NCBI GenBank assembly: GCA_018296165.2
Contig: JACKQL020000044.1
Location: 1 to 64,000 of the forward strand
DNA: 64,000 bases
Direction: 5' to 3'
Source of the DNA: Termitomyces sp. T153
Lineage: Eukaryota > Basidiomycota > Agaricomycetes > Agaricales > Lyophyllaceae
A program made the position numbers and the translations under genes. Every line of letters begins with the position of its first letter. Positions within the stretch are counted from its first letter, which is position 1. The notes under the pieces were generated by a model. The model saw only the letters and a list, made by a program, of their open reading frames with translations. It did not search any database and had not been told where the DNA came from. Positions 1 to 64,000 of the stretch are shown piece by piece.

Positions 1-3000
1 CTTTCTTCCCTTAGCTCTTGTAGTTTAGATGGAGTGATATCAATCCATTCTTCTATACTGGTAGGCAGCATGATGTGTTGCCTAGCCTTGTAAGGAATGA
101 CCCTGAATGCTGCCACCCTTTCTTGCCACACAGTACCATCCAACTCTGCCACTATGTAGTTGCCCCCTTTAGTTCTTGTGAGCACTACCATAGGTCCCCA
201 ATAGCGAGCAGACATCTTCCCACTCAATGACTTGGCTGCCACCATATTCCTAACCAATACTAAGTCTTTTGGCTTGAACTTGTACTCTTTAATAGAGGTT
301 TCATTTTCTCTTGTGAAATTCTCTGCCCATTTCAACTTTTCCTTACTAACTCTGCTCCTCATCTCCTCCACATGCTGATAGTGCTTTGCCAATGCTTGAG
401 CCCTGAGGCCAACTAGTTCTTCAGTAGACACTGGTCCTTCAGGCCAGTCCACTAACCAAGTTGCCTCCACTAAGTCCAATGGTAGAATAGGATGTGCTCC
501 AGTTACTAAGAAAAAGGGGGAACACCCAAACCTCTTCCTAACTGTGATCCTGTCTGCCCACATTACATGCCAGAAGAACCAATACCACTTGGTCTTGTCT
601 TCACAGGCTTTATACAAGGCTTGCCTCACATCCCAATGTGGTCTTTCTATCCTTCCATTAGCTCTAGAATTATAGGGAGCAATAGTTATGCCCTGTATTC
701 CATACTTCTTAGATAGCCAATGTACCACCTTTGTAAACTGCCCAGCATTGTCTGTCACAATGTTGCTTATACACCCCCATCTACAGATTACTTCTTCAAA
801 TAGCCACTGCCCAATCAACTTGTGGTTGTCCTTCCTCAAAGGTCTACCTTCCATCCATGAGGTCAAAGCACACCTCCCATGTACAATATATTTACACCCA
901 TTTGAACTTGGTGTCATATGCATGGTATCCAAGTGTATGGTTTCAAATATACTGGGAGTATAAGCTACCACTGGTTGCCTGCACACTGCCACCTTCTGAC
1001 GAACTTGGCAAGCATGACAAGTGTCTATGTACCACTTTACATCTGCTTCCATTTCTGGCCACCAAAACCTTTCCTCTAACAAGGCTTTAGTTGCAAAGGT
1101 CCCTCTATGGCCTAGTGCATCATGGGCTGACTTCAACATGTACATCCTCCTGTCCTTCTCTATCACTAGCTTGTGTTTTCCTTCTTCTCCTCTTCTATAG
1201 AGCCTTCCTTTAAGATCAAAGAAGAATTGTCTTGCAAACTTGAGAAACTGTCCTTCCTTCATCCCTAACACTTCTCTTTGTACTTTTCCAGGATGCCTAA
1301 GCCAGTCCTGTACTAGAGGCAAGAGACTATCTAAGGTTTTCCCCTTCTCTGTTCTTCTTTCTTCTTGGTACTCTCCTACTGTAGAGGAAGAGGGTTCTTC
1401 TGGTAACAAGAGTGTAGACAAAGTTAGAACTGCCACTGGATTCAAGGTAGTTCCAGCTTTATTACTCTTCTCTTGCAACCTTAAGCCTATCCCCTGCTCC
1501 CTGTCTCTACCCAACTTCACTTCTTCTTGCACATCTTCTGGAGATGTTGCTAGCAAGTAACCTCCTCTTGTGTCAATCTGGTCTATGAAGTCTTCCAACT
1601 TGAGGGGCACATGCTCCTCCCAACCAGGTACTTTGTTAATCTCATCTGGGTATTCAAAGATCATTGGTTTGGGATCATCCAATAGTGACTGATCTACAGG
1701 AGCATACTCCTCATCCCCTGGCTGCTTCTCCCTGCGAGATAAACCATCCATACTGAAAGTCTTCCCTGGGACATGCCTCAAGGTGAAGTGATACATAAGT
1801 ACAGCTTCCACCCAGCGCATTATAGTGGCATTAGGCCCAATCCCTGGATTGCTTAGCATCCCTTTCAGGTACTTAGCATCACTCTCAACAATAAGCTTCC
1901 TGCACCCTAGTAACCAATAGCTGCTGACTTGCAAGGCTCTCATAAGCCCATACAACTCCCTCTTAGGTTGTGAAAACCTGGCTTCTCTCTCATTCAGAGT
2001 GATTGACCCTAGTCTAGCACAAGTCCTTATCTTGGGATTGCTACCATCCTCCTGGAAGATACCAAACCCAACAGCCATCCAAGAAGTGTCCACTGCCAAG
2101 ATTACAGCACCTTCAGACTCATAGTCTATGGGTTTCAGGGCTGCACAACTTGCTAACCTCCTCTTCATTTCCTTCATAGCCTCCTTCTGTTCTTCTCCCC
2201 AGACAAAGGCCACATCTTCCTTAGTCAACCTATTAATAGGTTCTGAGATCTTGGCATAATCTTGGATGAACATCCTAAATGTGCCACAAGTCCCCAGAAA
2301 CTTTCTAACCTCTGAGACATTATGACAGTCTCCCCAGCTCATGACTACTGCATATCTCTTTGTTTCTGGCTTGCGACCTTCATAAGAGCACAAGTGACCT
2401 ACTACAGTTATTTCATCTGCACATAGCACAGACTTAATCCCTGAAAAGGTTCCTCCAGCATACTTGATGCGCTGCACAATCCTATTCACATTGTTCAGAT
2501 GCTCCCATACAAAGCGCCTAATCCCCTTGTTTTCTGCAATGGTCTCATAACCTCCCCCTTCTAGCTCATACCTAGTCTCTGGTCCTCTTATTGGAACATC
2601 ATCAATGTAAGGCCAAGTGAGATGGGGTATTTCTTCCTGCAAGATATAGGTAACATCATCATGGAATATAGGAACTGAATTAGTCCATCCCATTGGTAAT
2701 GTAACCAATCTCAGAGCTCCATAGGGTGTCTGAAAGGTTGTATAATCTCTGGACTTGGGGTCCAAAGTTCTTTCATCATATCCAACATAGAGATCACACA
2801 TGCCTCCACATGCTCTTCCAGCAAAGTGGTTGGCTAGCTCTTCTGTAGCAGGAGGTACTCCAGAATGTGCTATTGTGACCTTGTTTAGAGGTTCCAGACT
2901 ATGCACAATCCTTAGACTTTTCCCATCCTTCTTCAGAACTGCAAACCATTGTGATCTATATGAGGAATTTGACCTCTCATAAACCCCTGCTTCCAACTTC

Positions 3001-3674
3001 CTCTTAATCTCCTTACACAGATCATTGTACTTTCCAGGAGGAATGGGTCTGTTCTTCAACACCCATGGCTGGTGAGGTACTACCGGCATCACCACTGGTG
3101 GAAAGTATTCCTCTTTGAACTTCCCCTTCTGACTATCATTCCATGCAAAAGCTTCATTTTGCTGCATCATCAAGTGGTGCAGTAACTTTCTTTCTTCTGG
3201 CCATAGAAACTCCCCTTCATGTGCTTTGTCTATAATCTGTTTGCACTCCTCTGTGTACCTCCCAGTAGGTCTGAATTCAGGTGGATTTGGATTCAAAGGT
3301 GGCATATCCTTTAAAGGGTCCCCAATGATATTCCTCTCTATCCTGAACTCTTCTGGTGTAGTACCTAGGACTGGCCTAACTTTCTTGGCTACAGGCTTAT
3401 ACTTCCCAAACACTTGTACTGTTTCTTCCTGGCTTTTCTCCCCCCCACTCTTGAATTCTTCAGGTAGGTATCCTAGCTCCCCATTCAGATAAGCTCCTAA
3501 TAACTGCCCTGTCCTTTCTCCTGCTACTCCAGTGGCATGGTAAGCATACAAGAATGCATCCTTGAGTTCTTGCTGCTCAAAGCTCTTCTCCTTAACACAG
3601 TACCCCTTAATCCAGAAACCCTCCTCTTCACTGCCCTCTATCATTACTGCAGCCTCTCCTTGGTCAGGGATCAA
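1..3674 (-). CDS. G1 pol (reverse transcriptase-RNase H-integrase), copy 1, C-terminus outside window
   Basis: Replication polyprotein of the retrotransposon. It matches the full-length frame at 43333-47091 residue for residue apart from a few substitutions. About 28 C-terminal residues are lost at the window edge. Visible motifs: the reverse transcriptase active site YIDD (near 2600), RNase H acidic residues, an HHCC zinc-binding region and an integrase DDE triad. There is no ATG at the frame start. The frame opens directly over the protease stop (TTGA overlap) in the -1 register, which fits synthesis by -1 frameshifting from the protease frame. Compared with the second copy I saw a Glu to Asp change in the integrase zinc region (near 1135) and a Lys to Glu change in the RNase H region (near 1998). 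Neither creates a stop. Confidence 0.88.
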   Translation of the reverse strand, partial: MIPDQGEAAVMIEGSEEEGFWIKGYCVKEKSFEQQELKDAFLYAYHATGVAGERTGQLLGAYLNGELGYLPEEFKSGGEKSQEETVQVFGKYKPVAKKVRPVLGTTPEEFRIERNIIGDPLKDMPPLNPNPPEFRPTGRYTEECKQIIDKAHEGEFLWPEERKLLHHLMMQQNEAFAWNDSQKGKFKEEYFPPVVMPVVPHQPWVLKNRPIPPGKYNDLCKEIKRKLEAGVYERSNSSYRSQWFAVLKKDGKSLRIVHSLEPLNKVTIAHSGVPPATEELANHFAGRACGGMCDLYVGYDERTLDPKSRDYTTFQTPYGALRLVTLPMGWTNSVPIFHDDVTYILQEEIPHLTWPYIDDVPIRGPETRYELEGGGYETIAENKGIRRFVWEHLNNVNRIVQRIKYAGGTFSGIKSVLCADEITVVGHLCSYEGRKPETKRYAVVMSWGDCHNVSEVRKFLGTCGTFRMFIQDYAKISEPINRLTKEDVAFVWGEEQKEAMKEMKRRLASCAALKPIDYESEGAVILAVDTSWMAVGFGIFQEDGSNPKIRTCARLGSITLNEREARFSQPKRELYGLMRALQVSSYWLLGCRKLIVESDAKYLKGMLSNPGIGPNATIMRWVEAVLMYHFTLRHVPGKTFSMDGLSRREKQPGDEEYAPVDQSLLDDPKPMIFEYPDEINKVPGWEEHVPLKLEDFIDQIDTRGGYLLATSPEDVQEEVKLGRDREQGIGLRLQEKSNKAGTTLNPVAVLTLSTLLLPEEPSSSTVGEYQEERRTEKGKTLDSLLPLVQDWLRHPGKVQREVLGMKEGQFLKFARQFFFDLKGRLYRRGEEGKHKLVIEKDRRMYMLKSAHDALGHRGTFATKALLEERFWWPEMEADVKWYIDTCHACQVRQKVAVCRQPVVAYTPSIFETIHLDTMHMTPSSNGCKYIVHGRCALTSWMEGRPLRKDNHKLIGQWLFEEVICRWGCISNIVTDNAGQFTKVVHWLSKKYGIQGITIAPYNSRANGRIERPHWDVRQALYKACEDKTKWYWFFWHVMWADRITVRKRFGCSPFFLVTGAHPILPLDLVEATWLVDWPEGPVSTEELVGLRAQALAKHYQHVEEMRSRVSKEKLKWAENFTRENETSIKEYKFKPKDLVLVRNMVAAKSLSGKMSARYWGPMVVLTRTKGGNYIVAELDGTVWQERVAAFRVIPYKARQHIMLPTSIEEWIDITPSKLQELREE

Positions 3675-4669
3675 TTCCTCAAGGCTGACACTTTTCCCAA
3701 GTCTTCATTTTTGTCAGGAGGTTTCTTCCCTCTCTCAAAGGTGGGTAGTGCAGTTCTCTTCCCAGTATTAGGGTCCCTGATGGTGATAATTGCACTCCCA
3801 TCCTTCAAGTTCTGCACATTGCTCTCTGTTGCTGTGTCAAATGGCCTCCCCAGTAGTACTGTATAGGCAGGTTTCTCAAATATATGCACTTGCAAGTATA
3901 TTGTGAAACCTTCAGCAAACTTGAAGGGCACATTCTTAGCCATTCCCAAAGACTCATTGACTTGTTGATTGGCACTCTCCATGCACAGTCTTATGTCAGG
4001 ATCCCAAGTTAGGCCCAAACTTAGAGCTTTGTCCAAGGCCATGCACACAATCTGAGACCCACTATCCAATATGGCTTCCACCTTAGCCTGGTCATTCACA
4101 CTAGGGTACAGAGACCTTAACACCTGCAAGTCTCTAGCCACATAGACCATTTCAGGCCTATCCCCTGGTGGAAGCTGTTCCAAGAAGGTAGCAACACAGT
4201 CTTCATGAACCACTGATCCCTTTGGAATTCCTTCTTCTTCACCTTTTGAGATATGATAACTTGGCTGAGGCAAGTCATCTATATTGACTTGTGCCATCAC
4301 AGATTCCTCCTCACTATCCTGCACAAAGACCTTGGCTGCTGACCACTTGGTAGCACCTTCTTTCTTTCTCCAGGTCTTCTCCAAAGCTTCCTGTATTGCT
4401 GGTACCTTCAACAGTTCCCTGGTAGAGACTGTTACTTCACTATCCAGTATTTTACTAACAATTTCTTCCTCCTTTCTTTGCCATATTCTGGGTTGATACA
4501 AGTCTTTCTTCTCATTTTGAAATTTTATCACTCTGTCTCCATTAACAGCAGGCACCTGCTCAAATGGCAGACTTCCTTTTTCTATCTCTATGACCCCCCT
4601 TTGCCTTCTTAGATCACTCTCAGGTGGTAGTGGTGTCCTCAATTCAGGCTGGACCTTGCCATCTACCAC
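3671..4669 (-). CDS. G1 protease-domain polyprotein segment, copy 1
   Basis: About 332 codons that follow gag in the -1 register. The C-terminal half holds a retropepsin-like active site, ILDSGSQIV, and a downstream LLGRPF segment typical of retroelement aspartic proteases. It would process the Gag-Pro-Pol precursor in the virus-like particle. The N-terminal 170 residues are charged and unassigned. No ATG starts the frame; the first start-like codon is GTG at 4669, and the frame stays open back to the gag stop. This supports translation as a Gag fusion after a -1 frameshift. The stop TGA (3671-3673) overlaps the first pol codons. One visible difference from the other copy is Cys versus Arg in the DIRLxME segment, a CpG-type change. 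Confidence 0.85.
   Translation of the reverse strand: MVDGKVQPELRTPLPPESDLRRQRGVIEIEKGSLPFEQVPAVNGDRVIKFQNEKKDLYQPRIWQRKEEEIVSKILDSEVTVSTRELLKVPAIQEALEKTWRKKEGATKWSAAKVFVQDSEEESVMAQVNIDDLPQPSYHISKGEEEGIPKGSVVHEDCVATFLEQLPPGDRPEMVYVARDLQVLRSLYPSVNDQAKVEAILDSGSQIVCMALDKALSLGLTWDPDIRLCMESANQQVNESLGMAKNVPFKFAEGFTIYLQVHIFEKPAYTVLLGRPFDTATESNVQNLKDGSAIITIRDPNTGKRTALPTFERGKKPPDKNEDLGKVSALRN
3692..3698 (-). promoter_or_regulatory. Candidate -1 ribosomal frameshift site, protease to pol (G GGA AAA), copy 1
   Basis: On the minus strand the protease frame reads TTG GGA AAA GTG, so GGGAAAA is in the register X XXY YYZ required for a -1 slip. The zero-frame stop TGA follows 18 nt after the heptamer. After a slip the frame continues open into pol. 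A possible imperfect stem starts 4 nt downstream (3680-3687 with about 3650-3662). The heptamer is identical in the second copy (47109-47115). G GGA AAN heptamers are known retroviral frameshift sites; use here is inferred. Confidence 0.7.
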
Positions 4670-4670
4670 C
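4623..4670 (-). promoter_or_regulatory. Candidate frameshift-stimulating stem-loop downstream of gag stop, copy 1
   Basis: Positions 4623-4630 (GGTGGTAG) and 4663-4670 (CTACCACC) form a perfect 8-bp inverted repeat. Further pairing is possible inside the loop: TGG 4631-4633 with CCA 4659-4661, and GTCC 4635-4638 with GGAC 4651-4654. It lies 16 nt downstream of the slippery heptamer on the coding strand, somewhat further than the usual 5-9 nt. The same sequence is present in the second copy. A role in frameshifting is inference. Confidence 0.45.
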
Positions 4671-4683
4671 CTCCTTGAGTTCT

Positions 4684-5961
4684 CTAAAAACCCTCCTGTT
4701 TCTGCTGCTGGGTGCCCTTCTCATAAACCTGACTCCTAGTGGTTATTAGACTTGACACCAAGTTCTGCAATTCCTCTATCTTCTTCTCCAAGTCTTCTTT
4801 CTCTTTGGGGACTGCCTGCACATAAGTAGCTATACTTGGCATAGTTACTAAGGGTTCTTCTACCCAACCATAGAAGGCTGCAGCTTTTGGATCCATGATT
4901 GTATTGACCCTTTCTTTAGGAGGCACATTAGGTGGACTCCTGGGAATGGGATCCCCAGAAGGTAACCTAGGCCTGCCTTCAAAAAGAATGAGCTTTCCCT
5001 CTTGGAGTTGAGTTTTGAGGTATCCACAATCATTGGTACGATGCCCTAGCTCCCAACAATGATAACAGTTTATCCCAGCAGCTGTATTGCTATTGCCTTG
5101 GAACTGCATGGTCTGCAGAGTCTGTGCAGGTACCCCAATCCTATTCTGCAGTCCCCCTTGCACAGGAGTCTGACTTTTTGCCTTCCACTCATTGTTCATG
5201 GTCTGCATAAATCCCCTCAAGCTACTCATCTCTTTTCCCAAAGCCATAACTCCATCCTGAAGGTTGGCTAACCTTCCCTCAGTCTCCAAATCAGCCTCCT
5301 GTTTAACCTTGATCATCCCTGGCCCTCTTTCTTTTATAGTTTCTTCACTCCTGAAGGAAGTTCCAGAGTCTACTAAAATAGCCACTATGTTTATGACTTC
5401 TTTCAGATCAAATCTGTCATCTTTGTGTCTCTTCCTGTTAACATCACTATAATGTCCATATTTCTGTAATGCTTGGGCCAAGATGAGCTCCCTGAATGCT
5501 GGAGTAAAGCATTTAGTGAATTTCTCTACCAGTGCTCCATTCCCCAATACTCCTGTCAACTTCTTGGCCTCTGCTCTGAACTTCCTGACAAGTGCATGAA
5601 TTTCTTCTGTGTCATTCTGACTTAATCTGGCATGCTCTTTGCAGATCTTGTCAAGCATGGCCACACTTCCTTCTTCAGCTATTGCTTCTGGATAAGAACT
5701 CTGCACTTCTTTGACAAAGGTCTCCCAGCTTGATCCATCACTAAAACTGTCCAATCCTCTCCATTCACTGTCTGTTTCTGCATCCACATACTCCGTTACT
5801 CTTTCCTTTCTTTCTTCATCATCATTTATTCCTGCAGCCTTGAAGAGGCTTTCCATCTTCCGGATGAAGCGGCGGACTTCTGATGGCTGAGTATGAGTGA
5901 AGCGAGGTGCATCACGGCTTGTAGACAGTGGTAACTTTTGTTTTGAAACTTCTGCTGGCAT
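4684..5961 (-). CDS. G1 Gag (capsid/nucleocapsid), copy 1
   Basis: Structural protein of the virus-like particle, about 425 residues from the ATG at 5961 (Met-Pro-Ala-Glu). The middle resembles a retrotransposon capsid domain. A CCHC zinc knuckle, CYHCWELGHRTNDC, lies in the C-terminal third and a coiled-coil-like Lys/Glu segment near the end. An open frame continues upstream of this ATG but starts only at non-ATG codons. In this copy it contains a TAA near 6195 that the other copy lacks, so I place the start at 5961. The stop TAG (4684-4686) lies immediately after the slippery heptamer. Confidence 0.87.
   Translation of the reverse strand: MPAEVSKQKLPLSTSRDAPRFTHTQPSEVRRFIRKMESLFKAAGINDDEERKERVTEYVDAETDSEWRGLDSFSDGSSWETFVKEVQSSYPEAIAEEGSVAMLDKICKEHARLSQNDTEEIHALVRKFRAEAKKLTGVLGNGALVEKFTKCFTPAFRELILAQALQKYGHYSDVNRKRHKDDRFDLKEVINIVAILVDSGTSFRSEETIKERGPGMIKVKQEADLETEGRLANLQDGVMALGKEMSSLRGFMQTMNNEWKAKSQTPVQGGLQNRIGVPAQTLQTMQFQGNSNTAAGINCYHCWELGHRTNDCGYLKTQLQEGKLILFEGRPRLPSGDPIPRSPPNVPPKERVNTIMDPKAAAFYGWVEEPLVTMPSIATYVQAVPKEKEDLEKKIEELQNLVSSLITTRSQVYEKGTQQQKQEGF
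4687..4693 (-). promoter_or_regulatory. Candidate -1 ribosomal frameshift site, gag to protease (G GGT TTT), copy 1
   Basis: On the minus strand the end of gag reads GAG GGT TTT TAG. GGGTTTT is thus in the X XXY YYZ register with the stop codon as the next codon. A -1 slip gives TTA GAG AAC and joins the protease frame, which is open without its own ATG. The same arrangement is kept in the second copy at 48104-48110. Confidence 0.72.
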
Positions 5962-6283
5962 GCTGAATGTTTGATTTTGTAATGTTGATGTATTGTGATT
6001 GTTAGTGGTCTTCTTTCTGCTTGCTCTTAAGATTTGTTCAGGGTCCCCAATACTAATTAGATTGAGTGCTTTAGTCTTGTTGCTGTGGGTTGTGGGCTTG
6101 TGAACTTGCTCTGTGGTGTTGACCCTTTGCTTTGGCACTGTTCTCTTCAGTCTTTCTGGGGTAGACCCTCTTGGTGCAAATGATATTTTGATTTAAGCTT
6201 GATGTGTGAACCCTGCTTGCTGGTCCACAAAGTCTTGAACTTGATAACAGTGCTTCTTCTTGTAAACTTTCTAAGCCAAAGCC

Positions 6284-6300
6284 CCTTGCGGTGGGCTCCA
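6284..6300 (-). other. Primer binding site of G1, copy 1
   Basis: Two bases inside the 5' LTR the minus strand reads TGGAGCCCACCGCAAGG, beginning with the TGG expected to pair with a tRNA 3' CCA. The other copy has C where this one has a T (CTCGCGG versus CTTGCGG on the plus strand), a CpG-to-TpG change. It does not resemble the common initiator-Met PBS. I could not identify the primer tRNA by eye. Confidence 0.7.
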
Positions 6301-6302
6301 GA

Positions 6303-7365
6303 TGTAGTACTGGGTTAGAGTAATACTGATAGTTCTGGGGCTTTCTTGAAGACTTAGGCAGTCTACTCCAATTCAACACTGATGTCTTGATGAATGCTTG
6401 AAGTTGAAGGGGTTTACTTCCAAAATATTTCTATTCTGAATGCAGAGGGGTCTCAACAAACTCCAGCCTAAGTGATTCACTCCCTGGGAACCACCGAGCC
6501 TTTGCCTATTAATTGCCTGTCCATTTGCTACTCTACTTGGGCTATTTATACCTCTTTCTACAGTGCACAGACCACCCCCTACATGTGACTTTTGGTTCCA
6601 TACTTTCCAGCCCCTTATTCATAACTGTTATTCTAATTCCCCCTTTTGGCATGCCTGTTTCAGTGCCACAGGCCAGTTCCTGGTTCCATCATTCCTCCTT
6701 TGCATTCTTAGCTTCCATTTGCCCCATTTATCTCTCCCTCCTTTGTATTTCTTCCATTCATATTCTTCTCCATTCAGGTCCTTTCCCATTCAGGTTCTTC
6801 CATTCATCTGTCCCCTCCCATTCATTCCATTCATCTTCCTTTATTCCTTTCATATTCTTCCCCTTTTAGGTTCTTTCCCATTCAGGTTCTTCCATTCATC
6901 TTCCTTTCCCTTCCCTTCATTCCATTCATTTCATATCCTTCCATTCATCTTCCTTTCCCTTCCCTTCATTCCATTCATTTCATATCCTTCTATTCATCTT
7001 CCTTTCCCTTCCCTTCATTCCATTCATTTCATATCCTTCCATTCATCTTCCTTTCCCTTCCCTTCATTCAATATTCCAATCTGGTTATTCTTAGATCAGA
7101 TCTAGATCTTGCCAGAATTGATGCCACTCAGGTGCTTTTGCCAGTCCCATGCTTCCCCTCCCATTACAGTGATTGGACTATTATTGAGTGTATAGTCTAG
7201 TATAGTCCTTGTCCTATCCTGTTCTGTCTTTCTTCTGGTGTATTTAAAGGGATAATGTTGCTGGGACTTGTTTTACCAGGAGGCTTACAGTTTTCAGCCT
7301 TAATAAATGTTTGTTTTGACTTCTGGTGTTTATTATGTTCCCAATGGTGTGACAACATCGTATCA
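6303..7365 (-). repeat. 5' LTR of G1, copy 1 (1063 bp)
   Basis: Bounded by TGATACGATG...AGTACTACA on the minus strand, identical at its ends to the two LTRs of the second copy (42009-43071 and 49720-50738). Compared with 42009-43071 it lacks a 49-bp stretch near 6775 and has one extra 49-bp minisatellite unit, so the lengths are equal. Plus-strand open frames of up to 180 codons here are low-complexity reading through TTCC/ATTC repeats, not genes. Confidence 0.93.
6890..7077. repeat. 49-bp minisatellite inside the G1 LTR, about 4 units
   Basis: Tandem unit of 49 bp starting TTCCATTCATCTTCC and ending TTTCATATCC on the plus strand, the last unit partial. The same array has about 3 units in the LTR at 42009-43071 and 2 in the LTR at 49720-50738. 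Confidence 0.88.
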
Positions 7366-7575
7366 ACACTCAACAACAACTAAATCTAGACTATGATCCA
7401 AAAATATAAATCCATTGTAATTGGTTTTTATCTCCAGACTCCCAAGGACATGACTAGGTACAAATATAACCAAAAGATAGCCATTGGTCAAAAGTAATTG
7501 TGACCTGAAGATAGGAGGTCAACAATGAATGGCAGGTTTGGAATAAAGAAAACAATTCAGGGGTCTGATAAGAAG
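7366..7575 (-). repeat. Fragment of a B-type LTR
   Basis: This stretch resembles 27065-27267 and the reverse complement of 51442-51545, for example the shared segment around GGAGGTC followed by a CAGGGGTC block. It is an old LTR fragment in reverse orientation, cut at 7366 by the G1 insertion. Confidence 0.55.
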
Positions 7576-9491
7576 CAGTGTGGAAGGAGCAGCACTTATC
7601 TGAATTATGGACAGAGAATCTGTGCAGCCTGAGGGCTGGAACTGGGACCAATAGATAGGAAAAGAGGAAGGAAAATCATAAGGAGGGAGAATGGGACATC
7701 CCCTGACATGTAGACCCACTCATTCCAGCTATTTGCTCTGTACTGATGGAGTTTGCATCATTGCCTCCATTATCATAGGAAGGACTGCCTAGTGCTCCTG
7801 GATTTGGGGAACTCCCTCCTGGAAGTGGTGGCAGACCATGACCTGGGTAGGGTGGTGTTAGGTCCAGCTGGCCTGGAGTCTTCTCTCACTGTAGAGCAAG
7901 AAATCTGTCAGTTGGAGGACTATGATGGCTAAGGAGACTTGTAGAGCATTGTAGTTAGACAAGGGAGTTGAACAGATGATCTGGAAGTTTGAAGTTGGTG
8001 AATTGGGGACTTTGGAGTTGAATGGAAGTTGGATGGATACTCCAGAGTCTGGAGTTGGAAAGAATACTAAGTCCAGAGATGTATGGGGTTAGAGAACTTG
8101 GGAGTCAAGCCAGAGTTGGATTATTGTTTGGAATTAGGAAATAGCTTATAAACAAGTGCTGGGAAACAGATAAGGCCAGGAAACAGATAAGTGCCAGGAA
8201 ACTATACATGACTATGGCAATATCAAGACTAGTCTACTAACTATGGTGATATGGTATTTATAGGAGGGTTTTGGAGGGTTTTGGGGCTTGAGATGGAGCA
8301 CAGATGTGGTTCTAGAGTCTAAGGTATCTTCTGAGACCAGGAGCAGGGTGGCAGTGCCAAGATAGGGTTTGATGGTGCTGCCAGAGGTCTTGGGTGAGTG
8401 TAGGGTGAGTGTGGAGGTTCTGCAGGAGAGATCCAGAGGTTCTGGCTCAATGGAGGAAGGTGCTGATGTGATCTTGATGGGCTGATGGCAGGTCTGATGG
8501 TAGCAATGATGGTAAGGTTGGGGATTTCAGAGAGGATAAGTTGGGTAGATTGAGATTGAAGAGGCATGTGCTAGGCTAGGCAGGGCTTGATTGCTCTTCT
8601 AGAGATTTTCAGTGTGCTAGACTTGTAGTTGTAGGTCCCATGATTGGTTCTTTTCTTCTTTTACTTGTTGACATGTCTGATGGAATCCCTACTCACAAAT
8701 AGTGTTTTGCTAATGTGCCTGTATATTCCCTGTTATGTTTTTCTGGTCTCTGCTGACCTGCTTCAGTGCCAACACTGTATGCTCTATAGAGATGACTGCA
8801 TGCTCTTTCCTTTGGAGCCAGGATCTTGTTGGGCCTAGGATATGTACAATGAGTGCTGCAACAGCATCTTTGGTGGTCATTTCATGTGGAGTGGGAGAGG
8901 GAGTTTGATCAAAGGCAGGGTCTATAGGTGGGGGGCTCAGGGATAGCTCAGGAGTCAAGTCAGAAGGCAGTCATTCCATAGTGCCAGGTCAAGGTAGTGA
9001 TTACCTGGCTATTATTGGGCTGGACCATGTCCCTTTGACTCTTAGAGAGCTTCTTAGAGTTCATGTTAGAGGATGAAACAGGGACAATGAGTTGGCTGGA
9101 GACAACTTCTCTCTAGCACCTGTAGATTTGCTTGTTCTGGCATCCATAAATAAGAGTAAGAGTTGTCTGATCCCTCTATTTATCCTGGAGAGCTCTTCAA
9201 AGATGTTCAAGGTGTTGTCCAGTGAGTTTTCCATGTGTCAGGCCAAGTCTGAGTCTGAGGTGGTTGGGAGCCAAGGAGTGGGCTGGAGCTTAGAAGAGGG
9301 GGCAAGCAGTGGCTCTGGGCTAGCAGCAGTGAATAAGGAGAAGCACCATACCAACTTGCCAGGGAGCCGCAGACCTAAATGTGCATGAATTGTGTTGCTG
9401 ACTCCTCCCTTTTACTCAGGCATTTTTGTATCTTATGAGTTGTGTGCTGGCATGGAACTCTTTGTTAGAGAACACTCAGCTTTGCTATTAG
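7576..9491. other. CpG-depleted repeat-like region without recognisable gene
   Basis: About 1.9 kb, nearly free of CpG, with only short shadow frames. TATA-like TTTATAGG near 8255 and repeated GATAAG(T/G)CCAGGAAAC wording near 8180 suggest old LTR debris, but no terminus could be defined. Confidence 0.4.
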
Positions 9492-9791
9492 TTGGAGCTG
9501 GTTCAGCAGGCCTTGCAGCTTCAGAGTCAAAATGAACAACTCCTGCTGCAGAACTCAGAGTTAGTCTGCAAATTACAGGCACACAGTGATTTAGTCTGGG
9601 AGTTGGAGGGAGCTGTTGAGGGCTGTGCAGAGCAATTGATGGAACATCAGCACCAATTTGACATGCAGTTGCTGGAGGTCATTCAATGGCAGGCCTTGAC
9701 AGAAAGGAGGCAGTGGTGGATGCAGGCATGGTTGACAAATCTCTGGGAAGTGGGTGTGCAGGCAGTTTTGATGGCTCAAAGTAGAAAGTAG
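9492..9791 (+). CDS. Unrecognised glutamine/leucine-rich coiled-coil ORF
   Basis: An open frame of 99 codons that would encode a Gln-, Leu- and Trp-rich helical protein with heptad-like spacing over residues 1-80. It begins with an ATG-less start codon (TTG) in CpG-poor repeat territory about 1 kb upstream of a decayed gag. It could be a remnant of a retrotransposon leader or gag N-terminal region, or of a captured gene. No catalytic motif is visible and no second copy was found in the window. It is probably not an expressed host gene. Confidence 0.2.
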   Translation: MELVQQALQLQSQNEQLLLQNSELVCKLQAHSDLVWELEGAVEGCAEQLMEHQHQFDMQLLEVIQWQALTERRQWWMQAWLTNLWEVGVQAVLMAQSRK

Positions 9792-10807
9792 TGGGGTTTG
9801 AGTGGTAGGGCCTGTCAATTGGAGTGAAGGCAGCTTATAGAGTGACATAGTGTGGGAGCAGGCTTGGGGTAAGGATTTGGAAGAGCAGGTTGCAATTTGC
9901 ATCACCTGGCAATGAGAGTAGTTGGTTACTCATGTGTTAGAGCTTTGTACTCAGTTTCTGGATGAGTAACCCTTATTTGTTATTTTATGTGGAAGGTACT
10001 GACTCTGACAGATTAGGCCTGGCACCACTGAGCCCTTCTGAATGGATTTGTATCTGCCAGTGTGTTTGTTTGGAATGAGTGGGCTCTGGACAATTTACCC
10101 ACAATATTGCCTCCCCAGTGAGGTTGGTGCTGGCCTAGATCAACTTGACCAGCTACAAGAAGATCACCAGGCCTCCCTGTTCTCTTGGGACACAGAGTTG
10201 GAGTAGCAGGCATCCAATGTCATTGCACCACTGCCCATCTAAGTAGAGGCATTGCTAGAGGTGTGTAAGGAGATGTCTTAGTTGTTTAGTTGAGTTAGGA
10301 GCAGCAGGCACTGCAACCCAATTCTATTGACATGTTAGTGCCATAGAGTAGTCAGTAAATGGTAATTGATTTGACAGCAGATGGCTTGGGAGTAGAGGAG
10401 CAGCAAGAATAATCAGTCTGAACTCCCTATAAAAATGCTATAGAATTTTACCTGTTATTTATTGCTGAGATCTTCAATGTATGTTTTCTTGGCATTCTAC
10501 TGTGTGCTGGGATTGGAGTAGAACTAAGTGGTAGTTAAGAGAGTGACAGCAGTGAGGCATTTGGGTGTTAAGAAAGGGTCAGGGAAGTTGAAGTGCTGAG
10601 GATGCTAGGAAAGGCAATGGCTGGAGATATCAGGGGAGTGCTGGGGACATTGGAGAAGTGATGGCAGCAGAGATGTCAGGGGCTTGGAGAGGGTCACTAG
10701 AGATGTCCAGGGTGTAAGGGAATGATCTCTTTAGGACTGTTCAACTCTATTCTGGGCTTAGTCCAAGGATGATCCACCACTTTAGCACATCTGACTGACT
10801 GCCTGTT
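9792..10807. other. CpG-depleted repeat region, no gene seen
   Basis: Contains no recognisable coding region. The expected 5' LTR of element C (ending ...CCCTTACA) could not be found here, so that element appears 5'-truncated or rearranged. Confidence 0.4.
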
Positions 10808-11980
10808 ATGCCCTGCACCCTCCTGTCTCCATTAGTCATCTTTCATGAATCATATACTCAATCATCTCTCACCTACTATATGACCAAACTCTCTACCCTC
10901 CATCAGACAACAGATCTTATCTCCCAATCCCTCCAGGCACTGCTAGAATGCTTAAGCCCTAACTCCACTCCTTTTATGGTGGCAGAACCAGCTCTGCCTG
11001 CCACAGCACCTATGACAGTGGCTCTGGTGACTCTATGGCTGCAGATCCCTCATCTAGCACTGCCAGACACATACAACAGTGCCCAATCTAGTGGGGAGCA
11101 ATTCTTACAGTCCTGCTTCACCTACATCCACCTCAGTAGGAATGCTTTTGACTCCAATGCATTGAAAATAGCCTGGGTGCTGTTATACATGAAGACTGAA
11201 CATGCCTGCACCCACACGCTGCAAGTTCTCTGCCATCCCAGAGGTGTGGGGAGCTTTCAGGACTGGGCTGCCTTTGAGAAGGACTTTCATGTGGAGTTTT
11301 TTCTGTTAGACCCCAACAAGACAGTGGCACTGACACTGTATGACAGGGAGCAGTATGGACAAGGAAAGTGTACATTGGATGAGTACATTGACTTATTCCA
11401 AGCCCTGGTCAAATAGGCTACCTATCCCAATGGCCTCCAACTATGCCTCACCTTCTAGGACAGCTTGCACCTCACCTTGGTGGAATGCATTGACAACTTG
11501 GCAGAGGGTTGCCCCAACAATAAAAAGATTGTGTCATGGTATGAGGTGGCCCAGGACCAATGGCAACTCATGGAGATATGGAGGGAGCTCTACTGCTCCC
11601 ATTCCATGCTGTGCCCCACTCTAGTCAGCAACCTCTGCCACCCTGCAGCTACTCACCCAGTGCCAGCCCTCACTCCAGCCACCCTCACAGCATGTCCTCT
11701 ACTACTAGGGATCCTCATGGATGTGGATGTGGCCCAACAACTCTGTGCAGCCCTGCTGTTATGCTGGAAATGCAAGAAGCCTGGGCACTTTGTATGGCAC
11801 TGTCTCCTAGGCCTGGAGGTATGCTACCTCTCCACAGTAGAGCAGAAGGAACTCGTCCTGCAGCTCTTGGCTGCAAAAGATGCTGCTAGAGCTCTGTCAC
11901 TGGACAAGCCCATGCTGGAGTTGACCCCAGAGGAAGCCAGCATGTGCACCTCACCTCCAGAGCTGGAGGAGGATTTTTAG
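10808..11980 (+). pseudogene. Element C gag, interrupted by stops
   Basis: Retrotransposon Gag remnant. One frame runs through the whole stretch but is broken by a TAG at 11414 and another near 11457. The N-terminal part contains the Gag motif block around QFLQSC and the characteristic DREQYGQG segment. The C-terminal part has a CCHC zinc knuckle, CWKCKKPGHFVWHC, near 11765. A homologous gag is found in element B at 51860-54224. The stop-creating changes are compatible with cytosine deamination. Confidence 0.82.
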
Positions 11981-12210
11981 TCAAGCAACAGATGAGGTGT
12001 ACACCTCTGTTGCTAGGTGCTAACAGGTTCTCTTGTCTGTCAATAGAAAATGAAACTGCCTTTTCCAATGCCCTTCATTCTGAGATAGAAGAACCTCAAA
12101 GCCCCCTTCCAGATGTACAAACACTAACTCTGCCCCTGCCAAGCTCTCTGACACCTCCAAAGGTCCAATGGCATGGCCCTGCTTAGGCACATCAAATGCC
12201 CTGACAGTAT

Positions 12211-12700
12211 GTGATGGCCTCTGGCTTGTCTGCCCATTCCCTGCACTTTGATGTAGAGATTGAGATGATGGACACTCAGCAAAACTACAAAGTCACAGCT
12301 CTCCTGGACAGCAGAGCAATGGGACTTTTCCTAGACTTAGAGTTTGTCAAATGCCATGGCCTAACTACACAGCCCCTTTCCAAGCCCATTCCTATCTACA
12401 ACATTGATGGAATGCCCAATGAAGCCAGTGCAATTAGCTCTGTGGTTGACCTGGTTGTCTGCTATTGAAATCATGTAGAGCATGCCATATTTGCTGTCAC
12501 TAGCTGAGGAAGGCAAGATATGATCCTTGGGTTTACATGGCTCTGAGAGCATAATCTCAAGGTTGATTGGACCAAAGGAGAGGTGACCATGAGTAGATAC
12601 TCCAGGAAGTGCTCCACCTGCACTGTGAAGGACAGAGTGGAGCATTGGACCCAAGTCTGAGAGCATGCAGCCATCTGAGCATATCATGCTGGCCCTCTCC
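12211..12700 (+). pseudogene. Element C aspartic protease region
   Basis: A short frame (12211-12468) holds LLDSRAMGLF where a functional retropepsin would have DSGATGLF. The active-site Gly is replaced by Arg. A stop follows at 12466; readable fragments continue with GRQDMILGFTWL in another part of the frame. Inactive remnant. Confidence 0.72.
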
Positions 12701-12954
12701 CCTTTGCTGATCTAGACCTCCTGGACCCCCCACCTCTGGCATTCCCTCATAGAGAGGCCCTCTACAAGAATGATTAGAGCAATGGCAGAGCTCTGGAGGA
12801 GGAGCATAGAGGGGAGTTTGGTGGTATATGTGAGCCAGAGCTCTTGAACAAAGTGATAGAGGTGGGGGATTGAATTTATGTTACCACTGTCCACCTGCCA
12901 CTCTCCATCACAGAGATCAGGACTAGTCAGACTATGTCCTAGAGGCTAGCCCAG

Positions 12955-14290
12955 GCCTTTGCTGCCAATGCCACACCTTAAGAGTTCCAGGACATGGTAC
13001 CTCCCTACCTGCATGCATTTGAAGATGTGTTCTCCAAAGCCTTCTTCAACTTGCTTCTGGAGAACAAGAGGTGGGACCATGCCATCAAACTGCTGCCTGA
13101 CTCCACACTCTTCAGCTGTAAAGTCTACCCTCTCATGCCCAGGGAGCAGGATGAGCTCAATGCATTCCTACAGGAGAACTTGTACTCCAATCATATCCAT
13201 TATCCAAGTCCCCAATGGCTTCTCCAGTCTTCTTCATCAAAAAGAAGGATGGCTCCCTCCAACTGGTACAGGACTACCAGGTACTCAACACCATAATAGT
13301 AAAGAACTGTTACCCCCTCCCCCTCATCTCTAAGCTCATCAACAACCTCTGCAGCATGCAATACTTCACTCAACTGGACATCTGGTGGAGTTACAACAAT
13401 GTGCATATTCAGGAAGGAGATGAGTGGAAGGCAGCCTTCTGGACCAACCAGGAATTGTTCAAGCTGCTTGTCATATTCTTTGGTCTCACCAATGGCCTGG
13501 CCACCATCGAGACCATGATGAATGACATCTTCCAGGACCTCATTGTAGAGGGTGTAGTGTGTGTGTACCTCAATGACATCCTCCTCTACACCAAAATGCT
13601 GAAGGAACACTGTCAGATCACTTGTCTCATCCTGGAACACCTGTGCAGTACCAGCTCTACCTCAAGCTAGAGAAGTGCAAGTTTGAACAAATCCAGATTG
13701 AGTACCTCAGCCTGATCATCTCCCATAGAGCAGTGGAGATGGACCTGGTGAAGGTAGCAGGTGTGGCAGAGTGGCTGGAGCCCTGAAACAAGAAGGAGGT
13801 ATAGGCACTCCTTTATTTCACAAACTTCTACTAGAGATTCATCCAGGACTTCTTGCACCATGCCCACCCACTGTTCAACCTCATGGAAAAGGATGTTATG
13901 TGGAGCTGGGGACCTCCAGAGCAGATGGCCTTTGACACTCTCAAGCATGCTATGACCTCCAGGCCTGTCCTCCTATTCCCAGATGACAACTCTCCTTTCT
14001 GCATAGAGGCCAACAGCTCCAACTTTGCCACTAGGGTGGTGCTTTCACAGCAATCTCCAAAGGATGGGAAGTGGCATTTGGTGGTCTTTTACTCCAAAAG
14101 CCTGAATGCAGTGGAACAGAACTATAAAATCCATGACAAGGAGATGCTGGCCATCATCCAGTTATTTGAGGAGTGGCAGCACTTCCTAGAAGGTGCATGG
14201 CACAAGTTCAAGGTCTGGACAGATCACAAGAACCTCAAATACCTCTGGATGGCCAAGAAGCTCAATTGCTGGCAGGCCTGATGGTCCTTC
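12955..14290 (+). pseudogene. Element C reverse transcriptase and RNase H, inactive
   Basis: RT signature blocks are readable: KKKDGS, QLDIW, FGLTNG and the catalytic box, which reads YLNDIL. The first catalytic Asp is Asn because of a G-to-A change at 13572. A frameshift lies near 13660. RNase H continues in another frame (13853-14281) with FCIEANSS, KEMLAII and TDHKNL. The retained order and motifs are clear. The lost aspartate and frameshift make it non-functional. Confidence 0.85.
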
Positions 14291-15490
14291 TACCTTGCCA
14301 ACTTTGACTTCTCCTTATACCACAAGCCTGGCCAGAGCTTGGGGAAACCAGATGCCCTGTCTTGGAGGGTGGACCATGGAATGGAGGAAGGGGATAACAG
14401 TAACATTGTGCTCCTCTGCTCCAAATTGCTCATGGTCCAAGCCATGAAAGGCCTTGCTATCAATCCAGCAGAGGCAGACATTCTCCAGGACATATGATGG
14501 GGTAATAGGGATGGTCAATAGGAGGAGCTTGTAGCACAGGCTGCTCAGATGCTGAAGTTGGGGCATACTATTGGTGTTAAGGCAGTCTGCACTGATGAAT
14601 GGGCCTTCCAAAATGGAATCCTGACCTTCCAAGACTGTATCTATGTCCCCAACATTCTGGAGCTCTGTTGGAGGATTGTGGAGCAACACCATGACTCCTG
14701 CATTGCAGAGCACCCTGGGCAGTGAAAGACACTGGAGTTAGTATTGTGGAACCACTAGTGGCCCCAAATGTTCCAGTACATTGGTTCTTACACTAGTACC
14801 TACAGGTGCTTGCAGAATGGTGGAGTGTAGCATCTGTAGACCTCATTGTAGAGCTACCTGACACTCATGGTTATGATGCAATCATAGTGGTAGTGGACCT
14901 GTATGGCAAGATAGCACACTTCATTCTGACCCACACCACCTGCTCTGCCATGGGTGCCGCAAACCTGTACTAGAGGAATGTCTGGAAGCTCCACAGCCTC
15001 TCCAATGCCTATGTCCCAGATTGGGGACTGCAATTCATAGTGGAGTTCACCCAGGAGCTCTACCAACTGCTCAGAGTAAAGCTCCACACCACCACTGCCT
15101 ACCACTTATAGTCTGACAGCCAGACAGAGCACATAAACCAGGAGCTGGAACAGTATCTCTGCCTCTTCTGCAACAAGTGCCAAGATGACTGGGATGAACT
15201 CCTCCCTGATGCCAAATTCCAGTACAACAACCATGTTCACATGTCCACTCAGTTTTCCCCATTCTTCCTTGACACCAGATGGCACCCATGCATGGGTTTT
15301 GAACCTTGGGCCCAACCCTTGGAGAATGAGGCAGGAAACAAATTTGTGGACCAGATAAAGAGGTCACAGGAGGAGGCCTGAGCTATGCTGGCAAAAGCAA
15401 AAGATGACATGGCACAATACTATAACTATGGGAGGACCCTGGAGCACAGATATCAGCCCAGAGATCGAGTCTACCTGGATGCCTCTGACA
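14291..15490 (+). pseudogene. Element C integrase core, heavily interrupted
   Basis: Translation in shifting frames gives integrase-like pieces, including a VVVDLYGK-type segment near 14890 and SDSQTEHINQELEQY-like wording near 15115. Multiple stops are present. Placement between RNase H and the chromodomain supports the call. Confidence 0.65.
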
Positions 15491-15557
15491 TTACAACCAC
15501 CTAACCCTCAAAAAAGCTATCACACCACCAATTAGGGCCATTCACAGTGGACAATAG

Positions 15558-15893
15558 GTGGGACTCCTGGCCTATCGACTCCGACTCCCTGTGGGGATGT
15601 GCCAGCTTCATCCAGTGTTCAATGTGGTCAAACTAATCCTGGCCCCTAAAGATCCTATCCTGGGGCAACATCTGCCACCTCTGCCACCCCTTGTGGTGGT
15701 CAATGACAACAAAGAGTATGAAGTGGAAGTAATCCTGGACAGCCATTTATTCCAGAGACAACTACAGTACAAGGTGAAGTGGCAAGGCTATGGAATTGAG
15801 GATATTTCCTGGGAGCCATGGAAGAATGTACATGCCCCTGGACTTGTCAAGGAGTTCCACCAGAGACATCCAGATGCCCTGCATGCCATATAA
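15558..15893 (+). pseudogene. Element C integrase C-terminus with chromodomain
   Basis: An open stretch of 111 codons, a relatively undamaged tail of pol. It contains the pre-chromodomain HPVFNVVKL block and a chromodomain, YKVKWQGYGIEDISWEPW, followed by an HQRHPDA tail. In chromoviruses this module directs integration to particular chromatin. The frame ends with TAA at 15891-15893, 89 bp before the 3' LTR. Confidence 0.85.
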
Positions 15894-15970
15894 GGAATCT
15901 ACCCTATCTTGCTGGCAGACCAAGCAATCAGGGACTTCTTCTACCCCACACATCAAGACAGTGCATGCTA

Positions 15971-15982
15971 GAGGGGGAGTGA
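15971..15982 (+). other. Polypurine tract of element C
   Basis: GAGGGGGAGTGA directly precedes the LTR start TGTCAGAGG at 15983, the expected primer site for plus-strand DNA synthesis. Confidence 0.75.
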
Positions 15983-16332
15983 TGTCAGAGGACTTCCATT
16001 TCCAATGTCTGTAACTGGTTCCAGCATCTCCACAGCTTGTTCAATGCCTCTGTGGCTCCTTCCAGAACCACAGAGTTCTCCATATTACCTCAGCAACCAT
16101 TGCCCTAGGGTTAGGAGCAACTCTGGTCACCTGTACAGTAGTTCCCATGCCTCCACTGCCTGCTGATGTGCCATGCCAAGCAGTGGGGATTCTTAGACTT
16201 GTTCTCTTTGGATTCCCCTCTGCTAGGTGATTAGTTACTGATTTGTATTGTTGTCTACTCTGCTAATATACTTCAGATTCCCCTCTGCTAGCTATGTGAC
16301 TCCAATCTGCCACCCCAAAGATTGCCCTTACA
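15983..16332 (+). repeat. 3' LTR of element C (350 bp, B-type family)
   Basis: Starts TGTCAGAGGAC and ends CCCTTACA. The same termini and interior wording occur in the LTR at 51442-51824 (TGTCAGGGGACC...CCCTTACA). It contains two copies of a CCCCTCTGCTAG motif separated by about 60 bp. Confidence 0.8.
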
Positions 16333-18053
16333 GTAGGGTTCTGCTTAGGGTGAGTGTGTTTCCAGTAGGCTTTATTGGCAACATCAATTCCTTGGCAGAG
16401 ATATTCCTAGAGCATTCAGAGGTTGTGGGCAACTTCATGGGCAGCATAGGCGGGGATATTGCAGAGGGTGACTGAGAGACAGAGTTGGATCCTTTGTTTG
16501 TAAAGAATGGAGAGACTCTAGTGGCAGAGTAGCATGTATTGTTGTATTGAACTTGGCAATGGGGAGCTTGGCACACCAATTGTCTTGGAAGTATTTTACA
16601 TCAATTTGGAGATACTGCTCCAAAAACTGGTTGATGTGCCTAGTCTGCCCATCAGTTTTGCAGTGGTAGACAGTGGAAAGGTTGGACTGGATCTCTAGGG
16701 CTCAACAGAGGGACTACCAGAATTTGGAGACAAAAAGGGCACTTCAGTCAGAGATGATGTTGTTGGGGAGCCTATGCTTCATGAAGATGTGAGGGACAAA
16801 CAGGTGGCCAATTCTAGGGTATTGTTGGTCATGTGGCAAGTGATGAAGACTGCTTGCTTTGTGAGACAGCAAATGACTACCAGAATGGCATTTGTGCATG
16901 ATGAGCTGGAGGATTTTGCAGATTCATGGGTGCCCTTGGAGTTTGTGGTTGTAGTGCTGTGGGAGGATGTATAGGCATGTTGAGGCAGGTCCAATATGTA
17001 GATCAGGCCATGGCAGAGCAGAAGGGTATTGTCAGAAGAGAGGGTGAAAAGATATTGGGTCTTTTTGGAGTTGGTTGGGGCTGTGGAGTCAGTGGGGTTG
17101 GAGCTAGAGAAAGGCACAGGTTGGTTTGTGGAGTTATGGAGGTTGTTATGCTTGAAGTATTTGTCCTTTGGGATGATTTGGATCTGGTCAAGGAGTTCTT
17201 CTTCATTGAGGAGCAGGGTTGAGTGGAGATGTTCTGGCAGGATCATGACTTGTTTGTTCAGGGTGTTCCATTCCTCCTTCAAAAGTCTTCTGGGAGTACA
17301 CATTGGGTCTCCAGGTGAGGGCATTGAGTTCTGCTCTGAGATGTCTGGGGTAGTAGTGGATGATGTAGTTGTACTTGTAGAGGAATTGCAGACTACTGGG
17401 CCTGGCAGTGGCTGAGTTGCTTTGTTGTAGTGAAATACTGCAGATTGTTGTGGTTGGAGTAGACTTGGTTCTGGTGTTGTGCACTCTTGAGATATGCATG
17501 TCACATTTGAAAGCCTCTATGATGGCCAGGAGCTCCCTGTTGTAAATATTGTAATTGAGTTCTGCAGCAATCATTGAGCATGTGTAGAAGGCAATGGGCC
17601 AGAAGTCCTTTGATTCCAGGTCCATTTTGGGACAGGATTCCAGTGAGAGTGTAGTCTAAAGCATCACATTCAACAATGATGGAGAGGTTCAGGTCATAGT
17701 GCTGCAGAATAGGTGCCATGGTGAAGACTCAATTGAGAAAGTCAAGGATGCTTTGGCATTCAGAGTCCCAGGTCCAGGGAGTGTCCTTCCAGGTTAGATG
17801 AGTGAGGCATTTGCTGATGCCAGAGGAGTTGTCAATGAATTGTCAATAAAAGTTGTCAAATCCAAGGAAGGACTGGAGCTCCTTCAGGTTTTGGGGTCAG
17901 GGCCAGGTGGTCATGGCTTTGACCTTCTTTGGGTCCATGCAAACTCTGTCTAGGGATATGATAATGCCAAGGTACTCAACTTCTGTAGTGTGGAACAAAC
18001 ACATACATCTCTCAAAAGGTCCATCAGAAAGTATGAAAACTCCCAACTGTTTT
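16333..18053 (-). mobile_element. Ty3/gypsy pol fragment, reverse orientation
   Basis: Minus-strand remnant reading from the end of the reverse transcriptase (EYLGIIIS near 17960, FLGF near 17850) through RNase H (AELNYNIYNRELLAII near 17555) into integrase (LPIAKFN near 16560). It is cut on the left by the LTR of element C. On the right it ends near 18005-18053, where CpG-normal sequence begins. Several stops and frameshifts. It is closely related to element A at 41.3-57.1 kb. Confidence 0.8.
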
Positions 18054-18495
18054 GAAACCCACAACACGTGATATAGTCTCTCTCCTTGCTCTTTCTTTTT
18101 CGGCCTCTTTCCTTTTTTGTATTTTTCGCTCCCAATCAGTATTGGGACACTCTGCGAGCCAAAAATAACAGACTAAAACTTCTACTCATGTAAACTCTTA
18201 AATCCAGACCCACTCGGTTACTCAGTGTAATCACGCTCCTAAGCACTCATAGCTTTTGAAAGATATTTTCCTGTTCAAACACCTCAAACTCGGGTGGCAA
18301 GAAGCTTGCGCCGTCAGATCTCAAACAAGGTTTCAAGATAAAAAAACTTCATCGCTATTAACAATCTAGAGTATGAGATCATTTGTGACTTAGTATATCT
18401 ATTATCGAAGCGGGAGGAAATTGAAAAATCAGAGAAAGTCGAGTCTTTCATGAAAAAAAAAAACTGCCTTCTAAGGTTCATTCACAATATTTTCA
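18054..18495. other. Intergenic sequence between repeat block and cyclophilin gene
   Basis: CpG content returns to normal here. No gene is seen; it includes the 3' flank of the cyclophilin gene and an A-run near 18455. Confidence 0.5.
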
Positions 18496-19391
18496 TTACA
18501 TTTCACCACATTCTGTTCGAGAACGAGGACTGTTAGCCGAATTGCGAGTCTGAGCCATTACGGATCACACCAGTAATTTTAACGACGAGCTTGGGTCGAT
18601 TATTGGGCCCAGTAGCTACGTTCTCGATCTTGCGAAGAGTAAGCATGCCATCAATTACATGGCCAAACACGACATGTTTGCCATCAAGAAAGTCGCATTT
18701 TGCGGTCGTAATGAAAAATTGGCATCCATTCGTGTTTGCGCCGGAATTAGCCTACAGACTATCAAGGCCGGGTAGAGAATAGCAAAGCGAGAGGGCATAC
18801 CATCGACAGTAACCCAGGTCCTATGTGCTTTTCCTTGAAATTCTCATCCTACGGTGTATCCATTGGTAATCATATTTTTCTGATAGATAAGAACTAGACG
18901 CACTGGAAATTTGTCTCCGTAGATGGAGAAAGATCCTGTTCCGTCACCTTTCACGAAATCGCCACCCTGACACATGAAGTTTGGCACCCTATAAGATATT
19001 CTAGTGGCTGATAATCAGGGTTTACTTGCAGGATAGTCTTACACTCTGCTTAGATAGTTCGTAAAATCGGGTCTATTGAGTAAAACACGACACACCGATG
19101 GAAGGTTGCACCCTTATAACCCTGAGGTCGCGAATTAACCCTGGAGTTCACTGCATATTGAGTTTGATACATTATTCAACTGGATGAATGGTGTCCTACC
19201 TGTACTCGCCCGTACATAACTGTCTGAAGTTCTCTGCGGTCCTAATTGCATCGTGCATAAAATAAGCGTAGATCAACATGGAGAACGCACCTCGGAACGA
19301 TATCGCTATGAAGCTCCATTTTGAGCCGTCCTGCAGGAGTTTCTCCAATGTTGATATCCATGAAAACGATTGGGCGGGTAGTTACAGACAT
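18496..19391 (-). CDS. Cyclophilin-type peptidyl-prolyl isomerase (cyclophilin H-like), 7 exons
   Basis: Catalyses cis-trans isomerisation of proline peptide bonds. The sequence most resembles the small spliceosome-associated cyclophilin H group: N-terminus [20 protein letters not shown]-terminus ending ITECGEM. Exons on the minus strand: 19391-19291, 19241-19200, 19140-19096, 18988-18904, 18848-18801, 18751-18571, 18512-18496; total 519 nt, 172 residues. All splice sites are GT-AG and frames join exactly. Visible motifs: [39 protein letters not shown] and [10 protein letters not shown]. One oddity: the segment usually read FHRVIPxFMCQ is [10 protein letters not shown] here, one residue short right after the catalytic Arg, at the exon 3/4 junction. 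It is either a real deletion or a misplaced acceptor. Confidence 0.9.
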
Positions 19392-20379
19392 GGTGGTTGG
19401 AAATAAAAGCCCGTGAAAGGGTATGAATGAGTTTCGGGGATTATGTCAGCCACTCACCTCCGGAAAGCGCGTTTTGATCCGATAAATCAGTTGCAAGCTT
19501 TGAATGACCTCGGAATCCGCCACTCTTTTGTGCCTTCTATCAAGTTCTCAGCTCTAAGGCACCTAGAGGCAAGCAGGTGTCGACTACTCTACAAGAGATC
19601 CTTGACGACCAAAAAAAGCTGGTCTGCACTCGCCGACAATGCCTTTGGCGCCTACGTAAGTATTCGACACGGTCTGAGACAACGTTGCCTAGAATCCCGA
19701 TTGGCATTTAAAATTATTTACAATCTCACTGCTTGTGAGGGCTACGTAAGCGGGTAGTGGATAAGGTGGTACAATCGTACATAAAGAACCTTTGGAACGT
19801 CGTCCACATTGACGCTGATGTGTCATGTGAAGACATTTTCTTGCAGCCCATATCTTGTGATCGTTGGTAAGAACGTCCGTGTATTCCAATCAATTCTTCC
19901 TTACATACACAGACGACACCTTGTGAGATAAAGGATTCAAAATAGACGTGACAACACGGGCAATTTTAGAGATACGTTCAGAGGTCTATTTCGGCACTTT
20001 TTTTACACAAGCGACTGCAAAAAGCCCTCTGTGGGAACATGTGTCATGTGTCCAGCCCCTTCTGTGCCGTATAACTTGACTAGTCATGTTCTGTCATCCA
20101 ATGGAGTCGAAGTTATCAACATATGAATCAGCTTTGATCCGAGGGGCTGAGAATATTCGAGACCCAAATTTTCTTGTCTAACTATCAATGTAAGTCATTG
20201 CTATTTCATCGAGACATCAGTCTGAGTATACATGGTGAGTCAATCCACACAGAATTTCGGCGGTTAACAAAGCAGATTTTACAGATTTTCTTGGTCTAAT
20301 TGGTCTAGCCAAATACTAGCTTAGAATTTCACTTCGTTGATTTGAGATTTCCTCGTATTCAAATCCATTGCCAACATCT
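19392..20379. other. Intergenic, with a possible second epimerase fragment
   Basis: No intact gene. Near 19780-19845 the plus strand reads LWNVVHID, resembling the NxWxxVHIDD segment of the epimerase remnant further right, so it may be another decayed piece of the same family. Confidence 0.35.
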
Positions 20380-21045
20380 TTATCCTTTGCCCCACTAGCT
20401 ATATAGGAGGTTTCGCTTTATCGCCGGCTCGGGTGTCATGATTCTCATATTCGTTCATCTCAAAAGGCTAATCGGCATTAATGTTATGGTTAACTCGCAT
20501 ATAGAGAAATAGTCGAAAAATTCGGATCCGAAGCTGATATCGGTGTCTTTGGTGCATGGTTTCGTGCTGTATTCTAACAAAAATACCTATGCAGATGCTG
20601 ATTATTTTCGAGCAATTCAAATTACTCAGAGGACTTCAAGAACGCCACGAGGCTGCTCATTCATACATCCGGAACAGGTGCCCTCAGCAACAATGTTCTT
20701 TGTTGCATACTCCTTCGATACGACCATCTATAATATATAGCAATAGCACCACTACCGCCAAGTTTGTTGAGCTCGGCGTTTCACACCCACGTTTGATGCA
20801 CGTTTGATCCTTGGTGAAGGTAGTCCAGCTCGCGGACAAGACGGAAAATATTGTTCTGCAAAAATCCCTGGAACACTGTCCACATCGACGATTATGTAAT
20901 TTAACTAGGATACTTTGTGTTTTTCACCCGCCAGTTGCGGACTCAAGTGTATCTTGTAAGAGTCTATCCACAAGAATCCTTTCACTTCGAATTCACACGT
21001 CACTGCGAGGTTCTAACCGATCCCGGACGTTTGAATGACGTCCGA
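20380..21045 (+). pseudogene. NAD(P)-dependent epimerase/dehydratase-like remnant
   Basis: Recognisable pieces of a fungal Rossmann-fold NAD(P)-binding protein lie in order but in changing frames with stops. There is a SYIGGFA segment near 20395 (the TGYIGG loop), EADIGVFGA near 20535, LQERHEAAHS followed in another frame by IHTSGTGAL near 20625-20690, and NTVHIDD near 20875. Intact members of this family have about 330-350 residues. Frameshifts and stops here make a functional product unlikely. Unlike the neighbouring transposon debris, the CpG content is normal, so it decayed by ordinary mutation. Confidence 0.55.
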
Positions 21046-21357
21046 AACATACTACGAATGATCTACTGGCCAGTAACAAGGCTCTTGAAGTGAAGCATCA
21101 TTGAAAGGTAGTGGTTGTTGAGATGTTGTCTATCAATGATTGGCTTGTTTCGACAGTCGTTAGGAAAAGATGAGAAATCGAAAACTTTGCCCTGCTGTCT
21201 TGCTGTTCAGGTATACTCAACTGCAAGCTTATCCTCATTATAAAAGCGGTACTCTCAGATGTTTCTATGGTGTCGCAATCGTATCAATTGTGTTAAGCAC
21301 CCATTTATCCAACTCATGAAGGATATTGATATACACTAAGTACAATATAATCTGGAT

Positions 21358-22007
21358 TCATACACGGCAACTCAGCACTCGTGGACTGGACGATTCCACG
21401 TTAATAAGGATACTCTGGTTGGAAAAGGGGAATTGCGTACCTGGAACTAGTTCCCAAAGCTGAGCATCATCATCGTACTCTCCCGGAGCAAAGCCTACTT
21501 CTTTGCAATGTCTGGTGATATCTCTCCCTCTGAGCTCCAAAAACAAATTTCCAAGAAGTATTCTACACTTTCGTTGTAAGATCTTGGTATATCACACCCC
21601 ATAATCGATCATGGGCGAACCTCGAATAACGACCCACTGGCCAAACATCCCATCGCGGTGCCTGGTCTTCGGAATGGCTCCCAACACCAATGATCCTCCC
21701 ATTTTGCTCACCAAGGTATATCGGAGAACCAGTTCCTACATTCTTTATGACGCTGAGACCATTATAATCATGAATAGACCACTGTTGAGGAAAGTAGTCC
21801 GAGTCAGTTTCGGTTTTACAGTCGCCTCGAAGTTAGCTCTCACTGTTTGGTTGCTTTGACTAGAGTGATCAAATCCAATGACTGAAGAATGTTGAGAACG
21901 TATACGACGAGCCGTGAGAGTGGTTTACACGTACCAGTCTCGTTATCGTGCTTGGACAGTGCAAGCACTTTGTCGTTAAACTTAGCATTTACAATCTTGT
22001 ATAGCAT
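21358..22007 (-). CDS. Ricin-B-like (beta-trefoil) lectin, 3 exons
   Basis: Predicted carbohydrate-binding protein of 160 residues with no catalytic domain attached and no signal peptide, as in many cytoplasmic mushroom lectins. Exons: 22007-21935, 21825-21621, 21562-21358; total 483 nt in frame, GT-AG introns of 109 and 58 nt, the first with a GCTAAC branch point. Three Q-x-W-like signatures mark the three trefoil repeats: QQW, then PRW (degenerate), then QLW in DDAQLWELVPG. The start ATG at 22007 lies about 50 nt downstream of a TATATA box on the minus strand (near 22055). The last 28 residues after ELVPG do not look lectin-like. A GT follows that Gly codon, so an additional 3' intron is possible and the C-terminus is uncertain. 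Confidence 0.75.
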
Positions 22008-23269
22008 GAATGGGGATTAGATGTGAATTATAGATGAATGATAGGGACCGGAGATATATAAGACCCCAACAAGGTGAAGGCAGTGCATGCCAAATGAGTT
22101 GATCCACTTAATTGTCAACGTTGTCAACGTTTGTCGTCGAAGAAGACACGCAACACCGCGATCTCCATAATTCTGAGTCCATATGAGAATGGTTAGATAC
22201 CAACCTTGCAGAGTTTTGAGACTTGCGGACAATACCAGACAGTCAGATAATGAGTCAAGCGAGCACGCGAGCGAATTTTTGAATGGCCATGTAACAACGA
22301 TCGTGGATGTATGCCTTGACCAGCCCTAATGATTACTTGATCACCTGATGTATGTAGATGACCTGGGATTCTCATTTGGGAAAAACTCACCTGGAACTTC
22401 AAGTCATCAGCGTCATAAATCTTCCAAATTCTACTAGTATAGTAGGCCTCCTATCTGCGTATTCTCACCCCACATTGACACTGACTCGACAGTTCACCCA
22501 TCCTTCGAGCTCAGGTATGTGCCAGTGGTGACTCCGGTTAGTGTGTCCAAATGTACCATGTTTGTGTCCGCAGATATACTGTTAGTCATCGTCTTTTTCA
22601 GATTGCGAACGACCCATGACTAACGGCCAGTTTCGGAGAAAATAAATTGGGTTTTCCGGGTCATGACCAGATAAAGAGTGCACATCAAGATCTGAGGAAA
22701 AACATGCTTCTGAAGGGCCTTTTCGGGGTAAGCGTTCTAAGTATTGCCGGGATGGATTCTTCGTGTGGATAAAACAATGTGAGATTACTTTTGAGTCTGA
22801 AGCTTCTACCATTTGATTCGTTTACCGTTTACTTTGAGTTTACCATCGTCTGTAAGTGGAAAATAAATGGCAAAGAGTCTCTTTGGCTGGGAGTCGAACG
22901 AGGTCGAACACAGCTTTCAACTGATAGTAACCCCATGCCTTGCGATTCTTCTCATCATCAGGAATCCACGCTACCAGCAAGATCAAATATAGCTGGAACT
23001 GCTTGAGCTCAAGGTGGGGCCATGCCCGTGTAAGCCGAACCCTTTCTTTCGTCGAGTCCGATGAAGTTGCATTGGATAGACTCACTCCGTCTGGTCCGGG
23101 TATAAAGAGATTCAATTTTGTTCACACCCTCTCAAAATCTATCTCATTACGATAGCTTCTGATCCTGATGGTAAACATAAGCGGTCCGACATTTCATGAT
23201 TATGTTTCTTGACATTCTTGCCATTCTTGTCATCCACCATATCTGAGTTTGATCATAACCTATCAAGCA
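22008..23269. other. Intergenic region between lectin and aldo-keto reductase
   Basis: Divergent promoter region. It contains the lectin TATA box and, near 23100, a TATAAAGAG element about 170 nt before the reductase ATG. Short frames on both strands match nothing I recognise. Confidence 0.45.
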
Positions 23270-24481
<1,212 letters not shown>

Positions 24482-25539
24482 CATCCTTTGACTGTATTAC
24501 CTGTTTATTCAATGAATTAGTGGCTGTAGGATATATGCAATACCAATGTTGTATTGACAGACCTTGATCCCAATCACGTCATAAGTGCCATTTAGCCTTT
24601 GTAACGTTCCGTCCGAGCTGAGAAGTGTCCAGTGCATCATATGAATTCATATGCATCAAGATGGCAAACATGATGGACATGCTTTTTTTATGCTTGTCCT
24701 CGGGTAATAGGATAGGGCAGGATGTATTTAGTGATTATGAACAGGACATTACATTATTTGTATCTTATATTCAGTTTCTATATTTTGCCATTTTTAGTCT
24801 GGATACTTTTGACCCCTGTGACCCATTGGGAGGCATTCATGGCATTCTTAACAGAAGGACACCAGATACAGGCATCATTGTGCATCGAGCTGTCCAATTA
24901 CACATGATATATAATGCATCTTTCTCTCCAGTGGACATACCGGTATGTAGCAATAATTCCTATCTCAACATGTATGTGAGTCTGATGTAGGTCTGTTAAG
25001 CATTTTTGTAATCAATGTCTGAGGAGAAAGCGTTGTCTGCTTGTGTATGTGCATGAGGTGTAGTGTGCCGTGTGTATATGAATCCATGAGGAGAAGTAGC
25101 AGAGAATGAGGCTATCGTGTAATGTCTGGGACAGACCTCAAATATTCTGGAGAAAAAAATACCCAGGTCTGGAGGGCTCCATAGGACCGCCAGGTGGAAG
25201 ATACACGGTCAGGTTGACAAAGGACGTTGGGTTTCCTTGAAAAAATAGAAAGCTTGCAAAGATTCTATTGAAGTTGAACAATGTGCTTGATGCCAGGAAA
25301 GTCCAAAGTTGATGGAAGACCTGTACCAGATGATACAAGGGTCACCGAAGTCACCATCCACCAGGGTCACCATCTAGGCCCATAATCCTCACCAGCCCAT
25401 CCATTGTCAATGCAAGACTCATTTGGATTTTATTGACTATTGTTATGAGTGTCTTTGTTAGTCATAAGGATAATTTATCAATCATGAATGTTTTTCCAGA
25501 GCAGCAGATGATTAAATCATATCTCATGATTTTTGCAAA
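24482..25539. other. No gene recognised; transition into CpG-poor repeat block
   Basis: About 1.1 kb with falling CpG content. It begins in the aldo-keto reductase 3' flank. Short frames only, no LTR termini or tandem repeats seen. Confidence 0.4.
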
Positions 25540-25559
25540 ATGCACATAATACTTGATTT

Positions 25560-26810
25560 TCTTTGTGGTTCTATTGACCACTAGACATCTCTACATTTTT
25601 CAAAGATGTAGTTGGTTGATGGTGTGCTAGCATGGTCCAACTCCAGCTACCCAGTTGCAGCCACACTGGAAGGCATATGCCTGATGCATGTGTTGTGACC
25701 ACTGAATATGCTTTTGGTGGTAATGTCAAAGATCCCTTGATGTAACACCTGATGCTAGCAGAATGATATAACATCCTCTGTGATTACATGATAAGACTGA
25801 TATAACCACAGCTGTAATCACAGGACTGCTTGTTATATCAATCACTTGTGATAATGTCAACAACCATCAAATGTTGTGCCAGACAAAAAGAAGTCAACCA
25901 AAGGGAATTGAACCAATAATCTTCTGGATGAAAGGCATAGTTATAAGAAAGATCCAATAGAACCAGTGAAGAACATTCAGTGTATGAACACAATTTGTTG
26001 CAGTGCATAACTAAATCATCCAAATGGAATGTTCACCTCATAGAGCTTCAACTATCCACATCACCCCTTGAATCATGCTCAGCCTGCCAGCATGAGAAAG
26101 AGATTTAGCAGTGTGAGAGGGTCTACTGGTTGGCCTTCCAGTATGAGAAGGGGATTTGCCAAAGTGGAGGGGTCTACCAAAAAGACTTGGTAATATCCTC
26201 ACATCAGCTATCAGTATCACCCCTTGGACCTTTGTTTTCTCAACTTGTGAAAAAGGTGCAATCAGGATTGATCCATCAGTATGAGAATGAGATTAATGCA
26301 AAAGGGTAAACTGCTTGGTATGTCAAGCAGCAGGGGTTAAAAAGCCTAACTACTCATATTCACTCATGTGATCAGTTGAAAGGCATCTGGGTTTCCACTT
26401 CAAACACATAGACATAGTGAACCTAGTGACTCTTCTGGTACCTATTCTCATAGGTATTTTCTGGTCAAATAGCCAAAACCTTCTTAACTCTGCTTGCTAG
26501 GCATTGTTGATGATCAATTTTGCACATGGACATTCTTTATGCTAACATCTTTTTAAACTTTTTGGAATTACATGCTCTCAAACAATTCACTATTTCCATA
26601 CCCATTCTTCAGAGCTCTGAACCTACTCCAGCATCTTTAACAACTGAACTTTACTCTGGTGTTCTTTTATGTGACATTTCCATTACTTGATGCTGATGGG
26701 TATTGATAAGTCTTGAAAGTCATCATGGAAAATGTTTGTGTTTGCAGACATTGATTTTTAATTATTTTCTTGCAAGCTCATTTTCTCTCAGGTTCACTCC
26801 TTAAATAAAT
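25560..26810 (+). pseudogene. CpG-decayed duplicate of the DUF6534 locus (promoter and broken gene)
   Basis: Matches the reverse complement of about 39830-37040, including upstream sequence, the first exon and the final exons. The region corresponding to about 38580-37230 is deleted. Start codon ATG is ATA here (26420s), and CpGs of the other copy are replaced by TpG or CpA (ACGTGCTCTC to ACATGCTCTC; ACGCTTTTGG to ATGCTTTTGG; AATCGCGATTG to AATCAGGATTG). The first intron starts with GT here, whereas the intact copy uses GC. Clearly a non-functional copy. Confidence 0.75.
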
Positions 26811-26869
26811 CAGACCAATAATGGACTCTAGTAATTCAAGGAGTAAAATAAAACAGCTGATCACCTAAT

Positions 26870-27267
26870 TATAAGGGTGACCTCTGGAGGCTGTGGTTCA
26901 ATCACACAACTGGCAGAGGGAGACCCAAAGTCTATTCAGCATCTACAAGAGGTTCTAGAGTTCTAGCTACTCACCTGGCAGAGGGAGATCAAAAGAGAAC
27001 AAGTCTAAGAATTCCCAATGCCAGTGCTCAGAAAATTGACTCTAGAACTCCTGGAAAAATCACCCAACAACAACCAAATCCAGGGTCTGATCAAAAAGCA
27101 AAAATCCATTGTAAATGGCCTTGATCTCCAGACTCATGGCATGTGACCATGTACAAATATAATTAAAAAATAGACCTTGGTTGAAGGTACTTGTGGCTCA
27201 AAGATGGGAGGTCTACAAGGAGCAGCAGGCTTGAAATAAAGGAAAAAATCCAGGGGTCCAGCCATTA
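26870..27267 (-). repeat. B-type LTR, reverse orientation, truncated by the next LTR
   Basis: Starts TATAAGGGTGACC (expected TGTAAGGG...) and matches the reverse complement of 51442-51824, including two GGCAGAGGGAGA motifs. Its right end stops at GGGTCCAGCCA, where a different LTR begins. Confidence 0.65.
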
Positions 27268-28393
27268 TGACCCACTCCCAAACCTCCAGACCTCTCCCCA
27301 CCATCCCTGCTTCCTGGAGTACCCACCCATTGCCCCCTCAACCTTCCCCAACCTTTGTCCACCTCTGGTGCCCACCCCAGTAATCTCTGACACTTCTCTA
27401 ACAAACCCTGGTGACTCTCCAATGGGCCCTGACATGTTCCTCTGCAGGCCCCTGACTCCTTCCAAGCCCCTTGCCCCTCCAACACTGATCCTGATCCCAG
27501 TATATGTCAGTGACTTGTTAACACAGTTTGCTCAACCAGTCTGGAACATCCCAATGACCCCAGGGTGGCCTGCATTCCATCAGTTCCTATCACAACATCA
27601 CCATGGCCTGCCAACTGATCAGAACTGACACCCTTTAACCCTGTGCAGCTCTGACAAGCCCCATCATCAGACTGGCAGTCCCTGGAGGAGTTCCAGTAGC
27701 TAGTATATAAGTCATAGAGTAGCATCTGTTACACTGGTCTTGCTATTGCCAATACTTCTCTGGTTACATTTGTGTTCTGGTTGCATTTCCTGGTCTTGTC
27801 TCTATTTCCTGTCTCTAGTCTCTAGTCTTGTCTCAATTCTATTTTGTTCTTGTCTCTGTCTTGTCTTGACTCTGTCCTGACTCATCTGCCTCTATTTCCT
27901 TTATTGTTGCCTGAATCCCTTTCAACTCTAACTCTGTTACAAGCTCTGATCATACTTTTATGACCCCATTCATCATTAACTCTGGACCTTGCCTTACACT
28001 TAGCCCCAGAACCCATCAATACTAATTGATCCCCCATAAATCCCCAGCCCTGCTCCCATCACTTGCATAGCCCCCACTTACACCCTCCTTTGTACCTTGT
28101 TTCAGACTTCCCTGGACCACCCTGGACTTGCTCAGACCACTCCCCTTGGCTTATTCTCACAAGTATCTGAAGTCCAGACCTCCCTGGAGCACTAGCTTAG
28201 AAGTGCAGGACATCACATCTGCCTAGTAAGGACTTGCCCAGTTAAGCTGAGCCCCCATGGTCAGCAGAACCTGACACCCCCACAGTTTCTGGCCCCCTCC
28301 CCAGAGCACTAGCTTAGAAGTGCAGGACAGCACATCTGCCTAGTAAGGACTTGCCCAGTTAAGCTGAGCCCCAATGGTTGGCAGAACCTGACA
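27268..28393 (+). repeat. Second-family LTR (type 2), probable 5' LTR
   Basis: Corresponds to the reverse complement of the solo LTR at 52174-53311; ends CAGAACCTGACA. It has a TATA box (AGTATATAAGTC near 27700) and a long TCTTGTCTC-rich leader (27750-27900). A stretch resembling a decayed initiator-Met PBS (TAATATCAAGACTC) follows at 28395. The left boundary is inferred from homology. Confidence 0.65.
28187..28393 (+). repeat. Direct repeat of about 90 bp at the 3' end of the type-2 LTR
   Basis: GAGCACTAGCTTAGAAGTGC...CAGAACCTGACA occurs at 28187-28275 and again at about 28304-28393, with a few differences and a 28-bp spacer. The solo LTR at 52174 has a single corresponding terminus. Confidence 0.85.
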
Positions 28394-28925
28394 TAATATC
28401 AAGACTCTCCCTTACCCCATTCTTGGTGTCTGCAATTAACCTTGTGTACACTCCCACTAGAAATCTAACCAATGTCTATGGTTAGCCAATACCTGAAACC
28501 TACTATGATCTGTTCTGTCTTGCTCTAACTGCAAAGGCACATTAAGTCATGGATTAGACACCAATGTCTCCTCTGCCCCAGTCACATCCCCATGCAATGT
28601 TTCTCTCTCTGGGAACCTTCCCAGCCTAACCCCCATTGCACTCCTCACACACTCTGCTCCTCCACTCCTCTCTCCCTTCCTCTGCTAGCTCTGCCCCTAC
28701 TAAGGTTGACCATGGCACAACCAACAACTTCATCAACAAATCCCTGTGGTGATTGTGCGATCACTCAGCAACTCCTCTGGTGCCTCACCCTCCCCAAGTT
28801 CTCTAACAGCAACCCTACCCCCACCAGAAATAATCACTCACTGCATGGAAGCAACTGTTACCTTTGCCAACAAACAACTAGCCATCCAACTACACACCAC
28901 ATTGTCAGGTAGTAGAGGTTAGAAA
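28394..28925 (+). mobile_element. Leader and gag start of the type-2 LTR element, fragment
   Basis: CpG-poor sequence following the LTR. A short proline- and threonine-rich frame starts with an ATG at 28711. It ends after about 65 codons without a capsid motif. Assignment rests only on position after the LTR and putative PBS. Confidence 0.4.
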
Positions 28926-29077
28926 AATGACAAATGAAATGAAATGAGCAGTGGCAGCACAGCTTTGGGAACAGGGGTTTTAGATAGCCCACAATATAGC
29001 CAGATAACAGGGCTTGTTCAGGATTTGAACTTAATTATCAGTTCTATTATTTCTACTGTAAATACAAGCTGTGAATA

Positions 29078-29506
29078 TTATATTCCATTAAACATGGAAT
29101 AAATACAAGGGTAAAAAACCAGAGGAAAATGTGAATTGATATTCCAATTCAATGCTGAGTCCAGACCCAACCTCACCTTCATTTTGGTCAGGTCTTTGAA
29201 TTTTGTTGACTCCTCAAGGTCGAGATCCACCCCCAACTCTATATTAGAACTTTGCACAAAGTTGTGAATTACAAACATGTTTGTTGCCTCAAAGTCCAGT
29301 AAGCCATTAACTTTCAATGTGTTGTGATTATCCAACCATCTAAGTCCACAATGACTACTGTAGAGCTTCTCTTCCCACATGATCCTATGTATAGGACCTA
29401 AGTGAACAAAGTGAGGTTGGGTCTGGGTCTCAGCAAGAGATACAGGACCATGCTGAAGACACAGACTATAGTTCCTTTTGACATAATTCCAACTCTCACC
29501 CATCAT
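29078..29506 (-). pseudogene. Possible retroelement protease fragment
   Basis: A minus-strand frame of 142 codons with the segment VNGLLDFEATNMFVIHNFV. This resembles a retropepsin active site (LLDSGATNMF) in which Ser-Gly is replaced by Phe-Glu. The rest is not recognisable. Isolated fragment in CpG-poor sequence. Confidence 0.4.
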
Positions 29507-29631
29507 ATCCCTTCCAATAACTTATGAAATCATAGTCCCATAACATGTGCTGCCTGTTCAAGGAAAGTGTGTGTAAAACAGCTGTGACAGTACACAGAGT
29601 CGATCAGAGACACGACTTTTTACAGGAAGAA

Positions 29632-29716
29632 GCCAATGTGGCTCAATGGATAGAGCATCGCTTTCCTACCTTGAATAGAAAGGCGAAGGTTGTGGGTTCG
29701 ATCCCCATCATTGGTT
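29632..29716 (+). tRNA. tRNA-Arg(CCT) with 12-nt intron
   Basis: Cloverleaf read by eye: acceptor GCCAATG (29632-29638) with CATTGGT (29709-29715; first pair G-U), D stem GCTC/GAGC, anticodon stem TCGCT (29658-29662) with GGCGA (29682-29686). The anticodon is CCT (29665-29667) and the intron 29669-29680, one base after the anticodon. T arm is GTGGG-TTCGATC-CCCAT. A box TGGCTCAATGG and B box GGTTCGATCCC fit the Pol III consensus. A T6 run near 29758 could be the terminator; none is nearer. Confidence 0.88.
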
Positions 29717-30141
29717 CTTTCTTTCGCTCCTCATTATTACTCCTATCTGATGGCCGATTTTTTGTCACTCCTATTCAACCACTCCGGTTGTTGCTAATTT
29801 CCACTAGTCTTCTACACGGTTAATCCATTTTCTGCTGTACCGAGGAGACCCGAAAACCCAAGTGGGTCACTTATGTTCATGTGTTTTTCGCTTTGTACGA
29901 GATGCTCCTGGTCGAAACCTCCTTTTCACGCGCAAGTGGGTTAACTGCGCCTCATCACTTCAAAAAGGCTATGTTCTCCTAAAACAAACTGTGGCGCTTT
30001 CCAGATACGTTAATGGCCCCTCTAGCGTAAGAGAATGTATAAATACACCCTTGTCAAGGCCCAGTATTCTAATCCACTCACATCGGTTTGAGTAACATAA
30101 TCATCTACACACACAACAACTCACTACATCAGTGTGCAACT

Positions 30142-30655
30142 ATGAAGTTCAATACCATCGTACTTGCCGCTATCATCTTCCAAGCGGCGTTCGTCGTACC
30201 TTCCCTTGGTGCTCCTGCCTCCACGAATGACTCTTTGAATGAGGTCAACCCTCTCAGATTTTCCGTACACCTGTAGTACTAACGTTCGCGTGCAGCGCTC
30301 AACTGAGCATAATCAACCCCATCCCGTCAAACCAGACCATCAGAATCACCCCGACCACCCATCTCACCCCAAGCCCGTATGGAACCCTCCCCACCGCGTA
30401 CAGTCCGTCCCGCATGAAGGGGTACAGTTCTACCGGCGTGGTGGGTGGTGGGGAGATAATGATTGGGAAGATGACAGATACGGATATGGTCGTGGTTATG
30501 ATGACAACTATAACTGGCTCCACAAGAATCGTGGTCATGGATATCGAAAGAATCGCTGGTGGGATGACAGGTGGGGTTATAGAGGAGGTCGCCGATATGG
30601 CGGAGGGTACGGCAGGGATTATGATCGTGGCTATGGTTATGGTAGGCGATGGTAA
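30142..30655 (+). CDS. Small secreted cysteine-free protein, His/Pro-rich then Gly/Tyr/Arg/Trp-rich, 2 exons
   Basis: No known family recognised. Exons 30142-30243 and 30296-30655 give 153 residues. Residues 1-23 form a classical signal peptide (MKFNTIVLAAIIFQAAFVVP, then a likely cleavage after a Gly-Ala-Pro-Ala stretch). Residues 35-65 are rich in His and Pro (PDHQNHPDHPSHP). The remainder is built from Trp-Asp-Asp, Tyr-Gly-Arg and Gly-Gly units ending YGYGRRW. There is no cysteine, unlike many fungal effectors. The intron donor is unusual (GTCAAC), but a perfect TACTAAC branch point lies 12 nt before the acceptor. A TATAAATAC box near 30037 precedes the ATG by about 100 nt. Likely extracellular, perhaps wall-associated; function unknown. 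Confidence 0.72.
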
Positions 30656-31126
30656 AGTGATAGATATAAGACAGCATTCATTTAGTGCTTGTCGGCTCGT
30701 GGCGTTGACCTTGAGTTACATTCTGCTTCATGCGCAATATACGTTTCGAGACAAGAAAAGTTGTCTGGATGCGAATGAGCATGTCGTGTCGATCGATGTC
30801 TTTTTTTATAAAGCAAATTCCACTTGATTTCCGCATATCCAAATATATGCGGGCAACGTTCTGCATTTGAGCAACAACATAAGATCTACAATTTTGGTAA
30901 TCACGAAAAAGCTCAAAAGTTCGCAGTCGACAAGTAAATCCCAAGAACGAGTGTGAAAGATCAAGATCAAGACACGGTTATGAGAGGCACATCCGTTAAC
31001 CCAGCAGGTTCAGGCTCATCCTTTTTTTGGGCTTGCTTTTGTCGCATGTCCCCGGAGATTTCGGCGGATGATTGAGTGGCTCTGAGTAACCAGGACTGTC
31101 ATGTAGAAGGGAAAAAATCAATGAAA

Positions 31127-31453
31127 TTACGCACTCTTACGATGCTTTGACTCCATAATGCGCTGGGTACGAAGCCGACAGCTCGCTTTCATGTCGTCCA
31201 TCTTCTGCTGCTCTGCGATAAGAAGCCTCTCCATCTCGAGAATCTCCCCTTCCGTCAACGCGGCTGCAAGACCGTCCTGCGCGGCACGAAGACTGCGCTC
31301 GAGTTGAGCTTCGACGAGTTCGACGGCGGCATATGCGAACTCGAGGCTGGCGACGAGGTAGGAGTGCTGGTCGGTGGGGTTGAGAGGCGGGGGGCGTTCG
31401 AGAAACGGGAGGATCGCGTCGGACATGTAGAGGAACTCGTCGAGGGAGGCCAT
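31127..31453 (-). CDS. Small conserved-looking helical protein, unrecognised
   Basis: A single open frame of 108 residues from ATG 31453 (Met-Ala-Ser-Leu-Asp-Glu). The frame is open further to an ATG at 31534. I choose the inner start because it leaves 158 bp to the divergent phospholipase D start and because the extra residues look like leader sequence. The protein is predicted mostly helical. A Leu/Ala-rich middle (YAAVELVEAQLERSL) is followed by a charged coiled-coil-like end (MERLLIAEQQKMDDM) and a basic tail. No signal peptide or membrane segment. It shares a bidirectional promoter with the PLD gene. Function unknown. Confidence 0.5.
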   Translation of the reverse strand: MASLDEFLYMSDAILPFLERPPPLNPTDQHSYLVASLEFAYAAVELVEAQLERSLRAAQDGLAAALTEGEILEMERLLIAEQQKMDDMKASCRLRTQRIMESKHRKSA

Positions 31454-31611
31454 GGTGGTTTGGAACAAGTCGTGTGTGGGGAAATTAGACTTGGACGCGT
31501 CTTGATCGATGGCGTCATGACAGCCGTGAAACATTTCGAATGTCTCTCAGATTTCTTCTCAGCCTTTGATTGGCGCAGTTTGCCATTTGATCTTGTCTTC
31601 AAACCGCCATC

Positions 31612-34600
31612 ATGGCCTTCTTCAAAGGACTCGAGGCAAAGGTCAACAAGGGTTTCAAACATGCTCGTGCTGAAGTGATAGGTTCGTTTACTTACCACTC
31701 TCGAGAATCATTGACTCCGACATGGTTTGGCAGGTAGATGGAATCCAAATCGTGCGTTCGAAGCGCGTCTTTTCGTCTACCTTCGAATACTAAATGCTGA
31801 TCACGGTAGGGCGTCATGACGAACCTGAGGAGCAAGCTCAAGATGAGGTGAGGGCGCAGATCAGAGCAAGTCATCGTTTCGACAGTTTTGCGGGAGAGAG
31901 AGGCGGCAACGATGTCAAATGGTACGCCTCTTCATCAAGCAATTATCCCAGCAACCAATGCGACGAATCTCATAGGCATGTCGACGGACACGACTACATG
32001 TGGGCCCTGTCTGAGATGTTGGAGAACGCCGAGGAGGCTATTTTCATCCTCGTACGTCCCACAACCTCTCATTTCCGCGTCTTGTGACTAGTGACAATCT
32101 TCCATTTTTACTGTCTAGGACTGGTGGCTTACCCCAGAGTTGTATCTTCGTCGCCCCCCCGCGCACTATCCCGAATGGCGTCTCGACAGAATCCTTAAGC
32201 GCAAGGCCGAACAAGGTGTCAAAATCCATGTTATCGTCTACAAGGAGGTACATTCGCACCCGCAGCATATGAAACTGAGAACCCTACGCTTATCTCGTCT
32301 CTAGGTCACACAAACCATGGCGATGAGTTCTAAACATACTAAGGTCCGTCTTTGCGCCCAGAGGAGACCAATCAATCATTGATTGACCGAAACGACGAGT
32401 AGAACACACTTGACAAACTGCATCCCAACATCACCTGCATGCGCCATCCTGATCATATTGGTGCCAAGGACAGCGTCGAGTTCTGGTCCCATCACGAGAA
32501 GGTATGACTTCCAATGGCCCCCTTTTTCCCACCTGTGAGGCTCACACGGACTTGATCTAAGGTCGTCGTCGTGGATAACCACTTTGCTGCTATCGGAGGC
32601 CTTGATCTATGCTTCGGTCGCTGGGACACGCACACGCATCCTCTCGCGGACGTACACCCGACTGATTTCGCGCGCACCCTGTTCCCCGGGCAAGATTATA
32701 ACAATGCGCGCGTGATGGACTTCAAGGAGGTTTATAATTACGCTAGCAATACATTGTCGATTTTGGAGACGGCGAGGATGCCGTGGCATGATGTATGTCA
32801 ACTTCTCGGATGTTCTGATCTTACGCGCAATTCTAACTATAAATGGGTATAGGTCCATATGACGCTTCTTGGTCCCGTGGTTCTTGATATCGTCCAGCAT
32901 TTCGTCGAGCGTTGGAACGAGGTCAAGAAACGCAAGGTATGTTTGTATTTTTATCGCGTATATCCTCTTCTCAAACTCTGTCTAGTATCGAGAAGATCAG
33001 TGCGTTACCATCTATGTCATATATTGGCCTTCCAACCAATCGAACTTTTTTATAGACGCTTCCCCTGGCTCAGCCTCCCCCACGACGTCGAAGCCGCACC
33101 CAACGAAGCCGTCGCTCGTGCGTCTCTTCCACTATCCCCATCACTACTACTAACACCTTCCCCATCAGGCCACCCCCACCTCACAAAATGGCGCGAAATT
33201 GGACATCAGTACCATCAGCGCTGGAACAGGAAGTTTTCCAGCGGAGACGTCGAGTCCGGTGACCAAGAGGCTGGCGGCCAAGACGCTGCATATCCTATTC
33301 CTCGGCCCGGGAGCTGTAGAGTACAGGTCGTGAGGAGTGTGTCGGACTGGTCGCATGGGGTTTTGACCGAGCATAGTATCCAGAACGCCTGTGAGTGGGC
33401 TGCTTTTGTGTTGGGAAGCGAGGGCTGATAGTGGCGCAGATATTCAGCTGATCAACGAGTCGAAGTATTTCATTTATATAGGTATGTGTTTATCCTGGTA
33501 TCCAAGAGTATGGTACTGATTTGAGGGTACGGTTTAGAGAATCAATTCTTGTAAGATTTCGCGAAAGCTGATTAGTGTTATCGCTAACATGATTTATCCG
33601 ATCTCAAGTATATCTGCCACTCAAAACGGCGATCAAGTTACGAACCGCATCGCAGGCGCTCTCGTTGACAGGATCACTCGTGCCTATAACGAAGGCGCCA
33701 AATTTAAGGTTCGTCATGGTCGGCAACTAACGATCTTGTGTCGTGTGCTGATATGGACCTGTGGTTAGGTAATTGTATGCATCCCTGAAGTTCCTGGATT
33801 CTCGGGCGACGTGAAGAATGAGGGCTCGCTTAAGACGATTATGGCGGCTCAGTATAGGACGATTAATCGGGGTGGGGCGAGTATCTATGAGAAGCTTAGG
33901 GAGAAGGGAATCGAGCCGTGAGTTCATCTATTCGTTCTTTCGTCTCAGATCGCGTGCTTAGATTCGATACGATATAGCTTGGACTATATCCGTTTCTACC
34001 ATCTCCGGGCATACGATAGAATCAACGCTCCTTGGGGCAAGTCGTTCTGTTCATCATCTACACCCTCGCCACTAATGCTAACCCCTCTTCCAGATTCGTT
34101 CATCTCCAAGATGGAACAAAACTCGGGTGTCAAGTTCCACGAAGCCCAAGTCGCACTCGCGCGTCAATGGATTGGTCAAGAATCCGCGAGCAATCAGAAG
34201 GAAGTGACGCTTGCCATGCCTGAGCCTACGATCGAGGGGATAATTCAATCCGAAAAGACGCCCGTTAAGACGGAGACGGTGCCGATCCCGCAGTCGTTTG
34301 AGGAGGCAAGGGAGATTGTGAGGAGGTTTGAGAGTGGCGCGGAAGGGCTGAGAGGGGACCAGGAGGTGTCGGATACGGTTGCCCAGCACATGTTGTGTGA
34401 TAGGACGGAGTTGCCTGATGAGAAGTGGCTTGGGACCGAGGAGGAGGAGTTGAATGCGTATGTTCTTTGTCTTCTTTTCCTTTGACGCATTGCGGGACTG
34501 ATTCTGTTGGATAGGTATGTTTCGGAGCTACTGTATATTCATTCGAAGGTTATGATTGTCGATGATGACAAAGTCATTGTACGTGCATACCTCTGTTGAC

Positions 34601-35450
34601 AAAACTTGGTCTATATCTTATTTCTCGTTTCAGATGGGATCGGCCAATATTAATGATCGCAGCCAAAAAGTGAGTTTGATCAAGGAATCATTTTAATATG
34701 GTGTTCACTGCTAGTCAGGGTGACGGGGACTCTGAAATCTGCTTGGTTGTTGAAGATGATGACAAGATTGATTCGTTTATGGATGGTCAGCCTTACCGCG
34801 CCGGACGCTTCGCCGCCACTCTTCGCCGTAAACTGTTCCGAGGTATGTATCCGCCAATCGTCGACACTGCTACTCTCAACTCATTACCTCTTCTAGAGCA
34901 TCTCGGCCTCATCCCGCCCCAGATGGTCACGAACGGCAATGATTGTGTCACTTCCTTTATGCGGCCGGCGCCGCATCGCAATGAGGATGAGACACGCTCA
35001 GAGCATGATACCCTCGTCATGGATCCTCTTGATGATAGGACGGTCGTCTTGTTCCAGAAGACAGCTCTCGAGAATAGAAAGATTTTTACGGAGATATTCC
35101 GCCCTGTTCCGACAAACCTTGTCAGGACTTGGGCCGCTTATGATGTGCGTCTCCTTTCTTTGTGTCGGCGATATGAAGGTTTACTCGTTCTTGTGTGTAG
35201 AATTATGTGCCGAAGGTGAAGACGGGCCACGTTGTTCCAGGCATAGACCTTGAGCGCGTTAAGGGTCGTCTCGCTGGTGTTCGCGGCGCACTTGTAGAAT
35301 GCCCATTGGTGCGTCGCTTATGTATCGCTCCATCGTCACGTCACTTTGCTTATCGGTCATGTCCTGTAGGATTTCCTTATTGATGAGAAGGACTTTGTTA
35401 CGGGGCCCGAGTGGAGAGGCTTGAACCCCACCTTACCTATCTATATATAA
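31612..35450 (+). CDS. Phospholipase D (PLD1/SPO14-type catalytic region), many introns
   Basis: Hydrolyses phosphatidylcholine to phosphatidic acid and choline at membranes. Start ATG 31612 ([18 protein letters not shown]), stop TAA 35448-35450. About 15 short introns interrupt it. Both HKD motifs are intact: [17 protein letters not shown] (near 32560) and [18 protein letters not shown] (near 34540-34650). Other PLD blocks are [65 protein letters not shown] and [10 protein letters not shown]. No PX or PH domain precedes the catalytic region, as in the short fungal PLD group. The exon order is complete and no disabling change was seen, although I did not fix every splice site. Divergently transcribed from the small helical-protein gene. 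Confidence 0.9.
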
Positions 35451-36925
35451 ATGTGCTTGAGGAATAGGTGCGAGTTGGAGTCTAACCCAGTCTAGTTATA
35501 GTAGGTTTTCTGTGTATTCGTACTTCATTCATTATTCAATCATTTCCCCGGGAGGTCAAATGCGCACTTGTACACGCCAAATCAATTTGTTGTCACGCTT
35601 ACAATGTTTACTTGTGATGGGATTTTTGGTTGTTGTGATATTACAAAACGAGGCCTGTTCATCCTTCCAGCGCTACAGGACGCGGAACACAATACTCCGA
35701 CTGCATACAGATGTATTGATGTGGTCCCAAGTGTCGTGAGATGAGATTTCACCATGTACTCTCACATCGACATTAGATAATGGGTCGGAGTCCGGGCTCA
35801 CCCCAAGTCTTGAGTACATGGACTGAGGTGTGTCTACGTAGTTTTGGCCTGAGCTTCTGCTACTTATCACTGGGGATAAAATGCTGATTGCCAAGCTGAT
35901 TAAACCCAGGGCGACAAACGTACGGGACGAAATAGCTGGGAATGCTCGGGAGGTCGGCTGATACAGCCTAGTCCCAGCCTGTCCAGGTAGTTGTTAATGC
36001 GCCGCGGATGCGGCTGGAGTGACTACTACAGAGGGAGTGGTGTGGTGGGTAGACTAAAGGTGAAGTTCAAAGATCAACCAATGAAATAAGAACTTTCCCT
36101 TATATGATATTGAAAGACTGACCTAGAGAGCGATCGTCGAGATGGATTTCCTGAGGTCTTGACTTGGCCTTTTCTCATTTGTAACATTTGATGACTCCAA
36201 GCTTATTGTGCACAGGGAGGAGGACAGAATGTGGCTGGAAGAGTAGTAGGTGGCTTTATGGTGCTCACATATGCTGGTACAAACGGGCAATCTGTACGCC
36301 TGAGGAAAGCATGACAGGGCTAAGTTCAAAAGCAGAGTGAGAAATGAGAAGAGAATGGGTTGGAATGAGGGAGGGAAAGAGGTAAGCAAAACTAAGACCA
36401 GGAAACTGAGATAATTTGGAAACAGCAATCTGGGAAACTATGAGCAGACTATTGGCATTGTTGAGATTAGGGACTGGCCAAAAGCAGATGTCATATTTGT
36501 GTGTATGTATAAATAGACAAAGTACATATGATGATAAAGATTATAATATTACTATCACTCTGGTGGTTGTGGGCATTGTCCCCAACCTGAGTGGCAACTT
36601 GAGGCGAAATGAATTATGAGGTTGGCTTAAGATGTCTGTAACCCTGAAATTGAAATATGAACAGACGATACTGCAGAAGTCATGGACTTTGTGAAGATGC
36701 TGCAGCTGTCTAAGGAGCATTGTTGTCCTTATTGGTAGTGGATGATGGCCTTGAAGGCAGACCCATAAGTCAACTGAGAATGATAAAAATGCACATCACT
36801 TGCTGGGACATAGGGAACAGCTCTCCAATGATATCTGTCATATGATTTTCCTCAAACAACTTTCGCACTCTTGTACGAGAGTTGAGTCTGTGCACATGTG
36901 TAGTGGTGAGTAGAAGGTTCTATTA
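35451..36925. other. Intergenic region, no gene seen
   Basis: Normal CpG to about 36120, then lower. Short minus-strand Leu/Ser-rich frames near 36123-36428 have no recognisable motif. Contains the 3' flanks of the converging PLD and DUF6534 genes. Confidence 0.4.
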
Positions 36926-36929
36926 TTCT

Positions 36930-38833
36930 CTAAATGCAATTGAAATGACCGACGTGATCTGCAGAAAATTAGATTTATTGAGAACCAAAGTTATACCTTT
37001 CTAGCTATACCTACCAGCATTGAGTTTACATAAACTAAGACATGGATGATGAGTGAAGAAAATAGTTGAGTAAATGTCTGCAACACAAACATTTTCCATT
37101 GATGATTTCAAAGACTTATCATTATCCATCAGCACAAAGATAATGGAAATGTCACATATAAAGGACACACCAGAGTAAAGTTCAGTTGTAGAAGATGCAT
37201 AGTACTGGAGTCATTTGAGAGCCCTGAGGAAAAGGTTTGTATTTAGTATCACTCACAGTAGCAAGGGTACAGATAGCAAGGATACTTGTTAGTAGTCCAG
37301 TCCCCATACTGTGTCAAAAATTAATATCCCACAGCGTACCATTTAATCAAATGGGCTTGCCTGAACAAGATTAGATGATTTATCACGCCTTCGGACCTAT
37401 TACACCGACGGTAAGTAATAAGAAGGGTCCCAGAGCCAAGTCGCAAAATGAATTTGAAAACTCGCGTTTTTAATCCGGTCCGCATCCTGTTCAGCAAGTA
37501 GAACAGAGATACACTTATGGTCAAGTCGCAAATTATGATCATCACCAGTTCGACTGAGTATGATATCTTCGTCCAATAAATATATTGAGGACCAGGCCTA
37601 CATTAAGAAAAGATGAAGATATACTTACACGTGGTAGTGGTGTCATCATAAATTCCAATGATGGACCGCTGAACCTATTTGAATTGGAAAGCGTAAGTGT
37701 ACTTGATCATATGGGAGAAACCCGTACAAACTGTAAAGCATCAACCGCTATGATGATAAACCATATGATTGAATCAGACTGAATCCAGAAGTGGATAAAA
37801 ATCTGCCTCACTCAGTCCAGTACCTGTCTGTAAATTAGCGAAAGCATCTCAAGGAACAATATCCCTACCCAATTGAGCAAGAGATGTGGCCAGCTACAAG
37901 AAGGTGGTTGGTGTTTGAGAGGTGGAGAGATGTACAGTGGAAGGTTGCATGCTTACTATGAATACAACAAGGGGTTTTTGCAATCGATGCCTATCACTGA
38001 CTATAGATGATTAGTGCACGTAAATCAAATAAACATGTGGTACTCACGACGATAGATTCTCCATGCATAGAAGCTGATGAGATAATACAATGGCTTCATA
38101 TCAGGTAATCAACACTAGTATGAACTTTCATACCTTTGAACCACGGATACGATGATGGTCTAGAAGATTATTGATATCAAGAGCTGAAGGATGATGAATG
38201 ATAATGTACAGAGATTAAGACAAAAGACTGTCGACAGCATCAATTTTGGACAGCAAGACTCGAAGTGAGTGAAATATGTTACGTACTGCAGTTCCCCTAG
38301 ACAAAACAGTCAACTTACTGCGAACTATTATTGCGAACTAGTGATACCATCAGACTTACAAATCGATATTGAGGGCTTCTAATGTCCTCTCAGGCTGCTT
38401 GCACACGATGAAATCAAAGTGTACTGTCTGTGCCAGGAATGCCAGGTGTATGGCCTCCAGTATGCTTATAATTACGGCTCGACAATCAGGTTATGAAATT
38501 GAGATATTCTAGGGAACTCACAAAAGTACCATAACCTGTCGATAACAAATGACACATGAGGAAGGACTTGGGAAAGCAGCAACTCACTAATGCCTTCAAG
38601 AACTTGTGATCACTAGGATACATCCGGAAATAGTGAATTGTTTGAGAGCACGTAATTCCAAAAAGCCTAACTAGATGTTAGTATTAAAGTGAATGCAAGG
38701 GAATGTGCATACGCAAAATTGATCATCACGCCTAGCAAGCAGATCTAAGAAGGTTTGACTGTTTGACCAGGGAATACGTGTACATGCCTGCGAGAGGGGG
38801 TACCAGAAGAGTCGCTTGGTTCACGGTGTCCAT
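36930..38833 (-). CDS. DUF6534-type multi-span membrane protein, many introns
   Basis: Agaricomycete multi-pass membrane protein family of unknown function. Start ATG 38833. Exon pieces can be read in family order: an N-terminal piece ending in VMINFALFGITCSQTIHYF, then SILEAIHLAFLAQTVHFDF, TIIVSVVQ, FYAWRIYR, FYLLNRMRTGLK, RSEGVINHLILF, TGLLTSILAICTLATV and VYVNSMLA. The first intron appears to be GC-AG (CGCAG followed by GCATGT); the decayed duplicate at 26.46 kb has GT at the same point. The first exons join in frame. The 3' exons are less certain and the last codons may be damaged, so it could be a recent pseudogene. Confidence 0.62.
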
Positions 38834-38869
38834 GAGTGTTGTTTGAAGTAGAACTAGCTGCCTTTAGAC

Positions 38870-39310
38870 TGATCGCACAAGTGAATATGAGTAGGTTAGG
38901 TCTTCTTAACCCTTGCTGGTTGGCAGGCCAACCGATCCATCATCTCATTCTCACAGTGGTGCCAATCGCGATTGCACCTTTGTCATAAGCTGAAAAACAG
39001 GGGTCCAAGGGGTGATGCTGATAGTTAATGATATCGTCGGAAGGGTCGCTAGATTTACTATCTCCATGAGCATTGGGAGTGGAAACTAGATGCTGTTACG
39101 CTAATCGCGCGAGTGAATATGAGAAGGGATAGGTCTTCTCAACCTCTGCCGGTGGACCCTCTGGCATTAGTGAATGTCCTCACACTGGCAAGCCAACTGG
39201 TGGACCATCTCGCACATGTGAATCTCCTTCTCACACTGACAAGCTGAGCCTGATCTCATCTTTGTCATAAGTCGAAAATAGAGATCCAAAGGGTGATACG
39301 AATAGCTGAG
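38870..39310. repeat. Imperfect tandem duplication of about 235 bp upstream of the DUF6534 gene
   Basis: Two units share the order AACTAG(C/A)TG, TAATCGC-type, GTGAATATGAG, AGGTCTTCT(T/C)AACC, CATCT(C)..TTGTCATAAG and GTCCAA.GGGGTGAT. The first starts near 38850, the second near 39085. The decayed duplicate at 26.04-26.4 kb retains related wording. Confidence 0.6.
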
Positions 39311-39834
39311 CAGGGTTGATGTGATGATATTTGGATGTTTCAGTTATGCACTGCGACAAATTATGTTTATACATTGTACGTTCCTCCAACCACAAAAGCC
39401 CTCCCATGACAAGAGTGCTGATACACATTATACTGACTCAACAGTGCAGTTTATAAGTAGAGTCACTGATAATGTAAGTATGTGGTACTTATCTCCCAGT
39501 CAGAGTTCGTCAAACACCAAATTTATGAACATTTCTCCCAGACCAAGGAAATACCTAGTTCATTGAGGCTTCCCATGAACAGCATAGCATATCCGAAAAA
39601 CCAAAGAGGGAAAGAAGAAATGGAGGAACTTCATAAAAAAAATAATGATATCTTTTCAAGTGTCATCAGACCTCCCATCACCTCCCATCAAGCAGTCTTT
39701 GACATGATACGGAGGTCCCACCACCAAAAGCGTAGTTAATGGTCACAGCACATGTCTTCTGATGTGGCTGCAACTGGGCAGCTAAGGTTTGGCCATGTTG
39801 GCACACCATCAACCACCTAAATGTTTAAACAATG

Positions 39835-40429
39835 TACCCAATTTCACTCTTTTCCATCTAAAAGGCTTAAAATTGGCAAAGATTTCGCATGAATCAATGC
39901 CGCATTAACTTAGTGTGAACTCTCTAGGGTTCAGGTATCACTGCCTTAGCCCCACTACTATCAGAGCAAGTATTTTGAGACCATTTCAATCATATCTTGT
40001 GTCTTGCATCAGCAAATCTACAGGTAACCTGTTCAGATGGTTAACATCGCACCATGCCGCCATCTCACCATCTGAACAGATAGGTATAGGTTAAGTGAGT
40101 GTTGAGCTACAGCTGTATAAGCACTCAAATGAGCCTTCAAGGCAAGTACCATACAATACCATACATTACAAGGGTGTGCCAGATTGAAACTCCAACATCT
40201 TGGGTTGGTCAGTTAGTCCAGTTGCTGAAGGCAAAGAAAAACTGGACATTACCTGAGCAAGGGTTCTAGAGGGTATTGGAGGGTCTTTGCAGGCTCTGAA
40301 CATTCCAATAAGTAAATGTTCAAGAATGAAAGTACTTAAATATGAGTTGAATTCAAAAATACCTGAAGAATTCAATGGTGAAGGGGAGTGAGGATGAAGA
40401 AAAGGAAGTTAACATAATCAAGTGAGTGA
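39835..40429. other. Sequence between host block and nested retrotransposons, no gene seen
   Basis: CpG becomes scarce again from about 39.9 kb. Contains an inverted pair around ACCTGTTCAGATGG/CCATCTGAACAG near 40025-40080. No coding region is supported. Confidence 0.4.
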
Positions 40430-40495
40430 CAATAGGGAATACCCCTGGGCTGGTGCCACCCCTCAACCTACCCTGCTGATGGAGCCTACCACCAT

Positions 40496-41328
40496 GTGTA
40501 CCCCAGAGGACTACCTGGGATGCCAATGGCCACATGGGCACCCCCTGCTCTACCTAATCCAGCCTACCTTCCCCTGACACACTACTATGCCTACCCAAAC
40601 CCCACTGTGCCCCTAGTCCCTCCAGAACAGTTCAACAACTACTCCCCCTCTCAGCTCCAACCCCCTGCACAAGCCCCCCCCTCTCTGACACAGCAACAGG
40701 TCAAAGCCTATGTACAGCAGGGCAACAAAGTCCTCTACTCCCTCCACCTCTCCCCTGCAGAGTTTGCAAGATGCACTTGCACCCTCCTGAACAACCTTGG
40801 GTATCAAATCACCCCCAGAACTCTGGAGGTCTGGACAGACCATCTCTTTGACTTCCATGAATGTTACCAGCAGGGCAGCCTCCCAGAAATACTCTGGGGA
40901 TCAATGCCAACCTCTGGAACAAACTCCATGCCCTGGTCAAAGAAATCCACACTAGCACAAACCCCTGCCAATTTGAGAACCCTTTGGACCTGGCCCACTC
41001 CTTCCACATACAAAAAAAAGGACCCATCAGAGTACATGCTGAAGCCCTGGCCCCCATTCCCTGTCAGCAGAAGGAGCTCAATGCTGTGTCTGACATCCTG
41101 AGGTCCCTCAACCCTGCTGGAGGACTCTTTGACCAACCTGCCATTCACACCCTGGCCCTCTCCACTCACCCCAGGGCAAACTCCATCCCTAGTGCCTTCT
41201 GCACCTGGGACCAGCCCACTGAACCTGAGCCCTGCACCCAGAAAGTACCCCAGCCCCTCCTTGCCCACAACAACCTTGTTTCCAACCACACCCTCTCCTA
41301 TATTTCCAAGCCTGAGAATGCTAGGTGA
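40496..41328 (+). pseudogene. Unrecognised frameshifted ORF, CpG-decayed
   Basis: Two overlapping plus-strand frames (40496-41101 and 40861-41328) appear to be one former coding region with a frameshift near 40880. The first carries a Pro-rich start and LNNLGYQITPRTLEVWTDHL, the second NTLGINANLWNKLHALVKEI and a tail ending YISKPENAR. It does not look like gag, protease or RT. It sits directly upstream of the element A pol. It may be a captured host gene or an unfamiliar gag-like protein. Codons look like CpG-containing ancestors after C-to-T change. Confidence 0.35.
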
Positions 41329-41329
41329 C

Positions 41330-42008
41330 TCCAGACTCTGTCACTACAACTCCAAACACCCCTGCCACAACTCTAGACTTCACTGCCACCACTCCAACAC
41401 CCACCCCCATCAATCCAGAAGCCATTGGGATCAAAATTATCAGTGCTGTCCCTTTCACATGCATCCTACAAGATGGCACCCCCCACCAATCAACTCCAAA
41501 TCATGCTGTTCTTACTGGAGGAACACCTACACACAGGAACTACCCTGCCAGAACAAAAAACAGAGGAACAAATCCTACACAAAGTAGTTCCTCCAGAATA
41601 TCATGAATTTGCTGATGTTTTCTCTGAAGAAAATGCAAAAGAACTCCCCCAACACCAATCTTATGATCATAATAGTGATCCCAAAGAAGGCACCTGCCCC
41701 TCTTTCAGCAAGATCTACAACATGTCTGAAATCAAACTCTGGGCCCTCAACATTATCTCAACAACATGCTCAGAAAAGATTTCATACATCCCTTGATCTC
41801 CACCACTGGAGCTCCAGTCCTGTTTGCCAAGAAGAAGGATGGGTCTCTCTGACCCTGGATTGACTGCCAGGGACTCAACATAGTCACCAAAAAGAACTGG
41901 TATCCTCTTCTCCTGATTGGTGACCTTGTTGACTGCCTCTGCAGTACCAAGTTCTACACAAAAGTAGACCTCTGCTCTGGCTACAACATCTGGATTGCTC
42001 CAGGGCAT
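41330..42008 (+). mobile_element. Ty3/gypsy element A, pol part 1 (before RT)
   Basis: Plus-strand pol remnant with VVPPEYHEFADVFSEENAKE, KIYNMSEI, FAKKKDG, DLVDCL and KVDLCSGYN, the run-up to the RT palm. Several stops and small frameshifts. It stops within the RT at GCAT (42005-42008), where G1 copy 2 inserted, and resumes at 50739. Confidence 0.85.
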
Positions 42009-43071
42009 TGTAGTACTGGGTTAGAGTAATACTGATAGTTCTGGGGCTTTCTTGAAGACTTAGGCAGTCTACTCCAATTCCACACTGATGTCTTGATGAA
42101 TGCTTGAAGTTGAAGGGGTTTACTTCCAAAATATTTCTATTCTGAATGCAGAGGGGTCTCAACAAACTCCAGCCTAAGTGATTCACTCCCTGGGAACCAC
42201 CGAGCCTTTGCCTATTAATTGCCTGTCCATTTGCTACTCTACTTGGGCTATTTATACCTCTTTCTACAGTGCACAGACCACCCCCTACATGTGACTTTTG
42301 GTTCCATACTTTCCAGCCCCTTATTCATAACTGTTATTCTAATTCCCCCTTTTGGCATGCCTGTTTCAGTTCCACAGGCCAGTTCCTGGTTCCATCATTC
42401 CTCCTTTGCATTCTTAGCTTCCATTTGCCCCATTTATCTCTCCCTCCTTTGTATTTCTTCCATTCATATTCTTCTCCATTCAGTTTCTTCCCTTCTTCTT
42501 CCTTTATTTATTTCATATTCTTCCCCATTCAGGTCCTTTCCCATTCAGGTTCTTCCATTCATCTGTCCCCTCCCATTCATTCCATTCATCTTCCTTTATT
42601 CCTTTCATATTCTTCCCCTTTTAGGTTCTTTCCCATTCAGGTTCTTCCATTCATCTTCCTTTCCCTTCCCTTCATTCCATTCATTTCATATCCTTCCATT
42701 CATCTTCCTTTCCCTTCCCTTCATTCCATTCATTTCATATCCTTCCATTCATCTTCCTTTCCCTTCCCTTCATTCAATATTCCAATCTGGTTATTCTTAG
42801 ATCAGATCTAGATCTTGCCAGAATTGATGCCACTCAGGTGCTTTTGCCAGTCCCATGCTTCCCCTCCCATTACAGTGATTGGACTATTATTGAGTGTATA
42901 GTCTAGTATAGTCCTTGTCCTATCCTGTTCTGTCTTTCTTCTGGTGTATTTAAAGGGATAATGTTGCTGGGACTTGTTTTACCAGGAGGCTTACAGTTTT
43001 CAGCCTTAATAAATGTTTGTTTTGACTTCTGGTGTTTATTATGTTCCCAATGGTGTGACAACATCGTATCA
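42009..43071 (-). repeat. 3' LTR of G1 copy 2 (1063 bp)
   Basis: Starts TGATACGATG directly after the polypurine tract and ends AGTACTACA (minus strand). Contains about three 49-bp minisatellite units near 42645-42780. Confidence 0.95.
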
Positions 43072-43083
43072 TCTCCCCCCCAC
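43072..43083 (-). other. Polypurine tract of G1 copy 2
   Basis: On the minus strand GGTGGGGGGAGA lies immediately before the 3' LTR start TGATACG. Confidence 0.85.
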
Positions 43084-43332
43084 CAAATAATGACTGTCCT
43101 CAGTCATCTACAGTTCCAGAATAGGCTAAGTTCCATATTTTTGACATAATTTCACAACATGTGTCCCTTTCTCTTTGCAATGTTTTTGAGGTTTCTCTTG
43201 CATGTTGTGGCTGTCACCCTATCCTTCCAAAAGACATTTAATCCCTCCTCTCTGTCATTCACCTCCTCAATCCCTTAGTTCCTCATGTCTCCTCCTACTG
43301 GTCCCAAAAACCCTGTTTCTTCAGATCCTTAC

Positions 43333-46300
43333 TCAGTTGGATCCTGTGACTTGTGGAGTTTCTTCCTGCAAATGCACACCCTGAAGATAGAGATCCTCCT
43401 CAACATTTCCTTCAGTCCTTTCTTCCCTTAGCTCTTGTAGTTTAGATGGAGTGATATCAATCCATTCTTCTATACTGGTAGGCAGCATGATGTGTTGCCT
43501 AGCCTTGTAAGGAATGACCCTGAATGCTGCCACCCTTTCTTGCCACACAGTACCATCCAACTCTGCCACTATGTAGTTGCCCCCTTTAGTTCTTGTGAGC
43601 ACTACCATAGGTCCCCAATAGCGAGCAGACATCTTCCCACTCAATGACTTGGCTGCCACCATATTCCTAACCAATACTAAGTCTTTTGGCTTGAACTTGT
43701 ACTCTTTAATAGAGGTTTCATTTTCTCTTGTGAAATTCTCTGCCCATTTCAACTTTTCCTTACTAACTCTGCTCCTCATCTCCTCCACATGCTGATAGTG
43801 CTTTGCCAATGCTTGAGCCCTGAGGCCAACTAGTTCTTCAGTAGACACTGGTCCTTCAGGCCAGTCCACTAACCAAGTTGCCTCCACTAAGTCCAATGGT
43901 AGAATAGGATGTGCTCCAGTTACTAAGAAAAAGGGGGAACACCCAAACCTCTTCCTAACTGTGATCCTGTCTGCCCACATTACATGCCAGAAGAACCAAT
44001 ACCACTTGGTCTTGTCTTCACAGGCTTTATACAAGGCTTGCCTCACATCCCAATGTGGTCTTTCTATCCTTCCATTAGCTCTAGAATTATAGGGAGCAAT
44101 AGTTATGCCCTGTATTCCATACTTCTTAGATAGCCAATGTACCACCTTTGTAAACTGCCCAGCATTGTCTGTCACAATGTTGCTTATACACCCCCATCTA
44201 CAGATTACTTCTTCAAATAGCCACTGCCCAATCAACTTGTGGTTGTCCTTCCTCAAAGGTCTACCTTCCATCCATGAGGTCAAAGCACACCTCCCATGTA
44301 CAATATATTTACACCCATTTGAACTTGGTGTCATATGCATGGTATCCAAGTGTATGGTTTCAAATATACTGGGAGTATAAGCTACCACTGGTTGCCTGCA
44401 CACTGCCACCTTCTGACGAACTTGGCAAGCATGACAAGTGTCTATGTACCACTTTACATCTGCTTCCATTTCTGGCCACCAAAACCTTTCCTCTAACAAG
44501 GCTTTAGTTGCAAAGGTCCCTCTATGGCCTAGTGCCTCATGGGCTGACTTCAACATGTACATCCTCCTGTCCTTCTCTATCACTAGCTTGTGTTTTCCTT
44601 CTTCTCCTCTTCTATAGAGCCTTCCTTTAAGATCAAAGAAGAATTGTCTTGCAAACTTGAGAAACTGTCCTTCCTTCATCCCTAACACTTCTCTTTGTAC
44701 TTTTCCAGGATGCCTAAGCCAGTCCTGTACTAGAGGCAAGAGACTATCTAAGGTTTTCCCCTTCTCTGTTCTTCTTTCTTCTTGGTACTCTCCTACTGTA
44801 GAGGAAGAGGGTTCTTCTGGTAACAAGAGTGTAGACAAAGTTAGAACTGCCACTGGATTCAAGGTAGTTCCAGCTTTATTACTCTTCTCTTGCAACCTTA
44901 AGCCTATCCCCTGCTCCCTGTCTCTACCCAACTTCACTTCTTCTTGCACATCTTCTGGAGATGTTGCTAGCAAGTAACCTCCTCTTGTGTCAATCTGGTC
45001 TATGAAGTCTTCCAACTTGAGGGGCACATGCTCCTCCCAACCAGGTACTTTGTTAATCTCATCTGGGTATTCAAAGATCATTGGTTTGGGATCATCCAAT
45101 AGTGACTGATCTACAGGAGCATACTCCTCATCCCCTGGCTGCTTCTCCCTGCGAGATAAACCATCCATACTGAAAGTCTTCCCTGGGACATGCCTCAAGG
45201 TGAAGTGATACATAAGTACAGCTTCCACCCAGCGCATTATAGTGGCATTAGGCCCAATCCCTGGATTGCTTAGCATCCCTTTCAGGTACTTAGCATCACT
45301 CTCAACAATAAGCTTCCTGCACCCTAGTAACCAATAGCTGCTGACTTGCAAGGCTCTCATAAGCCCATACAACTCCCTCTTAGGTTGTGAAAACCTGGCT
45401 TTTCTCTCATTCAGAGTGATTGACCCTAGTCTAGCACAAGTCCTTATCTTGGGATTGCTACCATCCTCCTGGAAGATACCAAACCCAACAGCCATCCAAG
45501 AAGTGTCCACTGCCAAGATTACAGCACCTTCAGACTCATAGTCTATGGGTTTCAGGGCTGCACAACTTGCTAACCTCCTCTTCATTTCCTTCATAGCCTC
45601 CTTCTGTTCTTCTCCCCAGACAAAGGCCACATCTTCCTTAGTCAACCTATTAATAGGTTCTGAGATCTTGGCATAATCTTGGATGAACATCCTAAATGTG
45701 CCACAAGTCCCCAGAAACTTTCTAACCTCTGAGACATTATGACAGTCTCCCCAGCTCATGACTACTGCATATCTCTTTGTTTCTGGCTTGCGACCTTCAT
45801 AAGAGCACAAGTGACCTACTACAGTTATTTCATCTGCACATAGCACAGACTTAATCCCTGAAAAGGTTCCTCCAGCATACTTGATGCGCTGCACAATCCT
45901 ATTCACATTGTTCAGATGCTCCCATACAAAGCGCCTAATCCCCTTGTTTTCTGCAATGGTCTCATAACCTCCCCCTTCTAGCTCATACCTAGTCTCTGGT
46001 CCTCTTATTGGAACATCATCAATGTAAGGCCAAGTGAGATGGGGTATTTCTTCCTGCAAGATATAGGTAACATCATCATGGAATATAGGAACTGAATTAG
46101 TCCATCCCATTGGTAATGTAACCAATCTCAGAGCTCCATAGGGTGTCTGAAAGGTTGTATAATCTCTGGACTTGGGGTCCAAAGTTCTTTCATCATATCC
46201 AACATAGAGATCACACATGCCTCCACATGCTCTTCCAGCAAAGTGGTTGGCTAGCTCTTCTGTAGCAGGAGGTACTCCAGAATGTGCTATTGTGACCTTG

Positions 46301-47091
46301 TTTAGAGGTTCCAGACTATGCACAATCCTTAGACTTTTCCCATCCTTCTTCAGAACTGCAAACCATTGTGATCTATATGAGGAATTTGACCTCTCATAAA
46401 CCCCTGCTTCCAACTTCCTCTTAATCTCCTTACACAGATCATTGTACTTTCCAGGAGGAATGGGTCTGTTCTTCAACACCCATGGCTGGTGAGGTACTAC
46501 CGGCATCACCACTGGTGGAAAGTATTCCTCTTTGAACTTCCCCTTCTGACTATCATTCCATGCAAAAGCTTCATTTTGCTGCATCATCAAGTGGTGCAGT
46601 AACTTTCTTTCTTCTGGCCATAGAAACTCCCCTTCATGTGCTTTGTCTATAATCTGTTTGCACTCCTCTGTGTACCTCCCAGTAGGTCTGAATTCAGGTG
46701 GATTTGGATTCAAAGGTGGCATATCCTTTAAAGGGTCCCCAATGATATTCCTCTCTATCCTGAACTCTTCTGGTGTAGTACCTAGGACTGGCCTAACTTT
46801 CTTGGCTACAGGCTTATACTTCCCAAACACTTGTACTGTTTCTTCCTGGCTTTTCTCCCCCCCACTCTTGAATTCTTCAGGTAGGTATCCTAGCTCCCCA
46901 TTCAGATAAGCTCCTAATAACTGCCCTGTCCTTTCTCCTGCTACTCCAGTGGCATGGTAAGCATACAAGAATGCATCCTTGAGTTCTTGCTGCTCAAAGC
47001 TCTTCTCCTTAACACAGTACCCCTTAATCCAGAAACCCTCCTCTTCACTGCCCTCTATCATTACTGCAGCCTCTCCTTGGTCAGGGATCAA
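43333..47091 (-). CDS. G1 pol (RT-RNase H-integrase), copy 2, intact
   Basis: Makes and integrates the element's cDNA. About 1252 codons. Reverse transcriptase with FAVLKKDGKSLRIVHSL, LPMGWTNSV and catalytic WPYIDDVPI (a YIDD box, near 46020). RNase H acidic residues in AVDTSW, KRELYGLM and VESDAKYL. Integrase zinc finger (HEALGH...CHACQ) and DDE core: Asp in HLDTMHM, Asp in VTDNAGQF, Glu in NGRIERPHWD. No recognisable chromodomain at the C-terminus. It lacks an ATG. The frame begins over the protease stop and must be reached by a -1 shift at 47109-47115. The codons are CpG-poor but uninterrupted. Confidence 0.93.
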   Translation of the reverse strand: MIPDQGEAAVMIEGSEEEGFWIKGYCVKEKSFEQQELKDAFLYAYHATGVAGERTGQLLGAYLNGELGYLPEEFKSGGEKSQEETVQVFGKYKPVAKKVRPVLGTTPEEFRIERNIIGDPLKDMPPLNPNPPEFRPTGRYTEECKQIIDKAHEGEFLWPEERKLLHHLMMQQNEAFAWNDSQKGKFKEEYFPPVVMPVVPHQPWVLKNRPIPPGKYNDLCKEIKRKLEAGVYERSNSSYRSQWFAVLKKDGKSLRIVHSLEPLNKVTIAHSGVPPATEELANHFAGRACGGMCDLYVGYDERTLDPKSRDYTTFQTPYGALRLVTLPMGWTNSVPIFHDDVTYILQEEIPHLTWPYIDDVPIRGPETRYELEGGGYETIAENKGIRRFVWEHLNNVNRIVQRIKYAGGTFSGIKSVLCADEITVVGHLCSYEGRKPETKRYAVVMSWGDCHNVSEVRKFLGTCGTFRMFIQDYAKISEPINRLTKEDVAFVWGEEQKEAMKEMKRRLASCAALKPIDYESEGAVILAVDTSWMAVGFGIFQEDGSNPKIRTCARLGSITLNERKARFSQPKRELYGLMRALQVSSYWLLGCRKLIVESDAKYLKGMLSNPGIGPNATIMRWVEAVLMYHFTLRHVPGKTFSMDGLSRREKQPGDEEYAPVDQSLLDDPKPMIFEYPDEINKVPGWEEHVPLKLEDFIDQIDTRGGYLLATSPEDVQEEVKLGRDREQGIGLRLQEKSNKAGTTLNPVAVLTLSTLLLPEEPSSSTVGEYQEERRTEKGKTLDSLLPLVQDWLRHPGKVQREVLGMKEGQFLKFARQFFFDLKGRLYRRGEEGKHKLVIEKDRRMYMLKSAHEALGHRGTFATKALLEERFWWPEMEADVKWYIDTCHACQVRQKVAVCRQPVVAYTPSIFETIHLDTMHMTPSSNGCKYIVHGRCALTSWMEGRPLRKDNHKLIGQWLFEEVICRWGCISNIVTDNAGQFTKVVHWLSKKYGIQGITIAPYNSRANGRIERPHWDVRQALYKACEDKTKWYWFFWHVMWADRITVRKRFGCSPFFLVTGAHPILPLDLVEATWLVDWPEGPVSTEELVGLRAQALAKHYQHVEEMRSRVSKEKLKWAENFTRENETSIKEYKFKPKDLVLVRNMVAAKSLSGKMSARYWGPMVVLTRTKGGNYIVAELDGTVWQERVAAFRVIPYKARQHIMLPTSIEEWIDITPSKLQELREERTEGNVEEDLYLQGVHLQEETPQVTGSN

Positions 47092-48086
47092 TTCCTCAAG
47101 GCTGACACTTTTCCCAAGTCTTCATTTTTGTCAGGAGGTTTCTTCCCTCTCTCAAAGGTGGGTAGTGCAGTTCTCTTCCCAGTATTAGGGTCCCTGATGG
47201 TGATAATTGCACTCCCATCCTTCAAGTTCTGCACATTGCTCTCTGTTGCTGTGTCAAATGGCCTCCCCAGTAGTACTGTATAGGCAGGTTTCTCAAATAT
47301 ATGCACTTGCAAGTATATTGTGAAACCTTCAGCAAACTTGAAGGGCACATTCTTAGCCATTCCCAAAGACTCATTGACTTGTTGATTGGCACTCTCCATG
47401 CGCAGTCTTATGTCAGGATCCCAAGTTAGGCCCAAACTTAGAGCTTTGTCCAAGGCCATGCACACAATCTGAGACCCACTATCCAATATGGCTTCCACCT
47501 TAGCCTGGTCATTCACACTAGGGTACAGAGACCTTAACACCTGCAAGTCTCTAGCCACATAGACCATTTCAGGCCTATCCCCTGGTGGAAGCTGTTCCAA
47601 GAAGGTAGCAACACAGTCTTCATGAACCACTGATCCCTTTGGAATTCCTTCTTCTTCACCTTTTGAGATATGATAACTTGGCTGAGGCAAGTCATCTATA
47701 TTGACTTGTGCCATCACAGATTCCTCCTCACTATCCTGCACAAAGACCTTGGCTGCTGACCACTTGGTAGCACCTTCTTTCTTTCTCCAGGTCTTCTCCA
47801 AAGCTTCCTGTATTGCTGGTACCTTCAACAGTTCCCTGGTAGAGACTGTTACTTCACTATCCAGTATTTTACTAACAATTTCTTCCTCCTTTCTTTGCCA
47901 TATTCTGGGTTGATACAAGTCTTTCTTCTCATTTTGAAATTTTATCACTCTGTCTCCATTAACAGCAGGCACCTGCTCAAATGGCAGACTTCCTTTTTCT
48001 ATCTCTATGACCCCCCTTTGCCTTCTTAGATCACTCTCAGGTGGTAGTGGTGTCCTCAATTCAGGCTGGACCTTGCCATCTACCAC
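47088..48086 (-). CDS. G1 protease segment, copy 2
   Basis: Same organisation as the first copy: an unassigned charged N-terminal half, then a retropepsin domain with ILDSGSQIV and LLGRPF. The only start-like codon is GTG at 48086. The frame is open back into the gag stop region, in the -1 register to gag. The stop TGA at 47088-47090 overlaps the pol frame. Expected product: part of a Gag-Pro fusion. Confidence 0.87.
   Translation of the reverse strand: MVDGKVQPELRTPLPPESDLRRQRGVIEIEKGSLPFEQVPAVNGDRVIKFQNEKKDLYQPRIWQRKEEEIVSKILDSEVTVSTRELLKVPAIQEALEKTWRKKEGATKWSAAKVFVQDSEEESVMAQVNIDDLPQPSYHISKGEEEGIPKGSVVHEDCVATFLEQLPPGDRPEMVYVARDLQVLRSLYPSVNDQAKVEAILDSGSQIVCMALDKALSLGLTWDPDIRLRMESANQQVNESLGMAKNVPFKFAEGFTIYLQVHIFEKPAYTVLLGRPFDTATESNVQNLKDGSAIITIRDPNTGKRTALPTFERGKKPPDKNEDLGKVSALRN
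47109..47115 (-). promoter_or_regulatory. Candidate -1 frameshift site, protease to pol (G GGA AAA), copy 2
   Basis: Same heptamer and register as at 3692-3698, with the zero-frame TGA stop 18 nt downstream. Confidence 0.7.
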
Positions 48087-48100
48087 CCTCCTTGAGTTCT

Positions 48101-49378
48101 CTAAAAACCCTCCTGTTTCTGCTGCTGGGTGCCCTCCTCATAAACCTGACTCCTAGTGGTTATTAGACTTGACACCAAGTTCTGCAATTCCTCTATCTTC
48201 TTCTCCAAGTCTTCTTTCTCTTTGGGGACTGCCTGCACATAAGTAGCTATACTTGGCATAGTTACTAAGGGTTCTTCTACCCAACCATAGAAGGCTGCAG
48301 CTTTTGGATCCATGATTGTATTGACCCTTTCTTTAGGAGGCACATTAGGTGGACTCCTGGGAATGGGATCCCCAGAAGGTAACCTAGGCCTGCCTTCAAA
48401 AAGAATGAGCTTTCCCTCTTGGAGTTGAGTTTTGAGGTATCCACAATCATTGGTACGATGTCCTAGCTCCCAACAATGATAACAATTTATCCCAGCAGCT
48501 GTATTGCTGTTGCCTTGGAACTGCATGGTCTGCAGAGTCTGTGCAGGTACCCCAATCCTATTCTGCAGTCCCCCTTGCACAGAAGTCTGACTTTTTGCCT
48601 TCCACTCATTGTTCATGGTCTGCATAAATCCCCTCAAGCTACTCATCTCTTTTCCCAAAGCCATAACTCCATCCTGAAGGTTGGCTAACCTTCCCTCAGT
48701 CTCCAAATCAGCCTCCTGTTTAACCTTGATCATCCCTGGCCCTCTTTCTTTTATAGTTTCTTCACTCCTGAAGGAAGTTCCAGAGTCTACTAAAATAGCC
48801 ACTATGTTTATGACTTCTTTCAGATCAAATCTGTCATCTTTGTGTCTCTTCCTGTTAACATCACTATAATGTCCATATTTCTGTAATGCTTGGGCCAAGA
48901 TGAGCTCCCTGAATGCTGGAGTAAAGCATTTAGTGAATTTCTCCACCAGTGCTCCATTCCCCAATACTCCTGTCAACTTCTTGGCCTCTGCTCTGAACTT
49001 CCTGACAAGTGCATGAATTTCTTCTGTGTCATTCTGACTTAATCTGGCATGCTCTTTGCAGATCTTGTCAAGCAAGGCCACACTTCCTTCTTCAGATATT
49101 GCTTCTGGATAAGAACTCTGCACTTCTTTGACAAAGGTCTCCCAGCTTGATCCATCACTAAAACTGTCCAATCCTCTCCATTCACTGTCTGTTTCTGCAT
49201 CCACATACTCTGTTACTCTTTCCTTTCTTTCTTCATCATCATTTATTCCTGCAGCCTTGAAGAGGCTTTCCATCTTCCGGATGAAGCGGCGGACTTCTGA
49301 TGGCTGAGTATGAGTGAAGCGAGGTGCATCACGGCTTGTAGACAGTGGTAACTTTTGTTTTGAAACTTCTGCTGGCAT
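48101..49378 (-). CDS. G1 Gag, copy 2, intact
   Basis: About 425 residues from ATG 49378. CCHC knuckle CYHCWELGHRTNDC and a coiled-coil-like C-terminal segment (EDLEKKIEELQNL). The frame is also open upstream to 49645 but only with non-ATG starts. The stop TAG at 48101-48103 is the codon after the slippery heptamer. Differences from copy 1 are scattered conservative substitutions, for example Lys/Glu near the C-terminus and Met/Leu in the capsid part. Confidence 0.9.
   Translation of the reverse strand: MPAEVSKQKLPLSTSRDAPRFTHTQPSEVRRFIRKMESLFKAAGINDDEERKERVTEYVDAETDSEWRGLDSFSDGSSWETFVKEVQSSYPEAISEEGSVALLDKICKEHARLSQNDTEEIHALVRKFRAEAKKLTGVLGNGALVEKFTKCFTPAFRELILAQALQKYGHYSDVNRKRHKDDRFDLKEVINIVAILVDSGTSFRSEETIKERGPGMIKVKQEADLETEGRLANLQDGVMALGKEMSSLRGFMQTMNNEWKAKSQTSVQGGLQNRIGVPAQTLQTMQFQGNSNTAAGINCYHCWELGHRTNDCGYLKTQLQEGKLILFEGRPRLPSGDPIPRSPPNVPPKERVNTIMDPKAAAFYGWVEEPLVTMPSIATYVQAVPKEKEDLEKKIEELQNLVSSLITTRSQVYEEGTQQQKQEGF
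48104..48110 (-). promoter_or_regulatory. Candidate -1 frameshift site, gag to protease (G GGT TTT), copy 2
   Basis: Identical in sequence and register to 4687-4693, followed by the same 8-bp inverted repeat at about 48040-48087. Confidence 0.72.
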
Positions 49379-49699
49379 GTTGAATGTTTGATTTTGTAAT
49401 GTTGATGTATTGTGATTGTTAGTGGTCTTCTTTCTGCTTGCTCTTAAGATTTGTTCAGGGTCCCCAATACTAATTAGATTGAGTGCTTTAGTCTTGTTGC
49501 TGTGGGTTGTGGGCTTGTGAACTTGCTCTGTGGTGTTGACCCTTTGCTTTGGCACTGTTCTCTTCAGTCTTTCTGGGGTAGACCCTCTTGGTGCAAATGA
49601 TATTTTGATTTTAGCTTGATGTGTGAACCCTGCTTGCTGGTCCACAAAGTCTTGAACTTGATAACAGTGCTTCTTCTTGTCAACTTTCTAAGCCAAAGC

Positions 49700-49717
49700 C
49701 CCTCGCGGTGGGCTCCA
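49700..49717 (-). other. Primer binding site of G1 copy 2
   Basis: Minus strand TGGAGCCCACCGCGAGGG, two bases inside the 5' LTR. It predicts a primer tRNA ending CCTCGCGGTGGGCTCCA. The tRNA was not identified. Confidence 0.75.
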
Positions 49718-49719
49718 GA

Positions 49720-50738
49720 TGTAGTACTGGGTTAGAGTAATACTGATAGTTCTGGGGCTTTCTTGAAGACTTAGGCAGTCTACTCCAATTCCACACTGAT
49801 GTCTTGATGAATGCTTGAAGTTGAAGGGGTTTACTTCCAAAATATTTCTATTCTGAATGCAGAGGGGTCTCAACAAACTCCAGCCTAAGTGATTCACTCC
49901 CTGGGAACCACCGAGCCTTTGCCTATTAATTGCTTGTCCATTTGCTACTCTACTTGGGCTATTTATACCTCTTTCTACAGTGCACAGACCACCCCCTACA
50001 TGTGACTTTTGGTTCCATACTTTCCAGCCCCTTATTCATAACTGTTATTCTAATTCCCCCTTTTGGCATGCCTGTTTCAGTGCCACAGGCCAGTTCCTGG
50101 TTCCATCATTCCTCCTTTGCATTCTTAGCTTCCATTTGCCCCATTTATCTCTCCCTCCTTTGTATTTCTTCCATTCATATTCTTCTCCATTCAGTTTCTT
50201 CCCTTCTTCTTCCTTTATTTATTTCATATTCTTCCCCATTCAGGTCCTTTCCCATTCAGGTTCTTCCATTCATCTGTCCCCTCCCATTCATTCCATTCAT
50301 CTTCCTTTATTCCTTTCATATTCTTCCCCTTTTAGGTTCTTTCCCATTCATTTCATATCCTTCCATTCATCTTCCTTTCCCTTCCCTTCATTCCATTCAT
50401 TTCATATCCTTCCATTCATCTTCCTTTCCCTTCCCTTCATTCAATATTCCAATCTGGTTATTCTTAGATCAGATCTAGATCTTGCCAGAATTGATGCCAC
50501 TCAGGTGCTTTTGCCAGTCCCATGCTTCCCCTCCCATTACAGTGATTGGACTATTATTGAGTGTATAGTCTAGTATAGTCCTTGTCCTATCCTGTTCTGT
50601 CTTTCTTCTGGTGTATTTAAAGGGATAATGTTGCTGGGACTTGTTTTACCAGGAGGCTTACAGTTTTCAGCCTTAATAAATGTTTGTTTTGACTTCTGGT
50701 GTTTATTATGTTCCCAATGGTGTGACAACATCGTATCA
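49720..50738 (-). repeat. 5' LTR of G1 copy 2 (1019 bp)
   Basis: Same termini as the 3' LTR. It is 44 bp shorter because of a deletion between short CATTCA repeats in the minisatellite, leaving about two 49-bp units. Only two base changes against the 3' LTR were noticed (near 49934 and 50082). Confidence 0.95.
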
Positions 50739-51441
50739 GCATGAATGGAAGACCACCTTCCACACCTGCTATGGCCTATTCAAGTATCTAGTTATGCCTT
50801 TTGGAATGGCCAATTCTCCTGCCACCTTCCAGTACTTCATGAATATCTTTCATGACATGAACAATGTCTTTGTTATTGTGTACTTGGATGACATTTTGAT
50901 CTACTCAAACTTGCTGAAGAAACATCTAGAGCATGTCCACCACATCCTAGAATGACTCTGTGAGTACCACCTCCATGCCAAACCCAAAAAGCGTTCCTTT
51001 CATACCATGGAGATTAAATACCTTGGAGTTATTGTCACTCTTGATGGAGTATGCATAGACCCAGCCAAGATTGGGGCCATTCTCAACTGGCTCCTGCCCT
51101 GGAATGTCAAGGAGGTACAGTCCTTTCTAGGGTTTGCTTACTTCTATTGCCAGTTTTCATCAATAACTACTGTGGGATCACAGAACCTCTCAACTGGCTC
51201 ACCAAGAAGGACACCCCCTGGGACTGGGATAGCAAGTGCCAAAGCATTTTCACCCTCTTCAAAAAGGCCTTCACCTCCACACCAATTCTCTGCCATTGAC
51301 CCCACTTTACACACAGTTCTTGGATGTGACACCTCCAACTATGCCATTGCTAGAATCCTCTCCCAAATGGACACTGGCAGTAAGGATCTCTGCTCCATTG
51401 CCTTTTACACCCATTGGATGATTTCTGCAGAGCTCAACTAC
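50739..51441 (+). mobile_element. Ty3/gypsy element A, pol part 2 (RT to RNase H start)
   Basis: Continues the RT interrupted at 42008: [20 protein letters not shown], catalytic [10 protein letters not shown], then EIKYLGVIV, EVQSFLGF and the RNase H start VLGCDTSNYAIA with AELNY at the end. A few stops and frameshifts (near 50955 and 51150). It ends at 51441 where element B inserted; the missing continuation is found inverted at 57147. Confidence 0.9.
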
Positions 51442-51824
51442 TGTCAGGGGACCACTGTGGCTGGACCCCTAGATTGTTTCTTTTATTCCAAGACAACCAC
51501 TCATTGTGGACCTCCCATGTTTGGATCACAGGTACTTCTGACCAAGGGCTATCTTTTGGTTATATTTCTTATTGGGTCACATGCCCTGACTCATTGACAG
51601 AGGCATGTGACTTTCCTGTCCTACTGTACAGTTGTGTCCCATGAGTCCAAAGGCCTAGAGTGTAGCATTTGGCCTAGGGAGTTCCTCAGACTTGTTTCTC
51701 TTTGATCTCCCTCTGCCAGGTAAATAGCTAGAACTCTAGAACTTCTTATAGATGCTGAATAGACTTTGGATCTCCCTTTGCCAGTTGTGTGACTGAGCCA
51801 CAGCCTCCAGAGGTTTCCCTTACA
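51442..51824 (+). repeat. 5' LTR of element B (383 bp)
   Basis: TGTCAGGGGACC...GGTTTCCCTTACA. Flanked on the left by ACTAC (51437-51441), which recurs as the inverted flank GTAGT at 57143-57147. Shares termini and internal CTCCCTCTGCCAG motifs with LTRs at 15983, 26870 and 57148. Confidence 0.85.
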
Positions 51825-51859
51825 GCAGAACAAGTCTCTAGATTTGGTCTGGGAGCCCT

Positions 51860-52173
51860 CTTTGTGATTGCCTGAGTTTCTACTTGGTTCCTCAAAAGGT
51901 CTCCCCCCCACCAGTGTCTTAGTATCCCCTGTGCTCCTCCTACAACCCAACCAACCCCTCCAGCACCTCCCCCTGATGCTTCAAGCCTCCAGGACAATGC
52001 TTCAAGTCATTTGCTATCCCTGGAGGCACAGGTTCAACTTACCCAAGCCTCCCTTACCTCCCACATTAAACTCACTGGGCTCCATCAAACCACTGAAGCA
52101 GTGTCCCTTTCCCTACAGGCCCTCCTGGAACATCTCCCCCTTGCTCCTCCTCCTCCATGTTGATGGGGATCAT
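51860..52173 (+). pseudogene. Element B gag, N-terminal part
   Basis: Plus-strand frame with LHQTTEAVSLSLQALLEHL near 52080, closely matching LHQTTDLISQSLQALLECL of element C gag (near 10895). It is interrupted at 52173 by a solo LTR and resumes at 53312. Confidence 0.75.
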
Positions 52174-53311
52174 AAGTGTCAGGTTCCGCTGACCATGGGG
52201 GCTCAGCTACACTGGGCAAGTCCTTACTAGGTGGATGTGATTCCCTGCACTGACAACTGGGCACTTGGAGGTGTTCCAAACACTGGGGACTTGTGAGGAT
52301 AGTTAGTGGGAATTGATCTGAGCAAGTCTGGGGAGGTCCTGGAGGAGTAGAGGATGAGTTGCAGGGAAGGGGGACAGGCTTGGCAGGGTTCAGGCATAAG
52401 TCCATATGTGAGTATTGTGGGTGTGGAGGAGGCAGAGGCTGCGCAAATGACAGGAGTGGAGCCAGAGTTCTGATGGGGGATCAACAGGGATTGATAGGGT
52501 TTGGAGCCAAGTGTGTAGTGAGGTCCAGAGTTGGTGAAAGAGTGTTGGAGGTTCATAATCATAATTGCAGAGTTTGTCAGGGCATTATGATTGAGAGGAC
52601 TTGAACATGATAGATGGAATCAAATGAGATGAGATGGAGTCAAAAAAAATGAGACGGAGACAAGACGAGAACAAGAATAGATTCAGGCAGAGATATGGAA
52701 CAATAACAAAATGATAATGGAATAGAGATGAGACAAGACCAGGAGACTGGGAATAAGGAAAACAAGACACGGAACACAAAACACAAGAAGAAACAATCAG
52801 AAACACATCAGGTAAGGCAGGTAATCTCAAGACTAGAGTACAAAGAGCTACTCTATGTCTTATATACTGACTACTGGAGAGCTCTGGGAACATCGGCTGT
52901 GGCAGTGGGGCTTGGCAGAGCTCAACGGAGTTGATGGGTGTTGGTTACGACCAGAGAGCGGGCTGCATTGATATGTTGATGGGATCAATTGTTGATGTGG
53001 TCTGTTCCGAGGTCATTGTGATACTCCAAGGTAAGTTGGAGGAACCAGGGTGTCGAGTCAATGATGTGTAACAGGGTCAGGCATGGCAGGGGAGTGGTCC
53101 CAGGGGCTCAGGAGATCCAGGGGAAGCACCGGCAGCTGTGGGGAAGATGTCAGAGTTGGCCAGGGGGCCGTCGGAGTTAACTGAGAATGTGTTGGAGTTA
53201 GCCAGAGTAGGTGCAGAGTGCTGGGGAAGTTTGACAGAGCATCAGGGGAGGTTCTGGGGGGACAGGGGTTTGTTGGGCAATGTACAGGGGTCCAGGGAAC
53301 AGGTCATGACA
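52174..53311 (-). repeat. Solo type-2 LTR (1138 bp) with target duplication ATAAG
   Basis: Plus strand starts TGTCAGGTTCCG and ends AGGTCATGACA. ATAAG flanks both sides (52169-52173, 53312-53316). Homologous in reverse to 27268-28393, including the TATA region (CTTATATACTG near 52860). No internal element sequence remains, so it is a recombination-derived solo LTR sitting inside element B gag. Confidence 0.85.
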
Positions 53312-54605
53312 ATAAGGTTGGGGAACATTTTCTCCAATCTTGCATCACCTATATGCAGTTGAGCAGTGAAGCTTTTGCCTCTGATGCCCTGAAATTTGCC
53401 TGAATTCCTTCCTATATGAAGGCAGGCTGAGCCTTGACCTACACATTGCACATCTTTTGATGCCCAGTTTTCCTGGCTGGATGGAGTTTGAGAAGGAGTT
53501 CCAAGCTGGGTTCTTTCTCCTTGACCCTGCCAAGACCACAGCTCTTCCCCTTTGAAACTGAACTCAGTATGGTCAAGGGAAGTGGTCACTTGATGAGTAA
53601 ATCAACTCTTTTTGTGCCATAGTCAAACAGGCTAGATATCCAGATGGTCTGCAACTCTGCCTAACCTTCCATGATGGACTCCTGCCCTCTCTCATGGATC
53701 ACATTGACAGTATGGCCCAGGGCTACCCAGATGATGAGCATGTCAATACTGGGTACAAGGTGGCATGTGAGCAGTGGCAGCCAATGGAACTGCAACATGA
53801 GCTGCAGCAGACACAACCCTCAACATTTCCTTTCCCTTGTGGTGGGTTCACTTCCTGAGTCCCCCCTTCCACACTCTCTGACATGCTGTATGCTCCAGCA
53901 GTTCCATGAGCAGGTGCAACCTTTCCAGCCCCCATGTGCTTGCTGCCACCAGGAGTGATGGATGTAGATCCTTCTTGCCAGCAATCCTTCACTCCCCTGC
54001 TGTGTCAACATTGTGGGAAGGTGGGCCACTTTGCCTGTTACTGTCTGCAGGAGCTGGAGGTGTGCTACACTTCTGCATCAGAGCAAGAAGAACTGCTTGT
54101 CCAACTGCTAGCAGCCCAGGATGTGGCTGGAGTGCCCTCTCTTGACACATCCCTAGCTGTGCCCCCTAGTGAGATGGCAAAAGAGTTGGTGACCACACCT
54201 GCAGAGTTTGAGGAGGATGTTTAAAAAGGCAATGGATGACTTGTATACCCTCATTGCCTGGTGCTAATCATTTTGCTCCCCTGTCCATAAAATCAAATAT
54301 ATCCATTGCTACCCTTGATACTATGCCTGAGTTAAGCCCCTCCACAGACATACAAACCCTCTTCCCAGCTAAAGTCTCTGCTAGGAACACACCTCCTAAC
54401 CCATGCCTCCAGATCCTTGCATTAGAACACTGTCTCCTCCATTGATACATTGTTCCTTCCACCCCTTCTACCAACTCTATGAAGGTATAGGTGGAAATTG
54501 AAATGACAGACACCCAGCTGACCCAAAGTGTTATTGTCCTGTGTGACAGTGGAGCAACAGGCCTCTTTCTCAACACAGACTATTTGCAATAACATTGTCT
54601 TACCA
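53312..54605 (+). pseudogene. Element B gag C-terminal part and protease
   Basis: Resumes gag with GEHFLQSCITYMQLS (compare GEQFLQSCFTYIHLS in element C). It continues through QYGQGKWSLDE and a CCHC knuckle, CQHCGKVGHFACYC (near 54005), to a gag end FEEDV at 54224. A protease piece with DSGATGLFL follows near 54550. Several stops and frameshifts. The sequence breaks off near 54605, where unrelated or inverted sequence begins. Confidence 0.75.
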
Positions 54606-55375
54606 GAGTTGGTTTAGGTTGGATCTAGGAGCACTGGGTCCTTCTGGATGGGGCTTACACCATGTTTGCATCAATCCAAGATGTATTGGTGCAGATGCCC
54701 AGGGACCACCCTCTGGAGTTGGGGCAGGGGGTGGTAAGGATGGGACAAATGTTGGTGGAGCACCAGCAATGCAATGCAGTTGCCCCAGGATCATAATGGG
54801 AGGTGATGGCAGGTGCAGAAGAAATATTGCTTGCAGAGGTCCTGGCAGTGATGGGGGTGCAGATGGAGGTGGATCTGAGGATTGGGAGGATTGGTGGGGG
54901 GAGAGCTCCAAAGAGGGAGAGTGAGTGAGGGAGTTTGGACTTTTTTGCTTCTTGCCTGTCTTGGACCCACTAATAGTTTGTTATGTAATATTATGTACTG
55001 CAACCTGTATCATAATCCTTTTCAGACTTCTTGTTTTGCTAGTGTGAAAGAAAAGTATGTCTTAGAACATGTGAAAAGAAGAGAAATAAAACATGTAGGA
55101 TAAAAGGCTGCAGTGTACAGCCTCACTTGTGAACCAAACAGACAGGACAACAGAGTCTTTGTTGCTTGTATGTTAGTTAGAGTGAATGAAGGTGAATTCC
55201 AATCCTTTCTGGGAGGAGGCATCATGTGACACTGGTGGTGCCTTCCTCTGCTCCTGTTTACTTCTCTCAATTGTTGTGACTATGCAGCAGCATACTTACA
55301 TAGGAGGTTCTTTGTAGGAGTTGAATCCTTAATAGATCCAGAAGTGGGGGTTACACCCACTAATGCCATTTGTAC
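54606..55375. other. Unassigned CpG-poor sequence at an inversion breakpoint
   Basis: Lies between element B protease (plus) and the 3' end of element A pol (minus). By position it should include the 3' LTR or downstream flank of A. A possible LTR start (minus TGTCACATGATGCC) is near 55232, but no partner LTR was found. Confidence 0.35.
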
Positions 55376-57147
55376 AAGCTAGTCCCAGGAGTTCTAGAGC
55401 TTGTTGGGGTGTCACTTGTGGAAGTCCCAGAGCTTGGTGGGGGTGTCAGAGAGGTTTATTCAGGGCTCCTAAGTATTGTCCTCAGGTCTGTAGCCCTTCC
55501 AACAGACCAGGTAGTGGGGTCAACTGCAGATAAAGCAAGAGTCAAGGATGTGGTCAACCTCATAATGATATTCATTCTTAACTTTGATGGGGAGTGGCCA
55601 GCTGGATTGTTGTCCAGAGAAGAGGTCCAGAGCATACTTCTCAAGAAGGTGGATGTGAAAGATGGGGTGGAGGCCCTTCATGCCTGGAGGTAGGTCAAGT
55701 TTGTAGGTATGGGTCAAGACCTTGCAGAGGATCTTGAAGGGGCTGAATTGCTTTTGGTTAAGCTTGATGGAGGGCCTCCAGGTCTTGAGGTTGTGTCAGT
55801 CAAGCCATACCAGGGTGCTGGGAATCCAGTTGGAGGTAGGGCTGTGTTTGGCATTGGTATGTTTGGAGTAGGCTTGATTGGTGGTGTTGATCTTGTCCCA
55901 GACAAACTGGTGGTGTGATTGGAGGTCTTCAACAACTTTGTGGGTGACATGGGAGGGGATATCTTTGAGGAATAGCATGAGCCAGGGATTGTAGCCCTTG
56001 TTGGCATAGAAAAGGAAAACTCTGGTGGTGGAGTGAGGGGTGTTATTGTAAGTAAACTTGGCAAGGGAAAGTTCTCCACACTAGTTGTTCTATAAGTAGT
56101 TAACATAGAGGTGGAGATACTGTTCCAAGTTCTAGTTTCCTTATTCTGTTTGTCTGTTTGTCTCCAGGTGGTGTGAAGTCAATAGGTTGGTCTTTATTTT
56201 GAGAGCTTTGCATAGCAATTGCAAAAAAACAGGAGACAAACAGGGAGCTATGGTCAGAGATGATGTTGTCTGGGAGTCCATGCTTGGAGAGGATGTGCTT
56301 GAGAAATAGCTTAGCAAACTCCAGAGCATTGTCAGTGGTGCAACAGGGGATGAAGAGCACTTGTTTAGTGAGTTGGCAAAGAACAATGAGGATGGCATTA
56401 AAACCTTTGGACTTGGTGAGCTCAACAATGTGGTCCATCAAAATCAAGGATCAGGAGCAGCAGCCATTGGGGAGGGGTTTCAACAGGCTATAGGGGCACT
56501 GGTGGGGTACTTTGGCCTGGAGGCAGGGTTTGCATGCCCATACATATCACATGACATCCTTCTTCATTCCTGGCCAAAAGTAAGTCCAGGAAATGAGTTG
56601 GAGAGTCTTATGCATTCCTGGGTGTCCCCAGAGTTTGTGGTTGTGGTGTGGCCACAGTATGTCAAGACAAATAGTTTTGTGATCTGGAGCATAGATTTGT
56701 CCATCCCAGAGTAGGACTTGGTGGTCCAAAGATAGCATGAAGGGTTGGTCAGTTGGTGGCTCATTGATGAAGTTGTTTTGGGGGTTTGTGCTGGATGAAG
56801 AAGAGGTTTGGGGGTGTGTTTTGAAATTGGTGGAGAATCCTTCTCAATGGTGAAACACATTCCACTCAGCTTCAAATGACTTCTTTGGATACATGTCAGG
56901 CCTCTGGAAGAGGGTGTTGGGTTTTGCACCAAGTTGACCAGGGCAGTAGTAGATGATGAAGTTATACTTGGAGAGGGTTTGGGACCAGCAAGCTTGTTGG
57001 TGGGGGAGTTGCTTGATGGTGGTGAAGTATTGAAGGCTGTTGTGGTTGGAGTAGACTTGAATACATCCAGGGCTCCTTTGAAGTAGGCTCTACACTGCCA
57101 GAAGGCTTCAACAATAGCAAGGAGCTCCTTGTCATAGATATTGTAGT
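55376..57147 (-). mobile_element. Ty3/gypsy element A, pol part 3 (RNase H, integrase, chromodomain), inverted
   Basis: Minus-strand reading begins exactly where part 2 ends: NYNIYDKELLAIVEAF at 57147. It proceeds through the integrase zinc region (HPGMHKTLQLIS near 56610) and core (MDHIVELTKSKGF near 56435; KHGLPDNIISD near 56275). The chromodomain follows, with KGYRPEDNT and a stop in place of the Trp near 55450, and the tail HPNKL at about 55378. Many stops, largely TAG or TGA at expected Trp, Gln or Arg positions. Confidence 0.85.
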
Positions 57148-57290
57148 TGTAAGGGCAACCTTTGGAGGTTGTGGCTCAAGCACACAACTGGCAGAGGGAG
57201 ATCCAAAGTCTATTCAGCATCTATAAGAAGTTCTAGAGTTCTAGCTATTCACCTAGCAGAGGGAGATCCAAAGAGAAACAAGTCTTGAGA
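57148..57290 (-). repeat. Truncated B-type LTR, remnant of element B 3' LTR
   Basis: Starts TGTAAGGGCAACC against GTAGT (57143-57147), the inverted form of the ACTAC duplication at 51437-51441. Matches the 3' half of the LTR at 51442-51824 for about 140 bp, then ends near 57290. Confidence 0.75.
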
Positions 57291-57526
57291 GAACAACTCA
57301 TGCACACTGGAGATAAGAAGAAGCTGGTGAGAGTGCTATGATACACAGGGAAAGATTTTGGAGATGATGCTTTGGCCATATTGTCCTTGGCCCAGCCTCT
57401 GCCAAACAATAGCACTGAACTGACAACTGCCTTACAACTGGAATTTGTACAAGAGAGGGAAGGAGTAATTGAGTGATGTATGCAATATGCCTAGAGGCCT
57501 CCAAACACACTCCTTACCCATCAATT
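57291..57526. other. CpG-poor sequence, no gene seen
   Basis: Unrelated to element B internal sequence that would be expected here; probably beyond the second breakpoint. Confidence 0.35.
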
Positions 57527-57690
57527 GGGGTGCAGTGGCTCAGCTGGCACCATTGCATGCTTAAGGAGGTCACATGACTTTCCAAGTACAAGATTGGGGT
57601 TTGACTCCTGGCTGAGTGTATCTGGGTAGAAACCCCATAGACACCTTGTGGGTTATTCAATACTGCCAGAAAGCCACCAAGTGTCATATG
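57527..57690 (+). repeat. Candidate tRNA-derived SINE or tRNA relic
   Basis: An A-box-like TGGCTCAGCTG (57536-57546) and a B-box-like GGTTTGACTCC (57598-57608, expected GGTTCGANTCC with C to T at the CpG) are spaced 62 bp apart. They are followed by non-tRNA sequence. A clean cloverleaf cannot be drawn. Only one copy in the window. Confidence 0.4.
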
Positions 57691-59578
57691 TCAGTAGGGA
57701 AGCTTTGTTGGTCAGGCTAATTTGAGAAGCCAATGGTATGTGGGTGGAAGAAGCACTGTTACCATCTCACTCTTGCAGTTCTGGAAAATGGAGCTATTGC
57801 CCCATATAGTGACTAGGAGGGGAAAAGCTGTACCCACTAAACCACAGTGATATGCCTGTGTCATACCATGAGACAGGACAAAATACCATAAGGTAGAAAA
57901 GCCCAGATACCCAAAGAAAGCTAACTGTAAGCTGTGAAAATGCCAAAAAACTGTAGGCATGGGGCACATACCTAGTAAAGAAAGCCAATGAGCTCAAAAA
58001 CATGCACCACAACAATGCCAGCAGAACAGTAGCTCTGACATCAAGAGAACCAAGCCTGCTCACATGTTGATGGCTGATCAATGGCTGTGCTCAGCACTCT
58101 GGCTAGAAACCTAACCAATGCCAAGGACAGCCATAGGCACCTATTGCAATGATACTGCCCCAACACCTTGATAACACAATGTTCCCTATGCCAGGCCACC
58201 CAAAACCAGGCCATCCACCATAACAAACCACACACAGACTGCTAGGAGAAGTTTTGAGAAGGGGAAGAGACAGGTGGAAGGACATGCAACCCACAAATGC
58301 CAAGTTATGCCAAACAAGCATGTCATACCAGCCCAGTCACCCAATGAGGACAAGGCCAAGAAAAAACACACAGTACAGACAACGGGCACACATGGAAGAC
58401 ACTCTGGTCCATGCACCAACAACCAGCTGTAAAAGGGGAGGAATTTGGAGGAGGAAGCAAGCAACTATGTACCATGGCTTGGAGAAACCCCAGAGAGCAG
58501 TTCTCTTAGGCCTACAAGTAATACATTGTTTTGGGTTTTAAGTTTAATATTACTTTTTGGACCCTTTCAATAGTGTGAGACTGTCTCAACCTTGCAAACA
58601 AATCATATAAAATTATATACAATGATTACATTCTACGTGAGCTAGCATGTAACTAAAGCCTCCAAACTACCTGTGAAAACAAAGTTTGGTCTAATGATCC
58701 GATCAATTGACAGCATCAAAACTTACATTTTGCATCAACAGCAAGTCAGGGTGGGTCAGATCAGTAGTACAACATGCAAGCTTATGCCTAAAACAGATAG
58801 TAGTACACCATGCAAGCTTATGCCTAAAATAATGTAAGATCCAAGGGCTCACTGGATGACCAATGTTTGAAGCTCACCCACGTTGTGTGGAACCCTTGTG
58901 AGATTGTCCGGTGCAAGTAATCCTTGGGAAAGCTTGGAAGTTTGGTTCATATGTGGGGAGAGAAATTTGATCGATCACATGAGGGGAAAAAATTGAGGCA
59001 AAACCACAGCACGAGAAAGTGAAAGGGCAAAAGCAGTGCTAACTCAAAGACAAGAGGGACAGAATGTAAACAGCAGATGGTCTGGAATTTAATTAGTATG
59101 ACCCTTCAAACTGTAGTAAAGTAGCTACAGGGCGTAACTGGCACACTTGAAAAGGTGTTTGGCCGGGCTGGAAGGAGTGCACACACACACACGTACGTCG
59201 ATCAATCATCATCCAAATTTAGTCAGGAGGAATGTTATGAAACGAATTTTCTCTTTGATGTGGAATGCGAGGTTAAGTTTGTGGTTGTTTCGGGCTTTAT
59301 CAGGAAGTGGGTGTATAGATAACTCGTCTTAACATCCCCGTAATTGTCGCCCTATCCCAGGTATGGCATGAGAGTTGAGCTTATTTTCAGTTTCCAATAA
59401 GGCAGGGTAAAAGCGATAGTTGCTGCATGGGCCGCGAGATAGCTAATCGCTGCACCTCAAGTTTCAACAATGCCAAAAAAAATCAGCCAAGAAGCTTCCT
59501 CAATAAAACCCAAGCTGGAAGTCCCATTCCAGATATAAAGGAATGATGGGCGAACACAGCAGATAGCACCCTCCGACC
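57691..59578. other. Repeat-to-host transition, no gene recognised
   Basis: CpG-poor to about 58850, then normal. Includes a short direct repeat (TAGTACACCATGCAAGCTTATGCC-type, twice near 58765-58825) and a short CA run near 59177. The last part is the promoter of the MATE gene, with AGATATAAAGG near 59532 about 45 nt before the ATG. Confidence 0.45.
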
Positions 59579-61872
59579 ATGACACGCCACTCTGATAGAG
59601 CAGCGCCTCCGATTTCATACAGTACCGAATGGTCAATACACACCAAAGCGTCTTCTGCGGAGATATTTTGGCATGAGATGCGCTCCATTTTTCAGTCCGC
59701 AGTGGCTATCTCTGGGTTCGTTCATCCTCTTTTTCCGTGAACGAAATGCTAATACACCGAAAGATCGCTTCTTGTAGAGTTCAGCTTTACTTTTGTTCCA
59801 GTAGCTTTCATAGGACACTTTTCCACCCCTGCTCTTGCTGCTCTTTGTCTGGGCTCCATGACGGCCAACTTGACTGGGATAAGTATCCTTCGAGGTCTTT
59901 CAAGCCCCTTGGAGACGATGCTCCCTTCAGCACATACTTCTGGACGCTCAGATCTTTTGGCATTGTGGACTCAGCGTACGAGTAAGCAGCTCCACGTCGC
60001 TCTCAACGACTTTGTTCAATATTTGTCTCTATAAAGTGGTTGTCTTGTTGATTGCAATAATTGTGAGCTGTCGTTTCTCATCCTGACATAACTCAGTGGT
60101 CCTTCTCACCGTGCACAAAGCCAATTCTCGTTGTATGGCTTCACATGGAAAGCATCATGCTGTATCTCAAACAAGACCAAGAGATAGCGAGGTTGGTCGG
60201 GGTGTATTTACGCTGGTTCTCTCTAGGGCTACCAGGTGAGCGCCACAATTCAGACTTGACGCCTCATGACCAATAGTTACTATAACAAATAATAGGTTTA
60301 GTCTTCAGGGAGATCTCAAGGTCGGGAAATTTTCTGAACGAATTCTTGCATATTATTTAATTCGATCATAGACGATATTTTCAGAGTCAAGGTAAAGCGT
60401 CGTCAACACTACACATATCATACACCTGAACTGCAGCATCAAACAAAGGCTACCTGTTTGTTCATACGCAAATCATGCTCATCGTCGCGTCATTGAACGT
60501 GCTTCTGCACTACATTTTGAGTAAGACTCGCTTTGTCGTTGAAAACTCTGCTCATCGCTTAAGTATATTGAGTCTGGGGTCCCGAACCTTTTAATTTGGG
60601 ATTCATAGGTGCTCCTATTAGCGCTGCCATATCCTGGGGACTTGTCCCCGTCATTTCGATCATTTATGGCGTGTTTTTTGTCCCTGATGCGGCGTGGCAC
60701 CCAATCTCCTTGGAAATATTCACAAATCTTGGTGAATTGATTCGACTCGGCATGTTTAGTGTCGGTCAGTTTGCATCCAGGGTATCTCTCGTCCATTCAC
60801 TCTCACATTGTGTTCCTCTTAGCACAAGTGTCGTCGGAATGGTGGACATGGGAAATTCTTATTTTTGCAGCATCCTTGTACATACATACGTTTACTCTTA
60901 AATCATCTTAGTTGTTAATTATCTTTAGTTTAGGATCTGTCTCCACAGCGTCCCAGTCAGTTCTTACTACACTAGCCTGTGTTACCTGGCAAGTAGGTGC
61001 TGCATTGAGCACTGCCGTAGGCGTACGGTGAGCATAATTACATTCAAACTCCTTTCCTCCGCTGAACGTCTCTTTTTCCAGCGTTGGACACCACTTAGGC
61101 ACGATGGATCATCGTAGAGCTCGCGGAGCGGCCAATGCATCAATTCTTTTAGTCTTGATGACCTCTATCTTTCTGAGGTCGGTAATTACCTCTTGCCTCA
61201 CCATACGATTTCCTTTCATATTTTCGCAGCTCCTCATATATGGTCTTCCGTGAGCCCCTGGCGCGTCTGCTCAGCAACGATCCCGGTGAGGATATTGTAA
61301 TCAGTGTTATATAGTCGCTGATAGCACGACGCAAATCAGAGGTCATAGTAGAAGTTGTATCTGTTATACCTTTAGTCGCCCTGCTCCAGATTGTCGATGG
61401 CAACGCTTGCGTCACGAGTGGACTAATGAGAGCTATGGGAAGACAAGTGAGCTGTGCCTTAAATCTTTCACCGGATGTAAATAACTGTGGGTCACACAGT
61501 ACACAGGCGCACTGTTGAATATCAGGTCAGTCTGCCCATCTGTTTTGTTTTGAAAGAGAACTAATCGATTCATACATTCTCTAGCGGCTTCTATTTCCTT
61601 GGTCAGTTTTCTAGATTGCCGGCATCTGTTCTCTCTACGCTGACTTGTCGAAAGGCATTCCATCCAGCATCTATCTAGCATTCAGTTGGCATTGGCGCCT
61701 TCATGGCCTATGGGCTGGCTTAATCCTTGCAATATCGTATTGTTCGGTCATCGGGACCGTGCTTTGCCTCAAGACAGATTGGCCACAGGAAGTGGAAAAG
61801 GTTCGAAACCGGTGTCATGGTCATAGAGAAAGAGCTTACACTGGTTGTGATACTGACGTGGAGATGAATTAG
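59579..61872 (+). CDS. MATE-family efflux transporter, many short introns
   Basis: Integral membrane exporter of small organic compounds, driven by an ion gradient in this family. Start ATG 59579 (MTRHSDRAAPPISY), stop TAG 61870-61872. Readable blocks in order: STPALAALCLGSMTANLTG, SPLETMLPSAHTSG, TKPILVVWLHMESIMLYLK, GLVPVISIIYGVFFVPDA, LIRLGMFSVGQF, SVSTASQSVLTTLACVTWQ with VGHHLGTMDHRRARGAANA, GNACVTSGLMRAMGRQ and the C-terminus GLWAGLILAISYCS ending LKTDWPQEVEKVRNR. These match the two-bundle MATE fold. Introns are about 50 nt; splice sites I checked (near 59718, 61603 and 61653) are GT-AG and in frame. No disabling change seen, though not every exon was resolved. Confidence 0.85.
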
Positions 61873-62086
61873 AAATGAATTTTAGCTATTGAGTAATTGC
61901 TGTGTATATAAAGTGTCTCACACTTCGCGGCATCCTCTTGAACAAAAAGTGTCGATTCAGATTTGGAAGAATGATTGCCCTTTAGTCCACCACGGTATGT
62001 CTACTCCACACTGTCTTGCGTCCTACTAGGCGCTAATCTACTGCACCTGGCCGAAATCACATTTCTCAATTCTTGTGATCACGTCC
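61873..62086. other. 3' flank of the MATE gene
   Basis: No gene. Ends at GTCC directly before the LTR of the next element; the matching target duplication would lie outside the window. Confidence 0.5.
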
Positions 62087-62358
62087 TGTAGGGAAAACGT
62101 GACAGTTACACACTCCTTTTGGTCTCCGTACCCCTTACCTTTCCTTATCTATGTTTTTCCTCTTATCTTATTACATAACCCAAGTCTCTCGTTTATAAGG
62201 ATCGGGATCTGTCAGTAGATAACAGTTTTCTCGCAAATCTAGGACTTAACTCAGTTCACTCGCGAGACTCAAACCTTTCCGTGTGACTCGATATCTGCTC
62301 TATCAGCAGCCTCGCGTCACATATTTTGAACTTCAACCAGCCCTAAAAAAACTCTACA
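62087..62358 (+). repeat. 5' LTR of another LTR retrotransposon (272 bp)
   Basis: TGTAGGGAAAACG...AACTCTACA with 5-bp inverted ends TGTAG/CTACA. TATA-like TTTATAAGG near 62190. A possible PBS, TGGACTCACGCGC, begins at 62366. CpG content is normal, unlike the other elements. The second LTR is beyond the window. Confidence 0.7.
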
Positions 62359-62438
62359 GTACTAGTGGACTCACGCGCTGTGGAATCTATCCGGTCTGAT
62401 CAACCACAAGAACCCTTTCGTGAGTCAATTAAGTTACT

Positions 62439-63590
62439 ATGTCTACTGACAATCAAAACCACAGATACCCTACTCGAAACCGAGGAACCGCTGCGGCTCA
62501 AGCTATTGGCCAACAGCAGGAATCGGTGGAGAGTGCGCGTGAATCCGGTCGGACCACGCACGGGGACATTGGAAGCCTGGAGGAAGAGCTTAAAGCACTT
62601 CATCCGAAAGGAGAGGCTTCCCGCGGCTAATACCCGTGGTGAGAAGAACTCGCCTGTTGAGGCTACCAGGACGTTTCATCGTCGGCCGCGATCTACGTCG
62701 GAACCTGACCTGGCTAGGTTCAGCCAGGAAGGTGAGGTGCCACAGGCCCACCCTACTAGTGCCCTTCGTCAGGAAGGGGATAGGGGATGTACGAAAGGAA
62801 CCACTACCTGGGTAGGGCTTAACCCTGAAAAAGTACGGGTAGTAAACCTAGCACGACAAGGGATGTCGCATGAGGAGAAGGCTCCAATAGCCACTAGATA
62901 CTCCAATAGAGACAAAATTAGTTGTCCCGGAACAGAGACTGATAGTTCGGAGAACGACAAACCAGAAACTCGTAGGGGTAAAGGTTGGATTCCAGCGAGG
63001 AAATAGAAACCCTACCCCCCATAACAACAGTCAGCCCAGGATTGTCGATGATTTTGGCCGAGCTAGGATAGGCGATGGACCCTCTGAACTATTTACCGAG
63101 GACGAGGAGGACGATTTGCTGGAGCCTGTTGTCACTGGGCCAGCTATGACCTTTGGATGGGGAGACGCCTACTATGATGTGGAAATTCGGGGTGGCCAGG
63201 TAAAATTGTGGCGACTCTGGGAGGCTGAGAAGGCGAGAGGAGCCCCCGAGATATTGGGAAGTGCCACAGCTCGTAAGCTAGAATACATGCTCGAGCTGAT
63301 GCAACCCTATCCTGGAGACCCCTCTAACTGCCTCCACTACAAAGGACAAAGATTTGTGGCTTTTGATATCAGCCCCTATGAAATGTCACTGTGGGACCAG
63401 GTTCGAGGAACAGACTTTATCATACCTATAATGGATATTGCGCAGGAAGGATATGAGATTGGGACTGATATGCGGATCAGTGCGCTAATGAGTCGCAGGT
63501 TCCTGTTACCCATACTTCCTGGTACTGAACTACCATGGTATGGGACGTATGGGCATGGAACACGACCCAAGTACTACAATTAGGAGCCCC
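62439..63590 (+). pseudogene. Gag-like coding region, apparently frameshifted
   Basis: Begins with ATG 62439 (MSTDNQNHRYPTRNRGTAAA), a start typical of fungal retroelement gag leaders. That frame stops at 62630. A second frame (about 62490-63006) carries Arg/Glu-rich low-complexity sequence. A third (63018-63583) encodes FGWGDAYYDVEI and YKGQRFVAFDISPYEMSLW. After 63584 coding-like text continues in yet another frame (YEDYYEVNDSLLEF near 63670). No zinc knuckle has appeared by the window end. Either the element is decayed by indels or frames are joined by splicing or frameshifting. Confidence 0.45.
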
Positions 63591-64000
63591 ATACACTCAG
63601 CGGGAAAGTGAACGATGGGGCTGTCCCCGGAAGCGATTTCGAATTTGCCTCCAGGATGGGCCATATGAAGATTACTATGAAGTGAATGACTCGTTGTTAG
63701 AATTTCAAGCTTGAATTTCTGTGGAGTCCCTCAAGGACTCACAGTTTGACATTGTGGGATGGTATAGGCAGAAACTTGACGTTGCGTATCCAGTGTTGGC
63801 CCACGCTTTTGAAAATGGGTCAGAAAATAGACAGGATGGTCAAACATGTCTTACCCATCTGGACCACATCGATGAAAGTTTAACAGCGATATGGCAGGCA
63901 GTTTGTGCTGACAGAAATGTCCAGGTACAGGAAGTGGAAGATACGCCGCGAGTATTGGAGCTCAACGGCCAACAGGTAGAGGCGGGAACATACCCTACCC

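Follow-up and report, generated by a model that had tools for sequence, protein, structure and literature searches.

Analysis of the window, a stretch of 64,000 nucleotides from Termitomyces sp. T153, revealed two copies of a young Ty3/gypsy element whose protease (PR) frame is at -1 to gag and whose pol frame is in turn at -1 to PR (Table 1). The order PR, RT-RNase H, integrase, the LTRs and the short target duplication are those of a Ty3/gypsy LTR retrotransposon. In copy 2, the two LTRs agree at 1017 of the 1019 positions that align, an indel in a tandem repeat aside. Its pol product matched Ty3 RT-RNase H at 233-671 and integrase at 814-1054, and its gag ORF, read from stop to stop, is 99% identical to a Termitomyces protein across 80% of the query. 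Copy 1 carries both junction sites as in copy 2, and its pol reaches the contig start.

Table 1. Positions of the element, its frames and its junction signals in the window
Feature	Position	Strand	Details
Copy 2, whole element	42009..50738	-	LTRs, TG...CA ends, 4-bp target duplication ATGC
Copy 2, 5' LTR	49720-50738	-	1019 bp
Copy 2, 3' LTR	42009-43071	-	1063 bp
Copy 2, gag ORF	48101-49687	-	stop to stop
Copy 2, gag from ATG 49378	48101..49378	-	425 aa; zinc knuckle pattern; C terminus ..QEGF-stop
Copy 2, PR ORF	47088..48137	-	stop to stop, 349 aa; aspartic protease domain (PF13650)
Copy 2, pol ORF	43333..47121	-	stop to stop, 1262 aa; RT, RNase H, integrase
Copy 2, site 1 heptamer G GGT TTT	48104..48110	-	gag stop TAG 48103-48101 adjoining
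Copy 2, site 1 candidate stimulator, predicted kink-turn hairpin	48034..48096	-	7-nt spacer; CTC-AAG-GA / GA-GAG; 8-pair inner helix
Copy 2, site 2 heptamer G GGA AAA	47109..47115	-	PR stop TGA 47090-47088, 18 nt downstream
Copy 2, site 2 candidate stimulator, kink-turn-like hairpin	47071..47100	-	8-nt spacer; CTT-GAG-GA / GA-GAG; one inner-helix mismatch
Copy 1, site 1 heptamer GGGTTTT	4687..4693	-	stop TAG 4686-4684
Copy 1, site 1 predicted kink-turn hairpin	4617..4679	-	scan match
Copy 1, site 2 heptamer GGGAAAA	3692..3698	-	stop TGA 3673-3671
Copy 1, site 2 kink-turn-like hairpin	3654..3683	-	as in copy 2

The initial annotation had proposed that each frame lies at -1 to the preceding one, with GGGTTTT directly before the gag stop (site 1) and GGGAAAA 18 nt ahead of the PR stop (site 2). 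The minus-strand ORFs of copy 2 agree with this, and both heptamers were found with their stops in both copies. The 8-bp inverted repeat reported after site 1 was recovered as GGTGGTAG/CTACCACC. The two copies, said to share the whole arrangement, differ at 2 of 1201 positions, none of them in a heptamer or hairpin. The statement that PR and pol are without an ATG did not hold: PR has one at codon 142, ahead of its catalytic motif (ILDSGS at 217). In pol, one lies at codon 21.

Frames and slippery sites in related families

One hundred loci were taken from the same genome, family A being the element of this window; 77 of them belong to the sister families B and C, which are 71-74% identical over the matched PR stretch. 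Successive -1 frames were present in A and C, and among B loci in the best-preserved copies; each ORF overlaps the preceding one and is read at -1 to it. Stops and indels occur in many copies, and several contigs terminate inside the element, so that the register could be ascribed to decay or misassembly. The same register in open-frame copies with near-identical LTRs and in families this divergent already contradicts such an origin, to which we assign practically no probability. This comparison supports the double -1 arrangement proposed from the window: B and C keep both -1 steps wherever the frames are open.

At site 1, GGGTTTT was present in 22/22 family A loci, GGATTTT in 54 of 65 family C loci and the full GGATTTTTAG in half of the 12 family B loci (6/12). 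At site 2, GGGAAAA was found in 20 of the 22 A loci and AAAATTT in 50/65 C and 10/12 B loci. Both family A sites follow X XXY YYZ in the zero frame. Only five of the 2136 codon positions of the element carry a canonical in-frame heptamer, both sites included, and the chance of finding one within either overlap is about 3%. The barley virus BYDV has G GGU UUU UAG as its shift site. PMC5009743 counts G_GGU_UUU as one of the heptamers most prone to shifting and gives G_GAU_UUU close to a stop codon as a shift site of umbraviruses; the B and C site 1, G GAT TTT, is this known variant. The second site of B and C, A AAA TTT TAA, is non-canonical and departs from X XXY YYZ, since the A-site TTT would have to re-pair on ATT, and it counts against a double -1 shift with kink-turn stimulators. 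In family C, the site 1 heptamer varies less (0.010) than the upstream sequence (0.062); the remaining parts are not clearly different, and conservation within the family is therefore not used as support. In the comparison of related copies proposed in the initial annotation, the -1 steps, a shift-prone gag/PR site and covarying downstream structures recur in B and C; as a caveat, G GGA AAA is confined to family A.

Expression of PR and pol by termination-reinitiation, internal initiation or splicing was also considered. Besides the family A ATGs given above, C and many relatives have an ATG just past the gag/PR junction (DSMK; ..SMM..), and two Tephrocybe gene models (P0128 and P0132) run gag into PR. 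The early ATGs are not common to the families, however: the PR frames of A and B carry AGG at the position of the C ATG, which itself sits within the CTCAATGA motif, and the early pol ATG, present in C, is missing from B (AVSFG...) and D (AVVLIEG...). The two gene models are predictions that omit the gag end; their joins look like predicted introns and are the sole hint of joined frames. Under splicing, neither the heptamers nor the covarying hairpins would be needed. We consider this group of explanations very improbable.

Protein relatives were searched among PR proteins of 192-611 aa, a range that excludes long fused ORFs; of the 117 that reach LLGRPF, 92 end in xF, two to three residues, S[MR] or LM and a residue whose codon starts with A. 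Among 27 gag matches, 10 end in GF or DF, and in 3 others a single residue follows DF; 11 end otherwise, partly as incomplete sequences, and two are gene models that continue into PR. No PR relatives were found in the viral contigs or prokaryote genomes searched. A DNA-pattern scan of viral contigs returned 56 matching stretches as a raw count. In distant elements of this genome (L109-L112), PR ends one long ORF and pol lies at +1, which agrees with the contrast drawn earlier to other fungal gypsy plans.

Hairpins downstream of the slippery sites

The RNA 5-8 nt past each heptamer fits a kink-turn on sequence grounds: CTY-RAK-GA, a stem, and GA-GAG. The stems had been seen at first reading; their fit to a kink-turn is new here. 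The structure of a -1 signal is expected about 5-9 nt downstream of the heptamer. The spacers in A, B and C are 7, 7 and 7 nt at site 1 and 8, 5 and 5 nt at site 2, the A value at site 2 being obtained with one mismatch. A C-stem, a three-base bulge, GA opposite GA and an NC-stem are present at site 1 of A, B and C and at site 2 of B and C; at site 2 of A the NC-stem is broken.

Folding of the A+B+C alignment was better than 500/500 column shuffles at both sites (z -7.2 at site 1, z -4.7 at site 2). In the site 1 inner helix, 4 of 7 pairs change on both sides between families, with the C pairs read by eye and the first C position being A.A. The CTY-RAK-GA / GA-GAG letters were recognized by eye at all seven alignable junctions (site 1 of A-D, site 2 of A-C); family D has extra bases in its site 1 inner helix. 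A strict motif with 4-5 pairs, tallied among loci in which the site was found, occurred at site 1 in 20/22 A, 9/11 B and 45/57 C loci and at site 2 in 9/11 B and 53/62 C loci. In local shuffles it appeared in 1, 6 and 1 of 3000 at site 1 (A, B, C) and in 27 and 6 of 3000 at site 2 (B, C). The pattern GATTTT-N7-CTCAAKGA gave 81 matches genome-wide and its reversed control gave 0. An Rfam scan of 46950-48250 returned a single match, far under its gathering score.

Several observations weigh against the kink-turn reading. In family A, site 2 had no strict match (0/21), and 18/21 loci matched at +8 when one mismatch was allowed. The imperfect stem reported after site 2 stood in part: its hairpin is conserved between families, and its energies in family A are worse than those of shuffles (z +1.3; +2.1). 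The strict motif failed at site 1 of D (L107), at both sites of one B locus (L106) and at site 1 of one C locus (L083). Single-sequence energies at family C site 1 are ordinary (z -0.3 to -1.0, 4 loci), the minimum-energy fold is a different one in 3 of these 4, and the non-bulged GA-GAG strand of C varies as much as its flanks. The relaxed scan has a background of 61 matches in 128 kb.

In an alternative explanation, two -1 shifts would be stimulated by ordinary bulged stem-loops, and the GA/GA loop would be coincidental or serve, for example, RNA packaging. Bulged hairpins are able to stimulate -1 shifts. Site 2 of family A is without a perfect kink-turn, and each A copy has three further strict matches (in copy 2, 48707-48650, 47729-47689 and 47126-47090, the last overlapping the site 2 heptamer). 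An A-minor k-turn is described in a retroviral packaging signal (PMC5758548). Against this alternative stand the kink-turn letters, which recur at all alignable junctions with a constant spacing to the heptamer. In addition, in three loci of about 4.5 kb each (L031 and L037 of B, L047 of C), the strict scan matched nowhere but at the two junctions, 7 nt and 5 nt past the heptamers. We regard the alternative as unlikely, although it deserves to be kept in mind.

The idea that site 2 arose recently by duplication of site 1 was rejected, as their likeness is uneven among families. In C, 12 and 13 of 2000 shuffles reached the observed similarity, which is significant; in B it was not (355/2000 in L031, 1990/2000 in L037), and in A it was absent. 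A shared functional motif is therefore preferred over recent duplication.

Proposed expression of the element and known systems

The explanation we favour, and consider probable, is that ribosomes shift by -1 twice in succession and that a kink-turn hairpin stimulates either shift. What was observed are the frames, the heptamers and their spacing to the hairpins, the covariation, and the return of these features from family to family. One RNA would then yield Gag, Gag-PR and Gag-PR-Pol. The majority of ribosomes would terminate at the gag stop codon, and some would slip one base back on G GGT TTT (G GAT TTT in the sister families) into PR. A fraction of the latter would slip again near the PR stop, on G GGA AAA in this family or A AAA TTT TAA in its sisters, and enter pol. 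The hairpin met 5-8 nt downstream would hold a kink-turn as its internal loop, in which a CTY/GAG stem is followed by a bulge of three bases, by tandem G.A pairs and by the inner helix. We infer the slippage, the kink-turn folding, its stimulating role and any bound host protein. A more speculative version, which we put forward tentatively as a lesser possibility, is that both signals recruit a host L7Ae-family protein (Snu13, eL8 or eL30). Such a protein, bound to the mRNA immediately in front of the ribosome, would set the ratio Gag : Gag-PR : Gag-PR-Pol in trans, and the module would be used twice and kept through this agaric retrotransposon clade.

Most of the -1 stimulators known so far are pseudoknots or stem-loops. 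MMTV is a retrovirus with two -1 shifts. As in certain retroviruses with two -1 events (PMC5009743), gag, pro and pol occupy successive -1 frames with a shift site per junction. Here, in contrast, the element is a fungal Ty3/gypsy, a kink-turn-like hairpin takes the place of the pseudoknot, and the sister families have a non-canonical second site. Umbravirus, dianthovirus and luteovirus sites resemble those described here in their type of heptamer, with a stop codon within or close to the site; they differ in belonging to plant RNA viruses with a single shift and other stimulators. Other Ty3/gypsy plans include a +1 shift in yeast Ty3 (PMC5009743) and, as reported in PMC2582038, a -1 shift in CsRn1-like elements and ORFs that are separate or fused. 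Pol level is likewise set by recoding or fusion in these plans, but they, like L109-L112, use one shift or none.

The family C loop, AAU-GA/GA, resembles the U4 kink-turn. Box C/D and U4 kink-turns, which are bound by Snu13, share the three-base bulge, the tandem G.A and the intact first stem pair (PMC8413462, PMC8162545). Unlike them, the present hairpins lie inside coding mRNA, and the third bulge base in A and B is G, not the U given for box C/D kink-turns (PMC8162545). The SECIS element with ribosomal protein L30, an L7Ae-family-bound putative tandem-GA kink-turn, also serves recoding (PMC3706390); it directs UGA to selenocysteine from the 3' UTR, whereas the hairpins here lie beside the proposed shift site.

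In a literature search of partial coverage, limited to titles and abstract beginnings, a kink-turn was not found described as a -1 stimulator, and "k-turn" was absent among the matches listed; the literature searched likewise returned nothing on fungal gag-pol shifts or Termitomyces elements. The kink-turn-like hairpin may represent an unrecognized class of frameshift signal. If the reading is true, the two kink-turns of this mRNA would extend the range of stimulator classes, and frameshifting would be linked to the Snu13/L30 family, whose part in selenocysteine recoding is known. A fungal lineage would have a retrovirus-like gag/pro/pol plan beside differently organized relatives in the same genome, and since the two plans coexist among these relatives, the evolution of recoding would be traceable.

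Element in the window and its reading frames

Analysis of C44:1-64000, from a genome of 72.4 Mb, revealed two near-identical copies of an LTR retrotransposon on the minus strand. Copy 1 starts at the contig end. The LTRs of copy 2 agree at 1017 of 1019 aligned positions, a tandem-repeat indel aside, and this copy has TG...CA termini and a 4-bp target duplication, ATGC. The LTR carries a repeat with 49-nt spacing, in which the indel falls, and 2 nt past the 5' LTR is a sequence (TGGAGCCCACCGCGAGG) resembling a primer-binding site. The pol product matched yeast Ty3 RT-RNase H and retroviral integrases, the protease (PR) matched PF13650, and a Termitomyces protein is 99% identical to gag over 80% of the query, which makes Termitomyces the probable host. 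Contigs C44, C65 and C28 all begin at almost the same point in pol, with the matched stretch located about 3.58 kb from each start; these shared starts are probably assembly breaks at the repeat.

The gag, PR and pol ORFs lie in successive -1 frames, as the initial annotation had proposed. The two slippery heptamers that it described were recovered in both copies: G GGT TTT with TAG immediately after it at the gag/PR junction (site 1), and G GGA AAA with TGA 18 nt downstream at the PR/pol junction (site 2). Canonical heptamers occur in frame at 5 of the 2136 codon positions of the element, these two included. Taken literally, the additional claim of an absence of ATG from PR and pol is false: ATG is present at PR codon 142 and pol codon 21.

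Coordinates of features in the window and of a PR relative on contig C5
Feature	Coordinates	Strand	Basis or remark
Copy 2 LTRs	49720-50738; 42009-43071	-	LTR comparison
Repeat in LTR	6731-7072; 42437-42778; 50197-50489		
Primer-binding-site-like sequence	49701-49717		
Strict kink-turn matches of copy 2 besides site 1	48707-48650; 47729-47689; 47126-47090		Last one overlaps site 2 heptamer
L109	C5:253400-257400		968-aa ORF ending in PR; pol +1, overlap about 134 nt

Junction sites in sister families

The genome searches, each of which scored part of its candidates, turned up many copies. The 100 loci read comprised 22 of family A (the element of the window), 12 and 65 of its sister families B and C, and one degenerate locus, D; all are from one genome and include near-identical copies (two from the window), so that the counts are not independent. 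Compared with A, families B and C show 71-74% identity over about 490 nt of matched PR. A check on the frames of related copies, as suggested initially, agreed with the proposed arrangement: B and C retain the -1/-1 plan wherever frames are open.

Site 1 reads G GAT TTT followed by TAG in B and by TAA in C, and site 2 reads A AAA TTT TAA in both. The family A heptamers were kept at site 1 in 22/22 loci and at site 2 in 20/22. Family B has the full GGATTTTTAG at site 1 in 6/12 loci and AAAATTT at site 2 in 10/12; family C has GGATTTT in 54/65 and AAAATTT in 50/65. Two family C loci (L096 and L100) carry the canonical heptamer A AAT TTT at site 2 instead of A AAA TTT. Junction indels led to longer open frames in L026 (shortened site 2) and L059 (extra base after site 1), which are accidental fusions in single copies.

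Predicted kink-turns at the two junctions

The predicted fold downstream of site 1 in family A (-30 kcal/mol) was equalled by 2 of 200 shuffles. Single-sequence z scores at site 1 were -3.6 and -2.6 in A, -0.9 to -2.2 in B, -0.3 to -1.0 in C and -1.6 in D; at site 2, they were +1.0 and +2.1 in A, 0.0 to -0.5 in B and -0.6 to -1.0 in C. When A, B and C were folded as an alignment, the result was better than 500/500 column shuffles at both sites, with z scores of -7.2 at site 1 and -4.7 at site 2; when D was included at site 1, one of 500 shuffles equalled the real alignment. The arms of the site 1 inner helix (GGGTGGTA/TACCACCT in A, AGGTGCC/GGCACCT in B and GGCAAT/ATTGCC in C) changed on both sides between families at 4/7 pairs. 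At site 2, pair 4-37 is G-C in A, G-U or A-U in B and A-U in C; pair 5-36 is, in the same order, C-G, U-A and U-G; and for pair 15-29, B and C share C-G where A has U-A. The structural signal between families is strong at both sites.

The same predicted internal loop occurs at both sites: CTY, a three-base RAK and GA, with GA-GAG on the opposite strand. By the architecture described in portions of PMC5758548, PMC8413462 and PMC8162545, this predicted loop matches a kink-turn. A strict scan for an unbroken motif was run on 11 loci. Matches were confined to the two junctions in L031, L037 and L047, at about 4.5 kb, and in two shorter loci, L077 and L057. L045 matched at both junctions and one further position, and L083 at site 2 alone; no strict match was found along L106 or L107. 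The family A loci L009 and L029 matched at site 1 and elsewhere, and the two strands of the window contain 23 strict matches, with site 1 and three further positions (Table) matched in each element copy.

Among loci in which the site was located, the strict motif was present at site 1 in 20/22 of A (one with 4 pairs), 9/11 of B, 45/57 of C and 0/1 of D, and at site 2 in 9/11 of B, 53/62 of C and 0/21 of A. Allowing one mismatch placed the motif at +8 of site 2 in 18/21 family A loci and at +6 in one, with a background of 61 matches in 128 kb. When the 90 nt after each site were shuffled 3000 times and matches counted at 0-12 nt, chance matches at site 1 numbered 1 (A), 6 (B) and 1 (C), and at site 2, 20 (A, where the real sequence has no strict match), 27 (B) and 6 (C). 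Genome-wide, GATTTT-N7-CTCAAKGA gave 81 matches, 7 of them with spacers unlike those of the families; the reversed control gave 0.

Relatives, frameshift model and other elements of the genome

Relatives outside the genome are known here as proteins alone. Searching with PR revealed 910, and the 120 listed include named proteins from Arthromyces, Tephrocybe, Termitomyces, Tricholoma and Collybia, the rest being metagenomic or environmental. Those listed span 195-463 aa in a search that admits 192-611 aa only, a range that does not bear on the rarity of fused forms. Among the 117 listed relatives reaching LLGRPF, 80 end in xF..S[MR][NIST] and 12 in xF..LM[NIS], 19 stop at xF or shortly beyond it, and the other 6 have different endings. 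Throughout the first three groups, F is preceded by D, V, G, S, N or K, with a gap of 2-3 residues between F and the S or L. Assuming TCN codons for S and AGG for R, we infer from the genetic code that S-[MR]-[NIST] would correspond to the TCN-AKG-A strand of the kink-turn. Ten of the 27 gag proteins found end in GF or DF, three in DF plus one residue and three have F slightly earlier; the remaining 11 end otherwise and include incomplete proteins as well as two gene models from Tephrocybe. The Tephrocybe rancida gene models P0128 and P0132 run from gag into PR and leave out the last part of gag, as though gene prediction had placed an intron over the junction.

In the simplest model, a -1 slip would occur at each site, stimulated by the predicted kink-turn hairpin at the usual distance downstream. 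A section of PMC5009743 ranks G_GGU_UUU among the shiftiest -1 heptamers and reports that a stop codon close to the umbravirus G_GAU_UUU site is important; site 1 of B and C likewise joins this heptamer to a stop. At site 2 of B and C, the A-site codon is likely Phe, judging from relatives ending in ..DF.., ..VF.. or ..GF... The model accounts for this step less well, since the P-site Lys tRNA would re-pair perfectly (AAA to AAA) but the A-site Phe tRNA would not (TTT to ATT). Snu13 requires both G.A pairs and the first stem pair, according to part of PMC8413462, and these would be available at site 1 in each of the families A, B and C. In another recoding system, the SECIS kink-turn is bound by L30 and SBP2 (excerpt of PMC3706390).

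The proposed contrast with other gypsy elements was borne out within the same genome. In four other PR relatives (L109-L112), PR ends a long ORF and pol lies in the +1 frame. The ORF of L110 is at least 891 aa, and the upstream part of these ORFs is presumably gag; protease was the sole Pfam domain recognised in that of L109. The strict kink-turn scan gave no match in L109 or L110. Because L109-L112 carry another plan, the double -1 plan is a trait of a lineage and not a rule for the whole group.
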